Part shown: one piece after another, positions 1 to 64,000 of the stretch
How positions within the stretch are numbered: position 1 is the first letter of the stretch
Layout: every line of letters starts with the position of its first letter
Translations under genes and position numbers: made by a program
Notes under the pieces: model-generated
Database searches by the model: none
What the model was told of the DNA's origin: nothing
The model's input: only the letters and a program-made list of their open reading frames with translations
Assembly (NCBI RefSeq): GCF_031312595.1
Contig: NZ_CP133592.1
Location: 620,001-684,000 of the forward strand
Direction: 5' to 3'
Origin: Methanolobus sediminis
GTDB lineage: Archaea; Halobacteriota; Methanosarcinia; Methanosarcinales; Methanosarcinaceae
Length of the DNA: 64,000 nt

Positions 1-175
1 GGCCTTTTTCGGACAAAAACCTCAGATTGTTGTACACCGTAGCTTTACTGATACGGGTCAGTTTTTGTCTTACTCCCTCAAAGACATCATCTACAGTAGG
101 ATGACCATCAAATTCCTTGAGGAAATCCAGGATCTCAATCCGCTGGTTTGTATATTTGATGTCTGTTTTTTTCAT
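1..175 (-). CDS. Fur/PerR-family transcriptional regulator (3' end cut by window edge)
   Basis: Reading the minus strand from ATG at 175 gives a protein opening MKKTDIKYTNQRIEILDFL, then a 'HPTVDDVFEGVR' stretch and 'RISKATVYNNLRFL'. This is the winged-helix DNA-binding domain of the Fur family: TxQR at the N-terminus and the recognition helix in the 'S-K-A-T-V-Y-N-N-L' segment. About 58 residues are visible; the metal-binding/dimerisation half lies outside the window, so metal type (Fe, Mn/PerR, Zn) cannot be judged. It diverges from exonuclease III, which fits a PerR-type oxidative-stress role, but that is inference. A weak A/T-rich dyad (AAATAA-N9-TTATTT, 233-253) lies in the shared upstream region. 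Confidence 0.85.
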   Translation of the reverse strand, partial: MKKTDIKYTNQRIEILDFLKEFDGHPTVDDVFEGVRQKLTRISKATVYNNLRFLSEKG

Positions 176-365
176 ACTTGTCCTCACCTTCCGGGTATGT
201 ATTTGAATGGGTTTCATGTAAGAACATTTTCTAAATAAGAATTATTATTATTTAAGTTTTGTTCTCAACTAATATTTTTGAAAAAACATATCGTACATAA
301 TATACATAGATTTCGAAATGGTGTTTCAGATCTCAGGTGCAAAAAAGACAGGCTGTTAAGCAAGG

Positions 366-382
366 TACTTAACATATAAGCT
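366..382 (+). promoter_or_regulatory. Probable TATA box of exonuclease III gene
   Basis: The stretch 'acttaacatataagc' lies about 35-50 bases before the ATG at 417 and has the A/T-rich TATA pattern of archaeal promoters. A start site about 25 bases downstream would give a short leader containing the Shine-Dalgarno GAGGAG at 404-409. Based on pattern only. Confidence 0.4.
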
Positions 383-416
383 CTCAAGTACTGTTCGTAA
401 CTTGAGGAGACAAAGA

Positions 417-1190
417 ATGAGCAGGATCAGAATTATATCATGGAATGTAAATGGCATCAGGGCAGCTCATAAAAAAGGTTTTCTTGACTGGTTCAATGAA
501 GAGAAAACTGATATACTCTGTATCCAGGAAACAAAAGCCAGCAGGGAACAACTCCCGGCAGACCTTCTTGAAATAGATGGTTATTACAATTACTTTGCCT
601 CTGCTGAGAAAAAAGGCTACAGCGGCGTTGCACTTTACACCAAAAAAGAACCTGTTGACATAAAATGCGGTTTTGGAATTGAAAAGTTCGATAGTGAAGG
701 GCGCACGCAGATCGCAGACTTCGGAGATTTTGTACTCTTTAATATATACTTCCCTAACGGCAAAGCATCTGATGAAAGACTTGCATACAAAATGGAATTC
801 TATGATGCATTCCTTGAATATGCCAACACTCTAAAGTCAAGAGGTAAAAAGATAATCGTCTGCGGCGACGTTAACACTGCGCACAGGGAAATCGACCTTG
901 CCCGTCCAAAAGAAAACGAAACGGTCTCAGGTTTCCTGCCTGAAGAACGCGCCTGGATAGATAAGCTGCTTGACAATGGGTATGTGGATACTTTCAGAAT
1001 GTTCAACGAAGAACCTGAGAACTATACCTGGTGGAGCATGAGGACTAAAGCCAGAGAAAGAAACGTAGGCTGGAGAATCGATTACTTCTTTGCAAGTGAT
1101 AATGCGAAAGATAACATCAAAGATGCATTCATACTACCTGATGTAATGGGTTCTGATCATTGTCCGATTGGCATTGATGTTGAGTTCTGA
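417..1190 (+). CDS. xth: Exodeoxyribonuclease III (AP endonuclease)
   Basis: A 257-residue Mg-dependent AP endonuclease/3'-5' exonuclease of the EEP (endonuclease/exonuclease/phosphatase) family, acting in base excision repair. Motifs in order: 'SWNVNGIRA' near the N-terminus, 'IQETKA' with the metal-binding Glu, '[13 protein letters not shown]' with the catalytic Asp-x-Asn, and 'GSDHCPIGI' with the catalytic Asp-His at the C-terminus. All catalytic positions are present and length is normal. An upstream in-frame TTG (402) exists, but ATG 417 is preferred because a GAGGAG ribosome site sits 7-12 bases before it. Stands alone, diverging from a Fur-family regulator, which hints at oxidative-damage control. 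Confidence 0.93.
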
Positions 1191-1513
1191 ATAGCTATAA
1201 ACATTCTACATTCTAGCTCTGTAAGGCAACTAGTAAAACCATCATCAATAAATGGAATTTTACAAAAACGATTATTATCGAAAATAACTCCAAGATGTTC
1301 CCCCTTACTAAAACCTAATGCGAGTATTGTCTAAAACCACACAATTTTTTAAAAAAATTGTAAATAATATTACTTTATTTTTATATACTATTAGAATATA
1401 GTGTATGCATCTAAATAAGCCTAATAGATTCGTTATTTAGTTATCCTGTGTACAAACAGAATACAACAATACACTAATTTCTGAAAAACTAAATTACTTT
1501 CTGGTTGATTGAA
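1191..1513. other. A/T-rich intergenic region before the accessory cassette
   Basis: No open reading frame of note. It is very A/T rich from about 1335. The run 'tttatttttatatacta' (about 1374-1391) is the best TATA candidate for the four-gene cassette starting at 1514, which would leave a leader of about 100 bases. No tRNA, direct repeat or integrase remnant marks an insertion boundary here. Confidence 0.4.
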
Positions 1514-2512
1514 ATGAAGTATTTATTTGACACAAATGTTCTTTTGAAAAACCCAGCATTGCTAAGAGATTACTCAGACAGTGTTGTAATCTCACCTACG
1601 GTTTTTGATGAACTTGACTATCGAAAACGTTTCCCTGAACATCAAGAAAACTCACAACTTTCGATAAAACACATTAATCATTATCGAATCAAAATTCTTG
1701 AAAAATCCAATTCTAATAGTAAATCGAGTAATGATCAAAAAATAGTAAACGAAGTTTTAGCATACAAAATAGATCAAATTTCGATTGTCTCAGATGATGA
1801 AGGAGTACATGTTCTTGCCAGGAATAAAAATATACGCTGTATTAGCTTAGCTGCATTCCAAAAAGAAATGCTTGATTTAACAGATGTTCCTAATGAAAAT
1901 GATATTACTTTTTTTAAGATGGTACAAGAAGGAAAGCTGAAAACTGCTACCGATTATCATACAAGCCACAAAATAAATCCTAATTTTATTGGCGAGGATA
2001 ACCTTACACCACTTATTCATTTTGTCAGAAAAAGGGATTTTGAAAAAGTAAAATATTGGTCATCATTACAAAGTTGTGACTTAGATAAATACGATAAGGG
2101 GAAATTCCCAATGCCGCCTTTTATGCATGCTTCTCAGAGAGGTTGGCTAAAAGGATTACGATATCTCATTGAAAAAGGAGCTAATCCACATCTTCTCTCC
2201 ATTGGAAAGAATAAAGGAAATAGTGCGTTGCTTATTGCTGTTTGGGATGGACGTTATGATATCGTAGAATATCTAATTGAAAACAAGAATTTGAAAATAA
2301 GCATAAACCAAGTGGATGGAAACGGATTTACCCCTATGATGAAAGCTGCTATCAAAGGGCAGACAAAAATTGCTTATTATCTTGCAAAACACCCAGGTCT
2401 TGACCTGTTAATACGTGATCGAAATAGCAAATCAGCATTAGATCATGCTCAAGAAAATGGTCATTCAGAAATTGAGAAAATAATAAAGGAATACAATCAC
2501 AATGACCAATAA
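1514..2512 (+). CDS. PIN-domain nuclease fused to ankyrin repeats
   Basis: 332 residues in two parts. The N-terminal about 120 residues form a PIN-like RNase fold: 'LFDTNVLL' (Asp6), 'VFDELD' (Glu33), Asp74 in 'NDQKI' and the 'SDDEGVHVLA' acidic motif (Asp94/Asp95), so the acidic metal-binding set looks intact. It resembles the PIN domains of PhoH/YlaK-type proteins. Residues about 155-332 hold ankyrin-type repeats: 'LTPLIHFVRKRDFEKVKYW', 'RGWLKGLRYLIEKGANP', 'SALLIAVWDGRYDIVEYLI', 'FTPMMKAAIKGQTKIAYYL', 'SALDHAQENGHSEIEKII'. ATG 1514 is chosen over TTG 1505 because the PIN fold begins right at it; no clear ribosome site is seen. The last 11 bases overlap the radical SAM gene. PIN domains are often toxins or RNA processors; the substrate here is unknown. 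Confidence 0.75.
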   Translation: MKYLFDTNVLLKNPALLRDYSDSVVISPTVFDELDYRKRFPEHQENSQLSIKHINHYRIKILEKSNSNSKSSNDQKIVNEVLAYKIDQISIVSDDEGVHVLARNKNIRCISLAAFQKEMLDLTDVPNENDITFFKMVQEGKLKTATDYHTSHKINPNFIGEDNLTPLIHFVRKRDFEKVKYWSSLQSCDLDKYDKGKFPMPPFMHASQRGWLKGLRYLIEKGANPHLLSIGKNKGNSALLIAVWDGRYDIVEYLIENKNLKISINQVDGNGFTPMMKAAIKGQTKIAYYLAKHPGLDLLIRDRNSKSALDHAQENGHSEIEKIIKEYNHNDQ

Positions 2513-3569
2513 AGCTGGATGTTTGAGTAACCAGATTGAAAGAATTTGCATATCAGTTAACATGCAATGTAACTATGCATGCAAATATTGCTATTTTTTT
2601 AACAGGGATGGGAATACTCTTTCTAAATCATGCCTTAATGAAGCAGAAATATATTCTATACTTGAACGATGTTTTGATTATCATAGAAATAACAAAATTT
2701 CAAAGATAATAAAAGTCAATTTTGTAGGTAGTGGTGAGCCATTAATAAATTGGAAAGAAATTTCTGCAGCTGTCGCAACATTTTGGGAAAATCACCCAGA
2801 ACAAGATAATATTTCATTTTATATAGTCACGAATGCCTCGCTAGTAACCCGGGAAATTGCTAACGAAATGAAATTACTAAAAATAACTCCAAGTGTCTCA
2901 CTTGATGGTCCTAAAGAAATTCATGATTCAAACAGAATTTTACGTGATGGAAAAGGAACCTTTGAGATTACAATGAAAGGTATTTCAATTCTACAAGATA
3001 CCGGATTTGATGTAGCTATTAATTCTACTCTATCCAAAAAATTAGAGGAGAATCTAGGATTATTCTTTGATTTTGTAATAGAGCACAGCTTCACGAAAGT
3101 CATATTTGACCGTATGGTTGATGTTCCTGCTGAAGTAGACTCGATATCATATAATGAGTTCTATATATTTTTAGAGAAAGTTGATGATTATTTAGAGAAA
3201 CATAACATCAAGAATATTGAAATTGGCAATCTTGAAGCATATAGCAGAAACATTGCAGGCGTACCTGATAGAGTTTGTACAATGTTTGGTGGTAGTTGTG
3301 GAGCAGGTACGAACTTTTTGATTTACATGGGTACAGATGTTTATCCATGTGGAAGAATGTTTGGTGATGATTATTGGCTACTTGGAACGATTTCAGATGA
3401 AATAGAAAGTATTAGCAAAAATATGCTAAATAAAATACCACAAAGAACGGACTGCTCTTCGTGTAAAGTACATAATTACTGTATTCGAGATTGTATTTTT
3501 GACTACTTCAATGAGAGCTATAGGTGCGATAGCCGAAAAGAATTCATCGCTAATTTTTCAAATAAATAA
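2502..3569 (+). CDS. Radical SAM/SPASM-type enzyme of the accessory cassette
   Basis: 355 residues. The [4Fe-4S]-SAM motif CX3CX2C is Cys23, Cys27, Cys30 in 'MQCNYACKYCYFF'. 'FVGSGEPLIN' is the GGEP-like SAM-binding segment and 'SLDGPKEIHD' is typical of anSME-like SPASM enzymes. The C-terminal third carries many cysteines ('VCTMFGGSCGAG', 'VYPCGRMF', 'DCSSCKVHNYCIRDC', 'YRCDSR'), as in SPASM domains that bind extra Fe-S clusters. Such enzymes usually modify peptides or proteins, but some act on small molecules. No RiPP-like precursor peptide is visible beside it. It overlaps the PIN-ankyrin gene by 11 bases and is followed 16 bases later by the kinase-HAD gene, so all are probably one transcript. 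Substrate unknown. Confidence 0.8.
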   Translation: MTNKAGCLSNQIERICISVNMQCNYACKYCYFFNRDGNTLSKSCLNEAEIYSILERCFDYHRNNKISKIIKVNFVGSGEPLINWKEISAAVATFWENHPEQDNISFYIVTNASLVTREIANEMKLLKITPSVSLDGPKEIHDSNRILRDGKGTFEITMKGISILQDTGFDVAINSTLSKKLEENLGLFFDFVIEHSFTKVIFDRMVDVPAEVDSISYNEFYIFLEKVDDYLEKHNIKNIEIGNLEAYSRNIAGVPDRVCTMFGGSCGAGTNFLIYMGTDVYPCGRMFGDDYWLLGTISDEIESISKNMLNKIPQRTDCSSCKVHNYCIRDCIFDYFNESYRCDSRKEFIANFSNK

Positions 3570-3585
3570 CAGTAGAGGGGAACTT

Positions 3586-4785
3586 ATGATTATAGGACTG
3601 TATGGAATATCCGGATGTGGGAAAACATCTCTTTGTAAGTTAATTGAAAAATATACAGATTTATTTAGAATGATTGATGGATCTGTTTTAATGGAAGAAA
3701 TCATTCCAGGAGGAATTTCTGCATTTAAAAAGATGAGTGATACAGACAAATACAAATATAGAGAAATTGTGATTAGAGAAATTGAGTCCAGACACCGGGA
3801 TTCTTCATATCATACAATTGTTACGGGTCATTATTCATTTCTCAAGACAGATGGAGAATATGAAATAGCATGGACAGAAGCTGATGGAAAAGTCTATGAT
3901 CACATATTCTGCATCAAAGATTCAGCATCAGAAATAAAAGAACAATGCATAAATGATAGTAATAGAGTTCGTATTAATCATCCAGTTTCAAAATTAGAAC
4001 AATGGCAGAATTTAGAATGTGAAAAACTCGAAGAAAAATGTAGGTTAAAAAATATACCATTTTCCTTGATCACATCGCATGAAATCGATAATAGACTAAT
4101 TGAGTTTTATGAAATATTATCAAAATATAGAATCATCAAGTTATGCGAAGAACTAAAACCAGACAGCAATAAAAAATATTCAATATTTGATTGTGATGGC
4201 ACTCTGTTTTCAGGTGATAGTCTCGATTATCTATCTGACTCAGAATATATGAATAAAAAGAAAATCCGTTCTATTTTTGAAAAAAATGGAGATTACTGCT
4301 TTAAGTCGTTCTTTGAAATCGCACAGTACTATTCCCAAGTCCCTTTTGAAATAATGCAGAATTTTATAGACCATGCTTCCAAGACAATTACACTGAATCC
4401 AGACATGTTTGACATTTTAAGAAATCAGGAGTATGATAGGCAACTCATATGGATTACTTCAGGGTTTCCTGAAATATGGGAACTAATAGCCCATAAATAT
4501 GAATTAGAAGTAACAATCGTCGGTGGAAATAATCTATTAAGAAGTGACTTTATCGTCAGCAACGAAGAAAAAGAATTGTTAGTTCAAACATTAGTCGAAC
4601 AGGGTGCAGAAGTATCTGCTTACGGAGATTCGATGGTAGATGCAGGAATGTTGAAAAATGCACAACAAGCATTTTTAGTAATGGGAAAAAAAAAGCGATC
4701 TATGCTTAATGAGTATTTATCAAAGCATGATAATTTATCATATATATACTTGTTGCAGAATGATACTTATGAGGTGAGTGAATGA
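3586..4785 (+). CDS. P-loop nucleotide kinase fused to HAD-family phosphatase
   Basis: 399 residues joining two opposite activities. Residues 1-190: an adenylate/nucleoside-kinase-like P-loop domain with Walker A 'GISGCGKTS' at 7-15. Residues about 197-390: a phosphoserine-phosphatase-like HAD domain with motif I 'FDCDGTLFSGDS' (Asp202, Asp204), motif II 'WITSG', a conserved Lys in 'NEEKELL' and motif IV 'GDSMVDAG' (Asp348, Asp352). All four HAD motifs are intact. An open frame extends upstream to 3499 inside the radical SAM gene, but ATG 3586 is preferred because GAGGGG (3575-3580) lies just before it and the kinase fold begins at it. The stop overlaps the next start in ATGA (4782-4785). Kinase plus phosphatase suggests a phosphorylated nucleoside-like or sugar-like intermediate; this is inference. 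Confidence 0.78.
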   Translation: MIIGLYGISGCGKTSLCKLIEKYTDLFRMIDGSVLMEEIIPGGISAFKKMSDTDKYKYREIVIREIESRHRDSSYHTIVTGHYSFLKTDGEYEIAWTEADGKVYDHIFCIKDSASEIKEQCINDSNRVRINHPVSKLEQWQNLECEKLEEKCRLKNIPFSLITSHEIDNRLIEFYEILSKYRIIKLCEELKPDSNKKYSIFDCDGTLFSGDSLDYLSDSEYMNKKKIRSIFEKNGDYCFKSFFEIAQYYSQVPFEIMQNFIDHASKTITLNPDMFDILRNQEYDRQLIWITSGFPEIWELIAHKYELEVTIVGGNNLLRSDFIVSNEEKELLVQTLVEQGAEVSAYGDSMVDAGMLKNAQQAFLVMGKKKRSMLNEYLSKHDNLSYIYLLQNDTYEVSE

Positions 4786-5399
4786 TCACAAACCTAGAAA
4801 GTAGCAGTGCCGCAGTAAAAATTATCTCTACACAGTCCCGACGTGCGGACCTAACTCCGGTACTTCTTGAAGGAATGCATCGTAAATTGGGGCAATTACT
4901 TAGCTATGAATTTGTAAATACTTTAGACCTTGAACAAGTAGAAATAAATCACGTGCAAGGTAGAAAAAGGGGCATTAGTGTTTCATCTAAAGAGTTCACT
5001 TTAATTTTAGTAATGATGAGATCAGGACTTTATGTCGCAGAGGGATTTCGAGAAATCCTTGATTCACACTCTAGGCTTGAATTCATTTCCAATAAAGATG
5101 ATGTACTTAAAATCTGTTCAAAATATAACCTTTCAATGACAAACATTGTTATTGTTGATTCAGTAATAAACACAGGAAAATCAATATCCAATGTACTTGA
5201 GGAACTTCCATCTTACAAGAGTTTGACTGTAGTTTGCCAAGTAATGTATTCTGGTTTTGCGGAATCAGATCTTGTACAGAACTCAAATGTTAATTTTATA
5301 ACTTGCCGAATATCAGATAACTTCTATGTAGGTCATGGTAAAACCGACACAGGTAACCGGCTTTTTGGTCACATTCCAGATCAGGTGTCAAATAGTTAA
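4782..5399 (+). CDS. Uracil phosphoribosyltransferase-like protein
   Basis: 205 residues. 'IVIVDSVINTGKSI' (122-135) is the PRPP-binding loop of type I phosphoribosyltransferases. 'VMMRSGLYVAEGFREIL' (78-93) matches the 'R-x-G-L-x-x-x-x-G' segment of uracil PRTases, and 'TDTGNRLFGHIP' (188-199) matches the C-terminal base-binding loop of that family. Predicted reaction: transfer of ribose-5-phosphate from PRPP to a pyrimidine-like base. It is the last gene of the cassette and overlaps the kinase-HAD gene by 4 bases. Its company (radical SAM, kinase, phosphatase) argues against simple uracil salvage and for synthesis of a special nucleotide. Function beyond the fold is inferred. Confidence 0.75.
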   Translation: MITNLESSSAAVKIISTQSRRADLTPVLLEGMHRKLGQLLSYEFVNTLDLEQVEINHVQGRKRGISVSSKEFTLILVMMRSGLYVAEGFREILDSHSRLEFISNKDDVLKICSKYNLSMTNIVIVDSVINTGKSISNVLEELPSYKSLTVVCQVMYSGFAESDLVQNSNVNFITCRISDNFYVGHGKTDTGNRLFGHIPDQVSNS

Positions 5400-5489
5400 A
5401 TAAATGTAATGCAGTTTGGTGTCAATGAAGAATGCGGTATTAAGTATTTTTCACCTCATAAACCTGCACCAAACCCCAATTAACTTATT

Positions 5490-6011
5490 TCACATATATT
5501 CACTCTGTATCCTCAAAACATCTTTACTGTCCTTAGCCTGAGAATACTCCTCAAGTGGTTCATGATTTAGTTCCAGGAAAGTGTGTCCCCAGTTGAACTT
5601 GGACATTATTTTCTCTGCCTGCTGCTTGTTCCCAAGGATGTAAAGTGCAGCGGCAAATGCTTCCACTGAAGTCAGTTTGAACGGCCTTCCGAAATTCACG
5701 GGGTTTGCAGCTACAAGATAGGGCAACGCACGGTGTTCCAGCCTCATTTTAAGGAGCTTCGGGAACACTCTTTCAACTTCCTCCCATGAGCAATCCAGAA
5801 CAGTAATACCTTTTTTGGTGCTATCCTCAGGTGAAAGAGCTTTTTCAGCCATCGGGTCCAGCAAAATAGAACGGGATGGAATTCTTTCGATCTTCTCTGA
5901 AAGATTCACAAGTCCGAATTTTGCCATTTTTTTGCCAGTACACTTTTTTGGGTCACACTGTTTTGCGTGATAAAGGAAGAGTTTAATGTCTTTTTCATCA
6001 GCTTGTATCAT
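5490..6011 (-). CDS. tsr3: Tsr3-type rRNA aminocarboxypropyltransferase
   Basis: 173 residues matching the DUF367/Tsr3 family. The N-terminal '[21 protein letters not shown]' region and later '[12 protein letters not shown]', '[34 protein letters not shown]' and '[12 protein letters not shown]' are the family signatures. In eukaryotes Tsr3 transfers the 3-amino-3-carboxypropyl group from SAM to a modified uridine (m1acp3Psi) in small-subunit rRNA; the archaeal homologue is expected to act on 16S rRNA. It stands alone on the minus strand, tail to tail with the accessory cassette and diverging from the pilus operon. Length is typical of archaeal forms. Confidence 0.9.
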
Positions 6012-6192
6012 GTGGGAAAAAGCGTCATGATGCTATAAATTATTGTTCTGTGAATAATTTAACACAGAAATAATATAGATATGTATTTATATTTTTGAGT
6101 CATATTTAGTGATAAATATACAATATTTACACTAAGCGGATTGATCGACATTTGAATGGTACATAAATTTCGATCATCAATCGAGGCATTTT

Positions 6193-6984
6193 ATGACAGC
6201 AATAATTTTCACAATCGTTTCTGGGAAGGGTGGTGCAGGCACAAGCACTGCTGCTATAAATCTTGGTGCCGCTCTGGCAGGGTTCGCAAAAAGAACTCTG
6301 GTTATCGATGCTGATATAGGAATGCCCACTATTGGGCTGATGTTAGGGCTTGAAACGTCAAAAGCGACTATTCATGAAGTGCTTGCGGGCAGCGCAGAAC
6401 TTAAAGATGCTATATATGATGGACCTAACAATATGCATATTATTCCAGGAAGTATCTCACTTCAGAGTTTTGTTAATGCGAATGTAGATATCATAGGGGA
6501 CATCGTGGAAAGTGTCAAAGAAACGTATGACTACATTATACTTGATTCGGCTACCGGGATCAATAAGAATTCACTACTGGCAATATCCATGGCAGATGAA
6601 ATAATCCAGCTTGTAAATCCAGATCTAATATCACTTGCCGGTGCAATGAAGATCAAAGCTATTTCTGACAATATGGGCAAGCAGTTCAGAGGAGTGATAC
6701 TAAACAGGACCGGCGTCACCCCTAACGAGATCAGTGGGGAAAAAATAGAAAGCACTCTTGGACTCAAGATATTGGCAAGCTTGCCTGAAGATAGACACGT
6801 GAAGAACTCGTTGGCATTCAAAGCTCCAGTGCTCATTAAATATCCGGTTTCTCAGGTAAGTGTGAACTTCAACCGTTTGGGTGCTGAAATTGCAGGCATC
6901 AAAGCTTCAGAAGAAATGCTTAGTAAAGTACCGGAAAAGAAAAAGAAAGCAAGAAAGTTCTCTCTTGCTAAAAATAAGAAATAG
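6193..6984 (+). CDS. MinD/ParA-like ATPase with atypical Walker A (TadZ/CpaE-like)
   Basis: 263 residues of the SIMIBI ParA/MinD family. The Walker A region is 'VSGKGGAGTSTAAINLG': the signature Lys12 is present, but the P-loop lysine expected at position 17 is Thr (canonical KGGVGKTT, here KGGAGTST). The same kind of change is known in TadZ/CpaE proteins that place Tad pilus machines. 'LVIDADIGMPTIGLML' is the switch I/A' motif and 'YDYIILDSATG' the Walker B. A lysine-rich tail (about 245-263) may touch membrane or partner. The next three genes on the same strand are a GspE/TadA ATPase and two TadB/TadC-like proteins, so a role in pilus localisation is likely. ATPase activity may be weak or altered. 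Confidence 0.82.
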   Translation: MTAIIFTIVSGKGGAGTSTAAINLGAALAGFAKRTLVIDADIGMPTIGLMLGLETSKATIHEVLAGSAELKDAIYDGPNNMHIIPGSISLQSFVNANVDIIGDIVESVKETYDYIILDSATGINKNSLLAISMADEIIQLVNPDLISLAGAMKIKAISDNMGKQFRGVILNRTGVTPNEISGEKIESTLGLKILASLPEDRHVKNSLAFKAPVLIKYPVSQVSVNFNRLGAEIAGIKASEEMLSKVPEKKKKARKFSLAKNKK

Positions 6985-6997
6985 TCCGGGTGTGAAA

Positions 6998-7084
6998 ATG
7001 AATAAAATGCCGGAAACTATCAATCAAAAAATGAAAGGGATGACCGTCATTACCGGGGGTGGTAATTGTGAGTATAAACAATAA
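6998..7084 (+). CDS. Possible 28-residue leader ORF overlapping the start of the secretion ATPase gene
   Basis: ATG at 6998 opens a 28-codon frame, MNKMPETINQKMKGMTVITG onward, ending at TAA 7084 and overlapping the GTG start (7068) of the next gene in another frame. It begins 13 bases after the TadZ-like stop, with 'GGGTGTG' just before it. Its end beyond the downstream start would allow translational coupling. No homology is recognised; it may be chance. Confidence 0.25.
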   Translation: MNKMPETINQKMKGMTVITGGGNCEYKQ

Positions 7085-9254
7085 TCCTGATGACCGGACA
7101 GCAACAACAGAGAATGCAGATGATATCGATACATATCTTCAAACAGAAATTGAAACATCTGAAAATGAAGAGATTCTAGAGGGAATCAAAGAATCTAATG
7201 CTAAACCCGAATCCTCTTTAGAGAATACACAAAATGACATCTTATTGGATGACAGTCCCATAGAAGGACCCGTAGAAGATGTAATCCAGGAAGACAGCAT
7301 AACCGACGAAACGGATGATGCTGAAACTGAAGAGATTCCCATTGAAGAGGAAACAATTTACAGAAAAACAAGCCTATCAGGGTTATCCGGCCATGAAATT
7401 GTTGCAGATGATGTACAGGAAGATGAGACTGAATCTCTGGCTGTAGACGAGGATGATGTGATAAGTGAACTTGCAGACCTTATTCTTCCCGATGCAGAGC
7501 CAGTAAATATCGCTGATCTGAAAAGCAAGATTGATGACGTTAACATCCCCTCATTCCAAGATAATATAGAAGTAGATAGGGATTCGTTCTGGAAAGACAC
7601 TATTTTGGAGATATATAAAGAAGAACCCATCGAAGAAGAACTGTTTGTAGAAGAGGAAAAAGGCGAGTCTATCCTTGACCGCATCAACAAACTATTACCA
7701 TCAACGAAGATCGAACTGGAACCGTATAATGTTGTGGAGCACGGACCAATAGTAGACCTTACAATACCTGAGGGTAGCCCTTACAAAGAAGTCGAACTGT
7801 ATGAAGTAAATCCACTCTATGCATATGTAAGAATTGCATATGATCCGGAAGCACATGAATATCAGTATCAAGTGATCGAATCTGTGCTAACTGAAAAAGA
7901 GCGGGAGCTGCTTGAAACTATCAAACTTAAATTCATTGAGACACTGGATGTAAATCTTAAGGAAATATCCCGTAAGAATGCAGAGGAATTCCTGAGAGAT
8001 AATGTTGGTAAATATCTGCAGGAATTCAAGATAGATATCTCTCCAAGAAAACGTGAAAGAATAATGTACCACATTGTCCGTGACTATGTCGGGTACGGAG
8101 AGATCGATGTCCTCATGAGAGATCCAAACCTGGAAGATATTTCCTGTGACGGACCTAACACTCCGGTGTATATTTATCATAAAGAATACAACTCAATTCC
8201 AACTGACATTGTGTTCCCTTCCGATAATATTCTGGATTCTTTTGCCATACGGATAGCACAGATATGTGGCAGACACATATCCATTGCAAGGCCACTACTT
8301 GATGCTACGATGCCTGACGGTTCACGTATCCAGATGACCCTTGGACGTGAGATCACAACCCGTGGAACTACTTTTACCATCAGGAGATTCAAGGATAATC
8401 CGATCACTCCTGCCAACCTTATAGAGTATCACACATTCTCAACAGCCATGATGGCCTATATGTGGCTGGCTGTAGAATCGAATAAGAGCTTGGTGTTTGC
8501 AGGAGGGACCGCATCCGGTAAAACTACTGCTATGAATGCAGTCTCGCTTTTCATCCTGCCGGAAATGAAAATAGTTTCCATTGAGGATACAAGGGAACTG
8601 AACCTTTCACATCCAAACTGGATCCCTGGTGTTACCAGACAGGCATTTACCGGAGACGACAAAGGTTCTATCGAAATGTACGAACTCCTCAGGGCATCTC
8701 TCAGACAAAGACCAGAATACATCCTTGTGGGTGAGGTACGAGGTGCTGAAGCCTATGTACTGTTCCAGGCAATGTCTACAGGACACACTACATTCTCAAC
8801 AATGCATGCCGATTCTGTACAGTCGGTCGTACACAGACTGGAAAATCCACCTATCAATGTTCCAAGGATTATGATACAGGCACTTGATCTTGTGGCAATC
8901 CAGGTGCAGGTAAAGGTTGGTGATGAGCGTGTCAGAAGATGCAAGAGTCTTACAGAGATAGTTGGTGTAGACCCAAGGACCGGTGAATTACTTACAAATG
9001 ATGTCTTCGTATGGGACGCTGCACGCGACATGTTCCAGTATTCCGGACGTTCTTATATTATTGAGAGTGTTATGGAAAGCCGCGGATGGGCTGAAGAGAA
9101 GGTTCGTGACGAGCTTAAGCGTCGGCAGGACATACTTGAATGGACGCGGGAAAAGAAAATCACTCATTTCAAGGACTTTGCGAAGATCGTCATAGGATAT
9201 AACCGTGAACCGGAAATGATAATGAAACTCGTAAGGCAGGAATTGCATGGCTAA
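7068..9254 (+). CDS. Type II/IV secretion system ATPase (GspE/TadA/VirB11-like) with acidic N-terminus
   Basis: 728 residues. The first about 200 are strongly acidic and low in complexity (many Glu/Asp/Ser/Thr) and are probably disordered. The hexameric secretion-ATPase core follows: Walker A 'GGTASGKTT' (479-487), the Asp box 'SIEDTREL', Walker B 'YILVGEVRGAEAYVLFQAM' and the His box 'STGHTTFSTMHA'. It powers assembly or retraction of a type IV/Tad-like pilus at the cytoplasmic membrane. GTG 7068 is preferred over GTG 7059 because GGGGGTGG (7055-7062) is spaced properly for it. The last 8 bases overlap the next gene. Archaellum ArlI is related, but no arlCDEFGH genes are present, so a pilus is more likely. 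Confidence 0.92.
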   Translation: MSINNNPDDRTATTENADDIDTYLQTEIETSENEEILEGIKESNAKPESSLENTQNDILLDDSPIEGPVEDVIQEDSITDETDDAETEEIPIEEETIYRKTSLSGLSGHEIVADDVQEDETESLAVDEDDVISELADLILPDAEPVNIADLKSKIDDVNIPSFQDNIEVDRDSFWKDTILEIYKEEPIEEELFVEEEKGESILDRINKLLPSTKIELEPYNVVEHGPIVDLTIPEGSPYKEVELYEVNPLYAYVRIAYDPEAHEYQYQVIESVLTEKERELLETIKLKFIETLDVNLKEISRKNAEEFLRDNVGKYLQEFKIDISPRKRERIMYHIVRDYVGYGEIDVLMRDPNLEDISCDGPNTPVYIYHKEYNSIPTDIVFPSDNILDSFAIRIAQICGRHISIARPLLDATMPDGSRIQMTLGREITTRGTTFTIRRFKDNPITPANLIEYHTFSTAMMAYMWLAVESNKSLVFAGGTASGKTTAMNAVSLFILPEMKIVSIEDTRELNLSHPNWIPGVTRQAFTGDDKGSIEMYELLRASLRQRPEYILVGEVRGAEAYVLFQAMSTGHTTFSTMHADSVQSVVHRLENPPINVPRIMIQALDLVAIQVQVKVGDERVRRCKSLTEIVGVDPRTGELLTNDVFVWDAARDMFQYSGRSYIIESVMESRGWAEEKVRDELKRRQDILEWTREKKITHFKDFAKIVIGYNREPEMIMKLVRQELHG

Positions 9255-10170
9255 TCCGTATTTTATCTTTGCTTACAATCTTTTTGGAAAATACTATGAG
9301 AAAAAAAGGGTTGAATTTTTCGGCCTGCGTCATAATCTCCTGAAGAACAGGTTAGACTTGGCTTTTGATGTGTACATGTCCGCTGCACTCCTAAGTTCTC
9401 TCCTGTCCGCACTGGTAGCTTTACTTGGTATTTCTTTCCTTTTTGTGATATTTGGTGTTCCCGATGTACAACCAACCAGAATTATGATTCCTGTATGGAT
9501 GACACCATATCTCCAATATAAGTCCATTGTGCTAGGTGTGTTTTTCGCAATAATGTTTACAGTTGTGGTGTTTGCGATCGTTTATAAGCTATTCCTTGTG
9601 TACCCGGCCATAATGGCAGGCGACAGGAAAAGAAGAATCGATACAATGCTCCCGTATGCTGTAAACTATATGTCAGCTATGTCAGGTGCAGGAGTTCTTC
9701 CGGTAGATCTTTTCAGATCACTTGCAAACAATGACATCTATGGGGAAATGGCAGTCGAATGCAGATATCTTGTACGTGACCTTGAAATCCTGGGTAAGGA
9801 TCTTGTGACTGCTATGAAGAATCTTTCTGTGACAACACCATCAACAGCATTGCAGGATTTCATGCAGGGTGCTATCACGGTGGTAGCCTCTGGTGGACAA
9901 CTTGAACCGTACTTCGAGATCAAGACTGAACAGTATATTATGGAGAACCGTCAGAACCAGAAGGAATTCCTGGAAACTCTTGGCCTTCTGGGAGAAACAT
10001 ATGTAACGGCTTTTGTTGCCGGTCCGCTTTTCCTTGTGGTTGTGATTTCTATTATGTCTATCATGGGAAGCGCACAAATGATTTTCCTGTACATCATAAT
10101 CTATGCCCTTATCCCTATTGGCAGTATTATGTATGTCATTCTTATCAGTATGATGACTCCGGAGGCCTAA
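9247..10170 (+). CDS. Type II secretion F-domain membrane protein (TadB-like)
   Basis: 307 residues, integral membrane platform protein of an archaeal type IV pilus. Hydrophobic segments are near 44-70, 90-115, 253-275 and 279-302. Between them lies the cytoplasmic helical F domain, with 'MLPYAVNYMSAMSGAGVLPVDLFRSLA' and a second-half motif 'VASGGQLEPYF' typical of archaeal GspF/TadB proteins. It overlaps the ATPase gene by 8 bases and is followed 1 base later by a second F-domain protein, so the two probably form a heteromeric platform docked on the ATPase. No pilin gene is in the operon. Confidence 0.88.
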   Translation: MANPYFIFAYNLFGKYYEKKRVEFFGLRHNLLKNRLDLAFDVYMSAALLSSLLSALVALLGISFLFVIFGVPDVQPTRIMIPVWMTPYLQYKSIVLGVFFAIMFTVVVFAIVYKLFLVYPAIMAGDRKRRIDTMLPYAVNYMSAMSGAGVLPVDLFRSLANNDIYGEMAVECRYLVRDLEILGKDLVTAMKNLSVTTPSTALQDFMQGAITVVASGGQLEPYFEIKTEQYIMENRQNQKEFLETLGLLGETYVTAFVAGPLFLVVVISIMSIMGSAQMIFLYIIIYALIPIGSIMYVILISMMTPEA

Positions 10171-10171
10171 T

Positions 10172-11161
10172 ATGAAATTAGCCGATTTTTTGAATCTCAA
10201 CACAGAAGATCAGGACATGCTTACGGAAGAAGAATTAAGGGAGCTGGAAGACAACCTGATCAGTTCAAAAATGGAGAAAGCAACGAAGAATGTAATAATA
10301 AAGGAATTCATGAAGGATCCTTTAAATACACTATATACATATCCCGAATATTCATTTGCCATTAGCGTGCCTACTGCAATGGTCTTTTTTGCAATTGGCA
10401 TGATAGCTACATGGGGCACTCCGATCATAGATGACGTGATAATCTTTTCAGTGCTTATTTCTATTACACTTCCTGCATTTACGTTCCATAAGAAATACAA
10501 GAGAACGGATACTATCGAAGAATATTTGCCTACTTTCCTAAGGGATGTTTCCGAAATGAGCAGGGCAGGACTTACTCTTCCAAGAGCAGTAAACACTGTT
10601 GCAAAAGGAGAATACGGGGCCCTTACAAAGGAAGTTCAGACCATGGATGCTTCAATGTCCTGGGGTGTTTCTTTTGAAGAATCACTACAGACCTTTGCAA
10701 AAAGAGTACCAACCCCTATTATAGTAAGATCTGTTTCACTTATCACACAGGCAAGCAAAGCTGGAGGCCGTGTTGTTTCTGTTCTTGAGGCCGCTGCCCG
10801 TGATGCAAGGGAAGTTAAACTGCTGGAACGTGAGAGACGTGGTAACATGATGGTATATGTGGTTATCAGTTACATGTCATTCTTTGTGTTCCTTTTTGTA
10901 ATAGGAATGCTCACATCAACCTTCGTACCCACCATGGCAGAAGCCGGAAAGGCTGCACAGGCTGCCGGTGCTGGAAGTCAGTTTATTGGTGCATTTGATC
11001 CGGCAAAATACACACGCCTCATGATGCATACTGGTGTTATACAGGGATTTATGAGCGGACTGGTGGCCGGACAAATGGGAGAAGGTTCCGTATTCCAGGG
11101 CCTGAAACATTCAATAATCCTTACCCTGATAGCATGGATGGTATTCACTTTCGTGATCTAA
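10172..11161 (+). CDS. Type II secretion F-domain membrane protein (TadC-like)
   Basis: 329 residues, second platform protein of the pilus operon. After a charged N-terminus (1-50), hydrophobic segments occur near 65-105, 227-250 and 290-328. The F domain holds 'EEYLPTFLRDVSEMSRAGLTLPRAV' and 'ITQASKAGGRVVSVLEAAARDARE'. GGAGG at 10161-10165 gives a good ribosome site for ATG 10172. It is the last gene of the tadZ-like/gspE/tadB/tadC operon. A pre-pilin peptidase and pilins must be encoded elsewhere. Confidence 0.87.
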   Translation: MKLADFLNLNTEDQDMLTEEELRELEDNLISSKMEKATKNVIIKEFMKDPLNTLYTYPEYSFAISVPTAMVFFAIGMIATWGTPIIDDVIIFSVLISITLPAFTFHKKYKRTDTIEEYLPTFLRDVSEMSRAGLTLPRAVNTVAKGEYGALTKEVQTMDASMSWGVSFEESLQTFAKRVPTPIIVRSVSLITQASKAGGRVVSVLEAAARDAREVKLLERERRGNMMVYVVISYMSFFVFLFVIGMLTSTFVPTMAEAGKAAQAAGAGSQFIGAFDPAKYTRLMMHTGVIQGFMSGLVAGQMGEGSVFQGLKHSIILTLIAWMVFTFVI

Positions 11162-11195
11162 AACCAATATAATAAAAGAAAATAAAATGATTTAA

Positions 11196-11226
11196 GGAAG
11201 GCTTATTCTATTTTAGAATAAGCTTC
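11196..11226. terminator. Shared inverted repeat between convergent tadC-like and fumarase genes
   Basis: GGAAG(G)CTTATTCTA - TTT - TAGAATAAGCTTCC forms a strong stem across the end of the fumarase beta gene (stop at 11203) and lies 35 bases after the tadC-like stop. It could end transcription from either side. Part of the stem is coding (the final residues of the fumarase subunit). Confidence 0.45.
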
Positions 11227-11778
11227 CAGTGCTTTTTTTCTTACATCTGTAAAAAGATCGTTCTCGTGAGAATCTATTCCCACAACCAGAGGACCAAAAT
11301 TCTTCACTTTCAGTTCCCATACGGCTTCGGGCATCCCGAGATCAAGCCAGTGAACTGTATTTACTTTTTCAATGCTCATAGCTGCAAGGGCTGCACATCC
11401 TCCCGTAAATGCCAGATAGACAGACTTTCCTTTCATGGCTCCTGTTACGTTATCCATGCCACCTTTTCCCACAAATGCACGCACGCCGTGAATATCAAGG
11501 AGTTTAGGTGTCATTTTAGACATCCTTGCACTGGTAGTTGGTCCGGCTGCAACAACTTCCCAGTCATCATCTTTTCCTTTCATGAGGGGACCGCAATGGT
11601 AGATTACCGCACCTTCAAGGTCAAATGGAAGTTCCTTCTTTTCCTCTGCCATTTCAAGAATCCTTGCATGGGCTTCATCCCTTGCAGTGTAAACAGTCCC
11701 GCTGAGATAAACAATGTCACCTGCTTTCAGTTTATCAACATCTTCTTTTTTCAGTGGTGTATTTAGCCTGTATTCCAT
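11203..11778 (-). CDS. fumB: Fumarate hydratase class I, beta subunit
   Basis: 191 residues matching the C-terminal half of class I fumarases/L(+)-tartrate dehydratase beta. It starts [20 protein letters not shown], with '[21 protein letters not shown]', 'YHCGPLMK', '[13 protein letters not shown]' and 'GKGGMDN' as family signatures. Together with the alpha subunit it interconverts fumarate and malate in the partial TCA pathway that methanogens use for biosynthesis. The start abuts the stop of the alpha gene (both at 11778), so the two subunits are co-translated. Confidence 0.92.
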
Positions 11779-12617
11779 TATTCATCACCACCAAGGACAA
11801 CTGAAGCATGGCGATTTGCCCAGCACTGTATATTCACCGCAACAGGGAGAGATGCCGTATGACAGTGTGCTTTTTTAATGTGAACTGCTAAGGCGGTTGT
11901 TTTCCCTCCAAGTCCCATTGGTCCTATTCCCAGTGAATTTATGTCTTCAAGAAGAGCTTTTTCTTCTTCGGTCATCTCATCAACTTTCTCAAGCAGGGCG
12001 GACTTAGCAAGTCTTGCAGCTTTATCAAATGAACCACCAATACCCACACCTACAACAACCGGAGGACATGGTTTTCCACCTGCGTTAAGAACTGTTTCAA
12101 GCACAACGTTGCGTATGCTGTCCTTTTCAGTAGGATTGAGCATTTTTATGGAACTCATGTTCTCAGAACCTGCACCCTTCGGTGCCACGGTTATTTTTAT
12201 GCTGCTACCGTCCACAAGTTCGTATTTTATATCAGGAATCCCGTTTCCGGTGTTATTTCCACTGTTACTTCGGGTTAACGGATCAACAGCATTAGGACGT
12301 AATGGTATAGATGCAGTTGCTTTTCTCACACCCTCAAGAATAGCATCTTCCAGCCTGAAGTCCATTCTGGAATCACGACCGAGTTCTACAAAGAATATCA
12401 GTATGCCGGTATCCTGGCACATGGGCACCTTTTTCTTTGCTGCGATCCCTATATTTTTCAGGATAGCTTCAAGCTGCTCTTTTGCAATAGGAGACGTTTC
12501 CTCAGATGCAGCTTTTTCTAATGCATCAACAACATCCTGTGGCAGTACGGTCTCAGCCTCTTCTAGAATATTAACAACAGCAGATACAACAGTATCATAA
12601 TCAATGGAACTTGACAA
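11778..12617 (-). CDS. fumA: Fumarate hydratase class I, alpha subunit
   Basis: 279 residues; the Fe-S-binding half of a two-subunit class I fumarase. The three cluster cysteines are visible: Cys67 in 'KVPMCQDTG', one in '[11 protein letters not shown]' and one in '[12 protein letters not shown]'. Other signatures are '[15 protein letters not shown]' and '[14 protein letters not shown]'. The subunit supplies the oxygen-sensitive [4Fe-4S] cluster that activates fumarate. An AAGGTGATC ribosome site precedes ATG 12617. The gene is first of a two-gene operon and lies 21 bases downstream of tRNA-Leu on the same strand. Confidence 0.93.
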
Positions 12618-12638
12618 AAAAGATCACCTTTGGTGTGG

Positions 12639-12721
12639 TGCGGGAGAAGGGATTCGAACCCCCGAACGCCTGCGCGAGCAGATCTTGAGTCTGCCACCGT
12701 TGGCCACTTGGTTACTCCCGC
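12639..12721 (-). tRNA. tRNA-Leu (anticodon CAA), CCA encoded
   Basis: On the minus strand, acceptor arms GCGGGAG and CTCCCGC pair, with discriminator A. The anticodon arm is GCAGA-CTCAAGA-TCTGC, giving anticodon CAA (Leu, UUG). A long variable arm follows, as expected for a class II tRNA, and the T arm contains GGTTCGAATCC. The 3' CCA is encoded at 12638-12636. No intron is seen. Confidence 0.95.
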
Positions 12722-12751
12722 ACTTGAGATTAACGATACCAGTATTGCCGT

Positions 12752-12767
12752 ATTTATTATAAATTTA
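12752..12767 (-). promoter_or_regulatory. Probable TATA box for tRNA-Leu
   Basis: The minus-strand sequence AAATTTATAATAAATA lies about 30-45 bases before the tRNA 5' end at 12721, correct spacing for an archaeal tRNA promoter. Confidence 0.5.
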
Positions 12768-12887
12768 ACTGTTGCAGGATATGAACATCCAAATCTGTGA
12801 AAGTATACAACAAGTGATAATGATTGAAAGGAGCCTAATATAAACGGAAAAACAAACCTTGATTCAACAATTATAGATTAAGGTCGG

Positions 12888-12947
12888 AAGTATAAAAGAG
12901 GTGGCCAGCGAACGGAGTATTCGCTGACATTAGTTAAAAGGTTTTTT
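12888..12947 (+). ncRNA. Candidate small transcript: TATA box, hairpin and T-run
   Basis: A strong-looking plus-strand promoter motif 'aagtataaaagagg' (12889-12902) is followed by a perfect 7-bp hairpin CAGCGAA-N7-TTCGCTG (12906-12926) and a T-run GGTTTTTTG (12941-12948). No reading frame fits. The promoter points into the 3' side of the minus-strand secreted-protein gene, so it could give a small or antisense RNA. Nothing but the pattern supports it. Confidence 0.25.
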
Positions 12948-12973
12948 GATGCTTAGAGGTTAACTTATCCATT

Positions 12974-13432
12974 TCAGATAAGACCTAACAACTGTGAGAT
13001 TTTAAGGATAACGTTTGCCACAGTATATGTGATGCTGTTCATAAGACCTACAGGTTCAATGACAATATCACCATTATCTTTTGCTTCAATGAAAGTTTCA
13101 AGCGGAGTTTCAGAATCCATTATACTTCTTACAGTGGCCTCACTGGTACCGATGATCATGGTAGCATCAAAATCATCATCTGCTGATACTTCTTCAAAGA
13201 GAGTTACATATGCGTCTTCAGTGACGGCTTTTATGTAAATTGTATTACCCGAATCATCCACGATGACAAGTTTTATCACTTCATCCCCAAGCAGACTTTT
13301 GAGAGAAGAAGACAGGTTCTCTGAATTTGCATTATATTCATTGACTTTTATTTCGAGATCACTGACTATATCCGCACTTGCTACCGGCATGAACAACATC
13401 AGTAGCATTAAAAGAATTATTATTTTTTTCAT
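12974..13432 (-). CDS. Small secreted protein, possibly SCP2-like
   Basis: 152 residues from ATG 13432, preceded by the ribosome site GGGAGGG. A longer open frame to 13504 is rejected because the signal peptide begins at this ATG: MKKIIILLMLLMLFMPVASA, with an AxA cleavage site. The mature part contains 'VIVDDSGNTIYIKAVTEDAYV', 'DATMIIGTSEATVRSIMDSE' and 'IVIEPVGL'. This pattern resembles the sterol-carrier-like (SCP2) fold seen in small archaeal surface proteins, but similarity is weak. No cysteines appear in the mature part. It stands alone on the minus strand. Function unknown. Confidence 0.65.
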   Translation of the reverse strand: MKKIIILLMLLMLFMPVASADIVSDLEIKVNEYNANSENLSSSLKSLLGDEVIKLVIVDDSGNTIYIKAVTEDAYVTLFEEVSADDDFDATMIIGTSEATVRSIMDSETPLETFIEAKDNGDIVIEPVGLMNSITYTVANVILKISQLLGLI

Positions 13433-13586
13433 TTTGTCCCTCCCGTACAAAATAATCTCCTCATTAACAGAGCAATAGGTTAATGTGAACATTGTAAACC
13501 ACATAATGTCACAGATAACTGAAAAATGAATAACATACCAGTGTACGAAAATCTATTATTTCCAGCCATTAGATCACCCATTAATT

Positions 13587-13601
13587 GTACATATAATATA
13601 T
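13587..13601 (+). promoter_or_regulatory. Probable TATA box of DNA polymerase D large-subunit gene
   Basis: 'gtacatataatatat' is the best TATA-like element upstream of polC and would imply a leader of about 90-100 bases. The ribosome site GGGTGAT lies 6-12 bases before ATG 13714. Confidence 0.35.
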
Positions 13602-13713
13602 TGAATACAATTATAGTTATAGTTGTCTGTAACCTGATATGCAAGAATATTTTTTGCAGGAAAACAGTTTTAAGAACATAAGCATAATTGCATCTTCAAT
13701 AGGGTGATTTCTA

Positions 13714-16700
13714 ATGGGCGAGATTGTAGTAAGCGATGCCATGAGGGACTATTTTGAAGAGCTTGAGTCCAATCTCCACAAAGAAATAGAAATCGCCAAT
13801 CGCGCACGTTCTAAAGGCAAAGACCCTAAACCGCATATTGAAATTCCACTTGCAAAAGACCTTGCAGACAGGGTAGAGAATCTCATAGGCGTAAAAGGGG
13901 TTGCAGAGCAGATCCGTATATTTGACGAAACGATGTCACGTGAAGAAGGAGCTCTTGCTATCGGAAAAGCCGTTGCTGAGGGTGCTGTCGGTACATTTGA
14001 TTCAAAGGAAGAAGCAATTGAAGCCGCTATCCGTGTGTCCGTTGCAATGCTCACCGAAGGTGTGGTAGCAGCGCCAATAGAGGGAATCGACAAAGTCACA
14101 CTTGGAAAGAACGATGACGGAAGCGAATACATCAGGATATTTTACTCGGGACCGATACGCAGTGCAGGAGGTACTGCACAGGCACTGTCTGTTCTTGTAG
14201 GAGATTATGTTCGCCGTGCAGTAGGAATTGAAAGGTACAAACCACGAAAGGAAGAAGTTGAACGATACGTGGAAGAGATCCTGCTTTACAGGCGTGTGGC
14301 AACTTTACAGTATACTCCTTCCGAATCAGAGATCAGACTTATCGTAGAGAATTGTCCGATCTGCATAGATGGCGAACCCACCGAAGCCGAGGAAGTTGAA
14401 GGTTACAGGAACATGGACAGGATAGAGACCAACAGGGTTCGCGGTGGTATGTGTCTTGTGCTTGCAGAAGGTCTGGCACTGAAAGCCCCAAAGGTCCTGA
14501 AGCATGTTAATAAACTTGAGATGGATGGATGGGACTGGCTCAACACACTTATAGCCGGAACAAAAAGTTCAGGTGATGACGACGGTGGTTTTGTGGGTGT
14601 CAAACCCAAGGATAAATATCTACGTGACCTGATAGCAGGAAGACCTGTATTCTCTCACCCCATGCGACCGGGTGGATTCAGACTCCGCTATGGCAGGTCA
14701 AGAAACACCTCCTTTGCTGCCGCAGGAATAAGTCCTGCCAGCATGTATATTATGGACAGCTTTATCGTTTCAGGCACGCAACTTAAAGTTGAAAGACCTG
14801 GAAAAGCTGCAGGAATGGCACCTGTTGACAGTCTGGAAGGGCCAACTGTGAGACTGAGATCAGGCGATGTAATAAGAGTGGATGATGAACAGGAAGCTAT
14901 CGAGATTCATCCTGAAGTTGAAACCATTATAGATATCGGTGAGATCCTTATTAACTACGGTGACTTCCTTGAGAACAACCATCCTCTTGTGCCTTCATCA
15001 TATTGTTTTGAGTGGTGGATACAGGAATTTGAAAAAACAGTTGAAAATTCACCTTACTCAAGAGACGAACTTAAAGAGCCATCACAGGAACTTGCACTGG
15101 AACTAAGTGAAAAATACAATGTTCCACTACATCCTGCCCATACACACCTGTGGCATGACATATCGGTGCAGGAATACGAAACACTTGCATTATTTGTATC
15201 AGAGAATGGAGTTCTTTCCCCGGATTCAAAGGTACTTGAACTTCCACTTACCCTAACCAGAGATTCCGGAATAAAAACAATCCTTGAACATCTCCTTGTC
15301 CTGCACAGACTGAATGACGGGAAGATCATCATAGAAAATCCCTTGCCATTCATCAGATGTCTGGGACTGGACACAGACCTTCAGAAAAAATGGGCTTCTT
15401 TGCCGGAAGAACTTACAGAAACTGTACCGGTGGTCAATGAACTCAGTGGCCTTATTGTAAGAGAGCGCGCACCAATAAGAATTGGTGCAAGGATGGGACG
15501 TCCTGAGAAATCCAATAAGAGAAAAATGTCCCCTGCTCCTCATGTATTGTTCCCTATCGGAGATTCTGCAGGAAATACACGAAAAATGGAGGCTGCCGCA
15601 GGCTACATATCTTCGCTGAACAGCAAGGTTGGACAGATACGTGTTGAGATAGGTAATAGAGTATGCCCTGCCTGTGGAACGGATACTTTCCTTTACCGCT
15701 GTGACTGTGGAGAATTCACAGTACCCAAGCTATTCTGCCCGAGATGTGGAATTTCAGCGCAGAAAGAGGAGTGTCCGAAGTGTGGTTCTAAAACTACATG
15801 CGTGAAAATGCAGAATATCAATTTCAAGGAGATTTATCAGGCTGCCTTTGCAAAAGTCGGTGAACGTGAGAACATCGAGGTAAAAGGTGTCAAGAGAATG
15901 ATGTCAGGAACAATGACTCCCGAACCTCTTGAAAAAGGTATCCTGCGCGCAAAACATGACCTTTATACGTTTAAGGACGGGACTGTCAGGTATGATATGT
16001 CCGATATTCCGCTTACACATATTCGTGCCGATGAGCTTGGAATTAAAGTAGAGAAACTGATTGGAATTGGCTATACAGAAGATATCTATGGAAATAAACT
16101 GGAAAGGGACGACCAGGTTGTCTGCCTGAAAGTTCAGGACCTTGTAGTTTCCTACGATTGTGGCCAGTACCTTCTACGAACCACGAAGTATGTCGATGAC
16201 CTACTTGAGAAATATTATGGTGAGGAGCCGTATTATAAAGCTGAGAAGCTTGAAGACCTTGTAGGAGTAATGCTAATGGGACTTGCACCTCACACTTCTG
16301 CAGGTGTGCTTGGAAGACTTGTTGGTTTTACAAAAGCATCAGTCGGTTATGCGCATCCTTTCTTCCATGCAGCTAAAAGAAGGAACTGTGACGGTGATGA
16401 GGACTGTGTCATGTTGCTCATGGACGGTCTTATTAATTTCTCAAGGGATTACCTTCCTGAAAAGAGAGGAGGTAAGATGGACGCTCCGCTTGTGCTTACC
16501 ACACGTCTGGACCCCAGTGAAGTTGACAAGGAGGCACACAATATAGATGTGTGCGATCACTATCCGCTTGAGTTCTACGAAGCCAGCCAGAAATATACAA
16601 ATCCTAAGGAACTGGAATCCACATTTGACCTTATAAGTTCAAGGCTGGGAACTCCTGACCAATATGAGCACTTTATGTATACTCACGATACAACCGATAT

Positions 16701-17139
16701 TGCCGCAGGTCCGCTTAACAGTGCTTACAAGACACTTGGCAGTATGGTAGAGAAAATGGATGCTCAGCTTGCTCTTGCCGATAAGATACGTGCGGTCGAT
16801 GCTCCTGATGTAGCTGAAAGGGTTCTTATTTCACACTTCCTGCCGGACATGTTCGGTAACCTCAGGGCATTTTCAAGACAGGGAACAAGATGCCTGAAAT
16901 GCGCTGCAAAATTCCGCAGACCCCCGCTTACGGGAATTTGTCCGAAATGCGGCGGAAGGGTCATACTTACAGTTCACGAAGGTGCTGTGAAAAAGTATCT
17001 TGAGGTCTCAAAGAAAGTGGCTCATAACTACAACGTTTCCAGTTATACCAAGCAGAGAATAGATTTGCTGGGCCTGGACATGCAATCACTCTTTGAGAAT
17101 GATAAATCAAAACAGACCGGACTGCTGGAGTTTATGTAA
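13714..17139 (+). CDS. polC: DNA polymerase II (family D) large subunit DP2
   Basis: 1141 residues, the catalytic subunit of the Euryarchaeota-specific replicative DNA polymerase D; the partner DP1 is not in the window. The N-terminal '[23 protein letters not shown]' region, the central '[23 protein letters not shown]' and the catalytic '[15 protein letters not shown]' (Asp893 and Asp895) are family signatures. Two zinc regions are visible: a dense cysteine cluster after '[20 protein letters not shown]', and the C-terminal '[10 protein letters not shown]...CPKCGGR'. Many orthologues carry inteins near the active site; none is present here and the frame is uninterrupted. The gene is alone on the plus strand, convergent with mmp10. 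Confidence 0.97.
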
Positions 17140-17165
17140 GCAGCCGGCAGCGATTATATTAATAG

Positions 17166-18413
17166 TTATTCTTTGGTCTGTTCACCAATTTCCAGGCCAA
17201 TAGCATTTATTTCATGGATCAGTTCTTTAAATCCTGTTATTTCAAATTCAAGAACTTCCTCTTTGCTAAGACCAATAGACATTTCACCATCATATGTAAG
17301 CATGTCCGGACCCCTGCGCACAAAACGAGACACACCGTCACGGGACAGAACTGAAGTTGATTCGGGGTCGTGTACAAATGCTCTTCCCGGGATAATCACA
17401 GTCTGCTTTACATCCGTAAGGTCCAGCTTTTCCACATCTTCAATGGTTATCAGACAACCTATATCTTTATCCACGGCAACTACGTTGACAGCACTGCCAA
17501 GTTTTGTGAACACTTCCTGAAGCCTGTCCTTTGAAGCACGGCTGGTAAGTATTGTTGCATCCTTGCGAATCTCAGGAAGTCTCGCAAGAGCATCCGGTTC
17601 ATTCCTGATAGCATACGGAGAGCCGATAAGCGGATCTTCAAGTGGTGTTCCTGTTATGCGGAGATTATATTTTGCATCGGCATCCCTTACGATCTTCACG
17701 AATTCTTCAATGCTGTGGGTTTCAATTCCTTCCATTACAGGAGCATTGTTCAGTATGAGACCTTCTTCTGTCTTGTTGGCAAAGCGCATGAGTATAGCTC
17801 CTTTGGCACCCATTTCTTCCAGGTCGCCAAGGGTTTTGTCAAGTACTTCACCGTCGTTAACTCCGGGAATCAGAACAATAGCTGCGTAGACATCACAATG
17901 CTGGCAGAACTGGCGCAATACTTTCAGTGCGGCTTCTGGCTCAGGGTCACGCATGTATTGTCTTCGCAGTTCCGGGTCTGTTGCAAATACTGTGAATGAA
18001 ACTTCGGTGACTCCGTATTCAATGAAGAACTCTGCTTCGTCACCATTGCTGAAACCTTTTCCACTGGTATATCCCAGATGTATCGGAAGGCCGAACTGGG
18101 CAATGTTAGCCACCAGCTCCATAAGATCCGGATAACAGCTTACATCACCTCCACCGCTTATGGTGATCTTGTCAATATTATCACCTGCCATCATAAGACG
18201 CTGGTACAGGTCCTGGAACACATATTGCCCGGGTTTGAAACCGGAATAAGATTCCCTTACACCTCTGGTGCAGTAATCACAACCCTTTTTGAAAGGGAAA
18301 CAGTATTTACAGCCAAATGGAGGGTTCTCTTTAACTTTCTTAAAATAACAGTATGTGCAGAAGCCTTTGCAATCTATTCCGGGATTGCCTCCTACGTCAG
18401 CAGTGATCTCCAT
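17166..18413 (-). CDS. mmp10: Methanogenesis marker protein 10, McrA arginine C-methylase (radical SAM)
   Basis: 415 residues. The radical SAM motif CX3CX2C is in '[12 protein letters not shown]'; a second cysteine set follows directly in '[16 protein letters not shown]', as known for Mmp10. '[16 protein letters not shown]' is the SAM-binding GGG segment and '[10 protein letters not shown]' is also typical. Mmp10 is a cobalamin-dependent radical SAM enzyme that methylates an active-site-region arginine of McrA. The gene diverges from mcrBDCGA with about 400 bases between, fitting that target. The first codons follow a close TATA-like stretch (about 18425-18450), so the mRNA may be nearly leaderless. 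Confidence 0.93.
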
Positions 18414-18818
18414 AGAACGAGATACATATTATATAGGTACTTAAAGGTTTGCGGTTATTCTTTTAATATTTAGTCATATTCCGGAGGATGGACCTTTAGT
18501 ACATACTACAAAATAGAATGCGGAATTTTAAGAAATAATTCTGATATTTAAGCTTTGTCAAATTAAGGGCGAATTCAATACTTGCTCAATTATATTAATA
18601 TTCGATTTATGCTTGCGGTTGATGATTGCGAAATTGTTGTGAAACGATGCAAAAGGTTTAAACGTCATTGTTGCTTAATAATTCCGAGAATTCCCAGTGG
18701 AAAGTTTTCGTACGGAAAATTACTATGTGGTACAAAGTAATTGACTTTCATTCATTCATTCATCTGTACGTTTCCAAAATGGGTGATTTCTGAATAGAAA
18801 CATAGGAGGAAAATATAC
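18414..18818. other. Divergent mmp10/mcr control region
   Basis: A 405-base region without an open frame of note. It holds the mcr promoter (18652-18665), a short hairpin AATTAC-N13-GTAATT (18718-18742), a TTCA repeat run (18747-18763) and the mcrB ribosome site AGGAGGA (18804-18810). The mmp10 side has TATA-like A/T stretches at 18425-18450. About 100 bases (18480-18580) show nothing recognisable. Confidence 0.5.
18652..18665 (+). promoter_or_regulatory. Promoter of the mcr operon
   Basis: 'aaaggtttaaacgt' is a BRE/TATA-like element. The identical 14-base string occurs upstream of tuf (60219-60232), another highly expressed gene. A start about 25 bases downstream would leave a 5' leader of about 130 bases before mcrB. 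Confidence 0.6.
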
Positions 18819-20123
18819 GTGTCTGATAAAATAGACATTTACGACGACAGAGGTAAACTGTTGGAAAGCGGCGTTGATCTTACAGCTATTGCGCCAACAA
18901 GGAACGCAGCGATTCAAAACATCATCAAAGATACAAAGAGGACAGTTGCTGTAAACCTCGCAGGTATCGACAAAGCACTCAAGACCGGTTCAATGGGTGG
19001 ATCTAAAAAGCAGATCCTCGGTAGAGAACTTGACTACGACATCGTAGGCAACTCCGGTGCTATCCTTGATGCAGTAAAGAAGCTCATCCAGGTCAGCGAT
19101 GATGATGACACAGCAGTAACAGAACTTGGTGGCGGAAAGCAGCTCCTTGTCCAGATCCCAAGCGTAAGGACAATGATCGGTGCTGACTTCGTATCTGCAA
19201 GCACAGTAACAGGTGCAGCAGTCGTACAGACCATCATTGACATGTTCAACACTGACATGTTCGATGCACCAATCGTAAAGTCCGCTGTATGGGGAAGCTA
19301 CCCACAGACAATGGACATGAAGGGCGCAAACATCGCATCAATCCTCAGCATTCCACAGAACAACGAAGGTCTCGGTTACTCCCTGAGGAACATCACAACA
19401 AACCACGTAGCAGCAATTACCGGTAAGAAGGCAATCAATGCAGCAGCACTTGCATCAATCTTCGAGCAGGTAGGTATGTACGAGATGGGTAACGCTGTAG
19501 GACCATTCGAGAGACACCAGTTACTCGGTCTTGCATACCAGGGTCTTAACGCAGGCAACTACGTCTACGACATCGTAAAAGAGAACGGTAAGAGCGGTAC
19601 AATCGGTACTGTAATCAACTCAACAGTCGAGAAGGCAATCGAAGTCGGTGCAATCTCCGTTGACAAGACAGCTCCATCCGGATACAACTTCTACAAGGCA
19701 GACGACGTTTCAATGTGGAACGCAATTGCAGCAGCAGGTCAGCTTGCAGCAACCATGGTAAACTGTGCAGCAGGAAGAGCAGCTCAGAACGTATCATCAA
19801 CCATTCTCTACTACAACGACATTCTTGAGAAGGAAACAGGTCTTCCTGGTGTCGACATGGGTAGAGCACAGGGTACTGCAGTAGGATTCTCATTCTTCAG
19901 TCACTCCATCTATGGTGGCGGTGGACCAGGTATCTTCAACGGTAACCACGTTGTAACCAGGCACTCCAGAGGTTTCGCAATTCCTTGTGTATGTGCAGCA
20001 GTCTCACTTGACGCAGGCACACAGATGACCACCATCGAGAAGACATCCACACTTGTCGGTAACGTATTTGGATCCATTCCAGAATTCAAGGAGCCAATCA
20101 AGGCAGTGGCAGGTGCACTCTAA
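18819..20123 (+). CDS. mcrB: Methyl-coenzyme M reductase, beta subunit
   Basis: 434 residues, beta subunit of the alpha2-beta2-gamma2 enzyme that makes methane from methyl-CoM and CoB with coenzyme F430. It starts on GTG with an excellent ribosome site (AGGAGGA, 18804-18810). Recognised by '[21 protein letters not shown]', '[20 protein letters not shown]', '[16 protein letters not shown]' and the '[30 protein letters not shown]' region lining the active-site channel. Length is as expected. First gene of mcrBDCGA. Codon use is highly biased (ATC, AAC, GAC, GTA), as for a very abundant protein. Confidence 0.98.
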
Positions 20124-20173
20124 GACACAACACCCCTCCTTAAATATCACAGATAATCATAAAGGTAACAAAA

Positions 20174-20680
20174 ATGTCCGATACTTTTTCAGAAGCAAAC
20201 TTTGTGCAACTTGAAATATTCCCTTCAAGGCTGCTCAAACCCGAAACAGCCCAGAACCTGCTCAGCGAGATCGCTGATGTAGAAGGTATTATCAGGCTGT
20301 TTGTCCATGGCCCAAGACTTCCCCAGACCGTTCCTTACGGACCTGCCACAGGAATGCCTGTGAACCATCCCGGGAATGCTGTAATCGAGGTTGCAGGACA
20401 GGCAATAGAACTTGCCGTATCCGTAGGCAGCATCCGTATGGAAGTTGTAGACGTAGATGTAAAAGAGCAGGTAAGGGAAGTTTGTGAAAAGGTTCTTACA
20501 GTACCATTTGAGTTCAGGGTAGGACATTTCATTCCAACGAGACAGACCGTCAGTGACTATGCAAAGCGTGGAGCTGGTGCCGATCCTCTTATGACCGGAA
20601 TGACTGACCCTAAAGGAAAACTGAAGAACCAGCCAGTATGCATCCTTAAACCTGATGACTTACCTAATGACATGGAATAA
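20174..20680 (+). CDS. mcrD: Methyl-coenzyme M reductase operon protein D
   Basis: 168 residues; McrD is encoded in the mcr operon but is not part of the mature enzyme, and is thought to act as a chaperone or assembly factor for apo-MCR/F430 loading. Family features are 'QLEIFPSRLLKPETAQNLL', 'FVHGPRLPQTVPYGPATGMPVNHP' and 'FRVGHFIPTRQTVSDYAK'. It lies 50 bases after mcrB and 8 before mcrC. Confidence 0.95.
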   Translation: MSDTFSEANFVQLEIFPSRLLKPETAQNLLSEIADVEGIIRLFVHGPRLPQTVPYGPATGMPVNHPGNAVIEVAGQAIELAVSVGSIRMEVVDVDVKEQVREVCEKVLTVPFEFRVGHFIPTRQTVSDYAKRGAGADPLMTGMTDPKGKLKNQPVCILKPDDLPNDME

Positions 20681-20688
20681 GTGATGGA

Positions 20689-21291
20689 ATGTTCGACCGG
20701 GAAACACAGGTTGTAGATTGCAGACACGGAATGGGTCTTGGCCGTGGAGGAGGACTTGCACAACGCGGTACTCTCTCTGAAACAGGAAGACCTGATGTGA
20801 TCGCAGTTGCAATGAGCCCGGGAAGAAGACATATCACAAAACCAGTATGTGAACTCACATATGGCATGCGTCGTGAGGAAATCCAGGTTAGTGTGCTTGT
20901 GCTTAACACCGGTTCAGGTGTTCCGGATACCAACATGGGTTCCGGGTCCTTTGGAATCAGTCCTGAGGAGATAGCACAGATCAACAGACACAAAGTGGCT
21001 GTTATCCACACAGGAAACATCAGGGACCATGTGGTTAGAAAAGTAAAGGCAATTCTTGAGCAGGCCGATATTCCAGCAGTAGTTGTTTGTCAGACCCTCG
21101 TTGATTTCGAGGATTTTGCATTGGCAGGAATAAAGACAAGGCTTGTAAAACCAAAAGATAGTGATATTTTAGCAAAGGGAAGGGTAATGGAAATTGTGAC
21201 AGGAGTTACACGAGGCGAATCATGTTCAAGGGAAAAACTGAACGAACTCGTGAAAGCCGTGAAAACCACAATGAGATCATTAGAGAATTAG
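20689..21291 (+). CDS. mcrC: Methyl-coenzyme M reductase operon protein C
   Basis: 200 residues; McrC is part of the ATP-dependent MCR activation complex in methanogens. Recognised by 'DCRHGMGLGRGGGLAQRGTLSE', 'VAMSPGRRHITKPVCELTYGMR' and 'VLVLNTGSGVPDTNMG'. The start ATG 20689 follows the mcrD stop by 8 bases and has no strong ribosome site of its own, suggesting coupled translation. The stop is 12 bases before mcrG. Confidence 0.96.
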   Translation: MFDRETQVVDCRHGMGLGRGGGLAQRGTLSETGRPDVIAVAMSPGRRHITKPVCELTYGMRREEIQVSVLVLNTGSGVPDTNMGSGSFGISPEEIAQINRHKVAVIHTGNIRDHVVRKVKAILEQADIPAVVVCQTLVDFEDFALAGIKTRLVKPKDSDILAKGRVMEIVTGVTRGESCSREKLNELVKAVKTTMRSLEN

Positions 21292-21303
21292 GAGTGAATA
21301 ATT

Positions 21304-22053
21304 ATGGCATATGAACCACAATATTATCCAGGAGCAACATCCGTTGCTGAAAACAGAAGAAAACACATGTCTGGTAAAGTCGAGAAACTCAGAGAGATCT
21401 CCGACGATGACCTGACAATGATACTCGGTCACCGTGCACCAGGTAGCGACTACCCAAGCACCCACCCACCACTCGCAGAAATGGGTGAGCCAGAGTGTTC
21501 AGTCAGAGAAATGGTAGAACCAACACCAGGCGCAAAAGCTGGTGACAGGGTAAGGTACGTACAGTTCGTTGACTCAATGTACAACGGTCCATCAGTACCA
21601 TACGTAAGATCCTACGCAGCAGCAATCAACTTCAGAGGTGTCGACCCAGGAACACTTTCCGGTCGTCAGGTCGTTGAAGCTCGTGAGAGAGACATGGAAG
21701 AGATCGCAAAGTTCCAGATGGAAACCGAGATGACATGTCCAGCACTCGCAAGCCTTAGAGGTGCAACAGTACACGGTCACTCACTCAGACTTCCAGAAGA
21801 CGGTGTAATGTTCGACATGCTCGACAGGTGCAGAAAAGAAGGCGATGTAATCATTATGCACAAGGACCAGGTAGGAAGACCAATCGACAAGAAGGTAAAC
21901 CTCGGCAAGCCAATGTCCCCAGAAGAGGCAGCAAAGAGGACAACAATCTACCGTGTCGATAATGTAGCATTCAGAGATGACGCAGAAGTCATTGAATGGG
22001 TACACAGAGTATTCGACCAGAGAACCACATACGGATTCAAGCCGGAGAACTGA
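21304..22053 (+). CDS. mcrG: Methyl-coenzyme M reductase, gamma subunit
   Basis: 249 residues, gamma subunit of MCR. It starts [20 protein letters not shown] and contains '[24 protein letters not shown]', '[17 protein letters not shown]' and '[22 protein letters not shown]', parts of which contact F430 and the alpha subunit. AGGAG (21290-21294) precedes ATG 21304. It is 10 bases upstream of mcrA. Confidence 0.98.
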
Positions 22054-22063
22054 GGTGATTATA

Positions 22064-23782
22064 ATGGCAGACGATAGAAAGAGAATGTTTGCAAAACACA
22101 TGGAAATTAAGTACACAAAAGAGCACGGTACTAACAAAATGGAAGGTGGAAAGATCACCGACATGACTGTAGAATACTACAGACTCGGTGTCGATCAGAA
22201 CCCACGTAAATTAGAAATGAAAAAGGCAGGTCAGGAACTCGCAAAGAAGAGAGGACTTGTCGGTTACAACCCAATGATGCACTGTGGTGGTATACCACTC
22301 GGTCAGAGAGCACTCACACCATCTTTCCTTTCCGGAACAGATGACATGGTCGAGATCGATGACCTTCACTACGTCAACAACGCTGCAATGCAGCAGATGT
22401 GGGATGACATCAGAAGGACCGTAATTGTCGGTCTGGACATGGCACACGAGACCCTCGAGAAGAGGCTCGGTATCGAAGTCACACCAGAAACAATCAACCA
22501 CTACCTTGAGACACTCAACCACGCACTTCCTGGTGGAGCAGTCGTTCAGGAACACATGGTCGAGACACACCCAGCTCTTGTAGATGACTGTTACGTCAAG
22601 ATCTTCACCGGTGACGATGAACTCGCAGACGAGATCGACAAGCAGTTCCTCATCGACATCAACAAGGAGTTCCCAGCAGAGCAGGCAGCTCAGCTTAAGG
22701 CAGCAATCGGAAAGAACACCTTCCAGGCAGCACACATCCCAACAATTGTCAGCAGAACCACAGATGGTGGTCAGACAAGCAGGTGGATGGCTATGCAGGT
22801 CGGTATGGCATTCATTTCAGCATACAGCATGTGTGCTGGTGAAGCAGCAGTAGCTGACCTTTCATACGCAGCAAAGCACGCTGGTGTTATCCAGATGGGA
22901 GAAATGCTTCCAGCAAGACGTGCACGTGCACCAAACGAGCCAGGAGGAATTCCATTCGGTCACATGGCTGATATCATCCAGACAAGCCGCAAGACACCAG
23001 AAGACCCAGCAAACGTTACCCTTGAGGTAGTAGGTGGAGCATGTATGCTTTACGACCAGATCTGGCTCGGTTCATACATGTCCGGTGGTGTAGGTTTCAC
23101 CCAGTACGCAACAGCAGCATACTGTAACAACATCCTTGATGACAACCTCTACTACAACGTAGACTACATCAACGACAAGTACGATGGTGCAGCAACCACA
23201 GGTACCGACAACAAGGTAAAGGCAGACCTCGCAGTAGTAAAGGACATCGCAACAGAGTCCACAATCTACGGTCTCGAGAACTACGAGAAGTACCCAACAA
23301 CCCTCGAAGACCACTTCGGTGGATCCCAGAGAGCAACAAGCCTTTCCGCAGCAGCTGGTTCAGCTGTATCCCTGGCAACAGGAAACGGAAACGCTGGTCT
23401 CTCCGGATGGTACCTCTGTATGTACCTCCACAAGGAAGCACACGGCCGTCTCGGTTTCTTCGGATACGACCTGCAGGACCAGTGTGGTGCTACAAACGTA
23501 CTCTCATACCAGTCCGACGAAGGTCTTGCTCTTGAACTCCGTGGACCAAACTACCCTAACTACGCAATGAACGTAGGTCACCAGGGTGGTTACACAGCTA
23601 TTGCATCCGCTGCTCACGCAGGACGTGGAGATGCATACGCAGTCAACCCACTCGTCAAGATCTGCTTCGCAGACGACCTCCTCCCATTCGACTTCTCCAA
23701 GCCAAGAAAGGAGTTCGCAAGGGGAGCTCTCAGAGAGTTCGAGCCTGCTGGTGAGAGATCACTCATCATTCCAGCAAAGTAA
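22064..23782 (+). CDS. mcrA: Methyl-coenzyme M reductase, alpha subunit
   Basis: 572 residues, catalytic alpha subunit. ATG 22064 (after GAGGTGAT) is chosen; an open frame extends back to 21977 inside mcrG but is not used. Modification sites are visible: the arginine cluster Arg285/286/288 in '[14 protein letters not shown]' (Mmp10 target region), the His in '[11 protein letters not shown]', and '[17 protein letters not shown]' holding the expected thioglycine Gly467, didehydroaspartate position Asp472 and S-methylcysteine Cys474. '[21 protein letters not shown]' is the classical mcrA signature. Whether each modification is made cannot be read from DNA. Last gene of the operon, with a terminator hairpin 14 bases after it. 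Confidence 0.99.
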
Positions 23783-23795
23783 TTTTAAAACAAGT

Positions 23796-23829
23796 GCAGG
23801 CTTAATGCCTGCTACTTATTCTTTTTTGA
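23796..23829 (+). terminator. mcr operon terminator
   Basis: GCAGGC-TTAAT-GCCTGC (23796-23812) forms a 6-bp G/C stem followed by a T-rich stretch 'tacttattctttttt'. It sits 13 bases after the mcrA stop. Confidence 0.65.
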
Positions 23830-24016
23830 ATAAGTTTCATTCTTCTGTTTTTGATTCCATAGTATTCTGTTCTTCTTTATTCTGTAAGGCTAAATATTGC
23901 AAAAGCATTCATCTATCCGAAGAACTATCCAATCACCGATCTATGGAAAGATGGCTCTTAGAAAACTACTAATAACTTGAAACCTTGAAGAAACTTAAAA
24001 ACAAGGTGCTATTAAA

Positions 24017-25165
24017 ATGTCTTTTCACGTGATGCTGATCCCTACACTTGGTTGTCCAGGAAAATGTAATTACTGCTGGAGTTCCGAGGAAAAATCCCCG
24101 ATAATGAGCATCGAGACCATTAAAGAAGTAGTTGAATGGCTCAAAAACTTCAAGGAGGATTCTGTTACTTTTACTTTCCATGGAGGAGAACCACTTCTGG
24201 CAGGCGCAGATTTCTACAGGGAGGCTTTACCAATCCTTGTCGAGGGAGCAAAGCCGAAGAAAGTGGCTTTTGCGATACAGACCAACCTCTGGAAGATGAC
24301 CGATGAAATAGCTGAGATATTTGCGGAATATAATATTCCGATAGGTTCCAGTCTTGACGGTCCTAAAGAACTTAATGATTTCCAGAGAGGGGAAGGATAT
24401 TACGAAAAGACCATGCGTGGCTATGAGATAGCAAAGGAACACGGACTTTCAGTCAGATTCATCACCACTTTCACTTCCCATTCCGAAAAATTCAGAGAGG
24501 AGATTTTCAATTTTTACCTGGAAAACGGCTGGACTCTCAAGTTCCACCCTGCTCTGCCTTCATTACGTGGTAATGAACCTGAAAAATGGGCTCTTGATCC
24601 GGAAGAATACGGCAGGCTTCTTATCTACCTCCTGGACAAATACCTGGAAAACATGGACAAGATCGAGGTCATGAACATTGACCACCTATGTAAAGGCGTA
24701 TTTAGTGGCAGAGGTGCTGTATGCACTTTTGTGGACTGTATGGGAGATGTCTTAGCCATAGGACCTGACGGAGGAATATATCCATGTTACCGCTTTGTAG
24801 GCATGCCGGAATACGTGATGGGCAATGTCCGCGACAATCCCGGTATTGAAGAACTTTCAAAATCCGATGCATGGAAGCTCATGTTCGATTACAAGGATTA
24901 CGTAGATGAGAACTGCAAGGACTGCTCCCACATAAAATACTGCAGAGGCGGCTGCCCTTACAATGCCATAACCCCAACAGGCGGAGAAATAAAGGATGTC
25001 GATCCCCATTGTATCTCTTACAAAATGATACTCGACGAGATCACCGAGAGAGTCAATAATGAGATGTTCGGCGGATCTGGTATGGAGATGGACTTCTTCC
25101 AGAACCCCATGAAGCCTTCAAGGCCGGGAATAATGGCTCTTATGCTTAAGAAAACATATGAGTAG
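24017..25165 (+). CDS. SPASM-domain radical SAM protein of methanogens (peptide-modifying family)
   Basis: 382 residues. The radical SAM motif is Cys13-X3-Cys17-X2-Cys20 in 'GCPGKCNYCWSS'; 'FHGGEPLLAG' and 'SSLDGPKELND' follow as in anSME-like enzymes. The C-terminal SPASM/twitch region has 'CTFVDCMGDVLAIGPDGGIYPCYRF' and 'CKDCSHIKYCRGGCPYN', giving ligands for two auxiliary Fe-S clusters. It fits the methanogen-restricted putative peptide-modifying family I recall as TIGR04083. It lies directly downstream of mcrA but after a terminator, so it has its own promoter. Its target is unknown; McrA or another methanogenesis protein is a reasonable guess from location only. Confidence 0.85.
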   Translation: MSFHVMLIPTLGCPGKCNYCWSSEEKSPIMSIETIKEVVEWLKNFKEDSVTFTFHGGEPLLAGADFYREALPILVEGAKPKKVAFAIQTNLWKMTDEIAEIFAEYNIPIGSSLDGPKELNDFQRGEGYYEKTMRGYEIAKEHGLSVRFITTFTSHSEKFREEIFNFYLENGWTLKFHPALPSLRGNEPEKWALDPEEYGRLLIYLLDKYLENMDKIEVMNIDHLCKGVFSGRGAVCTFVDCMGDVLAIGPDGGIYPCYRFVGMPEYVMGNVRDNPGIEELSKSDAWKLMFDYKDYVDENCKDCSHIKYCRGGCPYNAITPTGGEIKDVDPHCISYKMILDEITERVNNEMFGGSGMEMDFFQNPMKPSRPGIMALMLKKTYE

Positions 25166-25175
25166 AACAGATAAT

Positions 25176-25213
25176 AAAGGATTTGATCATTTTTTTAATC
25201 GAATCCTTTTTCT
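25176..25213 (+). terminator. Terminator after the SPASM radical SAM gene
   Basis: AAAGGATTTGAT pairs with ATCGAATCCTTT (one G-T pair) around a T-rich loop, followed by more T. It starts 11 bases after the stop codon at 25165. Confidence 0.6.
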
Positions 25214-25304
25214 GTATATTAGATGATCTTTTTAGTGTTAAAATCTGGCCTGACATCAGACAGAAAACTTTTTCTTAGATACTCTTCTGTCCGATATTAC
25301 GTGG

Positions 25305-25319
25305 TAATGCTTAAATATT
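25305..25319 (+). promoter_or_regulatory. Probable TATA box of the hydantoinase-like gene
   Basis: 'taatgcttaaatatt' has the archaeal TATA pattern (TTAAATAT) and lies about 70-80 bases before ATG 25386, with a GGAG ribosome site (25372-25375) ahead of the start. Confidence 0.4.
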
Positions 25320-25385
25320 GCAAAACCATTGTTTTTTACATTATCAGTTATGAAATTAATTTTTGTTTGAAAGGAGTGAACCAAA

Positions 25386-27434
25386 ATGCAATACAGTCTG
25401 GGCATTGATGCCGGAGGAACTTTTACAGACGGTGTAATTATCCGTGATTCAGATGGTGTGATAATGGATGCCACAAAAGTGCTTACCACTTATCCGGATC
25501 CAATAGGCGGAATTAAAAAAGTAATCGATTCGCTGAATCCTGAATATGTCCAGGATGTAAAGCTGGTTTCAGTCTCAACAACCCTGTCAACAAATACAAT
25601 ACTTGAAGACACAGGTTTCCCTGTCGGTGTCATCCTTGTAGGCGATTATGTAATTCCAAAAGAAGGATTCCCGGCAAAATATTATGTTCAGCTAAGTGGT
25701 GGTCACACCAGCAATGGTGAAGAAGCTGCCCCCTTGGACGAAGATGGTGTCAAACTTTTCGCCCTTGAGGTGAAGGACCATGTTGCTGCTTTTTCCGTAT
25801 CATCATTTTTCAGTAACCGTAATTCCGAACATGAACTTCGTGTCAAGGAAATAATCCGTGAACTTACCGGGCTTCCGGTGGTATGTGGACACGAACTTTC
25901 CCAGGAAGTCGGTGCCTATGACAGGGCCATTACTGCTTATCTGAACGCACAGCTCCTGCCAATCACACATAAATTCATCCAGTCAATCATGCAGGACATA
26001 AAATCAAGAGGCATGGATGCAAACCTGCTCATGCTCAAATGTGACGGTTCCGTTGTTGGCATGGAAGAAGCCCTTGAACGCCCAATAGAATCCATATTTT
26101 CCGGACCGGCTGCAAGTCTTGTCGGTGCTTCCTTCCTCACAAAATACGATACATGTGCAATGGTTGACGTTGGAGGAACCAGTACCGATGTAGCTCTTAT
26201 CAGAAATGGAGTACCGGAACTCAGTGAACAGGGAGCTGTTGTTGGTGGCTGGAAAACAATGGTAAAGGCCATCAGAATGGAAACTTCCGCAACCGGCGGG
26301 GATAGTCATGTATGGATACAAGACCAGAAATTCTACATTGGCCCCAGGAGAGTTATCCCTCTTTGCCGTGCAGCAACCCTTTATCAAGGATTCCTTGAAA
26401 GGTTCAAAGAATCAAAATCACCTTCCAGAAAACTTCTCTGTGAAAATGTGCAGCCTACAAAATTCTTTGTGCGTACCGGCCTTAAGCCTCTGGAACTTAC
26501 CAGGACTGAGGAAGAAATATTCGATGTTATTCAGGGAGCTCCGGTATCTTATGTAGATATTTTCCAGCGCCTGAAAAAACAACCAAGTGTGCGTGCCCTT
26601 GATGGTCTTATACAGAAACGCCTTGTGCAGTCTATAGGATTTACACCAACTGACGCACTTCATGTACTTGGAGAATTTAATCAATGGGAAACAGAAGCTT
26701 CTATAATAGGAGCTGAGAGGATTGCCAAACAACTAAGAATGACCAAGGAAGAAGTTGCCAACATGGTTAAGAAAAAGGTTGCAAAGAATATGGCATCAGA
26801 CCTTATATCTTACCTTGTTGATGGAATATCCCAACCTATTATTGACCAGATGCTTTCAGGCAATAACTACACACGTTTTAAAGTGGAAACACCAGTTATC
26901 CTGCTAGGCGGTCCTGTTGTTGCATACAAGGAAGAGATGGAAAAACTTATTGATGCAAACATAGTTGTTCCTGAACATGCCAGCGTTGGAAATGCTGTTG
27001 GTGCACTTGTTGGAAAGGGCATCAAACGCGTTGAAGTTCTTATAAAGAAAGACTTTGCTCCAATCACAGGTGAGGATGTAACTGATGAGGAACTAAAGAA
27101 CGCAAAGGAAGTCATCAGTTACTTTGTGTTCACTCCGGAAGGAAGACAGATCTTCCCGGACTACATCCAGGCTTTTGATTATGCCAGAAATACCGGTAAA
27201 GAAATAATAATGGATTACATGAAAGCTGCCGGCTATGGCAAGGATGAGGTTGAAATTGAAGTTACCAAAAAGGAACTCATGGTAAGGGAAGGAGAAGAAC
27301 CTGTTGAGACTAAAGTCATTGTAGTAGGGATCGGTACGTCCAAACTTGTTGTGGAAAAGGATGTAATTCCGGAATATATGCGTAAAAAGGCAATCAGTTC
27401 CCGCTCTGCTGAAGATTCATATTCAGGAAAGTGA
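25386..27434 (+). CDS. Hydantoinase/oxoprolinase family protein (HyuA-like)
   Basis: 682 residues of the ASKHA-fold family that includes 5-oxoprolinase, N-methylhydantoinase A and acetone carboxylase subunits. The N-terminal 'LGIDAGGTFTDGVII' is the phosphate-1 loop; 'VSTTLSTNTILEDTGFPVGVILVGDY' and 'DVGGTSTDVALIRNG' are phosphate-2 and core motifs. 'GNAVGALVGKG' near residue 540 is also typical. The C-terminus (about 590-682) is charged and not recognised. The HyuB partner expected for an ATP-dependent hydantoinase is not beside it, so the substrate is uncertain. It may be a methanogen-specific member, given its place next to mcr and the radical SAM gene. Confidence 0.8.
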   Translation: MQYSLGIDAGGTFTDGVIIRDSDGVIMDATKVLTTYPDPIGGIKKVIDSLNPEYVQDVKLVSVSTTLSTNTILEDTGFPVGVILVGDYVIPKEGFPAKYYVQLSGGHTSNGEEAAPLDEDGVKLFALEVKDHVAAFSVSSFFSNRNSEHELRVKEIIRELTGLPVVCGHELSQEVGAYDRAITAYLNAQLLPITHKFIQSIMQDIKSRGMDANLLMLKCDGSVVGMEEALERPIESIFSGPAASLVGASFLTKYDTCAMVDVGGTSTDVALIRNGVPELSEQGAVVGGWKTMVKAIRMETSATGGDSHVWIQDQKFYIGPRRVIPLCRAATLYQGFLERFKESKSPSRKLLCENVQPTKFFVRTGLKPLELTRTEEEIFDVIQGAPVSYVDIFQRLKKQPSVRALDGLIQKRLVQSIGFTPTDALHVLGEFNQWETEASIIGAERIAKQLRMTKEEVANMVKKKVAKNMASDLISYLVDGISQPIIDQMLSGNNYTRFKVETPVILLGGPVVAYKEEMEKLIDANIVVPEHASVGNAVGALVGKGIKRVEVLIKKDFAPITGEDVTDEELKNAKEVISYFVFTPEGRQIFPDYIQAFDYARNTGKEIIMDYMKAAGYGKDEVEIEVTKKELMVREGEEPVETKVIVVGIGTSKLVVEKDVIPEYMRKKAISSRSAEDSYSGK

Positions 27435-27542
27435 AGAATAATTAAAAAATCGTATCAGGAAGATTAGCACAACGCTTCAATTAAGCTATGTATTATCTCC
27501 TGATCATTCTGTTTTTCTATTAGTCCATTAAATGTAGAATGT

Positions 27543-28409
27543 TTAGTACCTCAACAGGATGTACTTTTCATCGAAGTATGCACCCGGAGATGTGAAGTCG
27601 AAAACTACCAGAGAACCAGCTTCAGGTCTTACCTGGAATGATACTTCGGTCCTTGGTTCAAGACCTTCATATTCATCATCATCTTCCTGGAATACTCTTC
27701 GAATATCAACTACCACTTCCATGATATCACCTGTTCTTAAAACAGGCTGAGTGGCTTTGAATACAGATGAATCACGAGTGCGTATCGGGCTTACTGAGAA
27801 GTACTCATCTGTTGCCAGATGGATTTCATCATCATCAGCATCAGTATCATACCTGACATTAGCTACGTGAGTTCCATCAGATAAATAAATAATAAGCTGT
27901 GACAGATCTACATCTTCACTACCAGGTCCGAGTGATACAGAAATATGCAGTTTTGCAATCTCACCATAGTCTACAGTATCGCTAACGGTAACACCGTATG
28001 TTGTACCATCCAGAGTATAGTTATGTGATCCTGTGCGAGAAAAACGATATTCAAAATAAGAACCATCATCCACAATAGTCTCATCGCCACCATCTACTGA
28101 GATATTAAAATCTCCTGATGAGGAAATCCATTCGACCATTCCTCCTTTAGAACAATTTAAATCTGTAGCTGATAACGTCCCATCTGTATAAGTGACCGTC
28201 GTGTATGTCGCACGTTCACCCTCTACACGGTCAATACGCATATTGGAAGCAACCTCTCTTGTTGTCTCCTGACCAGTTTGAGATGCTTTCTGCTGAAGCA
28301 CTCCTGAGGTCTTGATCAAAAGGGCAGATGCTACGGCTGCCACAAGTACCATGGAGATAAAGATGATAAGGGTACCTATACCTACCTGTGCACGGTCATC
28401 CCTGTGCAT
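27543..28409 (-). CDS. Archaellin-like protein with an inserted beta-rich domain
   Basis: 288 residues. The N-terminus [20 protein letters not shown] is a textbook archaellin class III signal: a short charged leader, then '[23 protein letters not shown]' as the filament-forming helix, then '[10 protein letters not shown]'. The C-terminal half ('[32 protein letters not shown]') is also archaellin-like. Between them, about residues 60-140, sits an extra segment ('[20 protein letters not shown]', '[18 protein letters not shown]') resembling a small beta-sandwich/cupredoxin-like repeat without obvious copper ligands. No other archaellum gene is nearby. It may be a minor archaellin, an adhesin or a pilin using the pre-archaellin peptidase. 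Confidence 0.8.
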
Positions 28410-28629
28410 TAAATGTCTCTGATTTGCTTTCGTGCGATTCCCTCATGAAACGTTTTAGCAATCGTGTTACAGGTTTATATTGCGATTCATACTATATTAA
28501 TTCTGTTATTTAATATTTTTGACGAGTTAATATAGATATCATGCTAGTAACTTCTGTTACCATAATTGCACTACCAAATATAATTATACTTATATTTAAA
28601 TCATCCTGTAAAATAAACAAAATCAATTG

Positions 28630-29286
28630 TTACACATATATGTCAAGTGAATGGATGTCCATCAAAACTGCACGTGCTGGAGCTCCATCACACCCCTTTA
28701 GCTTTAAAGGAAGGCAAATAAAGAAATAAACACCCTCATTTGCATTCTTCAAGTCCAGATATTCCACAATATTGACATTATTGCTCAAAAAAAGGTGATG
28801 GTTTGGTAAGGATATGTCTTCATCAACAGAAAGTGTGTCGACACCAACTACCCTGAAACAGTTATCAAATATCCATTTTCCCGCAGTTGCCGCAAGCAGT
28901 CTGCCTGATTGCAGACTTCCATCGTTACCCTTAGAATAGTCCCTTGTTTTTATCAAAATAATATCTGAATCTTTCATTGAATGCAGCTTGTAAGCTTTTT
29001 CAAGTTCAACATCAGTGATAGGACCATCACCCAATGAAAGGTCAAGAAGAACAGCTTTTCCCATTAATGACCCTGAATCAATTTCAGCAACTGATCTTCC
29101 ACTTTCATACAAATGTAAAGGTGCATCAATATGAGTACCGGTGTGTGTCCCAATACTTATTCTGGTAACCGTGAATCCATCTTTTTCAATTGAAGACACT
29201 TTTTCAAATACAGGAACTGGATCACCTTCATACACCGGAGTATCTTCGGATATTCCGGTAGTGATGTCAATAACTTTGAACTGCAT
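28630..29286 (-). CDS. Cyclase/kynurenine formamidase-like metal hydrolase
   Basis: 218 residues of the cyclase family (Pfam 'Cyclase', KynB-like). The metal-binding signature HxGTHxDxP is 'HTGTHIDAP' (His48, His52, Asp54). The N-terminal 'VIDITTGISEDTPVYEGDP' and later 'GVDTLSVDE' are typical. Members hydrolyse N-formylkynurenine, isatin or related amides; the natural substrate in methanogens is unknown. The start is 20 bases after the stop of the PHP gene on the same strand, so the two are probably cotranscribed. Confidence 0.85.
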   Translation of the reverse strand: MQFKVIDITTGISEDTPVYEGDPVPVFEKVSSIEKDGFTVTRISIGTHTGTHIDAPLHLYESGRSVAEIDSGSLMGKAVLLDLSLGDGPITDVELEKAYKLHSMKDSDIILIKTRDYSKGNDGSLQSGRLLAATAGKWIFDNCFRVVGVDTLSVDEDISLPNHHLFLSNNVNIVEYLDLKNANEGVYFFICLPLKLKGCDGAPARAVLMDIHSLDIYV

Positions 29287-29306
29287 TCGACTAAAAAAGG
29301 AAATAT

Positions 29307-29942
29307 TTACAGGAAGCGCACGGAGTTATTAAGCACATCATGTGCCTGTTTCTCAGTTAATCCGGCCCCCATTGCAACTTTCAGGGCGAATTCCTTTGTA
29401 ATCAGATTGCTCGGGCTATGTGTATCCGTATCTACAACAAGAGTTGCACCGGCTTCCATTCCAATCCTTGCAACGTGGCCATTTGTCCTGTTGTGACCAT
29501 TCCTTGCAGTGATCTCCAGACAAACATCATTCTCACGTGCAGTTTCGGCTTCTTCGATAGTGATAAAACCGGGATGTGCAAGTATATCAACATCTGCAAG
29601 TTCAACTGATGCAGCATTAGTTCCTGGCATTACAGGTTCATTTATTGTTTCACCGTGAACAACCACGATCTCTGCACCAAGATCCTTTGCCATTTTTGCA
29701 AGAGGAGCAATCTTACGTGGTGGAACGTGGGTGATTTCCACACCTACTTTTACTTTAATATCAAGCTCATCTTCAAGGTACTTTGCCTTGCTCACGTTCT
29801 TGATAATGTGCTCTACATTTGTAAAGTCTGCATGGTCAGTGATACCTATTGCTCTGTAACCGTGAACAACAGCCCTTCTAACGAGTTCACTTGGGATAAG
29901 TTCGCCATCACTGAAAATAGAATGAGTATGCATATCAATCAT
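29307..29942 (-). CDS. PHP-domain phosphoesterase (histidinol-phosphatase-like)
   Basis: 211 residues with the PHP-domain motifs in order: 'MHTHSIFSDGEL' (His5, His7), 'GITDHADF', 'KVGVEITHVPP', 'VVVHGETI', 'DILAHPGFI', 'CLEITARNG' and 'VDTDTHSPSN'. These give a complete trinuclear metal site. The family hydrolyses phosphate esters such as histidinol phosphate or acts on nucleic-acid ends; archaeal members of this length are generally uncharacterised. First gene of a two-gene minus-strand unit with the cyclase-like gene. Confidence 0.85.
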   Translation of the reverse strand: MIDMHTHSIFSDGELIPSELVRRAVVHGYRAIGITDHADFTNVEHIIKNVSKAKYLEDELDIKVKVGVEITHVPPRKIAPLAKMAKDLGAEIVVVHGETINEPVMPGTNAASVELADVDILAHPGFITIEEAETARENDVCLEITARNGHNRTNGHVARIGMEAGATLVVDTDTHSPSNLITKEFALKVAMGAGLTEKQAHDVLNNSVRFL

Positions 29943-30143
29943 AAAAATACCTCATAAGATTGAGAATCAATCTTAGAATAGAACCTATTATGTACTGAAG
30001 TTAGATAAAGCCATTCATAGGAAAACAAAAATAATATAATGCTTTATAGGCAATGTTCATAAGTCCGATATTTAGTATTTAATATTTGACATTAATACTT
30101 GATACTTACAGAATTATGACTTTCTAATAAGGAAGGATAAAAA

Positions 30144-30434
30144 TTGACAGGAATTAGAAGATTGGTGCTGGATGTGCTTAAACCCCATCATCCATCAATT
30201 GTAGAATTGTCCACGGTACTTAGTGTGCTTCCAGGAGTACACGGAGTGAATTTGAGCCTATATGAAGTAGACCAGCAGACAGAAACTGTAAAGATCACAG
30301 TAGAAGGAGAAAACCTGGATTACGAGGAAATCAAACAGTCCATAGAGAATCTGGGTGCAGTAGTCCACAGTATTGATGAGATAGCTGCAGGAAAACGTCT
30401 GGTGGAAGAAGTGCAGACCTTACAGGAAAGATAA
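30144..30434 (+). CDS. DUF211 family protein
   Basis: 96 residues, starting on TTG with an AAGGAAGG ribosome site (30130-30137) before it. The sequence '[22 protein letters not shown]' and '[22 protein letters not shown]' match DUF211, a small ferredoxin-like alpha-beta fold that forms multimers in archaea. Function unknown; an allosteric or ligand-binding role has been suggested for this fold. It stands alone and converges on the TPR gene. Confidence 0.85.
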
Positions 30435-30477
30435 AATCAATCTTCTAAAAATTATCTGAATCTTCACGATACAGCTA

Positions 30478-31494
30478 TTAGAGACTTTTGTACGCACGTG
30501 CGATGTTGTGTATAACTCCATCGTGCTCGACCGGGAAAAGGCTTACTGTGAACACTTTTAGAGCTTCGTTGTAAGCGGTAACCGCCTTTTCCACATTACT
30601 TTCTTTATTTTCTATTTCGGACAGTTCAAACCAGGCATTTCCAAGGTTGTTCTGGACTGTGGCATATTCTATCGGGCGGCTATCTATTGTATAAACCCTG
30701 AGAGCATTGTTAAATGAAGTGATAGCGTTCTCAACGTTGCTTTTTTCATTTCCATATGAAGACATCTCAAGGTAGAGATTTCCCAGGTTGTTCTGGACAC
30801 CTGCATATTCCAGGGAATAGACATCTTCCCTGAAAACCCGGAGTGATTCCTTATATGCTGATAAAGACGTCTGAAGGCAGGTAACATTATTTTCAATATT
30901 TCCCTTTTTGCGCCATGCATTACCAAGTTTGTTGTTTATTGATGCAAAATAAATAGGATCAACTGCGATGGAATAGTAACCCAGGGCACTATCATAATAT
31001 GCTATTGCAGTATCCAGATCACTTAAATCTCCTCTGGAAGCATATAGTTTAAGATAAGCATCCCCCAGACCGTAGTGTACCCTGAAATATTCAGCCGGAT
31101 ATTCATCCTCTGTAATGAACTTTAAGGAATAATCATAAGCATAGATGCTATTTTGCAGATGGCTGGACGCATTCCCAGTATCAGAAGATGCTATTTCCTC
31201 ATACGTTTGTGCCCGGTAATAATGGTTCATCCCATATTCCAGTGGAAAATCCTTTGAAGATATCAAGTTAAAAACTGAATTATACACCTCAAGTGCACTG
31301 TCATAGTCACCTTCATCACGTAATTGTGATGCCTGCTCCCATAATGAGTCTATCTGGTTTAGTGTCCTTTGTTCCTGTATATAATCTCCAAAAATGACAT
31401 ATCCTGCGATAAGGAGAAGAAGAATACCGACGCCAGCATAGATAAAAGGTTTTTTTTGCGGACGAGATTCAGGTTCAGGGACTTCACAATTCAT
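30478..31494 (-). CDS. Membrane-anchored TPR-repeat protein
   Basis: 338 residues. A single transmembrane segment near residues 17-36 ('PFIYAGVGILLLLIAGYVIFG') leaves a large outer or inner domain made of six or more tetratricopeptide-like repeats of about 45 residues. Repeating patterns such as 'YAGVQNNLGNLYLEMSS', 'YATVQNNLGNAWFELSE' and 'NVEKAVTAYNEALKVFT' show the GN(A/L)-type repeat seen in methanogen TPR proteins. Probably a protein-interaction scaffold at the membrane. Monocistronic on the minus strand. No specific partner can be inferred. Confidence 0.8.
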   Translation of the reverse strand: MNCEVPEPESRPQKKPFIYAGVGILLLLIAGYVIFGDYIQEQRTLNQIDSLWEQASQLRDEGDYDSALEVYNSVFNLISSKDFPLEYGMNHYYRAQTYEEIASSDTGNASSHLQNSIYAYDYSLKFITEDEYPAEYFRVHYGLGDAYLKLYASRGDLSDLDTAIAYYDSALGYYSIAVDPIYFASINNKLGNAWRKKGNIENNVTCLQTSLSAYKESLRVFREDVYSLEYAGVQNNLGNLYLEMSSYGNEKSNVENAITSFNNALRVYTIDSRPIEYATVQNNLGNAWFELSEIENKESNVEKAVTAYNEALKVFTVSLFPVEHDGVIHNIARAYKSL

Positions 31495-31637
31495 AGACAG
31501 ATTCCAGAATTTACATCAATAACCATGCAACTTTTTCTGTTCAAGAAAGTACTGCAAGTAATAGTATAACTGCATACGCACTATAAAAACTACATTATTT
31601 TATAGTATAAATATATAATTGATGATAGGAAAATAAT

Positions 31638-31657
31638 AGTGGCAATTTATTGCCACT
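31638..31657 (-). terminator. Terminator after rlmE
   Basis: AGTGGCAA-TTTA-TTGCCACT is a perfect 8-bp stem 30 bases beyond the rlmE stop (31687, minus strand). A T-rich stretch precedes the stem on the minus strand rather than following it, so this could also be a 3'-end stabilising hairpin. Confidence 0.45.
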
Positions 31658-31686
31658 TCGATATCAAAAATAAAAAAAGAAACTAA

Positions 31687-32451
31687 TTACTCGATGACTT
31701 CTGCAAATGCAAAGTTTGGCTTCACATCGTTTATTCGGATCTTTACATGATCACCAAGCTGCACTCCTTTGACAAAAACAACAAAATCATCGATGAGAAC
31801 TGCACCGTCTCCACTGGAACCAAGTTCAGTTATATCAACTTCAAACTCGTCCCCGCGTCTCACGGGAGCTGTTAGGAACTTCTTACCGATAACATAAATT
31901 TCAGCACTCTGAGACCTTGAAGCTTTAGGATTATAAGACTGAGTATAAGTAAAATTATCCTGTACTTCGTCTAGGAAATCATTGAACATATCTCCCTGGA
32001 AGACCTTTACTACAAAATGACCACCGGGTTTGAGGATTTTTTTTGCACAGCCAAGGGCTGATCTTGTCAGATCGATAGAACGTGCGTGGTCATAACTCCA
32101 GTTTCCACTTAAGTTCGGTGCTGCATCACATATTACAACATCAGCTCCGGCCTTGCCCACCATCTCAAATATCTTTGCAATGGTCCTGTCAGAAGTTATG
32201 TCGCCAACTATTGTTTCTACACCTTCTATAGGTGATATTTTCCTGAGGTCTACACCCACAACACGGGCACCTGACAGTTCTTTAGCAACCTCACACCATC
32301 CACCGGGAGCAGCACCCAGGTCTACAACTATGTCGCCTTCTTTTATAACATGGTGCTTGTTGTTTATCTGAAAAAGCTTATAGGCCGCCCTGGAGCGAAA
32401 ACCATCTTCTTTAGCTTTCCAGTAATATTTATCACGCCTGTCTCTTGCCAT
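31687..32451 (-). CDS. rlmE: RlmE/FtsJ-type rRNA 2'-O-methyltransferase with TRAM domain
   Basis: 254 residues. The SAM-binding motif 'VVDLGAAPGGWCEVA' (about 42-56) and the K-D-K-E active set of the FtsJ family are visible ('RAAYKLFQI', 'VICDAAPNLSGNW', 'VVKVFQGDMF', 'AEIYVIGKKF'). Residues about 195-254 form a TRAM-like beta-barrel ('GDEFEVDITELGSSGDGAVLIDDFVVFVKG'), an RNA-binding addition common in archaeal members. Predicted to methylate the 23S rRNA A-loop uridine. It is last in an operon with an unknown coiled-coil protein and a Vms1-like release factor. Confidence 0.93.
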   Translation of the reverse strand: MARDRRDKYYWKAKEDGFRSRAAYKLFQINNKHHVIKEGDIVVDLGAAPGGWCEVAKELSGARVVGVDLRKISPIEGVETIVGDITSDRTIAKIFEMVGKAGADVVICDAAPNLSGNWSYDHARSIDLTRSALGCAKKILKPGGHFVVKVFQGDMFNDFLDEVQDNFTYTQSYNPKASRSQSAEIYVIGKKFLTAPVRRGDEFEVDITELGSSGDGAVLIDDFVVFVKGVQLGDHVKIRINDVKPNFAFAEVIE

Positions 32452-32476
32452 ATATGTACCAGATAATACCTAAAAT

Positions 32477-33088
32477 TCAAATACCTTGTGCCGATTTCAG
32501 GGATTCTATCTTTGAACTGAGTTCCTGTATCTCATCTTCAAGACCAGGCATGTCATCAGATAGCCAGAAAGTGTAATCGTAATACTGGTTCAGTATGTCA
32601 CTGTACCTTAACTCCAGATTTTCAAGATCATTTTCATGAACCTTTGTGGAACTGACTGATTCTATCTTGTTCTCAAGGTTCTTAATCCTGCGATGAAGAT
32701 TATTGCTAAGCCTTGCAGCCACACTGCTGAGGTTCACTTCCCTCTTATGCAATTCAAGAATATCAATAACCTCGCTTAGCTCAAAAGGAACTTCAGGGAA
32801 AGCATTTGGGCCGGAGATGTAATACAAAAGGATACCATCTTCACCTTCATCTGAATCCTGTGAAGCAGAATTTGTCCTGTTTTCTTCTGTACCTGCAATC
32901 TCTTCAGCCGAAACAGCAACAATGAGATGTTCCTTTTCAGCTTCCACACATAATTCCTTAATAGAAGGCATAACCGGTGGAGTTCCGCCTTTGAGCAAAG
33001 AAAGTTCTTTTATTATATGATATATTTCTTCCTGGGTAAGAGCACCTAAAGCATCAATTATCCCGCAAAGTCCCTCTTTACTTAGCAT
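32477..33088 (-). CDS. Unknown helical protein between Vms1-like and RlmE genes
   Basis: 203 residues, not recognised. The N-terminus 'LSKEGLCGIIDALGALTQEEIYHIIKELSLLKGG' looks like a helical bundle; a central acidic Ser/Glu/Asp stretch (about 65-85) is probably flexible; residues about 115-200 are predicted coiled coil ('LSNNLHRRIKNLENKIESV', 'DEIQELSSKIESLK'). Gaps of 25 bases to both neighbours place it in one operon with a peptidyl-tRNA-release-like protein and an rRNA methyltransferase, so a ribosome-associated role is plausible. That is inference from context only. Confidence 0.6.
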   Translation of the reverse strand: MLSKEGLCGIIDALGALTQEEIYHIIKELSLLKGGTPPVMPSIKELCVEAEKEHLIVAVSAEEIAGTEENRTNSASQDSDEGEDGILLYYISGPNAFPEVPFELSEVIDILELHKREVNLSSVAARLSNNLHRRIKNLENKIESVSSTKVHENDLENLELRYSDILNQYYDYTFWLSDDMPGLEDEIQELSSKIESLKSAQGI

Positions 33089-33113
33089 TGAAGCAACCTC
33101 ATATTATCTATAA

Positions 33114-34139
33114 TCACAGCCTGTATCTGCGACATGTCATTAACTGTTTCATTATGCCTGAGATATTATGTTTTTCGATACGAACATCAGATGACAGATA
33201 AACCTGAGTGACATCAAGAGGAATATCTAGAGCAATTTCCTTTGCAAGCGGAAGTTCACCGGCCAGGATCATATAGTCGATGCTGCCACTGAACTCATCA
33301 AGAAGGTTTTTCAGGGCAAGTCTTACTTTATCGATATGGTGTGCGATATCCTCATCCCGCAACCTTTCAAAGCGCCTCTGACTGAATCCTCCTTTGGCAT
33401 GTTTGGCCTTGACACTTGTTTTTATCATCTGGAAGGAATCGAAGTCTTGAGAATCAAGAGAAAAACCTGTGAAGGATTCGCCTGCATGAGCTACAAGAAC
33501 GCAAACAGCTGCATCCTTGTTCAACAGCTCTGAAATAGTTGAAATATCAAATTTATTATCCGTACTCCATGATGATTTATCCAGCGGCAATGGCGGAACA
33601 AGAAGCTCATTTATCATGTGGTCAGGAGAATAGAATAAAACAAAACCTGTGGTAGATTCTACTTTCTCGGCCAGTGCAAGAGTTTCGCTATCAACACGCT
33701 CTGTTAAAAGCTCATAATCTTTTATGCTGGCAGGACTTTCGCCTGCAGCCACATACAATGTTACAAGTGAAGAGTCCACATATGTGATTGTTGATAAAGA
33801 CCTGAGAAATTCTTCAGTACGCTGCTTGCTAAACTGGTCATTACAGGTGAATGAAATAGATGCAGGAATATCTGTCCTTTCTTTATCCATCTCATGCTCT
33901 AAGGTTTTGAGTTTCACTTCAAGAGCATTGAGTTTTTCCTCAGCTTCCTGTTTTGCTGCAACGGCCTTTTTCTCAGACTCGATGTTTTTCTCATATCTGA
34001 TGTTGGCAGTCCTTACATCCAGCTCAAGCTCAACTATATGGGATTGAAGACGATTTATTTCATTTTCAAGCTCTTCTTTTCCAGAATATCTGTTGAAGAG
34101 ATTGCTGATGTTGCCAACAACTTTGTCCTTTTCAATCAT
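33114..34139 (-). CDS. Vms1/VLRF1-like peptidyl-tRNA hydrolase (ribosome-associated quality control)
   Basis: 341 residues. Residues about 20-92 are a coiled coil. The rest has the eRF1-domain-2-like fold of Vms1/ANKZF1-type release factors: 'AVCVLVAHAGESFTGF' followed by 'KGGFSQRRFERLRDEDIAHH', where 'GGFSQRRF' (250-257, Gln254) corresponds to the GGQ-like catalytic loop. In eukaryotes Vms1 cleaves peptidyl-tRNA on stalled 60S subunits; archaeal versions are predicted to do likewise. Unlike eukaryotic forms, no zinc finger or ankyrin repeat is present. First gene of a three-gene minus-strand operon ending in rlmE. Confidence 0.82.
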   Translation of the reverse strand: MIEKDKVVGNISNLFNRYSGKEELENEINRLQSHIVELELDVRTANIRYEKNIESEKKAVAAKQEAEEKLNALEVKLKTLEHEMDKERTDIPASISFTCNDQFSKQRTEEFLRSLSTITYVDSSLVTLYVAAGESPASIKDYELLTERVDSETLALAEKVESTTGFVLFYSPDHMINELLVPPLPLDKSSWSTDNKFDISTISELLNKDAAVCVLVAHAGESFTGFSLDSQDFDSFQMIKTSVKAKHAKGGFSQRRFERLRDEDIAHHIDKVRLALKNLLDEFSGSIDYMILAGELPLAKEIALDIPLDVTQVYLSSDVRIEKHNISGIMKQLMTCRRYRL

Positions 34140-34285
34140 TTCATCTGAAATAGCAACTTACCTGATAAATAACCTATCGATTTGTTTTGAAGGCGGAAAA
34201 GAGATTCTTGAAAATGAAGCAATCAGGAAAGTGCATCCTGATGGAAGATACTACATATTTTAGAGATGCTTGAAAAATAGATTGA

Positions 34286-34306
34286 CTAAAGCCAGGAAGG
34301 CTTTAG
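34286..34306 (-). terminator. Terminator after SUMF1-like gene
   Basis: CTAAAGCC-TTCCT-GGCTTTAG on the minus strand is a perfect 8-bp stem, 42 bases after the stop at 34348, followed by 'tcaatctattttt'. Confidence 0.55.
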
Positions 34307-34347
34307 TTTTATATTTTGTACTATTTATAGGCTATTCAATTGATGAC

Positions 34348-35184
34348 TCAGGCATCCATTACAAGACGGAAACCAATTGAAGAGTCACCATCACGAGGAT
34401 CCTGCTTTCTCCTGTATGCTGTGTAGAGAGCATTTTCCTTGCTGGAGTAACTGCCGCCTCTGGCAACTCTTAGAGAAGATGAGCCTTTCTCAACAGCACT
34501 ACCATCCTCGCTTGCACTGCCATAATTGTCTACCCAGCTATCCTGAACATATTCCCATACATTGCCGTGAACGTCATAAAGTCCCCATGGGTTTGGAAGT
34601 TTCTGACCTACTTCGTGCGTCTTCTCGTATGAGTTCACCTGATACCATGCATAATCCTTGAGGAATGGGCCTTCGTCCTCATCAATTTCACCAAATGAAT
34701 AGAGAGTTGTTGTTCCGGCTGCAGCTGCATATTCCCACTCTGCCTCTGTTGGAAGTCTGTATTTTGTGGTTCCCTCCATCTCGTTGAGTTTGGTTATGAA
34801 CTCCTGAACATCATTCCATGAGACATTCTCAACCGGATTATCATCGCCCTTGAAATTAGAAGGATTGTTTCCCATTACTTCTTCCCACTGAGCCTGAGTT
34901 ACTTCGTATGTGCCTATGTAGAATGCATCGCCGATCCTTACTTCATGTATCGGCTGTGAGTATACATACTTGGATGTCCCCATGTTGAAATTTCCTGCCT
35001 CGATACGCTGGAACTCCATTCCCATGGAATTTGTGTATTCGTCACCTGTTGCACTACCTGCACCTGCAGATGAACTGCTTGCTCCGTTGTCACCACCACT
35101 ATCACTTGAAGTGCAACCTGTTACAGAAATTGCAAGCAGGAGCACTGCCAGAATTGTTAATATTTTTTTTGTACCTATCCACAT
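34348..35184 (-). CDS. SUMF1/FGE-like surface lipoprotein lacking the catalytic cysteines
   Basis: 278 residues. A lipoprotein signal with lipobox 'SVTGC' (Cys about 24) is followed by a Ser/Gly-rich linker and a formylglycine-generating-enzyme sulfatase-modifying domain: 'RIEAGNFNMGT', 'YIGTYEVTQAQWEEVMGNNPS', 'PVENVSWNDVQEFI', 'YRLPTEAEWEYAA', 'NPWGLYDVHGNVWEYVQDSW', 'RVARGGSY' and 'GFRLVMD'. True FGE needs two cysteines in the last part of the domain; here that stretch ('SKENALYTAYRRKQDPRDGDS') has none. It is therefore likely a non-catalytic, ligand- or protein-binding member on the cell surface. Confidence 0.87.
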   Translation of the reverse strand: MWIGTKKILTILAVLLLAISVTGCTSSDSGGDNGASSSSAGAGSATGDEYTNSMGMEFQRIEAGNFNMGTSKYVYSQPIHEVRIGDAFYIGTYEVTQAQWEEVMGNNPSNFKGDDNPVENVSWNDVQEFITKLNEMEGTTKYRLPTEAEWEYAAAAGTTTLYSFGEIDEDEGPFLKDYAWYQVNSYEKTHEVGQKLPNPWGLYDVHGNVWEYVQDSWVDNYGSASEDGSAVEKGSSSLRVARGGSYSSKENALYTAYRRKQDPRDGDSSIGFRLVMDA

Positions 35185-35252
35185 AAAATGTCCTCGCTGT
35201 GAGTCTTTTTGAAGGTATGATATTAATACATATCTATTTTTGACTGTTTATC

Positions 35253-36311
35253 TCAATTCTCAAAGTACTCGAAAGCATCGATTATGTCCAGATAAACACC
35301 ATCAAATCCGACATTAAGTATCATATCCAGGTACGCATCCTCGTTCCCATAGATGACATTCTGCCACTCTTCTTCCCAGTAGCGTACCTTGTAATTACCT
35401 TCCCAATAAGGATTTTCAGCCTCAAGCCAATCAGGAGAGCCTACACTCCATGAATCATCCCAGTAGTAACGGTAGTCTTCAGCTTCACCAATGCTCATGT
35501 AGGCAATTACCAGACGAGAGCCACCATTTGATTTGGTTTTCAGGGAAGCAATATCATCAGATGTCAGAGATACATCATCATAGAAGAGATCGATAAGAAT
35601 CACATCATAGTCAGTTCCCCGCAAGCTTTGCAGAAACTCTTCCTTGCTGCCATATTCTTCAGGATTGATGATGTACAGGAAATTCTCTGCATCACTAAGA
35701 GAATGAATATCATTACTGTTGACATTGAATGGCTTTGCCGGATAAGCAGGGATAGTATCAAGATCCCTGCTGTCAACAGCCAAGGCTATGTAACCCCTGT
35801 CTGCATTCTCACGATATGAAGCATCAACATAAGATTTAGTCCAGCAGTAATCGGTTACCAGTACAACTACACCGTTGTCCCTGGCAACATCCAGCAATGA
35901 TGCCAGATATTCCGTATCTTCTTCTTTTGTTGCCATGTTGCCATCATCATAACCAAAGAAGAGGTCTTCCCTGCCAACTCCATCTATGGCTGCAATATAA
36001 TCCTGCGCTGTAGGGTCATCTGACCCTCCACCGGATGTCAGAAGTTCCTGACCATTCTGCGGGATTATTATGAAATCCGGATTCTTCTGTTTTGAGTAAG
36101 TGCTGATGCCGGTGACAAAATCACGCATTTGCTGACGATAGTCTATTTCTGGAGTGGAGTTGTCAACGGCGTCGGGGGAATCAGTGTTTGAGACTTCGGA
36201 TATACCAGAGTTTTCGATTGTGTCGGGTGTGTCTGTGCTGTTGTCTGAACAGCCGGATGTCAATAGTATGAAGGTGACAAAAATAATAATTCCCAGTGAT
36301 TTCAAGTTCAT
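35253..36311 (-). CDS. GH114-like (TM1410 family) surface lipoprotein
   Basis: 352 residues. Lipoprotein signal 'FVTFILLTSGC' (Cys about 21), then an Asp/Ser/Thr-rich linker to about 60, then a TIM-barrel-like domain of the endo-alpha-1,4-polygalactosaminidase/TM1410 family. Signatures are 'YDVILIDLFYDD', 'LVIAYMSIGEAEDYRYYW', 'WYWEEEW'-like segments ('VRYWEEEWQNVIYG') and 'GFDGVYLDIIDAFEY' at the C-terminus with the expected acidic residues. Predicted to cleave amino-sugar polymers of a surface or biofilm polysaccharide. Next to another lipoprotein (SUMF1-like) on the same strand, 68 bases away. Confidence 0.83.
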   Translation of the reverse strand: MNLKSLGIIIFVTFILLTSGCSDNSTDTPDTIENSGISEVSNTDSPDAVDNSTPEIDYRQQMRDFVTGISTYSKQKNPDFIIIPQNGQELLTSGGGSDDPTAQDYIAAIDGVGREDLFFGYDDGNMATKEEDTEYLASLLDVARDNGVVVLVTDYCWTKSYVDASYRENADRGYIALAVDSRDLDTIPAYPAKPFNVNSNDIHSLSDAENFLYIINPEEYGSKEEFLQSLRGTDYDVILIDLFYDDVSLTSDDIASLKTKSNGGSRLVIAYMSIGEAEDYRYYWDDSWSVGSPDWLEAENPYWEGNYKVRYWEEEWQNVIYGNEDAYLDMILNVGFDGVYLDIIDAFEYFEN

Positions 36312-36343
36312 ATATAATTAGTAGGGCCAGAACAAGATAAAGA

Positions 36344-36883
36344 TTAATAATTACTTGCTCTGAAGTCGGGATTCATCCACACCATGAGAATATCATCTTC
36401 AAAGCTACCATCATTTCTACGAACCTTTTTCTCCATCCTGCCTTCCTCCATAAAACCAAGAGATTTGTAAAGGCTTATGGCTGCGTGGTTGCTTTCCATT
36501 GTAATAAGTTCTACTCTCAGAACCTCAGGGTGTTCTGTTCTTACCTTTTCAAGCATTGTCGTGAAAAGCATCCTTCCGATTCCCTGTCTCTGGAAGGACG
36601 GATGGACGGCAATCGTCAGGTGCTCGAACACATGGGAGAACACACTAAGAGATGAGCGGTAGGTGTGCAGATCAGCGATTATGCGGTCGTTCTCAGTATC
36701 ATCAACCACAAGGATGATGCCATCTTTCAGGCTGTTGGTTAGGAATTTGTCTATGTACTCCTCTGTGACCTCAGGGGGTTCACGGATAATACCTCCGGGA
36801 ATTGTAGCTACCTCACGGTAAAGGGCTAATAGCTTGGATTTGTCTGCAGGAGTTGCAGGACGGGGTACGAATAGATGGGACAA
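36344..36883 (-). CDS. GNAT-family N-acetyltransferase
   Basis: 179 residues with the GNAT fold: 'FVPRPATPADKSKLLALYREV' at the N-terminus, 'HLTIAVHPSFQRQGIGRMLFTTML' with the acetyl-CoA-binding R/QxxGxG/A loop near 98-105, and 'NHAAISLYKSLGFMEEGRMEKKVRR' at the end. Acceptor substrate cannot be told from sequence; it may acetylate a small molecule or protein N-terminus. Monocistronic on the minus strand. Confidence 0.87.
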   Translation of the reverse strand: MSHLFVPRPATPADKSKLLALYREVATIPGGIIREPPEVTEEYIDKFLTNSLKDGIILVVDDTENDRIIADLHTYRSSLSVFSHVFEHLTIAVHPSFQRQGIGRMLFTTMLEKVRTEHPEVLRVELITMESNHAAISLYKSLGFMEEGRMEKKVRRNDGSFEDDILMVWMNPDFRASNY

Positions 36884-37010
36884 TTTCGGAACACCTGTTT
36901 GGAACTATCAACTACTATATTTCAAGCAGGGAACCTATTTTAAACTTATATTAAATGTATTTCATTGAAAGAAAACACATCAAAAAAGGACTATCAATCG
37001 TTCGGATTTA

Positions 37011-37045
37011 ATACAAAAAAAGACTATGAGGCCTCCTGACCTCAT
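37011..37045 (-). terminator. Terminator of the FtsX/ABC/DUF2318 operon
   Basis: ATGAGG-N8-CCTCAT (37026-37045) is followed on the minus strand by 'AGTCTTTTTTTG', a classical stem plus T-run. It lies 24 bases after the DUF2318 stop. Confidence 0.7.
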
Positions 37046-37068
37046 TAAAAATGATAATACTATTTTAC

Positions 37069-37563
37069 TCAGTAGGCTTCCACGGTTTTCTGGTGAGCAG
37101 TTACAACATCATCAAGATCCATGACAATATTATCTCCTGAGACCGTATATGATATGCTCTCCTTGGGATATGCAACACAGCCTCCCTGGATACCTGCGCC
37201 GGTAGCAGCATCAAAGACAGTGCCACATGAATCACATACCAGGACATCATCATTAAGGGTGAATCCTATGGACCTGCATGGAGGACATACGTTAGACCTG
37301 ACAAATATATCGCCACCGAGCTTGTAGGTCATGACCGCAACTTCGCCAATATCCGTATTCACTTTAAAATGAACATTAGTGTACTTATCTACAGAACTTA
37401 CAGGAATGGAGACAGTATCCCCGCTTATTTGGGATTCGATCCATGTTCCTTTCACAGGACCAGATGATCCAGATGATGCTGAATTACCATTACCTATGCA
37501 ACCCAATGCTGAAAGTGATACAAGCAACACTAACAAAAAAGTAAAAACCAATTTTCCATTCAT
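37069..37563 (-). CDS. DUF2318 lipoprotein (likely metal or redox binding)
   Basis: 164 residues. Lipoprotein signal ending in lipobox 'LSALGC' (Cys22). The mature part holds the DUF2318 pattern: 'IFVRSNVCPPCRSIGF', 'DVLVCDSCGTVFDAATG' and 'GGCVAYPKESISYTV', that is two CxxC pairs and an extra Cys, fit for a metal or Fe-S site or redox work on the outer face. DUF2318 is found with FtsX-type permeases and ABC ATPases in bacterial iron-acquisition loci such as the Campylobacter p19 locus. Here it is the third gene after an FtsX permease and an ABC ATPase, all on the minus strand. Confidence 0.82.
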   Translation of the reverse strand: MNGKLVFTFLLVLLVSLSALGCIGNGNSASSGSSGPVKGTWIESQISGDTVSIPVSSVDKYTNVHFKVNTDIGEVAVMTYKLGGDIFVRSNVCPPCRSIGFTLNDDVLVCDSCGTVFDAATGAGIQGGCVAYPKESISYTVSGDNIVMDLDDVVTAHQKTVEAY

Positions 37564-37615
37564 ACTCTTACTCCCGATATTATACCGACCTTATTCCTCA
37601 TCCATACTTACCAGC

Positions 37616-38284
37616 CTATTCCTTAATGCTGCCATCCTGCAACTCTATCACTCTGTCAGAATGTGCAGCAAGCTCACTGTTATGAGTTACCATGATAACT
37701 GTCATCTCATCTGAGAGCGACTTTAACAGAGATATTATCTTAGCACCTGTGATGGCATCCAGCGCACCGGTTGGCTCGTCCGCAAGCAATATCTTTGGAT
37801 TCATGACAACCGCCCTTGCGATGGCCACACGCTGCTGCTCACCACCACTCATTTCTGATGGCCTGTGATTGATCCTGTGGGACAAACCAACTCTCTCCAG
37901 TGCACTGATAACTGCACCGTTATCCTTCTCGCCTGCAAAGACCAGTGGAAGAGCTACATTCTCATAGGCTGTAAGGGAAGGGATGAGGTGGAACTGCTGG
38001 AAAATAAAGCCAACTGCATTGCGCCTTAGCTCAACAAGTTCTTTCTGGGACCTGCCTGTAATATTCTCGCCATTTATATGGATACTTCCGCTTGTTGGGT
38101 GGTCCAGCATACCTATAAGATTCATAAGTGTGGTTTTTCCTGAACCGGATTGTCCCATGATGGAAACGAATTCACCGTTTTTTATATTCAGGTCTATCCC
38201 ATGCAGAACTTCGACTTCAGTTGAACCTAAGTTGTAATTCTTTGTCACATCTGTGACCCTGACCACATCATGATTTTCAGACAC
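37616..38284 (-). CDS. MacB/LolD-type ABC transporter ATPase
   Basis: 222 residues from GTG 38284. A longer frame (to 38335) lies inside the permease gene; GTG 38284 is preferred because GGAGGTG lies 7-13 bases before it. Motifs: Walker A 'GQSGSGKTT', Q-loop '[12 protein letters not shown]', signature '[14 protein letters not shown]', Walker B 'ILLADEPTG', H-loop 'VMVTHN'-like 'MVTHNSEL'. Closest to the LolD/MacB group that works by mechanotransmission with FtsX-type permeases. It overlaps the permease stop by 8 bases. Confidence 0.92.
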
Positions 38285-39452
38285 TTCTAAGCACCTCCGC
38301 AGGATCGATTCCAAGAGCTCTCTTTGCAGGAACAAGCGAAGCTATCATTCCAGTAAACATACAGATAGCAACAACCGGCAGCAGAAGATCCCACATTGGA
38401 TCGGGTGCTACTGAGACCAGCATCGGAGCTGAAACGAATGAAGCCATGGTACCTATGAGGAAACCAATGCACCCTCCCACAATTCCAATGATCGCACCTT
38501 CCAGGAACAGCATGGAAACCACCTGGATATCGCTTGCACCTATAGCACGCATTATACCAATCTCCTTCATTTTTTCGTTAACAGAAGCAAGCATTGTGGA
38601 AGCAACGGTCAATGTGCTTACAAGCAGGGTAATAATGGAAACTGCCATGGCAGAGGATTTTGTATGATTGACAATTGCCATCTCATTTTGCACGATCTGG
38701 CTCATTGCACGTGCCTCCATCCCAGGTAGAACACCTTCTATCTGCTGGCTCATTTCTTCAACCGGACAGGCACTACACAACGCACGTACCTCCAGACTGC
38801 TGACTTTTCCTTCCATGGAAAGCAGATATTGGGAAGTCGCAAGCGGAAGTATGACGTAGCTGTCCTCGTTATCCCCGGTGCTCTCTATCACACCTGCAAC
38901 CTGGGCATCAATAGAAATATTATCATTAGAAAGTGTAATCATCGAACCTTCCTTAAGTCCCAGCGGAATGGCGATATCCGAACCCAGGAGTACTTCTGGT
39001 TGTTTAGTGTTCTCTGAAGACATCCAGTGACCCTGAATATTCCACCAGGGTTTGAGATTCATTTCCTGTTCCGGGTCAACGCCCATCACAACAACAGAAG
39101 AGCCCTGAAGTTCTGCAATGCCATAGAGTCTTGGCGCTACGACCGACAGACTTGCATTATCCTTGATCGTGTAGATCTTCGGAATATCTGATTCTTCGAT
39201 GTAGTTGTTTCCCGTGTAAAGTGAACCCATTGAAGTGTATCCGTCCACAAGAGGGATGGATTCTATCTCAGGCCGGACTATTATGTTTGCACCGAATTTG
39301 TTCGTTGCTTCATGAAAGCCTTCAGTTGCTGCTGAGAATGTAGTTACGACAGCTACTATTGCAGCAGCAGCGACGACCACACCGAGTACAGCCACCGCAA
39401 GTTTTGTTTTCCTGCGGAATACGTCCTTCAATACGAAAGAGTGTAAATGCAT
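38277..39452 (-). CDS. FtsX/MacB-like ABC permease
   Basis: 391 residues with the MacB layout: one N-terminal transmembrane helix (about 17-42, 'LAVAVLGVVVAAAAIVAVVT'), a large outer domain (about 45-265) and three C-terminal helices (about 275-300, 325-350, 355-375). The ending '[15 protein letters not shown]' is the usual FtsX-family tail. The outer domain carries a CxxC pair ('ALCSACPVEEM'), which is unusual for MacB but would suit a redox or metal role matching the DUF2318 partner. First gene of the operon; its promoter is embedded in BlaI-type operators. Confidence 0.9.
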   Translation of the reverse strand: MHLHSFVLKDVFRRKTKLAVAVLGVVVAAAAIVAVVTTFSAATEGFHEATNKFGANIIVRPEIESIPLVDGYTSMGSLYTGNNYIEESDIPKIYTIKDNASLSVVAPRLYGIAELQGSSVVVMGVDPEQEMNLKPWWNIQGHWMSSENTKQPEVLLGSDIAIPLGLKEGSMITLSNDNISIDAQVAGVIESTGDNEDSYVILPLATSQYLLSMEGKVSSLEVRALCSACPVEEMSQQIEGVLPGMEARAMSQIVQNEMAIVNHTKSSAMAVSIITLLVSTLTVASTMLASVNEKMKEIGIMRAIGASDIQVVSMLFLEGAIIGIVGGCIGFLIGTMASFVSAPMLVSVAPDPMWDLLLPVVAICMFTGMIASLVPAKRALGIDPAEVLRSV

Positions 39453-39489
39453 TCTCTTCTCCTCAATTTTGAGTTATTATCTGACAGGT

Positions 39490-39506
39490 TATACATTAAG
39501 TGTAAA
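39490..39506. promoter_or_regulatory. BlaI-type operator O1
   Basis: TACA-TTAAG-TGTAAA: half-sites of the TTTACA-N5-TGTAAA dyad with the left arm degenerate. It overlaps a TATA-like element (TGTATAAC on the minus strand, 39488-39495) of the permease operon promoter. Confidence 0.6.
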
Positions 39507-39514
39507 GTTAGTAC

Positions 39515-39531
39515 TTTACAATAAGTGTAAA
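39515..39531. promoter_or_regulatory. BlaI-type operator O2
   Basis: TTTACA-ATAAG-TGTAAA, a perfect 6+6 dyad with 5-base spacer, the TACA/TGTA core expected for BlaI/MecI/CopY-family repressors. Centre is 25 bases from O1. Confidence 0.75.
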
Positions 39532-39542
39532 CGCAGATTAAC

Positions 39543-39559
39543 TTTACGATAGATGTAAA
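39543..39559. promoter_or_regulatory. BlaI-type operator O3
   Basis: TTTACG-ATAGA-TGTAAA, one mismatch from the perfect dyad of O2 and O4. Centre is 28 bases from O2. Confidence 0.65.
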
Positions 39560-39581
39560 GTAACAAAAAAGAGAAACTCAT

Positions 39582-39592
39582 AAGATATATAT
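39582..39592 (+). promoter_or_regulatory. TATA box of the BlaI-like repressor gene
   Basis: 'aagatatatat' lies about 25-34 bases before ATG 39616, so transcription would begin almost at the start codon, giving a leaderless or nearly leaderless mRNA. Operator O4 covers that start point. Confidence 0.5.
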
Positions 39593-39595
39593 GGT

Positions 39596-39612
39596 TTTAC
39601 AGCAGTTGTAAA
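39596..39612. promoter_or_regulatory. BlaI-type operator O4
   Basis: TTTACA-GCAGT-TGTAAA, a perfect dyad ending 3 bases before the ATG of the BlaI-like gene. Placement over the expected transcription start suits autorepression. Its centre is 53 bases from O3. Confidence 0.75.
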
Positions 39613-39615
39613 GAC

Positions 39616-39975
39616 ATGGTAAAATTGGACAGAATAAACCTCTCCAATGAAGGGTTGACCAAATTCTTCAGCCCCATTGAATCACAAATAATGCAGGTCC
39701 TATGGGAAAATGAAGAACTGACAACCCCCGAGATTACTGAAAAGACCGATATCCCCTTATCCAGCGTAGCCGGCACTCTGGACAGGCTCGTAAAAGCAGG
39801 TTTTGCAACACGTAAACTGGACAAAGGTGAAGCAAAGGTAAGGTATCTCTACTCTGCCGCAGATTCCATGGACAATACTGCAAACACCATTACAAAAAAG
39901 GTGCTTGATAGTCTTGTGGATACCTTTGGTAAAGTGGCAATAGAGAATTTTCACGCATATAATAACAAGAAGTGA
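39616..39975 (+). CDS. BlaI/MecI/CopY-family transcriptional repressor
   Basis: 119 residues. The winged-helix DNA-binding domain covers 'SPIESQIMQVLWENEELTTPEITEKTDIPLSSVAGTLDRLVKAGFATRKLDKGEAKVRYLYSA' in overlapping segments: the family hallmark W-x-x-x-x-L-T-T and recognition helix 'SSVAGTLDRLVKAGF' are clear. A short helical dimerisation tail follows. It lies divergent to the FtsX/ABC/DUF2318 operon with four matching dyads between, and 18 bases before a membrane metalloprotease gene, the arrangement of BlaI-BlaR1 sensing pairs. Confidence 0.9.
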   Translation: MVKLDRINLSNEGLTKFFSPIESQIMQVLWENEELTTPEITEKTDIPLSSVAGTLDRLVKAGFATRKLDKGEAKVRYLYSAADSMDNTANTITKKVLDSLVDTFGKVAIENFHAYNNKK

Positions 39976-39993
39976 TTTTTCAGGACACGGAAC

Positions 39994-40671
39994 ATGTTCT
40001 CCATACAGGATGAAGTGGAATGCTATATCGCCTGCATTAATGAAGGAAATCTCCTGCCGTTGATAGGCACCTCCATGATCCTGGCCCTGCTGATGTTCAG
40101 TATATACTTCAGGACAAGCAGACCAGTAACACGACTCTCAGCGTTTGTTGCTGGCCAGTTATTCATCATTTCTGCCATCGCAGCAGTTGTCTATGCAATG
40201 AAGTGCAGTCAGATGTTAAGCATCGAAATATATCTGGGTTATGTGACACTATCAACAGCTATTATCCTGCTCCTGCCTAGAGTGTATTATAAGATACTTA
40301 TCAAAAGATACGATGCCAGACCAATAACAGAGGTTATGGACTGGCCTCAGGAATTTGTAAAAAACCTTGACACGAAATCCAGCGTGTATTATTATGATTC
40401 CGCAGTACCCCGAGCATTCGCTTCCGGAAAGGCTATTTTCCTGTCACTTGGAATGCTGGAACTGGTTGATGAAACTGAACTGAAAGCCGTCCTTGCGCAT
40501 GAAGTATGGCATCTTCGCCATAACAGCAGGACTCCCATACTAAGGCAACTGTCACTGATGAGCTTTACAAAGAACCGTTCTGAAGACGAACTGGAGACTC
40601 TTGCAGACATGTTTGCAGAAAAGGTTGTCAGCAAGAGTGCACTTGAATCTGCAAGAGCAAAGATCAGCTGA
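39994..40671 (+). CDS. Membrane M48/M56-like metalloprotease (BlaR1-type sensor candidate)
   Basis: 225 residues. Three hydrophobic segments (about 22-39, 50-68, 80-98) precede a cytosolic zinc-protease domain: 'AVLAHEVWHLRHNSR' gives HExxH (His169, Glu170, His173), and 'DELETLADMFAEKV' supplies the downstream glutamate ligand. 'FASGKAIFLSLGMLELVDETEL' is the usual lead-in. There is no outer penicillin-binding domain, so the signal is not a beta-lactam. Likely job: on sensing an envelope or metal signal, cleave the BlaI-like repressor encoded just upstream. Inferred from gene order. Confidence 0.8.
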   Translation: MFSIQDEVECYIACINEGNLLPLIGTSMILALLMFSIYFRTSRPVTRLSAFVAGQLFIISAIAAVVYAMKCSQMLSIEIYLGYVTLSTAIILLLPRVYYKILIKRYDARPITEVMDWPQEFVKNLDTKSSVYYYDSAVPRAFASGKAIFLSLGMLELVDETELKAVLAHEVWHLRHNSRTPILRQLSLMSFTKNRSEDELETLADMFAEKVVSKSALESARAKIS

Positions 40672-40752
40672 GATTGATAACAAACAGTGTGAATGATATC
40701 TATTTGAATAGAGTGATCGGGAAATTGAAAGATTCAAATTGTTTTTGTCCAA

Positions 40753-40766
40753 CTTTATTAAATACT
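40753..40766 (+). promoter_or_regulatory. Probable TATA box of the coaBC operon
   Basis: 'ctttattaaatact' lies 35-48 bases before ATG 40801, suitable for an archaeal promoter with a short leader. Confidence 0.45.
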
Positions 40767-40800
40767 AAAAATTCACTTATTCATCAAATAAGGATAGAAT

Positions 40801-42048
40801 ATGCCTCAGATTCCAAATGACCACCCGACACTCTGGATAAAATCCACAAAATCAGAATCGCTGAAAGGCAAGACCATCGTGCTTGCAGTCACAGGCAGCA
40901 TTGCTGCTGTAAGGACAGTGGAACTTGCACGGGATTTTATACGAAGAGGCGCAGACGTTTATGCAGTTATCAGCGAGGCTGCCGGATGGATAATCAACCC
41001 AATGGCCATGCATTATGCTACAGGAAACGAAGTCATCACTGGCATAACCGGGAAGGTCGAGCATGTGGAGTTCTTTGGAAATCTTGGCAGGGCAGACCTT
41101 TTGCTCGTGGCTCCTGCAACCGCCAACACCATCGGAAAGATTGCAGCAGGGATAGATGATACACCTGTAACGACCTTTGCGACCACAGCAATCGGCGCAG
41201 GTAAACCTGTAATGATAGTACCTGCAATGCACGAGGATATGTACAATCATCCGGCGGTCATGGAAAACATTGAAAAGATGAAAGACTGGGGAATCAGCTT
41301 CATCGGGCCCAGGATAGAGGAAGGCATAGCAAAGATAGCCGGAAATGACGAGATCGTGCTTGATGTTGAGAGGGCTATCGGGAAAAGGACACTCTGTGGA
41401 AAGAAGATACTGATAACAAGCGGATCAACAGCAGAGCCTATAGATCCTATACGAATTCTTACTAACAGAGCTTCCGGGAAGACCGGGAATGAACTTGCAC
41501 TTGAAGCTTATCGCAGAGGAGCTGAAGTAACTATAGTTCACAGAAATAGGCTTGGAGTTTCCGGCGTCAATGAGATCTACGCTGAAACTGCTGATCAGAT
41601 GACTGATGCAGTGCTTGATGAACTTGCAAAAGGTTATGATATACTCATAAGTTCTGCTGCAATTGCAGATTATACGATTGATGCAAGCGAGCAGAAAATA
41701 AAATCCGGAGAAGAAGGACTTGAGCTTTCTTTCAGGAATACGCGTAAGCTTATCAAAGAAGCAAAGCAGGCATTTCCACTGGTGAAGATTGTCGGGTTCA
41801 AAGCTGAAGCCGGAATCGGTGCGGATGAACTTATCAGAAGGGCAAGGCAGACACTTTTGGATTCGGAACTTGACATGATAGTTGCTAACGAGGTCAGTAA
41901 AGGCGGTATTGGAACAGAGAACAATAATGTAACTATATTATACTCTGCTATCAAAGAAAATCGTAATATTAAAGGCTCTAAAAGCCTTATTGCAACTGCC
42001 CTTATGGATGAAATTACAGAACTGCTGACATCAAAAGGCGAAATATAA
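40801..42048 (+). CDS. coaBC: CoaBC: phosphopantothenoylcysteine decarboxylase/phosphopantothenate-cysteine ligase
   Basis: 415 residues, bifunctional CoA-synthesis enzyme. The N-terminal flavoprotein CoaC half: 'GKTIVLAVTGSIAAVRTVELAR', 'EFFGNLGRADLLLVAPATANTIGKIA', 'IVPAMHEDMYNHP' (the PXMNxxMW-like region). The C-terminal CoaB half starts about residue 198: 'GKKILITSGSTAEPIDPIRILTNRASGKTG' and 'DILISSAAIADYTI' and 'VGFKAEAG'. The next gene, pantoate kinase, begins directly after its stop codon, confirming a CoA operon. Confidence 0.95.
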   Translation: MPQIPNDHPTLWIKSTKSESLKGKTIVLAVTGSIAAVRTVELARDFIRRGADVYAVISEAAGWIINPMAMHYATGNEVITGITGKVEHVEFFGNLGRADLLLVAPATANTIGKIAAGIDDTPVTTFATTAIGAGKPVMIVPAMHEDMYNHPAVMENIEKMKDWGISFIGPRIEEGIAKIAGNDEIVLDVERAIGKRTLCGKKILITSGSTAEPIDPIRILTNRASGKTGNELALEAYRRGAEVTIVHRNRLGVSGVNEIYAETADQMTDAVLDELAKGYDILISSAAIADYTIDASEQKIKSGEEGLELSFRNTRKLIKEAKQAFPLVKIVGFKAEAGIGADELIRRARQTLLDSELDMIVANEVSKGGIGTENNNVTILYSAIKENRNIKGSKSLIATALMDEITELLTSKGEI

Positions 42049-42942
42049 ATGCAACCTGAACCTGTAAATGATACTCTGACAGCCAGAGCTTTCGCACCTG
42101 CACATATAACTGGTTTTTTTAAGATACATGACCATGAAGATCCCATGAAAAAAGGGTCTACTGGTTGTGGAGTAGTACTTGATGGCGGAGTTTATACCAC
42201 CGTTACAACAGGAAAGGATATTGATAAGACAGAGATATTCCTCAATGGCGAAATCGTTGCAGGAAACACCAGCAGAACAGTTATTGAGTCCATGACAGAT
42301 CTTCCTGTAAAGGTGGAAAGTATTTCGGACATACCAATAGGATGTGGATTTGGAGCATCTGGAGCAGGAGCGCTTGGAACAGCATATGCGCTGAACCATG
42401 CTCTCTCGCTGGAATATACATCCATTAGACTCAATGATATCGCACACATTGCAGAAGTCAAAAATGGAAGTGGGCTGGGAGATGTCGTTGGGCAGGCACA
42501 TGGGGGGATACCAATTAGAAAAACACCGGGTTCACCTTCAATAGCTCGTATCGATCACGTGCCAACAGCGGAAAAAGAGGTATTCTGTGTAGTTCTTGGA
42601 GAACTATCCACCAGCTCAGTGCTTGGAAATCCGGAAATGGTTAAAAATATCAACATAGCAGGCGAAGAAGCCATGAAAAAGCTCATTGAAAAGCCTACTG
42701 TGGATAATTTCATGCATTGCTCCAGGGAATTTGCCATTAATTGCGGACTTGCCAGAGGAAAGGTAAGAGAGGCTATAGAAGCCGCTGATAAAGCAGGAGT
42801 TGTAGCTTCACAGGCAATGCTTGGCAATGCAGTATTCTCAATACCTTCTGTGACCTGTGTAAAGGAACTTATAGATGTATTTTCTGATTTTGGTGAAGTT
42901 CTCAGGTTTAAGATACGAACTGGAAGTATCAAAATTGTCTGA
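42049..42942 (+). CDS. Pantoate kinase (archaeal CoA pathway)
   Basis: 297 residues of the GHMP-kinase-like pantoate kinase family, which phosphorylates pantoate to 4-phosphopantoate in archaea instead of using PanC/PanK. 'TARAFAPAHITGFFKIHDHEDP', 'KGSTGCGVVLDGGVYTTV' and the ATP loop 'PIGCGFGASGAGALGTAYALN' (GxGxxASGAG) are visible. The start codon follows the coaBC stop without a gap. With the ligase at 43985 and coaBC, three of the pathway steps are clustered here. Confidence 0.93.
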   Translation: MQPEPVNDTLTARAFAPAHITGFFKIHDHEDPMKKGSTGCGVVLDGGVYTTVTTGKDIDKTEIFLNGEIVAGNTSRTVIESMTDLPVKVESISDIPIGCGFGASGAGALGTAYALNHALSLEYTSIRLNDIAHIAEVKNGSGLGDVVGQAHGGIPIRKTPGSPSIARIDHVPTAEKEVFCVVLGELSTSSVLGNPEMVKNINIAGEEAMKKLIEKPTVDNFMHCSREFAINCGLARGKVREAIEAADKAGVVASQAMLGNAVFSIPSVTCVKELIDVFSDFGEVLRFKIRTGSIKIV

Positions 42943-43007
42943 GCGAAAATATATTATCAATTCCACCTGATATTATACGCTTGGAATTATTTATTGGAGA
43001 GATTTCT

Positions 43008-43952
43008 ATGGTTGTTGAAGGTGAATGGGAACCAGAACCACCTAAAAAGGTTCCGGAGATCCCAATAAAAGATATTGCACCTATAATAGGGAAGATGGGT
43101 CGTGGTATTGCAGTTGTTTTTGTATTATTGATCGTATTTTCAATTTTATTCGGCTCTATTTTTGTGTCGGTTGGGGCCGGAGAAGTTGGAGTGAAGTTCA
43201 ACCAGTTTGGTGGTGTGGAAGACGACGAACTTGGTGAAGGCCTGCACATCGTTCCACCATGGGTATCTGTGACAAAGTACTCTGTCAGAAGTGAAACATA
43301 TACCATGAGCGGTGTGGAAGATGAAGGACAGGTCGTTGGTGATGACCAGATCAAGGCGCTTACGGCTGAAGGTCTTACACTGGGACTGGATATCACTGTA
43401 AGGTACAGACTTGTGCCTGATGAGGTTAGTGATGTTCACCAGAAGCTCGGAACAAACTACGCTGAAAAGATCATAAGACCTACAATAAGGTCATCGATAC
43501 GTGAAGTTGTTTCCAGTAAGACAGCCTTGCAGGTCTATGGTGAAGAAAGAGAACTTGTAGCCGGAGAGATGCTCACAAATATTGCAGATGCCCTTGATAA
43601 CGATGGGATCATTGTGGAAGAAGTACTCGTAAGGAACGTAGTGCTCCCGACAAGGGTTGCTGAAGCCATTGAAGCAAAACTCCAGGCAGACCAGGATGCC
43701 CAGAGAATGATATTTGTAAAGCAGAAGGAACAACTGGAAGCTGAAAGAAAGATCATTGAGGCGAATGGTATTGCTAATGCAACTATAGCCCAGGCCTATG
43801 GTGAAGCTGAAGCGCTTAGGGTCATTAACGAGCAACTGGCAAAGAACCCTGACCTCATCAACTATAAGTACATACAGATGTTGCAGGGACAGGAAATACA
43901 AACAATGATCGTGCCAACAGACCAGGGAATAATATTGGATACGAGCAAATAA
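43008..43952 (+). CDS. SPFH/prohibitin-family membrane protein (HflC/stomatin-like)
   Basis: 314 residues from ATG 43008 (GGAGAG at 42996-43001; an upstream TTG at 42981 is rejected). One N-terminal membrane helix near 30-52 ('GRGIAVVFVLLIVFSILFGS') is followed by the band-7 domain: 'AGEVGVKFNQFGGVEDDELGEGLHIVPPW', 'TYTMSG', 'LTLGLDITVRYRLVPDEV', 'RSSIREVVSSKTALQVYG' and a coiled coil 'EAKLQADQDAQRMIFVKQK'. Such proteins form membrane-associated ring scaffolds, often holding proteases. It sits between two CoA-synthesis genes, with no obvious functional link. Confidence 0.9.
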   Translation: MVVEGEWEPEPPKKVPEIPIKDIAPIIGKMGRGIAVVFVLLIVFSILFGSIFVSVGAGEVGVKFNQFGGVEDDELGEGLHIVPPWVSVTKYSVRSETYTMSGVEDEGQVVGDDQIKALTAEGLTLGLDITVRYRLVPDEVSDVHQKLGTNYAEKIIRPTIRSSIREVVSSKTALQVYGEERELVAGEMLTNIADALDNDGIIVEEVLVRNVVLPTRVAEAIEAKLQADQDAQRMIFVKQKEQLEAERKIIEANGIANATIAQAYGEAEALRVINEQLAKNPDLINYKYIQMLQGQEIQTMIVPTDQGIILDTSK

Positions 43953-43984
43953 AATAATAGAATAATAAGGAGAAAACGGACTGA

Positions 43985-44755
43985 ATGACAGACATCCCTA
44001 AAGATCATCCCAGGTATGAATCTCTCATCACCAGGGAAAGAATAGTTGAAGGCGTAAACATCGGAATCACAAGCAAACAAGGACTTGTGGCGCAGGGACG
44101 TGGGGAAGCTTTTGACTACATGATAGGGGAGAAAACCACTAAATCAGCAGCCATTGCAGAAAGGGCAGCGGTTGCTAATATTCTCCTTGCAGAGAATGCC
44201 ATAATATCTGTGAACGGCAACACTGCTGCGCTTGTACCTGACCTTATGGCAGCTCTTGCAGATGTCACCGGGGCAAGACTTGAAGTGAACCTATTCCACA
44301 GAAGTGATGCCAGAGTGCATAAGATAATCGACCACCTGAAAGCACATGGAGCAGGTGTTGTCCTCGGTGGAAAAGGAGATAAGAGACTTGACCTTTCCCA
44401 TGACAGGGCTATTGTTGATGAGGAAGGTATATTCAGTGCGGATGTTGTACTGGTTCCTCTTGAAGATGGTGACAGGTGCCAGAAACTCGTGGAAATGGGC
44501 AAAACTGTAATTACCATAGACCTGAACCCTCTTTCAAGAACAGCACTGACAGCTAACATCACCATCGTGGATAATGTCACAAGGGCACTCAATAACATGA
44601 TCCAGTTCACAAAGGACATGAAAACTCACAGCAAGGATGCTCTTCAGGAAGTTGTTGATTCGTTCAACAATGATGTTACCATTTCAGATGCCCTTTACAC
44701 CATGCAGGAAAACCTGAAGAACAAGGCAGAGGAGAAAGGTCTTACATGCGTCTGA
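43985..44755 (+). CDS. 4-phosphopantoate-beta-alanine ligase (phosphopantothenate synthetase)
   Basis: 256 residues of the DUF137/COG1701 family, the archaeal enzyme joining 4-phosphopantoate and beta-alanine with ATP. Signatures: 'DIPKDHPRYESLITRERIVEG', 'GLVAQGRGEAFDYMIGE', 'VNGNTAALVPDLMAALADVTGA', 'NLFHRSDARVHKI' and 'TIDLNPLSRTALTANITIVDN'. It completes the archaeal pantoate-to-phosphopantothenate route with the kinase at 42049. It overlaps the following HD gene by 10 bases. Confidence 0.94.
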   Translation: MTDIPKDHPRYESLITRERIVEGVNIGITSKQGLVAQGRGEAFDYMIGEKTTKSAAIAERAAVANILLAENAIISVNGNTAALVPDLMAALADVTGARLEVNLFHRSDARVHKIIDHLKAHGAGVVLGGKGDKRLDLSHDRAIVDEEGIFSADVVLVPLEDGDRCQKLVEMGKTVITIDLNPLSRTALTANITIVDNVTRALNNMIQFTKDMKTHSKDALQEVVDSFNNDVTISDALYTMQENLKNKAEEKGLTCV

Positions 44756-45387
44756 TCGAGACAACAAGGAAATTCGTTTCAAAGGTACTGGAAAATGAAC
44801 CCAGCACCCATGATATGTCACATATTGAAAGGGTTGAAAGTACCTGTATGAGGATTCAGGAAAAGGAAGGTGGAGACTTACAGGTAATCCGCCTTGCAGC
44901 ACTTCTTCATGACGTAGGTATCGTGAGAGAACACAAGGAAGGTGGCAACCATGCAGAATATAGCGCTGAGATTGCACGTGATTTCCTTGCAGAGAATGGT
45001 GCAGAAGCAGAACTTATAGACCATGTGACATCCTGTATCCTGACCCACCGTTTCAGCCGGGGAATAAAGGCAGAGACAATCGAGGCACAGATCCTTCAGG
45101 ATGCCGATAGGATCGATGCGCTGGGTGCTGTTGGTATTTTCAGGTCACTTGTCTCCATGGGAGCCTTGAGGGCTTTGAAAGAAACGATTGGGACGGTAAA
45201 GGAAACTTCTATGAATGCTTATACAGAAGATCCTTTCGACGGGTTCCACGATTACATGGAAAGAAAACCTTTTAAAATACCTGAAAGACTTAATACGGAA
45301 ACAGCTAAAGATATTGCAGAACAGAGACTGGCAATTATGCGCAAATATCTGGATGAGCTAAAAGAAGAGACATCAGGAGAGAAATAA
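44746..45387 (+). CDS. HD-domain phosphohydrolase
   Basis: 213 residues. HD-superfamily metal ligands: 'STHDMSHIERV' (H...H region), 'LAALLHDVGIV' (HD), 'HVTSCILTHRF' and 'QDADRIDALGAVGIFRSL' (final Asp). Predicted nucleotide or small-phosphate hydrolase. The start lies inside the ligase gene (10-base overlap) and the stop overlaps the start of the deaminase gene by one base (TAATG), so all three are translationally linked. The substrate is unknown; its neighbours suggest purine-nucleoside or SAH metabolism. Confidence 0.85.
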   Translation: MRLIETTRKFVSKVLENEPSTHDMSHIERVESTCMRIQEKEGGDLQVIRLAALLHDVGIVREHKEGGNHAEYSAEIARDFLAENGAEAELIDHVTSCILTHRFSRGIKAETIEAQILQDADRIDALGAVGIFRSLVSMGALRALKETIGTVKETSMNAYTEDPFDGFHDYMERKPFKIPERLNTETAKDIAEQRLAIMRKYLDELKEETSGEK

Positions 45388-46685
45388 TGGCGGATCTTAT
45401 CATAAAGAATGCTTATATCCTTACAATGGACCCGGAAGCAGGTGATATTGAGAACGGGGTCGTTGTTGTAGAGGACGGTAAAATTAAGGAAGTAGGAACT
45501 TCAACAGAATGCACCGCAGAGAAAGTCATCGATGCAAAGGGCTCAGTCCTTATGCCAGGACTTGTTAACACCCACTGCCACGCAGGAATGACACTTTTCA
45601 GAGGCTATGCTGATGATATGCAGCTTCAGGACTGGCTTGAGAATCACATATGGCCTGCCGAAGCTAAACTTACTGACGATGACATTTATGCAGGCACAAA
45701 ACTTGCATGTCTTGAAATGATACGCTCCGGAACCATTGCTTTTGCTGATATGTACATCCACGAGAACAGGGTTGCTCAGGCTGTTGATGAAGCAGGAATT
45801 CGTGCAGCACTTTCCTACGGAATGATAGATTTCGGAGATAAGGAAAAAGCTGACAAGGAACTTGAAGTTGGCAGTGCTTTTGTCAAAGAGTGGAACGGGA
45901 AAGCCGGCGGCAGGATCAGTACAATGTACGGTCCGCATGCACCTAACACATGTTCAAAAGAATTCCTGATCAGAGTTAAAGAGCAGGCTGTAAAGGATAA
46001 TGTAAAACAGCATATCCATGTTCTTGAGACCGAAGCCGAACTTAACTATATGAAAGAGAATTTCGGCATGTGTTCTATCCATTTCCTAAAGGGAATCGAT
46101 TTCTGGGGAACTGATGTACTTGCTGCACACTGTGTATGGCTCTCAGATGGCGACATTAAGATACTTGCTGAATATGGTGTGAATATTTCACATAACCCTA
46201 ACAGTAATATGAAACTCGCTTCCGGCATCTGTCCTGTGGCGAAACTCATTGATGCAGGAGCAAATGTATGTCTTGGAACCGATGGATGTGCTTCCAATAA
46301 CAACCTTGATATGTTTGAGGAAATGAGATCCGCAGCTCTTTTGCAGAAGGTCAGCACAATGGATCCGACTGTGCTTCCTGCACGTAAGGTTCTTGAAATG
46401 GCAACCATCAACGGTGCAAAGGCACTTGGAATCAACAGCGGAATGTTGAAAGAAGGTTATAATGCTGACATGATAATTGTTGACATGAACAAAGCTCATC
46501 TGGCACCAGTCTACGATGTTGCTTCACATCTTGTCTATGCTGCAAGCGGCAAAGATGTCAGCGCTACCATTGTTGATGGAAAGGTGCTTATGGAAGATGG
46601 AAAGGTACTTTCCATGGATGAGCAGGAAGTAATTGACACTGCCATAAAGAGTTCAAAAGACCTTCTTGGAAGAATTGGAAATTAA
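45387..46685 (+). CDS. dadD: 5'-deoxyadenosine / S-adenosylhomocysteine / methylthioadenosine deaminase
   Basis: 432-residue amidohydrolase. Metal-binding and core motifs: 'VLMPGLVNTHCHAGMTLFRGYADDMQLQDWL', 'QHIHVLETEAE', 'AAHCVWLS', 'NPNSNMKLASGICPV' and 'LGTDGCASNNNLDM'. It matches MtaD/DadD, which in methanogens deaminates SAH to S-inosylhomocysteine and also 5'-deoxyadenosine from radical SAM enzymes. The adjacent adenosylhomocysteinase-like gene supports this route. Confidence 0.9.
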   Translation: MADLIIKNAYILTMDPEAGDIENGVVVVEDGKIKEVGTSTECTAEKVIDAKGSVLMPGLVNTHCHAGMTLFRGYADDMQLQDWLENHIWPAEAKLTDDDIYAGTKLACLEMIRSGTIAFADMYIHENRVAQAVDEAGIRAALSYGMIDFGDKEKADKELEVGSAFVKEWNGKAGGRISTMYGPHAPNTCSKEFLIRVKEQAVKDNVKQHIHVLETEAELNYMKENFGMCSIHFLKGIDFWGTDVLAAHCVWLSDGDIKILAEYGVNISHNPNSNMKLASGICPVAKLIDAGANVCLGTDGCASNNNLDMFEEMRSAALLQKVSTMDPTVLPARKVLEMATINGAKALGINSGMLKEGYNADMIIVDMNKAHLAPVYDVASHLVYAASGKDVSATIVDGKVLMEDGKVLSMDEQEVIDTAIKSSKDLLGRIGN

Positions 46686-46758
46686 GTATCATAACTAAGG
46701 CTTACACTTATATTAGATACGTTATTATCAAATGTTATTTTCAAATTGGAGATAAAAG

Positions 46759-47994
46759 ATGACTGATACTGAAATGTTAGAATCCGGAAATATGAAAATT
46801 GACTGGGTTCTTAACCACATGCCTGTTCTTAATATCATCAGGGAACAGTTTGCAAAGGAAAAACCTCTTGCAGGTCACAAAGTTGCAATGGCACTCCACG
46901 TAGAGGCAAAGACCGCAGCTCTCGTTGAAACGCTCGCAATCGGTGGAGCAAAAGTAGCAATTACAGGATGTAATCCTCTTAGTACACAGGATGACGTTTC
47001 ACTGGCATTGCACAACAAGGACAACATCCAGTGTTTTGCAAAATATGACTGCTGCAACGAGGAATATTACGAAGCTATTGACAAAGTACTTGACATGAAA
47101 CCTGACATCACGATCGATGATGGTGCAGACCTCATTTTCAAGCTTCACACAGAACGCACAGACCTTCTGCCAGACATCCTTGGTGGGTGTGAGGAAACTA
47201 CAACAGGCATCCACAGACTTAAGGCAATGGAACGTGACGGAGCTCTTAAGATGCCTGTTATTGCTGTGAATGATGCAATGACAAAGTTCCTCTTTGACAA
47301 CCGCTATGGTACAGGACAGTCCTCATGGGATGGTATCATGAGAACAACAAACCTTCTTGTAGCAGGCAAGAATGTCGTTATTGGCGGATACGGATGGTGT
47401 GGTAAAGGTGCTGCTATGCGCGCAAAGGGTCTTGGAGCAAACGTCATTGTGACCGAAATAGACCCAATCAGAGCACTGGAAGCACGTATGGATGGTAACA
47501 GTGTTATGCCTATGAAAGAGGCTGCAAAGATCGGCGACATATTCCTTACAACCACAGGAAACAAGGATATCCTGAACAGAGAGGATTTCGAAGTCATTAA
47601 AGACGGTGCAATCCTCGCAAATGCAGGTCACTTCAATGTTGAGATCAACCTTGAAGACCTCAAGGCAATGGCAGGTTCTGTCAGGACTGTGAGAAACAAT
47701 ATCAAGGAATACAAGATAGGGGAGAAACGTGTTTACGTGCTTGCTGACGGAAGACTTGTAAACCTTGCAGCAGGTGACGGGCACCCCGCAGAAGTTATGG
47801 ATATGAGCTTTGCAAACCAGGCACTCTGTGTAAGATACATTGCAGAGAACAAGCTTTCAAATGGTGTTCATGCAGTACCTCATGAGCTTGATATCGGCGT
47901 TGCTGAGATGAAACTCATGTCGATGGGCATAAGCATTGACAAGCTTTCTGATGAACAGGAAGCATACATGGCAGGCTGGGAAACCGGAACATAA
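46759..47994 (+). CDS. ahcY: Adenosylhomocysteinase / S-inosylhomocysteine hydrolase
   Basis: 411 residues, NAD-dependent. 'MALHVEAKTAALVETLAIGGAKVAITGCNPLSTQDDV' is the AhcY substrate region, and the NAD loop is 'VVIGGYGWCGKGAAMRAKGLGANVIVTEIDP'. 'HLDIGV'-like end 'PHELDIGVAEMKLMSMG' is typical. In methanogens such as Methanocaldococcus the true substrate is S-inosylhomocysteine made by the deaminase encoded just upstream. It releases homocysteine for methionine recycling. A GGAG ribosome site precedes ATG 46759. Confidence 0.95.
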   Translation: MTDTEMLESGNMKIDWVLNHMPVLNIIREQFAKEKPLAGHKVAMALHVEAKTAALVETLAIGGAKVAITGCNPLSTQDDVSLALHNKDNIQCFAKYDCCNEEYYEAIDKVLDMKPDITIDDGADLIFKLHTERTDLLPDILGGCEETTTGIHRLKAMERDGALKMPVIAVNDAMTKFLFDNRYGTGQSSWDGIMRTTNLLVAGKNVVIGGYGWCGKGAAMRAKGLGANVIVTEIDPIRALEARMDGNSVMPMKEAAKIGDIFLTTTGNKDILNREDFEVIKDGAILANAGHFNVEINLEDLKAMAGSVRTVRNNIKEYKIGEKRVYVLADGRLVNLAAGDGHPAEVMDMSFANQALCVRYIAENKLSNGVHAVPHELDIGVAEMKLMSMGISIDKLSDEQEAYMAGWETGT

Positions 47995-48000
47995 ACCTGT

Positions 48001-48372
48001 CATTTACTTTTTTCTTTTTGAGATTTGAACTGCTACAACATGGGTGCTAACCGAAGGTTCGATATTTTGTTGCAATTATAAGTACTAATAAGCAATAATA
48101 TATCAGGAGTGGCCACTGGAGAGGGAGAAATTAACCACATTTATAGGCTACTTTGTAAAAAGCGGGAATAATAAGATATAAACATTCTGTTTTGGATTAA
48201 ATTATGGGTACATCTATAAAAAAGATATAAGTAATAGTAAGTCATTGGATGCTATAGAAGTTCGAACGCAACGGGGAAGCACGAAAACTATATATACTAA
48301 AAGTGCTTTTATCACCCGCTACACCGAAGTCGATGAACGTGAAGCAGCCTCAGCAAATCCACCCAACATATT
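48001..48372. other. Intergenic region before tRNA-Lys
   Basis: No supported protein-coding frame. A T-rich stretch (48005-48022) follows ahcY. The middle part is A/T rich with a small palindrome GTGGCCAC (48111-48118). A TATA element 'aaaactatatatact' (48285-48299) would start a transcript near 48322 reading into tRNA-Lys and on toward rpoH. Confidence 0.4.
48285..48299 (+). promoter_or_regulatory. Probable promoter of tRNA-Lys and the RNA polymerase operon
   Basis: 'aaaactatatatact' is a strong TATA-like element about 75-88 bases before the tRNA 5' end. No clearer promoter is visible between the tRNA and rpoH (51 bases), so rpoH may share it. Confidence 0.45.
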
Positions 48373-48446
48373 GGGCTCGTAGCTCAGTCAGGCAGAGCGT
48401 CTGGCTTTTAACCAGACGGCCTAGGGTTCAAATCCCTACGAGCCCG
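48373..48446 (+). tRNA. tRNA-Lys (anticodon TTT), CCA encoded
   Basis: Acceptor GGGCTCG pairs with CGAGCCC, discriminator G, encoded CCA at 48447-48449. The D arm contains GCTC...GAGC; the anticodon arm is CTGG-CTTTTAA-CCAG, giving anticodon TTT; the T arm is TAGGGTTCAAATCCCTA. No intron. Confidence 0.96.
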
Positions 48447-48500
48447 CCAATCACTTTGCAAGAGTGTTCACGTTCACATTTTTGAGGGAGGAGTAATATA

Positions 48501-48737
48501 TTGAGAAAATTTAGCCTGCTCGACCATCAGTTGATCCCTAAACATGAAATAATGTTGGAAGATGAACTTAAATCTGTTTTAAAGCAATATGCCATTGAGA
48601 AGGAACAACTACCCAAGATAAAGGTTGTTGATCCCGTTATTCAGGAAATTGGGGCACAGGTTGGAGACGTCGTAAAGATTACACGTATCAGTCAGACCGC
48701 CAGCGAAGCATTCTATTATCGACTTGTCATCGCTTAA
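48501..48737 (+). CDS. rpoH: DNA-directed RNA polymerase subunit H (Rpo5)
   Basis: 78 residues, archaeal homologue of the Rpb5 C-terminal domain. 'FSLLDHQLIPKHEIMLEDELKSVL', 'QLPKIKVVDPVIQEIGAQVGDVVKITR' and 'ASEAFYYRLVIA' are diagnostic. It begins on TTG with the strong ribosome site GGGAGGAG (48484-48491). First protein gene of the RNA polymerase/str cluster. Confidence 0.96.
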   Translation: MRKFSLLDHQLIPKHEIMLEDELKSVLKQYAIEKEQLPKIKVVDPVIQEIGAQVGDVVKITRISQTASEAFYYRLVIA

Positions 48738-48809
48738 CTGCGATATTCACATTATTCAGACAGGGCTTTTTTGCAATAAACACAATAACCACATAAAGAA
48801 GGTGCTATC

Positions 48810-50453
48810 ATAGCGTTAACCAAAGGACAGATCCCACGTTCGTTTTTCACGAAAGATAAGATCGTACAGCATCACATAGATTCCTACAATAAGTTTCTGG
48901 AGACTGGTCTTCAAAAGATCATCGATGAACAGAAGATCATCGAGACCGACCTTGAAGACACATATATCAAACTGGGCAATATCCGCGTTGAGAATCCTGT
49001 TGTCAAGGAAGCGGACGGAGCCATCGAAAACCTCTATCCTAACGAAGCAAGGCTCAGAAACCTTTCCTATTCCGCACCACTCTACCTCCAGATGAGTGTT
49101 GTTGAAAATGATGAAGAGAAAGAACCACAGGAAGCAAAGATCGGACAGCTTCCGGTAATGATCAAATCCGACATATGTAACCTCACTGAGCTTAGCGAGG
49201 AAGAGATGGTCAAATACGGTGAAGACCCACTTGACCCAGGAGGATATTTCATTATCAACGGTACCGAGCGTGTGGTCATGACACTGGAAGACCTCGCTCC
49301 TAACAAGATCCTCACTGAATTCGGAGAAAGATATGGAGACATCATAGAGGTTTCAAAGGTATTCTCACAGAGAAGAGGATACAGGGCACTCGTAGTTGTA
49401 GAAAGAGGAAGAAAATCACTTCTTGAAGTATCATTCCCATCCATTTCAGGCCGTCTTAACTTTATCACACTTATGAGAGCACTCGGCGTGGAGACTGACG
49501 AGGAACTTGTAAAAGCAGTATCCACAGACCCTGAGATCATGAAGTTCATGTTCGAGAACCTTGAAGAGGCAGAGGTCGACAACATTGAAGATGCAATGGA
49601 GAAGATCGGTTCAAGAGTCGCTTCCGGACAGGCAAGGGACTACCAGATCAAACGTGCAAACTACGTGATTGACAGATACCTTTTACCACACCTTGGAAAT
49701 GAGCCACACGACAGGGCAGCAAAGGCAAACTTCCTTGGAAGAATGGCAGAATCATGTTTTGAACTGGCACTTGGCAGGCGTAATCCTGATGACAAGGACC
49801 ACTACTCAAACAAGAGGTTGAAGCTTACCGGTGACCTTATGGAAGACCTGTTCAGGGTTGCATTCAACAGGCTTTCAAGAGACATAAAATACCAGCTTGA
49901 AAGAGCAAACATGAGAAACCGTGAGCTCAATGTGATCACACTTGTAAGGGCAGACGTACTCACAGACAGACTTCAGCACCCACTTGCAACAGGTAACTGG
50001 GTCGGTGGAAGAACTGGTGTATCACAGCTGCTTGACAGGACTGATTATATCTCAACACTTTCCCACCTCAGACGTGTAATTTCCCCGCTTTCAAGGGCAC
50101 AGCCGCACTTCGAGGCTCGTGACCTGCACCCTACACAATGGGGCAGACTTTGTCCGTCAGAAACTCCTGAAGGTCCAAACTGTGGTCTTGTGAAGAACTT
50201 TGCACAAATGGTAGAGCTTTCTACAGGTACCGAGGAAGACAAGAAGATTAAGAACATCCTTTACGACCTTGGCGTTGTGAAGACAGTTCTTAACTCATCC
50301 CTCAAAGCACTTCCTGAGTACGATGAGGAGCTTGACGACTATATGGAAGACATAGAAGTGAGAAACATAGCTGAAGACGAAAAACCAGAACCAATCGGGT
50401 ACACGAACTATTCAGATTCATTAGACGACATGGGAGGACTTCTCGATGAATGA
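48810..50453 (+). CDS. rpoB2: DNA-directed RNA polymerase subunit B'' (Rpo2 N-terminal half)
   Basis: 547 residues if started at the ATA at 48810. The frame is open from an in-frame TAA at 48786 and has no ATG, GTG or TTG before ATG 49092. The 94 residues before 49092 are clearly conserved RpoB'' sequence ('[19 protein letters not shown]', '[18 protein letters not shown]', '[19 protein letters not shown]'), so the gene must start upstream. AAGGTG (48799-48804) lies 5 bases before the ATA, normal Shine-Dalgarno spacing. Later motifs include '[22 protein letters not shown]' and '[26 protein letters not shown]'. It overlaps rpoB' by 8 bases. Confidence 0.9.
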
Positions 50454-52260
50454 AGCTAAAGTTTTCCTCAACGGAGAACTCGTAGGAACCCACTCAGACC
50501 CTGCTGAACTTGTAGAAAATATCAGAGAGCAGCGCAGGTCAGGGCTGATGTCAGAACAGATCAATGTAACTTATTATGAAGACATACATGAAGTTCTGAT
50601 CAACACCGACATGGGTCGTGCAAGGAGACCACTGTTCGTTGTAAAGAACGGAGAAGCACTTGTCAGCGATGAGGAGATCGAACTCCTTGCAGAAGGTAAG
50701 ATGGCATATTCCGAACTTACAAAGGCAGGAAAAATAGAGTACCTTGACTCTGAAGAAGAAGAGAATGCATTTATAGCCCTTTACAAGAACCATATCACTG
50801 ATAAGCACACTCACATGGAGATCAACCCGGGACTTATGCTTGGAATATGTACCGGAATGGTACCATACCCGGAACATAATGCATCCCCACGTAACACAAT
50901 GGGTGCAGCAATGGTCAAGCAGTGTATCGGCGTATCAACATCCAACACCAAGCTCAGACCTGACACCCGTGCACACCTTTTACACTATCCACAGCGTGCA
51001 ATGGTAAGGACTCAGACCTGCGAATCCATTCACTTCGATGACAGACCAGCCGGTCAGAACTTCGTTGTAGCTGTAATGTCCTACGAAGGCCACAACATTG
51101 AAGATGCACTGGTTTTCAACAAGGGTTCAATCGAGAGAGGACTTGGAAGAAGTCACTTCCTCAGGACATTTGAGGGCGAAGAAAGACGTTACCCTGGAGG
51201 ACAGGAAGACAAGTTCGAGATCCCTGACTCCGAATTCAGAGGTGCACGTAGCCCTGAAGCATATGCAAACCTTGACATTGACGGTCTTGTAAACCCCGAG
51301 ACAAGAGTAGGTCCAAACGACGTACTTATCGGAAAAACAAGTCCGCCACGTTTCCTTGAGGAACAGTCCGACTTCGGTATCACCGTTGAGCAGCGCAGAG
51401 AAAGTGCAATCACAATGCGTTCCAACGAGAAAGGAGTCGTTGACACAGTCATTCTTACAGAATCCATTAACGGAACACGTCTTGCAAAGGTCAAGATAAG
51501 AGACCAGAGAATCCCTGAGATCGGTGACAAGTTCGCTTCAAGACACGGTCAGAAAGGAGTTATCGGACTTATCGTACCATTTGCTGACATGCCATTTACA
51601 GAGAAAGGAATGGTACCTGACCTTGTAATCAACCCACACGCAATTCCTTCACGTATGACTGTCGGTCACGTGCTTGAAATGATCGGTGGTAAGGTAGGTT
51701 CCATGGAAGGTAGGAGAGTTAATGCAACTGCATTCTCCGGAGAGAATGAAGACGATCTTCGTGCAGCTCTCAAGACCCATGGATTCGCACACACAGGAAA
51801 GGAAGTCTTCTTTGATGGCGTAACCGGAAAGAAGATCCAGGCAGATGTGTTTGTAGGAGTTATCCTTTACCAGAAACTGCACCACATGGTAGCATCAAAG
51901 ATGCACGCAAGGTCAAGAGGACCTGTACAGGTGCTTACAAGGCAGCCAACTGAAGGTCGTGCCCGTGAAGGAGGTCTGCGTTTCGGAGAAATGGAGCGTG
52001 ATGTGCTTATCGGCCACGGTGCTGCAATGACACTGAAAGAAAGACTGCTCGATGAGTCTGACAAGGTAGTAGAACTTGTCTGCGGACACTGTGGAATGAT
52101 CGCAACCTTTGACAGGAAGAGAAATATCAGGTACTGTGCCAACTGTGGTGCTGAGACTGATATCCACCCTGTAGAGATGAGTTACGCATTCAAACTGCTG
52201 CTAGACGAGATCAAATCCCTTGGTGTAGCCCCAAGACTGCAACTTGAGGACGCCGTATAA
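50446..52260 (+). CDS. rpoB1: DNA-directed RNA polymerase subunit B' (Rpo2 C-terminal half)
   Basis: 604 residues, the catalytic-side half of the split beta-like subunit. '[25 protein letters not shown]', '[26 protein letters not shown]', '[20 protein letters not shown]' and '[13 protein letters not shown]' are core motifs. The C-terminal zinc site is '[23 protein letters not shown]'. The B''/B' split is the normal arrangement in methanogens. The start overlaps rpoB'' by 8 bases. Confidence 0.97.
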
Positions 52261-52273
52261 GGAGAGATTCAAA

Positions 52274-54919
52274 ATGCATAATGATATTCCATCAATTCCA
52301 AAAAGGGTTGGCGCAATTAAATTCGGTCTGCTCTCTCCTAAAGAAGTAAGGAAGATGAGTGTAACAGCAATTATCACCGCTGACACCTACGACGACGACG
52401 GTTATCCAATTGACATGGGTCTTATGGACCTTCGTCTTGGAGTTATCGACCCTGGTCTTAAATGTAAGACCTGTGGCAGCCGTGCAGGAGAATGTCCGGG
52501 ACACTTCGGACACATCGACCTTGTGGCACCGGTCATACACGTAGGTTTTAACAAGACAATACGCAAGACACTGCGTTCAGTATGCCGCAACTGTAGCAGG
52601 CTTCTCCTTGATGCAAGTAAGAAACAGGAGTTCCTTGACCAGTTAAGAACTTGCAAGGACATGGGACACCTTCCAGACGATATCATCAACGAAGTATTCA
52701 AGGAAGCACGCAAGTCAAAGACCTGCCCATACTGTTCAACCGAACAGCTTGAGATCAAGTTCGAAAAACCAAGCGACTATGTAGAAGATGGCCACAAGCT
52801 CACTCCAACCGAGATCCGCGACCGCTTTGAGAACATTCCTGATGAGGATGTAAAAGTTCTTGGCATGGACCCTTCAAGTGCAAGGCCTGAATGGATGATC
52901 CTCACAGTTCTTCCAGTACCACCGGTAACTGTCAGACCTTCAATTACACTTGAATCCGGCCAGCGCAGTGAAGATGACCTGACCCACAAGCTTGTAGATA
53001 TTATTAGAATTAACCAGAGATTCCAGGAGAACAGGGATGCTGGTGCGCCACAGCTTATTATTGAAGACCTGTGGGAATTGCTCCAGTACCATGTTACGAC
53101 ATTCTTCGACAATGAAGTATCAGGCGTACCTCCTGCAAGACACAGATCAGGAAGACCTCTCAAGACCCTCACACAGCGTCTTAAGGGTAAGGAAGGACGT
53201 TTCAGAGGAAGTTTGTCCGGTAAGCGTGTTAACTTCTCAGCACGTACCGTAGTTTCACCTGATCCAAACCTTAGTATCAATGAATTAGGCGTTCCTTTTG
53301 CAATGGCAATGCAGATGACAATTCCTGAGAAGGTCACAACAAGAAACATTGAGCTTCTCCGCATGTACGTACAGCGTGGCAGCGAAGTTCACCCTGGTGC
53401 AAACTATGCAATCCGTGATGATGGAAGGCGTATCAGAGTTTCTGAAATTAACAAGGAAGAACTTGCAGAGAAGATAGAAGTCGGATGGACTGTTGAAAGA
53501 CAGCTCATGGACGGCGACATTGTTCTCTTTAACAGGCAGCCTTCACTTCACAAGATGAGTATCATGGCCCACAGGGTAAAGGTACTTCCATTCAAGACAT
53601 TCAGACTTAACCCGGCAGTATGTGCACCATACAACGCTGACTTTGACGGTGACGAAATGAACATGCACGTTCTGCAGACCGAAGAGTCAAGGGCAGAGGC
53701 CAGCATCCTTATGCAGGTTCAGGAGAACATCCTGTCCCCACGTTTCGGCGGACCAATTATCGGTGGTATACATGACCACATCTCAGGTCTTTTCCTGCTT
53801 ACAAGGAACGAGAATGCCATCACAAAGAATGCAGCTCTTGAACTGCTCAGGAAATCTGACATCAGAGACCTGCCGGAACCTGCAAGTTACTCAGAGAACG
53901 GAGAACCACTGTGGAACGGTAAGCAGATCTTCAGTCAGATCCTTCCTAAAGGACTTTACCTGGAATTCCCTGCACAGGCTTGTTTTAAGTGTGACACCTG
54001 TAAGAAGAGGGACTGTGAATACAATGCATATGTTGTCATAGAAGATGGAGAGATGCTCCAGGGTACTATTGACGAACAGTCCATTGGTGCATTCAAAGGA
54101 AAGATCCTCGATAAGGTAGTAAAGGAATACAGCCCAGAAGCAGGAGCTAAATTCGTAGATGACTTTACCAGACTTGCTATCCGTGGTGTGATGAAAACAG
54201 GTCTTAGTTTCGGTATCAGTGATGAAGACATACCACCTACTGCAAAGATCCAGATAGGAAATCTCCTGAGTGAAGCTGAAGATAAAGTGCAGAAACTCAT
54301 TGAAGCCTACGAGGCAAAGGAACTTGAACCATTGCCAGGACGTACACTCGATGAAACCATTGAAATGAAGATCATGCAGGAACTTGGTAAAGCCAGAGAC
54401 CAGACCGGTAACATTGCCGGTAAGCAACTGGGTCTTGAGAACTCTGCGGTGCTCATGGCAAAGTCAGGAGCAAGAGGTTCAATGCTTAACCTTACCCAGA
54501 TGGCAGCCTGTGTCGGACAACAGGCGGTTCGTGGTGAAAGGATCAGAAGAGGTTATGCAGGAAGGACACTCCCACACTTTGACAAGGGTGACCTTGGTGC
54601 AGATGCCCACGGGTTCGTAAAGGCAAGTTATAAGAGCGGGCTGAACCCGACCGAATACTTCTTCCACGCAATTGGTGGTCGTGAAGGTCTTGTAGATACT
54701 GCGGTTCGTACTTCTCAGTCAGGTTACCTGCAGAGGAGACTTGTTAACGCATTGCAGGATCTTGAAGTCCAGTATGACGGTTCTGTAAGAGAAACACGTG
54801 GTGTCATTGTCCAGTTCAAATACGGAGAAGATGGAATTGACTCCACAAAGAGTGACTATAGTAAACCTGAAGCGATCCATCGTATCGTCAGGAGAGTCAC
54901 CGGTAAGGAGGTGAACTAA
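52274..54919 (+). CDS. rpoA1: DNA-directed RNA polymerase subunit A' (Rpo1 N-terminal)
   Basis: 881 residues from ATG 52274, preceded by AAGGAGAG; an in-frame TTG at 52244 lies within rpoB' and is not used. The N-terminal zinc region 'CKTCGSRAGECPGHFGHIDLV' and the absolutely conserved catalytic 'NADFDGDEMNMHV' (three Mg-binding Asp) are present, with the bridge-helix region 'FFHAIGGREGLVDTAVRTSQSGYLQRRLV'. No intein. Ends directly against rpoA''. Confidence 0.98.
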   Translation: MHNDIPSIPKRVGAIKFGLLSPKEVRKMSVTAIITADTYDDDGYPIDMGLMDLRLGVIDPGLKCKTCGSRAGECPGHFGHIDLVAPVIHVGFNKTIRKTLRSVCRNCSRLLLDASKKQEFLDQLRTCKDMGHLPDDIINEVFKEARKSKTCPYCSTEQLEIKFEKPSDYVEDGHKLTPTEIRDRFENIPDEDVKVLGMDPSSARPEWMILTVLPVPPVTVRPSITLESGQRSEDDLTHKLVDIIRINQRFQENRDAGAPQLIIEDLWELLQYHVTTFFDNEVSGVPPARHRSGRPLKTLTQRLKGKEGRFRGSLSGKRVNFSARTVVSPDPNLSINELGVPFAMAMQMTIPEKVTTRNIELLRMYVQRGSEVHPGANYAIRDDGRRIRVSEINKEELAEKIEVGWTVERQLMDGDIVLFNRQPSLHKMSIMAHRVKVLPFKTFRLNPAVCAPYNADFDGDEMNMHVLQTEESRAEASILMQVQENILSPRFGGPIIGGIHDHISGLFLLTRNENAITKNAALELLRKSDIRDLPEPASYSENGEPLWNGKQIFSQILPKGLYLEFPAQACFKCDTCKKRDCEYNAYVVIEDGEMLQGTIDEQSIGAFKGKILDKVVKEYSPEAGAKFVDDFTRLAIRGVMKTGLSFGISDEDIPPTAKIQIGNLLSEAEDKVQKLIEAYEAKELEPLPGRTLDETIEMKIMQELGKARDQTGNIAGKQLGLENSAVLMAKSGARGSMLNLTQMAACVGQQAVRGERIRRGYAGRTLPHFDKGDLGADAHGFVKASYKSGLNPTEYFFHAIGGREGLVDTAVRTSQSGYLQRRLVNALQDLEVQYDGSVRETRGVIVQFKYGEDGIDSTKSDYSKPEAIHRIVRRVTGKEVN

Positions 54920-56062
54920 ATGACGATCAGTGAAGCTACTATTGATGCAATGATCGCCGGGCTCGACCTTCCAAAGAACATCATGAAGACCTTAAAGGAT
55001 GACGTGATGAAGGTAGGAGTTACAAAGAAAGAGCTCGAAGATATCATCGAACAGGTTATGAAAAGTTACGAGTATGCATGTGTAGAGCCCTGTGAGGCAG
55101 TGGGTGTGGTTTCAGCACAGTCCATTGGTGAACCGGGTACCCAGATGACCATGCGTACTTTCCACTATGCGGGTGTCGCTGAAATTAACGTTACACTTGG
55201 TCTGCCACGTCTTATTGAGATCGTGGATGCAAGAAAGACACCAAGCACACCAATGATGACAATCGCACTGGAAGAAGAGTATGCACAGGACAGGGACAAG
55301 GCACGCAGGCTTGCATGGGAGATTGAGGCAACTCATATCGAACACCTTGCAGATATCACAACTGACCTTGCAAATATGCAGCTTATTATTGACCTGCATG
55401 AGAAAACACTTACTCACAGAGCACTTACTCCGGATGAAATCGCAGACAAGCTTCGGGAAGAACTGGATGTAATGGTAAATGTATCAGGCAGTGTTGCAAA
55501 CCAGATAATTGTTACACCTAATGCACCATCATACCGTGAGCTGCTCCAGCTTGCAAAGAACATACACTCAATCACCCTTAAAGGAATTGAAGGTATCAAG
55601 AGAGTAGTTATCAGAAAAGATGGTGAGGAGTACACACTCTATACAGAAGGTTCACAGCTAAAAGAGGTTCTCCAGATCGAAGGTGTCGATGTTACAAGAA
55701 CGTCCACCAACAACATTGGTGAGATCTATGAAGTATTCGGAATCGAAGCTGCAAGGAACTCAATTATTACTGAAGCTACCAACACACTGTCAGAACAGGG
55801 TCTTACTGTTGACATCAGACACATAATGCTTGTATCTGACATCATGTGCTGTGATGGAGAAGTAAAACAGATTGGAAGACACGGTATTTCAGGAGAGAAA
55901 GCCAGTGTGTTCGCTCGTGCAGCATTCGAAGTTACCGTTAACCACTTACTTGATGCAGGAATGCGCGGAGATCGCGACGAGCTCAACGGAGTTACTGAGA
56001 ACATCATCGTAGGACAGCCTATAAAGCTTGGAACCGGAGATGTACACCTCATTACAAAATAA
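54920..56062 (+). CDS. rpoA2: DNA-directed RNA polymerase subunit A'' (Rpo1 C-terminal)
   Basis: 380 residues. '[53 protein letters not shown]' (read in parts) is the trigger-loop region, and the C-terminus has '[35 protein letters not shown]'. The start ATG directly follows the rpoA' stop, with GAGGTG inside the end of rpoA' as ribosome site. Confidence 0.97.
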
Positions 56063-56166
56063 TGCTTCATTATATAGAAGTATATAAAGAACAACCAGAA
56101 AGTAAATATACGGAATCACTTATTAATACAAATCTCAAACTGACGTTATAAATGAGTTGATATAAA

Positions 56167-56454
56167 ATGGATATTAACATTGACAAAGCACTTATCAAAG
56201 TGATCAGAACCGGAAAGGTGATCATCGGGTCAAACAGGACCATCGATGCTGCTGTTAGCAATGATGCTAAAATGGTAGTACTCGCTGCAAACTGTCCTGC
56301 CGATGTAAGAGCCAAGATCGAAAGCACAAACGTACCGATACTCAACTACCCTGGCACAGGAACAGAACTTGGCCCTGCATGCGGAAAACCATTCATCATC
56401 GCTGCAATGGCAATCATTGACAGCGGAGAGTCTGATATTCTGGCTGCCGCTTAA
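56167..56454 (+). CDS. rpl30e: Ribosomal protein L30e
   Basis: 95 residues. '[24 protein letters not shown]', '[20 protein letters not shown]' and '[23 protein letters not shown]' identify the L7Ae/L30e fold protein placed between rpoA'' and nusA in Euryarchaeota. Ends 14 bases before the nusA TTG start. Confidence 0.95.
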
Positions 56455-56468
56455 AGGAGTTGCGATAT

Positions 56469-56894
56469 TTGGGCGAGATCAAGTTATCCACTGAAGGTAT
56501 CCGATACATCGCATTATTTGAAAAATTAACCGGCGCGGCGGTCAAAGATTGTATAATCGATGACGGTAGGATAATATATGTGATAAAGGCAGGCGACATG
56601 GGCGCTGCCATCGGAAGGAAGGGAGAACACATCAACCGTATGAAAAATACAGTGGATAAACAGATCGATCTTGTCGAATATTCGGACGAACCCGGTGTAT
56701 TCATAAAAAATGCATTCAGTCCGGTAACTGTCAAATCAGTGAACATCACAAGCAGGAACAATAAGCGATTAGCTTATGTAGAAGTATCTAATAAGGACAA
56801 GGGTCTTGCCATAGGACGCAATGGGAAAAACATTGAAAAGGTCAAACTTGTCGCAAAGAGACATCACGATATAGATGATGTAATACTGCAGTGA
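56469..56894 (+). CDS. nusA: NusA-like transcription factor (two KH domains)
   Basis: 141 residues. Archaeal NusA keeps only the KH pair: '[24 protein letters not shown]' (KH1, GRKG loop) and '[30 protein letters not shown]' (KH2, GRNG loop). The start is set at TTG 56469, 9 bases after AAAGGAG (56453-56459); TTG 56460 is too close to that site. RNA-binding factor for transcription elongation or termination. Confidence 0.92.
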
Positions 56895-56944
56895 TCGTTC
56901 GAATAATATCATACTCATCAAAGACATTAATTGGAGGATATAAT

Positions 56945-57373
56945 ATGCCAAATGGAAAATATGCAGCTCACACACTTCAGCGCATGCGAAAGGATGCAAG
57001 GTGGAAGGATCCTCGCTACAACAGGCGCACACTTGGTCTTGACGTAAAAGCAGACCCTCTTGGTGGTGCACCTCAGGGCAGAGGTATCGTACTGGAGAAA
57101 GTGGGTGTAGAGGCTAAGCAGCCAAACTCAGCAATCAGGAAATGTGTAAGAATTCAGTTGATCAAGAATGGTCGTCAGGTGTCAGCTTTCTGCCCTGGAG
57201 ACGGAGCTATCAACTTTATTGACGAGCACGACGAAGTTACAGTAGAAAGAATCGGTGGCCGCATGGGTGGTGCAATGGGAGATATTCCTGGTGTGCGCTT
57301 CAAGGTCATTGCTGTTAACAACGTATCATTAAACGAGATGGTCATTGGCCGTAAAGAGAAACCAAGGAGATAA
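56945..57373 (+). CDS. rpsL: Ribosomal protein S12
   Basis: 142 residues, archaeal/eukaryotic (S23-like) form. '[20 protein letters not shown]', '[37 protein letters not shown]' and '[23 protein letters not shown]' are diagnostic. ATG 56945 is taken (GGAGGATATA before it); the frame open back to 56891 is not used. Confidence 0.97.
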
Positions 57374-57378
57374 TCCAT

Positions 57379-57939
57379 ATGTACAAATTATTCGGAAAAT
57401 GGGATCTCAGCGAGGTAGAGGTTGCTGACCAGGGTATCAAAAGGTACGTAAATCTCGATCCTGTAATCATCCCACATACAAATGGTAAGCATGCAAGACA
57501 GCAGTTCAACAAGTCAGACATCTGCATTGTTGAGAGGCTTGTCAACAACATCATGCGCAATGAGCAGAACACAGGAAAGAAACAGAGAGCAATGATGATA
57601 GTCTCTGAGTCTTTCGATATCATTAACAAGAGAACACAGAAGAACCCTGTACAGGTACTTGTAGAAGCTATTGCAAATGCAGGTCCAAGGGAAGAAGTTG
57701 TCAGACTTAAGTACGGCGGAATATCCGTACCAAAGGCAGTTGACACTGCTCCACAGAGACGTGTTGACTCTGCACTAAGATACATCACAAAAGGTGCAAA
57801 TCAGGCAGCTTTCAAGTCCAAGAGAAGTGCAGCAGAATGTCTCGCAGCAGAGCTTATTGCAGCTTCAAACCGTGATGCAAAATGCTTCTCAATCAACAGG
57901 AAAGATGCGAAAGAAAGAGTCGCGAAGGCAGCACGTTAA
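57379..57939 (+). CDS. rpsG: Ribosomal protein S7
   Basis: 186 residues, 5 bases after rpsL. '[25 protein letters not shown]', '[31 protein letters not shown]' and '[30 protein letters not shown]' are typical of archaeal S7. Confidence 0.97.
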
Positions 57940-57972
57940 CGCTGTACAATTATTTAAGTAAGGGTAATTAAT

Positions 57973-60171
57973 ATGGCAAGAGATAAAATGGTCGACCGTG
58001 TCGCAGCACTCATGAGCGAACCAAAGATGATTCGTAACATTGGTATCGTTGCGCACATTGATCACGGTAAAACAACTTTATCAGACAACCTTCTTGCAGG
58101 CGCAGGCATGCTCTCTAAAGAGCTTGCCGGTAACGCATGCTGGACCGACTCTGATGAAGAAGAACAAGCAAGAGGTATTACAATTGATTCCGCAAACGTT
58201 TCAATGGTCCACGAGTATGATGGAGAGGAATACCTTATCAACCTTATCGACACACCAGGTCACGTAGACTTTGGTGGGGACGTTACACGTGCAATGCGTG
58301 CAGTAGACGGAGCAGTAGTGGTAATTGACGCTGTAGAAGGTACAATGCCACAGACTGAGACTGTACTCAGGCAGGCACTCAAAGAGCATGTCAAGCCAGT
58401 TCTGTTCATCAACAAGGTAGACCGTCTCATCAATGAGTTACAGGTCGACGGACAGGAAATGCAGATCAGACTCGGAAAACTCATTGACCACGTAAACAAG
58501 CTCATCAAAGGTATGAACGAAGAGCGTTACAAGGCAGGATGGAGAGTCGACGCAGCAGAAGGTACTGTTGCATTCGGTTCCGCGCTGTACAACTGGGCAA
58601 TCAGTGTACCAATGATGAAGAAGACAGGAGTCAGCTTCCAGCAGATCTATGATTATAATAAAGCAGATGATCCTGCAAAAATAAGGGAGCTTGCAGACAA
58701 GTGTCCACTCCACGAAGTTCTTAACGACATGGTAATCAGGTACCTTCCATCACCTCTTGAGGCACAGGAAGGAAGGATTGGCGCTATCTGGCACGGAGAC
58801 AAGACTTCTCAAATCTACAAATCAATGATCAATGCAGACCCTAAAGCTGACCTTGCTTTCATGGTAACAGATATCACCATGGACCCACATGCAGGTGAAG
58901 TTGCAACCGGAAGGTTATTCAGTGGATCACTTGAGCGTGGAATGGAAGTATTCGTATCCGGTACATCAAAAAAGAACAGAATTCAGCAAGTCGGTGTTTT
59001 CATGGGTCCAAAGAGACTTGATGTGGATATAATTCCTGCTGGAAACATTGCAGCTGTAACCGGACTTAGAGACGCTATTGTCGGTTCAACAGTAACAACC
59101 CTTGAGGGCATGGAGCCTTTCGAGAGTATTACTCACGCAAGTGAACCTGTAGTTACCGTCGCAGTAGAAGCAAAGCACATGAAGGACCTTCCAAAGCTTG
59201 TTGATGTACTGAGACAAGTCGCAAAGGAAGACCCGACACTTAAGATCACACTTGACGAAGAGACCGGCGAACACCTGATGGCAGGTATGGGAGAACTTCA
59301 CCTTGAGGTCATTGCTCACAGAATTCAGCGTGATAAGGGTGTAGAGATCACAACCACACCACCAATCGTAGTATACCGTGAGACAATCCGCGGCAGTGCA
59401 GGTCCTGTCGAAGGTAAGTCACCAAACAGACACAACAGGTTCTATGTTGAGATCGAGCCTCTTGAGGAAGGCGTCAGAGACCTTATCAAGGCCGGCGAGA
59501 TATCCATGCGTATGCCTGAAGTCGAGCGCAGAGAAAAGCTCATAGCAGCAGGTCTGGACAAAGACCAAGCAAAGGGCATCGTAGATATATACGAGAGCAA
59601 TGTTTACATTGACATGACAAAAGGTATCCAGTACCTCAATGAAACCATGGAACTTGTCCTTGAAGGATTCCATGAAGTAATGAAGGGCGGACCTCTTTCA
59701 AAGGAACCATGTATGGGTGTTAAGGTAAAGCTCGTTGATGCTAAGTTGCACGAAGATGCTGTCCACAGAGGACCAGCACAGGTAATTCCTGCATCCAGGC
59801 AGGGTATCCAGGCAGCAATGCTTATGGCTGATGATACACTTCTCGAACCATACCAGAAAGTATTCATCCAGGTCCCACAGGACAACATGGGCGGTGCAAC
59901 CAAGGAAATCCAGGGACGCCGTGGAATCATTATCAACATGACCGCTGAAGGTGACATGACCATCATTGAGTCTAGGGCACCAGTATCCGAACTGTTCGGA
60001 TTTGCAGGAGATATCAGATCCGCAACAGAAGGACGTGCAATGTGGAGCACAGAATTTGCAGGATTTGACACACTTCCAGCAAGCTTGACAGCAGAGATTG
60101 TATGTGGTATCAGAGAGAGGAAGGGACTTAAGAAGGAACTTCCACAGGCATCTGACTACCTTAGCATGTAA
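57973..60171 (+). CDS. fusA: Elongation factor 2 (EF-G/EF-2 GTPase)
   Basis: 732 residues. GTPase motifs: G1 'AHIDHGKTT', G2 'RGITI', G3 '[10 protein letters not shown]', G4 'NKVDR'. The domain IV loop '[16 protein letters not shown]' carries His598, the residue expected to be diphthamide. Translocation factor of the ribosome, 33 bases after rpsG in the str operon. Confidence 0.97.
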
Positions 60172-60179
60172 TCACAGGA

Positions 60180-60210
60180 TTTTGCAGTATTTTTTACTGC
60201 AAAACCTTAT
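60180..60210 (+). terminator. Terminator after fusA
   Basis: TTTTGCAGT-ATTTTTT-ACTGCAAAA (60180-60204), a 9-bp stem with T-rich loop followed by 'ccttattt', just 9 bases beyond the fusA stop. It separates fusA from the tuf promoter. Confidence 0.55.
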
Positions 60211-60218
60211 TTCGTCAG

Positions 60219-60232
60219 AAAGGTTTAAACGT
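60219..60232 (+). promoter_or_regulatory. Promoter of tuf
   Basis: 'aaaggtttaaacgt', identical in 14 bases to the mcr promoter element at 18652-18665. A start about 25 bases on would leave a leader of about 35-40 bases before ATG 60295. Confidence 0.6.
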
Positions 60233-60294
60233 AAGAAGACCTATTATGGCAAATCAAACTGATATATTGATATTAAATTAAAGGAGATATGAAA

Positions 60295-61563
60295 ATGGCA
60301 GCTGAGAAACCACACATGAACTTAGCAGTTATCGGTCACGTAGACCACGGCAAGTCAACCTTTGTCGGAAGATTGATGTTCGAGACAGGAGCAGTACCTG
60401 CTCACCTTATCGAAAAATACAGAGCTGAAGCAAAAGAGAAAGGTAAAGAATCCTTCGCTTTCGCATGGGTAATGGACTCACTCAAGGAAGAGCGTGAGAG
60501 AGGAGTTACCATCGACATCTCCCACAAGAGATTCGACACCGACAAGTACTACTTCACAGTAGTAGACTGTCCAGGTCACCGTGACTTCGTAAAGAACATG
60601 ATCACCGGTGCATCCCAGGCAGATGCAGCTGTTCTTGTCGTAGCAGCACCTGATGGTGTAATGGCACAGACAAAGGAACACGTTTTCCTTTCAAGAACAC
60701 TCGGTATCAACCAGCTTATCGTTGCTGTAAACAAGATGGATGCAGCTGAATACAGCCAGGAAAGATACGAACAGGTAAAGAAAGATGTAAGCCAGCTCCT
60801 CGGTATGGTAGGATTCAAGGCAGCAGAGATTCCATTCGTACCAACATCCGCATTCGAGGGTGACAACATCACAAAGTCAAGCCCTAACACCCCATGGTAC
60901 ACTGGTCCATCCCTCCTTGAATGCCTCAACGAGCTTAAGGAACCAGAAAAGCCAGACACACTTCCACTCCGTATCCCTGTACAGGATGCATACACCATTT
61001 CCGGTATCGGAACTGTACCAGTAGGTAGAGTAGAGACTGGTGTCATGAAGAAGGGTGACAATGTAATCTTCAACCCAAGCGGCGTATCTGGAGAAGTAAA
61101 GTCAATCGAGATGCACCACGAAGAAGTTCCACAGGCTGTCCCTGGAGACAACATCGGATGGAACGTAAGAGGTGTAGGTAAGAACGACGTACGCAGAGGA
61201 GATGTCTGTGGTCCAACATCAAACCCACCATCTGTAGCAGAAGAGTTCACAGGACAGATCGTAGTCCTTCAGCACCCATCCGCAATCACAGCAGGATACA
61301 CACCAGTATTCCACTGCCACACCACCCAGACCGCATGTACTCTCATGTCCATTGACAAGAAACTTGATCCAAAGACAGGTCAGGTCAAGGAAGAGAATGC
61401 AGCATTCATTAAGGCTGGCGACGCAGCAATTGTAACCATCAGGCCAACCAGACCAATGGTAATTGAACCTGTAAAGGAAATTCCACAGCTCGGTAGATTC
61501 GCTATCCGTGATATGGGAATGACCATTGCTGCTGGCATGTGCATGAGTGTCAAACAGAAGTAA
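60295..61563 (+). CDS. tuf: Elongation factor 1-alpha
   Basis: 422 residues. G1 'GHVDHGKST', '[10 protein letters not shown]', G3 '[28 protein letters not shown]' (in parts) and G4 'NKMD' are all present. Of two in-frame ATGs, 60295 is preferred over 60289 because AAGGAG (60281-60286) is 8 bases before it and only 2 before the other. Carries aminoacyl-tRNA to the ribosome. Strong codon bias as in mcr genes. Confidence 0.97.
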
Positions 61564-61588
61564 GACACTCAAATTTTCCTTTTTTTAG

Positions 61589-61912
<324 letters not shown>

Positions 61913-61916
61913 AAAC

Positions 61917-62023
61917 TATAGTTATTGCTTTATCAATAACTATAACCCTTAAGTTACAGATTACATCTGTAACCTATCCTACTTCTTAACTTTCATATAG
62001 CCAGCCAGTGCTGGCTATGAAAG
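61917..62023 (+). terminator. Three successive hairpins after rpsJ
   Basis: TATAGTTATTG-N6-CAATAACTATA (61917-61944), GTTACAGAT-TAC-ATCTGTAAC (61953-61973) and CTTTCA(TA)TAGCCAGC-N2-4-GCTGGCTATGAAAG (61990-62023). Stems are 11, 9 and about 14 bp. They form a tandem 3'-end structure of the str operon; they may act as terminators, processing sites or exonuclease blocks. Confidence 0.55.
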
Positions 62024-62106
62024 ATTCACATATAGAACTGCTGTAAATAATCTCTTTTAAAAAGTTCTTCCGTTTCCTTAAATACTACTGAACAAAAGTA
62101 TCAGTA

Positions 62107-62121
62107 CCGTAAAATATATCT
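62107..62121 (+). promoter_or_regulatory. Probable TATA box of the SQR-like operon
   Basis: 'ccgtaaaatatatct' lies about 36-50 bases before ATG 62157, followed by a GGGG ribosome-site candidate (62145-62148). Confidence 0.45.
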
Positions 62122-62156
62122 AAACCACAAACTGATAAAAAATATGGGGTTTAACT

Positions 62157-63347
62157 ATGAAAGAAAAGGTATTGATATTAGGAGCGGGCTATGCCGGATC
62201 GGTGGTAGCTAATAAACTGGCAAGAGAATTCAGACAAAAAATAGCTAAAGACGAACTTGAAATAACTGTTTTAGACAAAAGCGACACAAGCATCAATCAG
62301 GGCGGATTTACATTTCTTCCATTCGGGCTTTATACCCCTGAAGATATAATACGAAAAAGAAGTAAGCTTATCAGCCCACGTGTAAATTCCATTTTCGGAG
62401 AAGATGGAGAAGTTACAGCCATTGACATCAAAAGCAAAGAAGTAGGCGTCAAAAGCGGAAAGAAATACAATTATGACTACCTTGTAATTGCAATGGGTGC
62501 AAGACCCATAAAAGATGCTGTTCCGGGATTGGCTGATGACCTGCACACATTCTATACTTCAATTGAAGAAGCAATGGAAGTCGGCAAAAAGATAAACAGT
62601 ATCGAAAAAGGAGACATTGTAATATCCGTTGCAGCAATGCCAATACCCTGTCCGGGAGCACCTGTCAAATTTACCTTCATGCTTGATAGTTACCTGAGGA
62701 ACGTAAGGAAGAACAGGGAACAATTCAACATAAAATTACTCTGGCCAATGGAACCTATAGGACCTCCTGAATTCAACAAACTTGTGAGCGGACTCCTTAA
62801 AGAAAAGGACATAGAAGTAAAAAGAAGCTTCCCACTGGGAGAAGTCAATGCTTCCACAAAAGAACTCAGCTCAAAAGAAGGAGAGAAGGTCAAATACGAC
62901 TTATTAATAGCAGTTCCCCCGCATAAACCACAGCAAGTACTTTCAGACTCAGGACTCACCGATGAAAAAGGATGGGTACCATGTGATAAAAACACCCTCC
63001 AGTACAGAGGACCTGCAGGCAACCATGATAATGTATACGTCCTTGGAGACAACGGGCCGGCAGATGTGCTGAAAACCGGAATAGGAGCACATTATCAATC
63101 CCTTGTTGTCAGTCAGAATCTCATCAATGAAATATATGGTAACGGAACAAAAGTACCATATGAAGGAGAAACAGGTTGCCCCATCATAGTAGAAACTGAA
63201 ACACCGACCTCATCTGGCCAGGCTTACATTGCCACCTGGAATTATGGAACCATGCCTGCACCATTCAAACCTACAAAAATGGGATGGTATGTATATCGCA
63301 TGTATTACTACCTGCACTGGGATATGAGTGTTAAAGGGTTGTTCTAA
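62157..63347 (+). CDS. Sulfide:quinone oxidoreductase-like flavoprotein
   Basis: 396 residues. FAD-binding 'LILGAGYAGSVVANKL' at the N-terminus, 'YDYLVIAMGARPIKDAVPGL', 'AAMPIPCPGAPVKFTFMLDSYLR' with a cysteine, 'NVYVLGDNGPADVLKTGIGAHYQ' (second FAD motif) and 'TGCPIIVETE' with another cysteine. The overall pattern is that of SQR/NDH-2-like flavoproteins; the two cysteines may be the redox pair. The C-terminus 'KMGWYVYRMYYYLHWDMSVKG' is amphipathic and may touch the membrane. Methanophenazine could be the acceptor in this organism, but that is inference. Cotranscribed with the DUF1641 gene. Confidence 0.83.
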   Translation: MKEKVLILGAGYAGSVVANKLAREFRQKIAKDELEITVLDKSDTSINQGGFTFLPFGLYTPEDIIRKRSKLISPRVNSIFGEDGEVTAIDIKSKEVGVKSGKKYNYDYLVIAMGARPIKDAVPGLADDLHTFYTSIEEAMEVGKKINSIEKGDIVISVAAMPIPCPGAPVKFTFMLDSYLRNVRKNREQFNIKLLWPMEPIGPPEFNKLVSGLLKEKDIEVKRSFPLGEVNASTKELSSKEGEKVKYDLLIAVPPHKPQQVLSDSGLTDEKGWVPCDKNTLQYRGPAGNHDNVYVLGDNGPADVLKTGIGAHYQSLVVSQNLINEIYGNGTKVPYEGETGCPIIVETETPTSSGQAYIATWNYGTMPAPFKPTKMGWYVYRMYYYLHWDMSVKGLF

Positions 63348-63359
63348 GGAGGGAAAAAT

Positions 63360-63716
63360 ATGGAAAATGATAATATACCAACAAATATTCCAATTGCACC
63401 GGAAGATATGGATGCCTTCCTGGACCTCATCAGAACTGCAAGGATTATGCAGGATTACATGAATGATCAGACTGCACATGGAATAGCTGAGATCATGACT
63501 ACCATGTTCAAACTGATAAATGCTGCAATGAGCACTGACATGGTTGAGATCATGGAAAGAGCAGTTCAGGACCCTGAGCTGGATAAAGCAATTCTTAACC
63601 CTCCTAAAGTAGGACTGGGAGGACTGATTAAACAGATGGGTGACGAAGACTTCCAGAAAGGTATGGGTGTCTTACTCACATTTGTAAAAGCAATAGGAAG
63701 AGCTACTGAAGAGTAA
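63360..63716 (+). CDS. DUF1641 protein
   Basis: 118 residues, 12 bases after the SQR-like gene with a GGAGGG ribosome site. 'HGIAEIMTTMFKLINAAMSTDMVEIMERAV' and 'PPKVGLGGLIKQMGDEDFQKGMGVLLTFVKAIGRA' match DUF1641, a helical family that often accompanies SQR-like oxidoreductases and some dehydrogenases. Probably an accessory or membrane-docking partner. Confidence 0.85.
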   Translation: MENDNIPTNIPIAPEDMDAFLDLIRTARIMQDYMNDQTAHGIAEIMTTMFKLINAAMSTDMVEIMERAVQDPELDKAILNPPKVGLGGLIKQMGDEDFQKGMGVLLTFVKAIGRATEE

Positions 63717-63730
63717 AAACCGATTAAGAG

Positions 63731-63762
63731 ATTCCCAGTTATGTGGGAATTTCATTTTCTTT
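63731..63762 (+). terminator. Terminator after DUF1641 gene
   Basis: ATTCCCA-GTTATG-TGGGAAT (63731-63750), a perfect 7-bp stem followed by 'ttcattttcttt'. It overlaps the 3' end of the convergent histidine kinase gene (stop at 63739). Confidence 0.65.
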
Positions 63763-64000
63763 AACTGGAATCGGATCTCCTTCGCCTCCATTGTTCCTGT
63801 TATCGTCGTAGAACTTGATAATGAATGTCGCTCCTGATGGAGTATTATCCTCTACGGATATCTCTCCGTACCTTTCAACTATTCTTTTTACAATGTACAA
63901 TCCAAGACCAGTGTTTCCGGATTTACCATATTTGAAACCTTCATCGAATATCCTCTCTTTTATTTTGTCCGGTATACCACTTCCATTATCGGATATCCTG
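63739..64000 (-). CDS. Histidine kinase, C-terminal part (5' end beyond window)
   Basis: About 87 codons of a minus-strand gene ending at TAA 63741-63739. The visible residues are the HATPase core: 'ISDNGSGIPDKIKERIF' (G1/N-D box), 'YGKSGNTGLGLYIVKRIVERY' (G2 box) and 'TPSGATFIIKF', then an Asn/Gly/Asp-rich tail. Sensor domains and the phospho-accepting His lie outside the window, so the signal is unknown. Confidence 0.88.
   Translation of the reverse strand, partial: RISDNGSGIPDKIKERIFDEGFKYGKSGNTGLGLYIVKRIVERYGEISVEDNTPSGATFIIKFYDDNRNNGGEGDPIPVKENEIPT

Follow-up and report, generated by a model that had tools for sequence, protein, structure and literature searches.

The 5' end of rpoB'' in Methanolobus sediminis

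Where does translation of rpoB'', the gene for RNA polymerase subunit B'', begin in Methanolobus sediminis, if no ordinary start codon lies near the expected N-terminus? In the window (the whole stretch of 64,000 nucleotides analysed here; all features given below are on its + strand), the coding sequence is placed at 48810..50453. The genome is 2.8 Mb in two contigs, and the predicted protein is about 98% identical to that of M. vulcani. It matches the NCBIfam profile NF007175 over nearly the whole model (model length 496), scoring 861.9 bits against a curated cutoff of 355, with profile positions 6-492 corresponding to residues 6-492 when numbering begins at the GCG at 48813; alignments to solved archaeal RNA polymerases begin at query residue 6-9. 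Direct reading of the sequence gives an in-frame TAA at 48786..48788, after which the frame continues CCA CAT AAA GAA GGT GCT ATC ATA GCG TTA ACC AAA GGA CAG. According to the ORF listing, the earliest ATG, GTG or TTG in this frame is the ATG at 49092..49094, which alignment places inside the gene: since archaeal RNA polymerases align upstream of it, a start there would cost 93 residues (counted from GCG 48813), most of which are conserved.

An earlier note on this DNA had claimed that the conserved N-terminus is encoded 5' of ATG 49092 and that no ATG, GTG or TTG intervenes between the TAA and that codon; the profile and polymerase alignments confirm the one, and direct reading together with the ORF listing the other. 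Its candidate start, an ATA at 48810..48812, does lie where the protein is expected to begin, and the AAGGTG at 48799-48804 ends 5 nt 5' of it, as the note had stated. Because the host genome contains the 16S 3' end GGATCACCTCCT, the AGGTG upstream of rpoB'' can be taken as a legitimate Shine-Dalgarno core. Initiation at AUA is the best reading of the locus, and one that comparison with related loci supports.

The codon across the family, and other possible starts

The earlier note had proposed comparing this codon among relatives. Of 105 distinct Methanosarcinaceae loci, 104 carry AUH (AUA, AUC or AUU) at the aligned position: ATC in 60, ATA in 33 and ATT in 11, with a single CCA and no ATG, GTG or TTG. 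These loci span Methanosarcina (including one genome with a main contig of 5,751,492 bases), Methanococcoides, Methanohalophilus, Methanohalobium, Methanosalsum, Methanimicrococcus, Methanofrustulum, ANME-3 and others; two loci of other families that an identity criterion had binned with these (L037 and L187) were excluded from the tally. All Methanolobus genomes examined have AAAGA[A/G]GGTGCTATC-ATA-GC[G/T]-TTA. GGTG and AUH are separated by five nucleotides in most family loci, and by six in some Methanimicrococcus. Most family loci have no ATG, GTG or TTG able to give the conserved N-terminus, the exceptions being the GTG-bearing lineages described below. Four other families of the order contributed 25 loci, each with a canonical start (ATG 14, GTG 9, TTG 2); in 24 of them it stands in the GCG column, one codon 3' of the AUH column, and in the remaining one, L187, an ATG stands five codons 5' of the AUH column. 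In family f2 every distinct locus read has GTG. In 17 genomes nine other genes of the cluster served as controls: rpoH, rpoB', rpoA', rpoA'', rpl30e, nusA, rps12, rps7 and EF-2 have, wherever they were found, a canonical start no more than a few codons from the expected N-terminus, while for rpoB'' 13 of the 17 genomes offer no such start at a distance of up to four codons.

Substitutions were counted on an RpoB'' tree built with the first ten codons omitted (85 rows, lineages of different layout excluded). The three positions of the AUH codon change 0, 0 and 4 times, those of the codon before it 0, 5 and 3 times, and those of the codon after it 5, 4 and 12 times; the leader from -60 to -28 changes about 20 times per position. 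With the other rows counted as well, the third base of AUH gives 5-7 changes, the figure varying with tree and rows. With AU fixed, the third base variable and the neighboring codons drifting, AUH is the best candidate for the start. The excess of third-position changes sets in at this codon and persists 3' of it, the pattern that a coding sequence beginning here would give. Comparison of the loci thus shows that no near-cognate codon other than AUH is conserved at the N-terminus of RpoB''. Taken together, these patterns argue that AUH (AUA in the window) is the start of rpoB'' in Methanosarcinaceae, to which we assign a probability of roughly 0.88. Nearly all family loci encode Ala or Thr next, either of which is a good second residue for removal of the initiating methionine.

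Other starting points have been considered. Translation could begin one codon after AUH, at the GCG or ACG that aligns with the sister-family start: ATG, GTG or TTG occupies this column in the other families, and Methanohalobium has GTG there. Within the family, though, the column holds GCG, GCT, GCA, ACG, ACA, ACT, GTA, GTT and others, most of them not near-cognate to AUG, and with 5, 4 and 12 changes it behaves unlike a conserved start, making this reading very improbable. Slimmer still are the chances of a start at the GTG within GGTG, with the frame reached by frameshifting. GGTGC is unchanged on the tree and the GTG is in frame in L109, L119, L121 and L163-L165, but in the window its frame runs GTG CTA TCA TAG, with a stop that other loci do not conserve; there is no evident slippery site, and this GTG is itself part of the Shine-Dalgarno core. 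Could the codon instead be a sequencing error, be mended by RNA editing, or be irrelevant because translation begins internally at ATG 49092? Nothing except the oddity of the codon speaks for any of these, the least credible of the readings weighed here. The earlier note had allowed for a miscalled ATG, an alternative now ruled out by more than 100 related sequences that lack ATG at this place and cannot all share a single-genome mistake. A-to-I editing would mend AUA alone, but AUC and AUU also occur; C-to-U editing at the next codon would mend only ACG or GCG, but GCT, GCA and ACA are found there too; and the internal start would delete the 93 residues that align with all archaeal RNA polymerases.

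A replacement or additional in-frame GTG is found in three lineages (Methanomethylovorans, one ANME-3 MAG and Methanohalobium), and an ATG in none. Methanomethylovorans keeps the AUC, followed in L071, L151 and L174 by an in-frame TAA no more than two codons later, and all its members have a conserved GTG seven codons after the AUC with its own GAGGG upstream. Part of the conservation of AUC may therefore serve something else, since it is kept in a genus where it sometimes cannot be the start and the downstream GTG must take that role. In the ANME-3 MAG (L109/L183), a 2-nt deletion, which may be a real change or an assembly error, removes AUH and shifts the upstream GTG, part of GGGGTG, into the reading frame. 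In Methanohalobium a GTG comes immediately after the ATA, and in some Methanimicrococcus and Methanofrustulum an in-frame GTG lies 2-3 codons 5' of ATT. From these cases it appears that GTG, and never ATG, stands in where AUH is lost or shadowed. Elsewhere in the gene, the draft genome of Methanolobus UBA474 (L030, G010) has rpoB'' broken by a TGA or frame break near residue 450, probably an assembly error.

The upstream block and the neighboring genes

The codon is preceded in the window by an initiation block, AAAGAAGGTGCTATC (48795..48809), which includes the Shine-Dalgarno core AAGGTG and the conserved spacer CTATC. On one tree of 83 loci, parsimony gives 22 changes in the 15 nt before the rpoB'' start, compared with 91 for rpoH and 119 for rpoB', so that the block, AAAGARGGUGCUANC in its family-wide form, changes 4-5 times less than its equivalent at either gene. 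No change at all was counted at GGTGC (-9 to -5), at A(-3) or at the AU of AUH. The comparison shows strong constraint on the block, and because spacers are normally free to vary, it is more than a Shine-Dalgarno sequence. Searches gave one perfect match per genome in six genomes and one single-mismatch match in Methanohalobium; the pattern was not found in Methanosalsum, at up to two mismatches, or in Methanimicrococcus. A shared use of the block at other genes was considered and rejected: all matches outside rpoB'' carry one or two mismatches, and they number about 60 versus about 40 for a reversed control pattern. Pairing with other parts of the rRNA was unconvincing, with runs of just 9-11 nt including G-U pairs, and a palindrome about the ATA, GCTAT-C-ATAGC, is perfect in Methanolobus only and lost elsewhere.

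Upstream, rpoH (48501..48737; NF007129) has a conserved TTG or GTG start (TTG 82, GTG 14, ATG 0 among 96 family loci), and nusA has a conserved TTG (56469..56471, three codons past the first TTG of its ORF) in 16 of the 16 genomes where the gene was found. These counts bear out the earlier remark on the recurrence of weak starts in the operon: with rpoB'' included, three transcription genes of the cluster stably keep them. The start of rpoA', by alignment with relatives, is the ATG at 52274 rather than the TTG at 52244 of the ORF list.

The rpoH-rpoB'' leader (48738..48794 in the window, with a T6 tract at 48767-48772) is about 70-500 nt long in the family and contains a T-rich tract in most species; it could be a terminator or an attenuator. 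Leaders of Methanosarcina (L090 and others) contain a GCGG...CCGC repeat together with a conserved motif, GAATTCCATGCACCATCGTACGG, whose GCACC complements the invariant GGTGC in the rpoB'' ribosome-binding site. A search for a covarying leader structure in Methanosarcina gave a double change in only 1 of 23 pairs and an unfavorable covariation term, and a structure masking the ribosome-binding site was rejected, since the predicted folds differ between species and lack covariation. At the other end of the gene, the ATG of rpoB' overlaps the rpoB'' stop by 8 nt (50446..50453), suggesting possible translational coupling. The two genes overlap in most genera and are separated by a 14-nt gap in Methanosarcina; the coupling may be partial, as some rpoB' genes have their own ATG and ribosome-binding site.

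A possible translational control of RNA polymerase

How might such a start work, and what might it do? The ordinary initiator Met-tRNA (CAU) would initiate rpoB'' at AUH with the third position mispaired, positioned by the AAGGUG core in its fixed context, AAAGARGGUGCUANC-AUH. The tRNA genes found were an identical pair of initiator-like CAU genes, a further CAU gene and an Ile-GAU gene; a dedicated initiator tRNA for AUH was considered and rejected, as the tRNAs found were all ordinary, with two tRNA matches not called by ARAGORN. With a weak codon kept by selection, initiation would limit RpoB'' synthesis and respond to how stringently start codons are chosen (aIF1/aIF1A/aIF2); it would set how much RpoB'' is made and, by way of the cistron overlap present in most genera, how much RpoB'. 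From the conservation pattern we infer that initiation takes place at AUH, that methionine is used, that the codon is weak and that its role is regulatory. That AUH keeps RpoB'' synthesis low, as the earlier note had suggested, is plausible. We also consider it rather likely that the weak start restricts or regulates the synthesis of RpoB'' (and of RpoB', whose cistron overlaps) in a manner like that of infC or sigR, probably with codon discrimination by aIF1 as the route: this factor destabilizes erroneous initiation complexes and has been described as filling the fidelity role of bacterial IF3 (PMC7531240). In M. mazei, Ribo-seq analysis names rpoB/A among genes with lower ribosome footprints under nitrogen limitation (PMC11456600); this is only consistent with regulation, because the drop may reflect mRNA level, on which the text is silent.

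It is also possible, though on balance doubtful, that AUH is the start without being regulatory: its extended context would be efficient enough for translation, and the non-AUG codon would be a frozen accident of the family ancestor. The third base has changed just 4-7 times in total, depending on the tree and the rows used, always among A, C and T, so that G could have been missed by chance; neutral simulations with an equal number of changes (about 5, over 104 loci) lack G in 14-36% of runs, and the absence of G, taken alone, is not significant evidence of selection against AUG. The most conserved feature, moreover, is the upstream block and not the third base. Against an accident, AUG is one change away and yet occurs at 0 of the 104 loci, and where replacement or extra starts have arisen they are GTG, not ATG. 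The predicted pairing of rpoB'' with the 16S tail is also modest for an efficient context, at -7.9 kcal/mol versus -10.0 for rpoH, -10.8 for rpoB' and -16.7 for rpoA''.

The regulatory reading has precedents among bacteria. E. coli infC, encoding IF3, has an AUU start (as cited in PMC9845219), with autoregulation by IF3. Like infC, rpoB'' has an AUH start on an essential gene-expression gene, retained although AUG is one mutation away; unlike IF3, its product is an archaeal RNA polymerase subunit and not the discriminating factor; no direct feedback loop is apparent, and the third base of the start is free (A, C or U) in a fixed context. The GTC start of Streptomyces sigR is repressed by IF3 (PMC5472188), and here the likeness extends to a non-canonical start on a transcription factor gene with an overlapping downstream cistron, conserved within a lineage and canonical outside it. 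The sigR start, however, has a very extensive ribosome-binding site and experimental proof, whereas rpoB'' has modest Shine-Dalgarno pairing and is known from sequence comparison; rpoB'' also differs in encoding a core RNA polymerase subunit and in ranging over a whole archaeal family. Closer by, rpoH and nusA, which lie in the same cluster and also encode parts of the transcription machinery, resemble rpoB'' in their conserved weak starts, but their UUG and GUG are standard archaeal starts and AUH is not: a review of archaeal translation counts AUG, GUG and UUG as start codons, with AUH not among them (PMC7531240). Searches of the open-access literature for archaeal AUA, AUC or AUU starts and for Methanosarcina rpoB starts turned up no report of this one.

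More speculatively, AAAGARGGUGCUANC-AUH may be a dedicated element and the first known archaeal case of start-codon-dependent control, with RNA polymerase output tuned at translation either by codon discrimination of the aIF1 type or by a factor recognizing the conserved spacer, and with RpoB'' as the entry point for RpoB'. If an AUH start is indeed used throughout the family, it would connect the initiation of translation with the machinery of transcription and offer, in the genetically tractable Methanosarcina, a natural archaeal gene on which the discrimination of start codons by aIF1 could be tested. It would also mean that gene callers restricted to ATG, GTG and TTG misplace the rpoB'' start in Methanosarcinaceae. 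The conserved AUH start and its upstream block suggest that a hidden translational control may act on the transcription machinery of these methane-making archaea.
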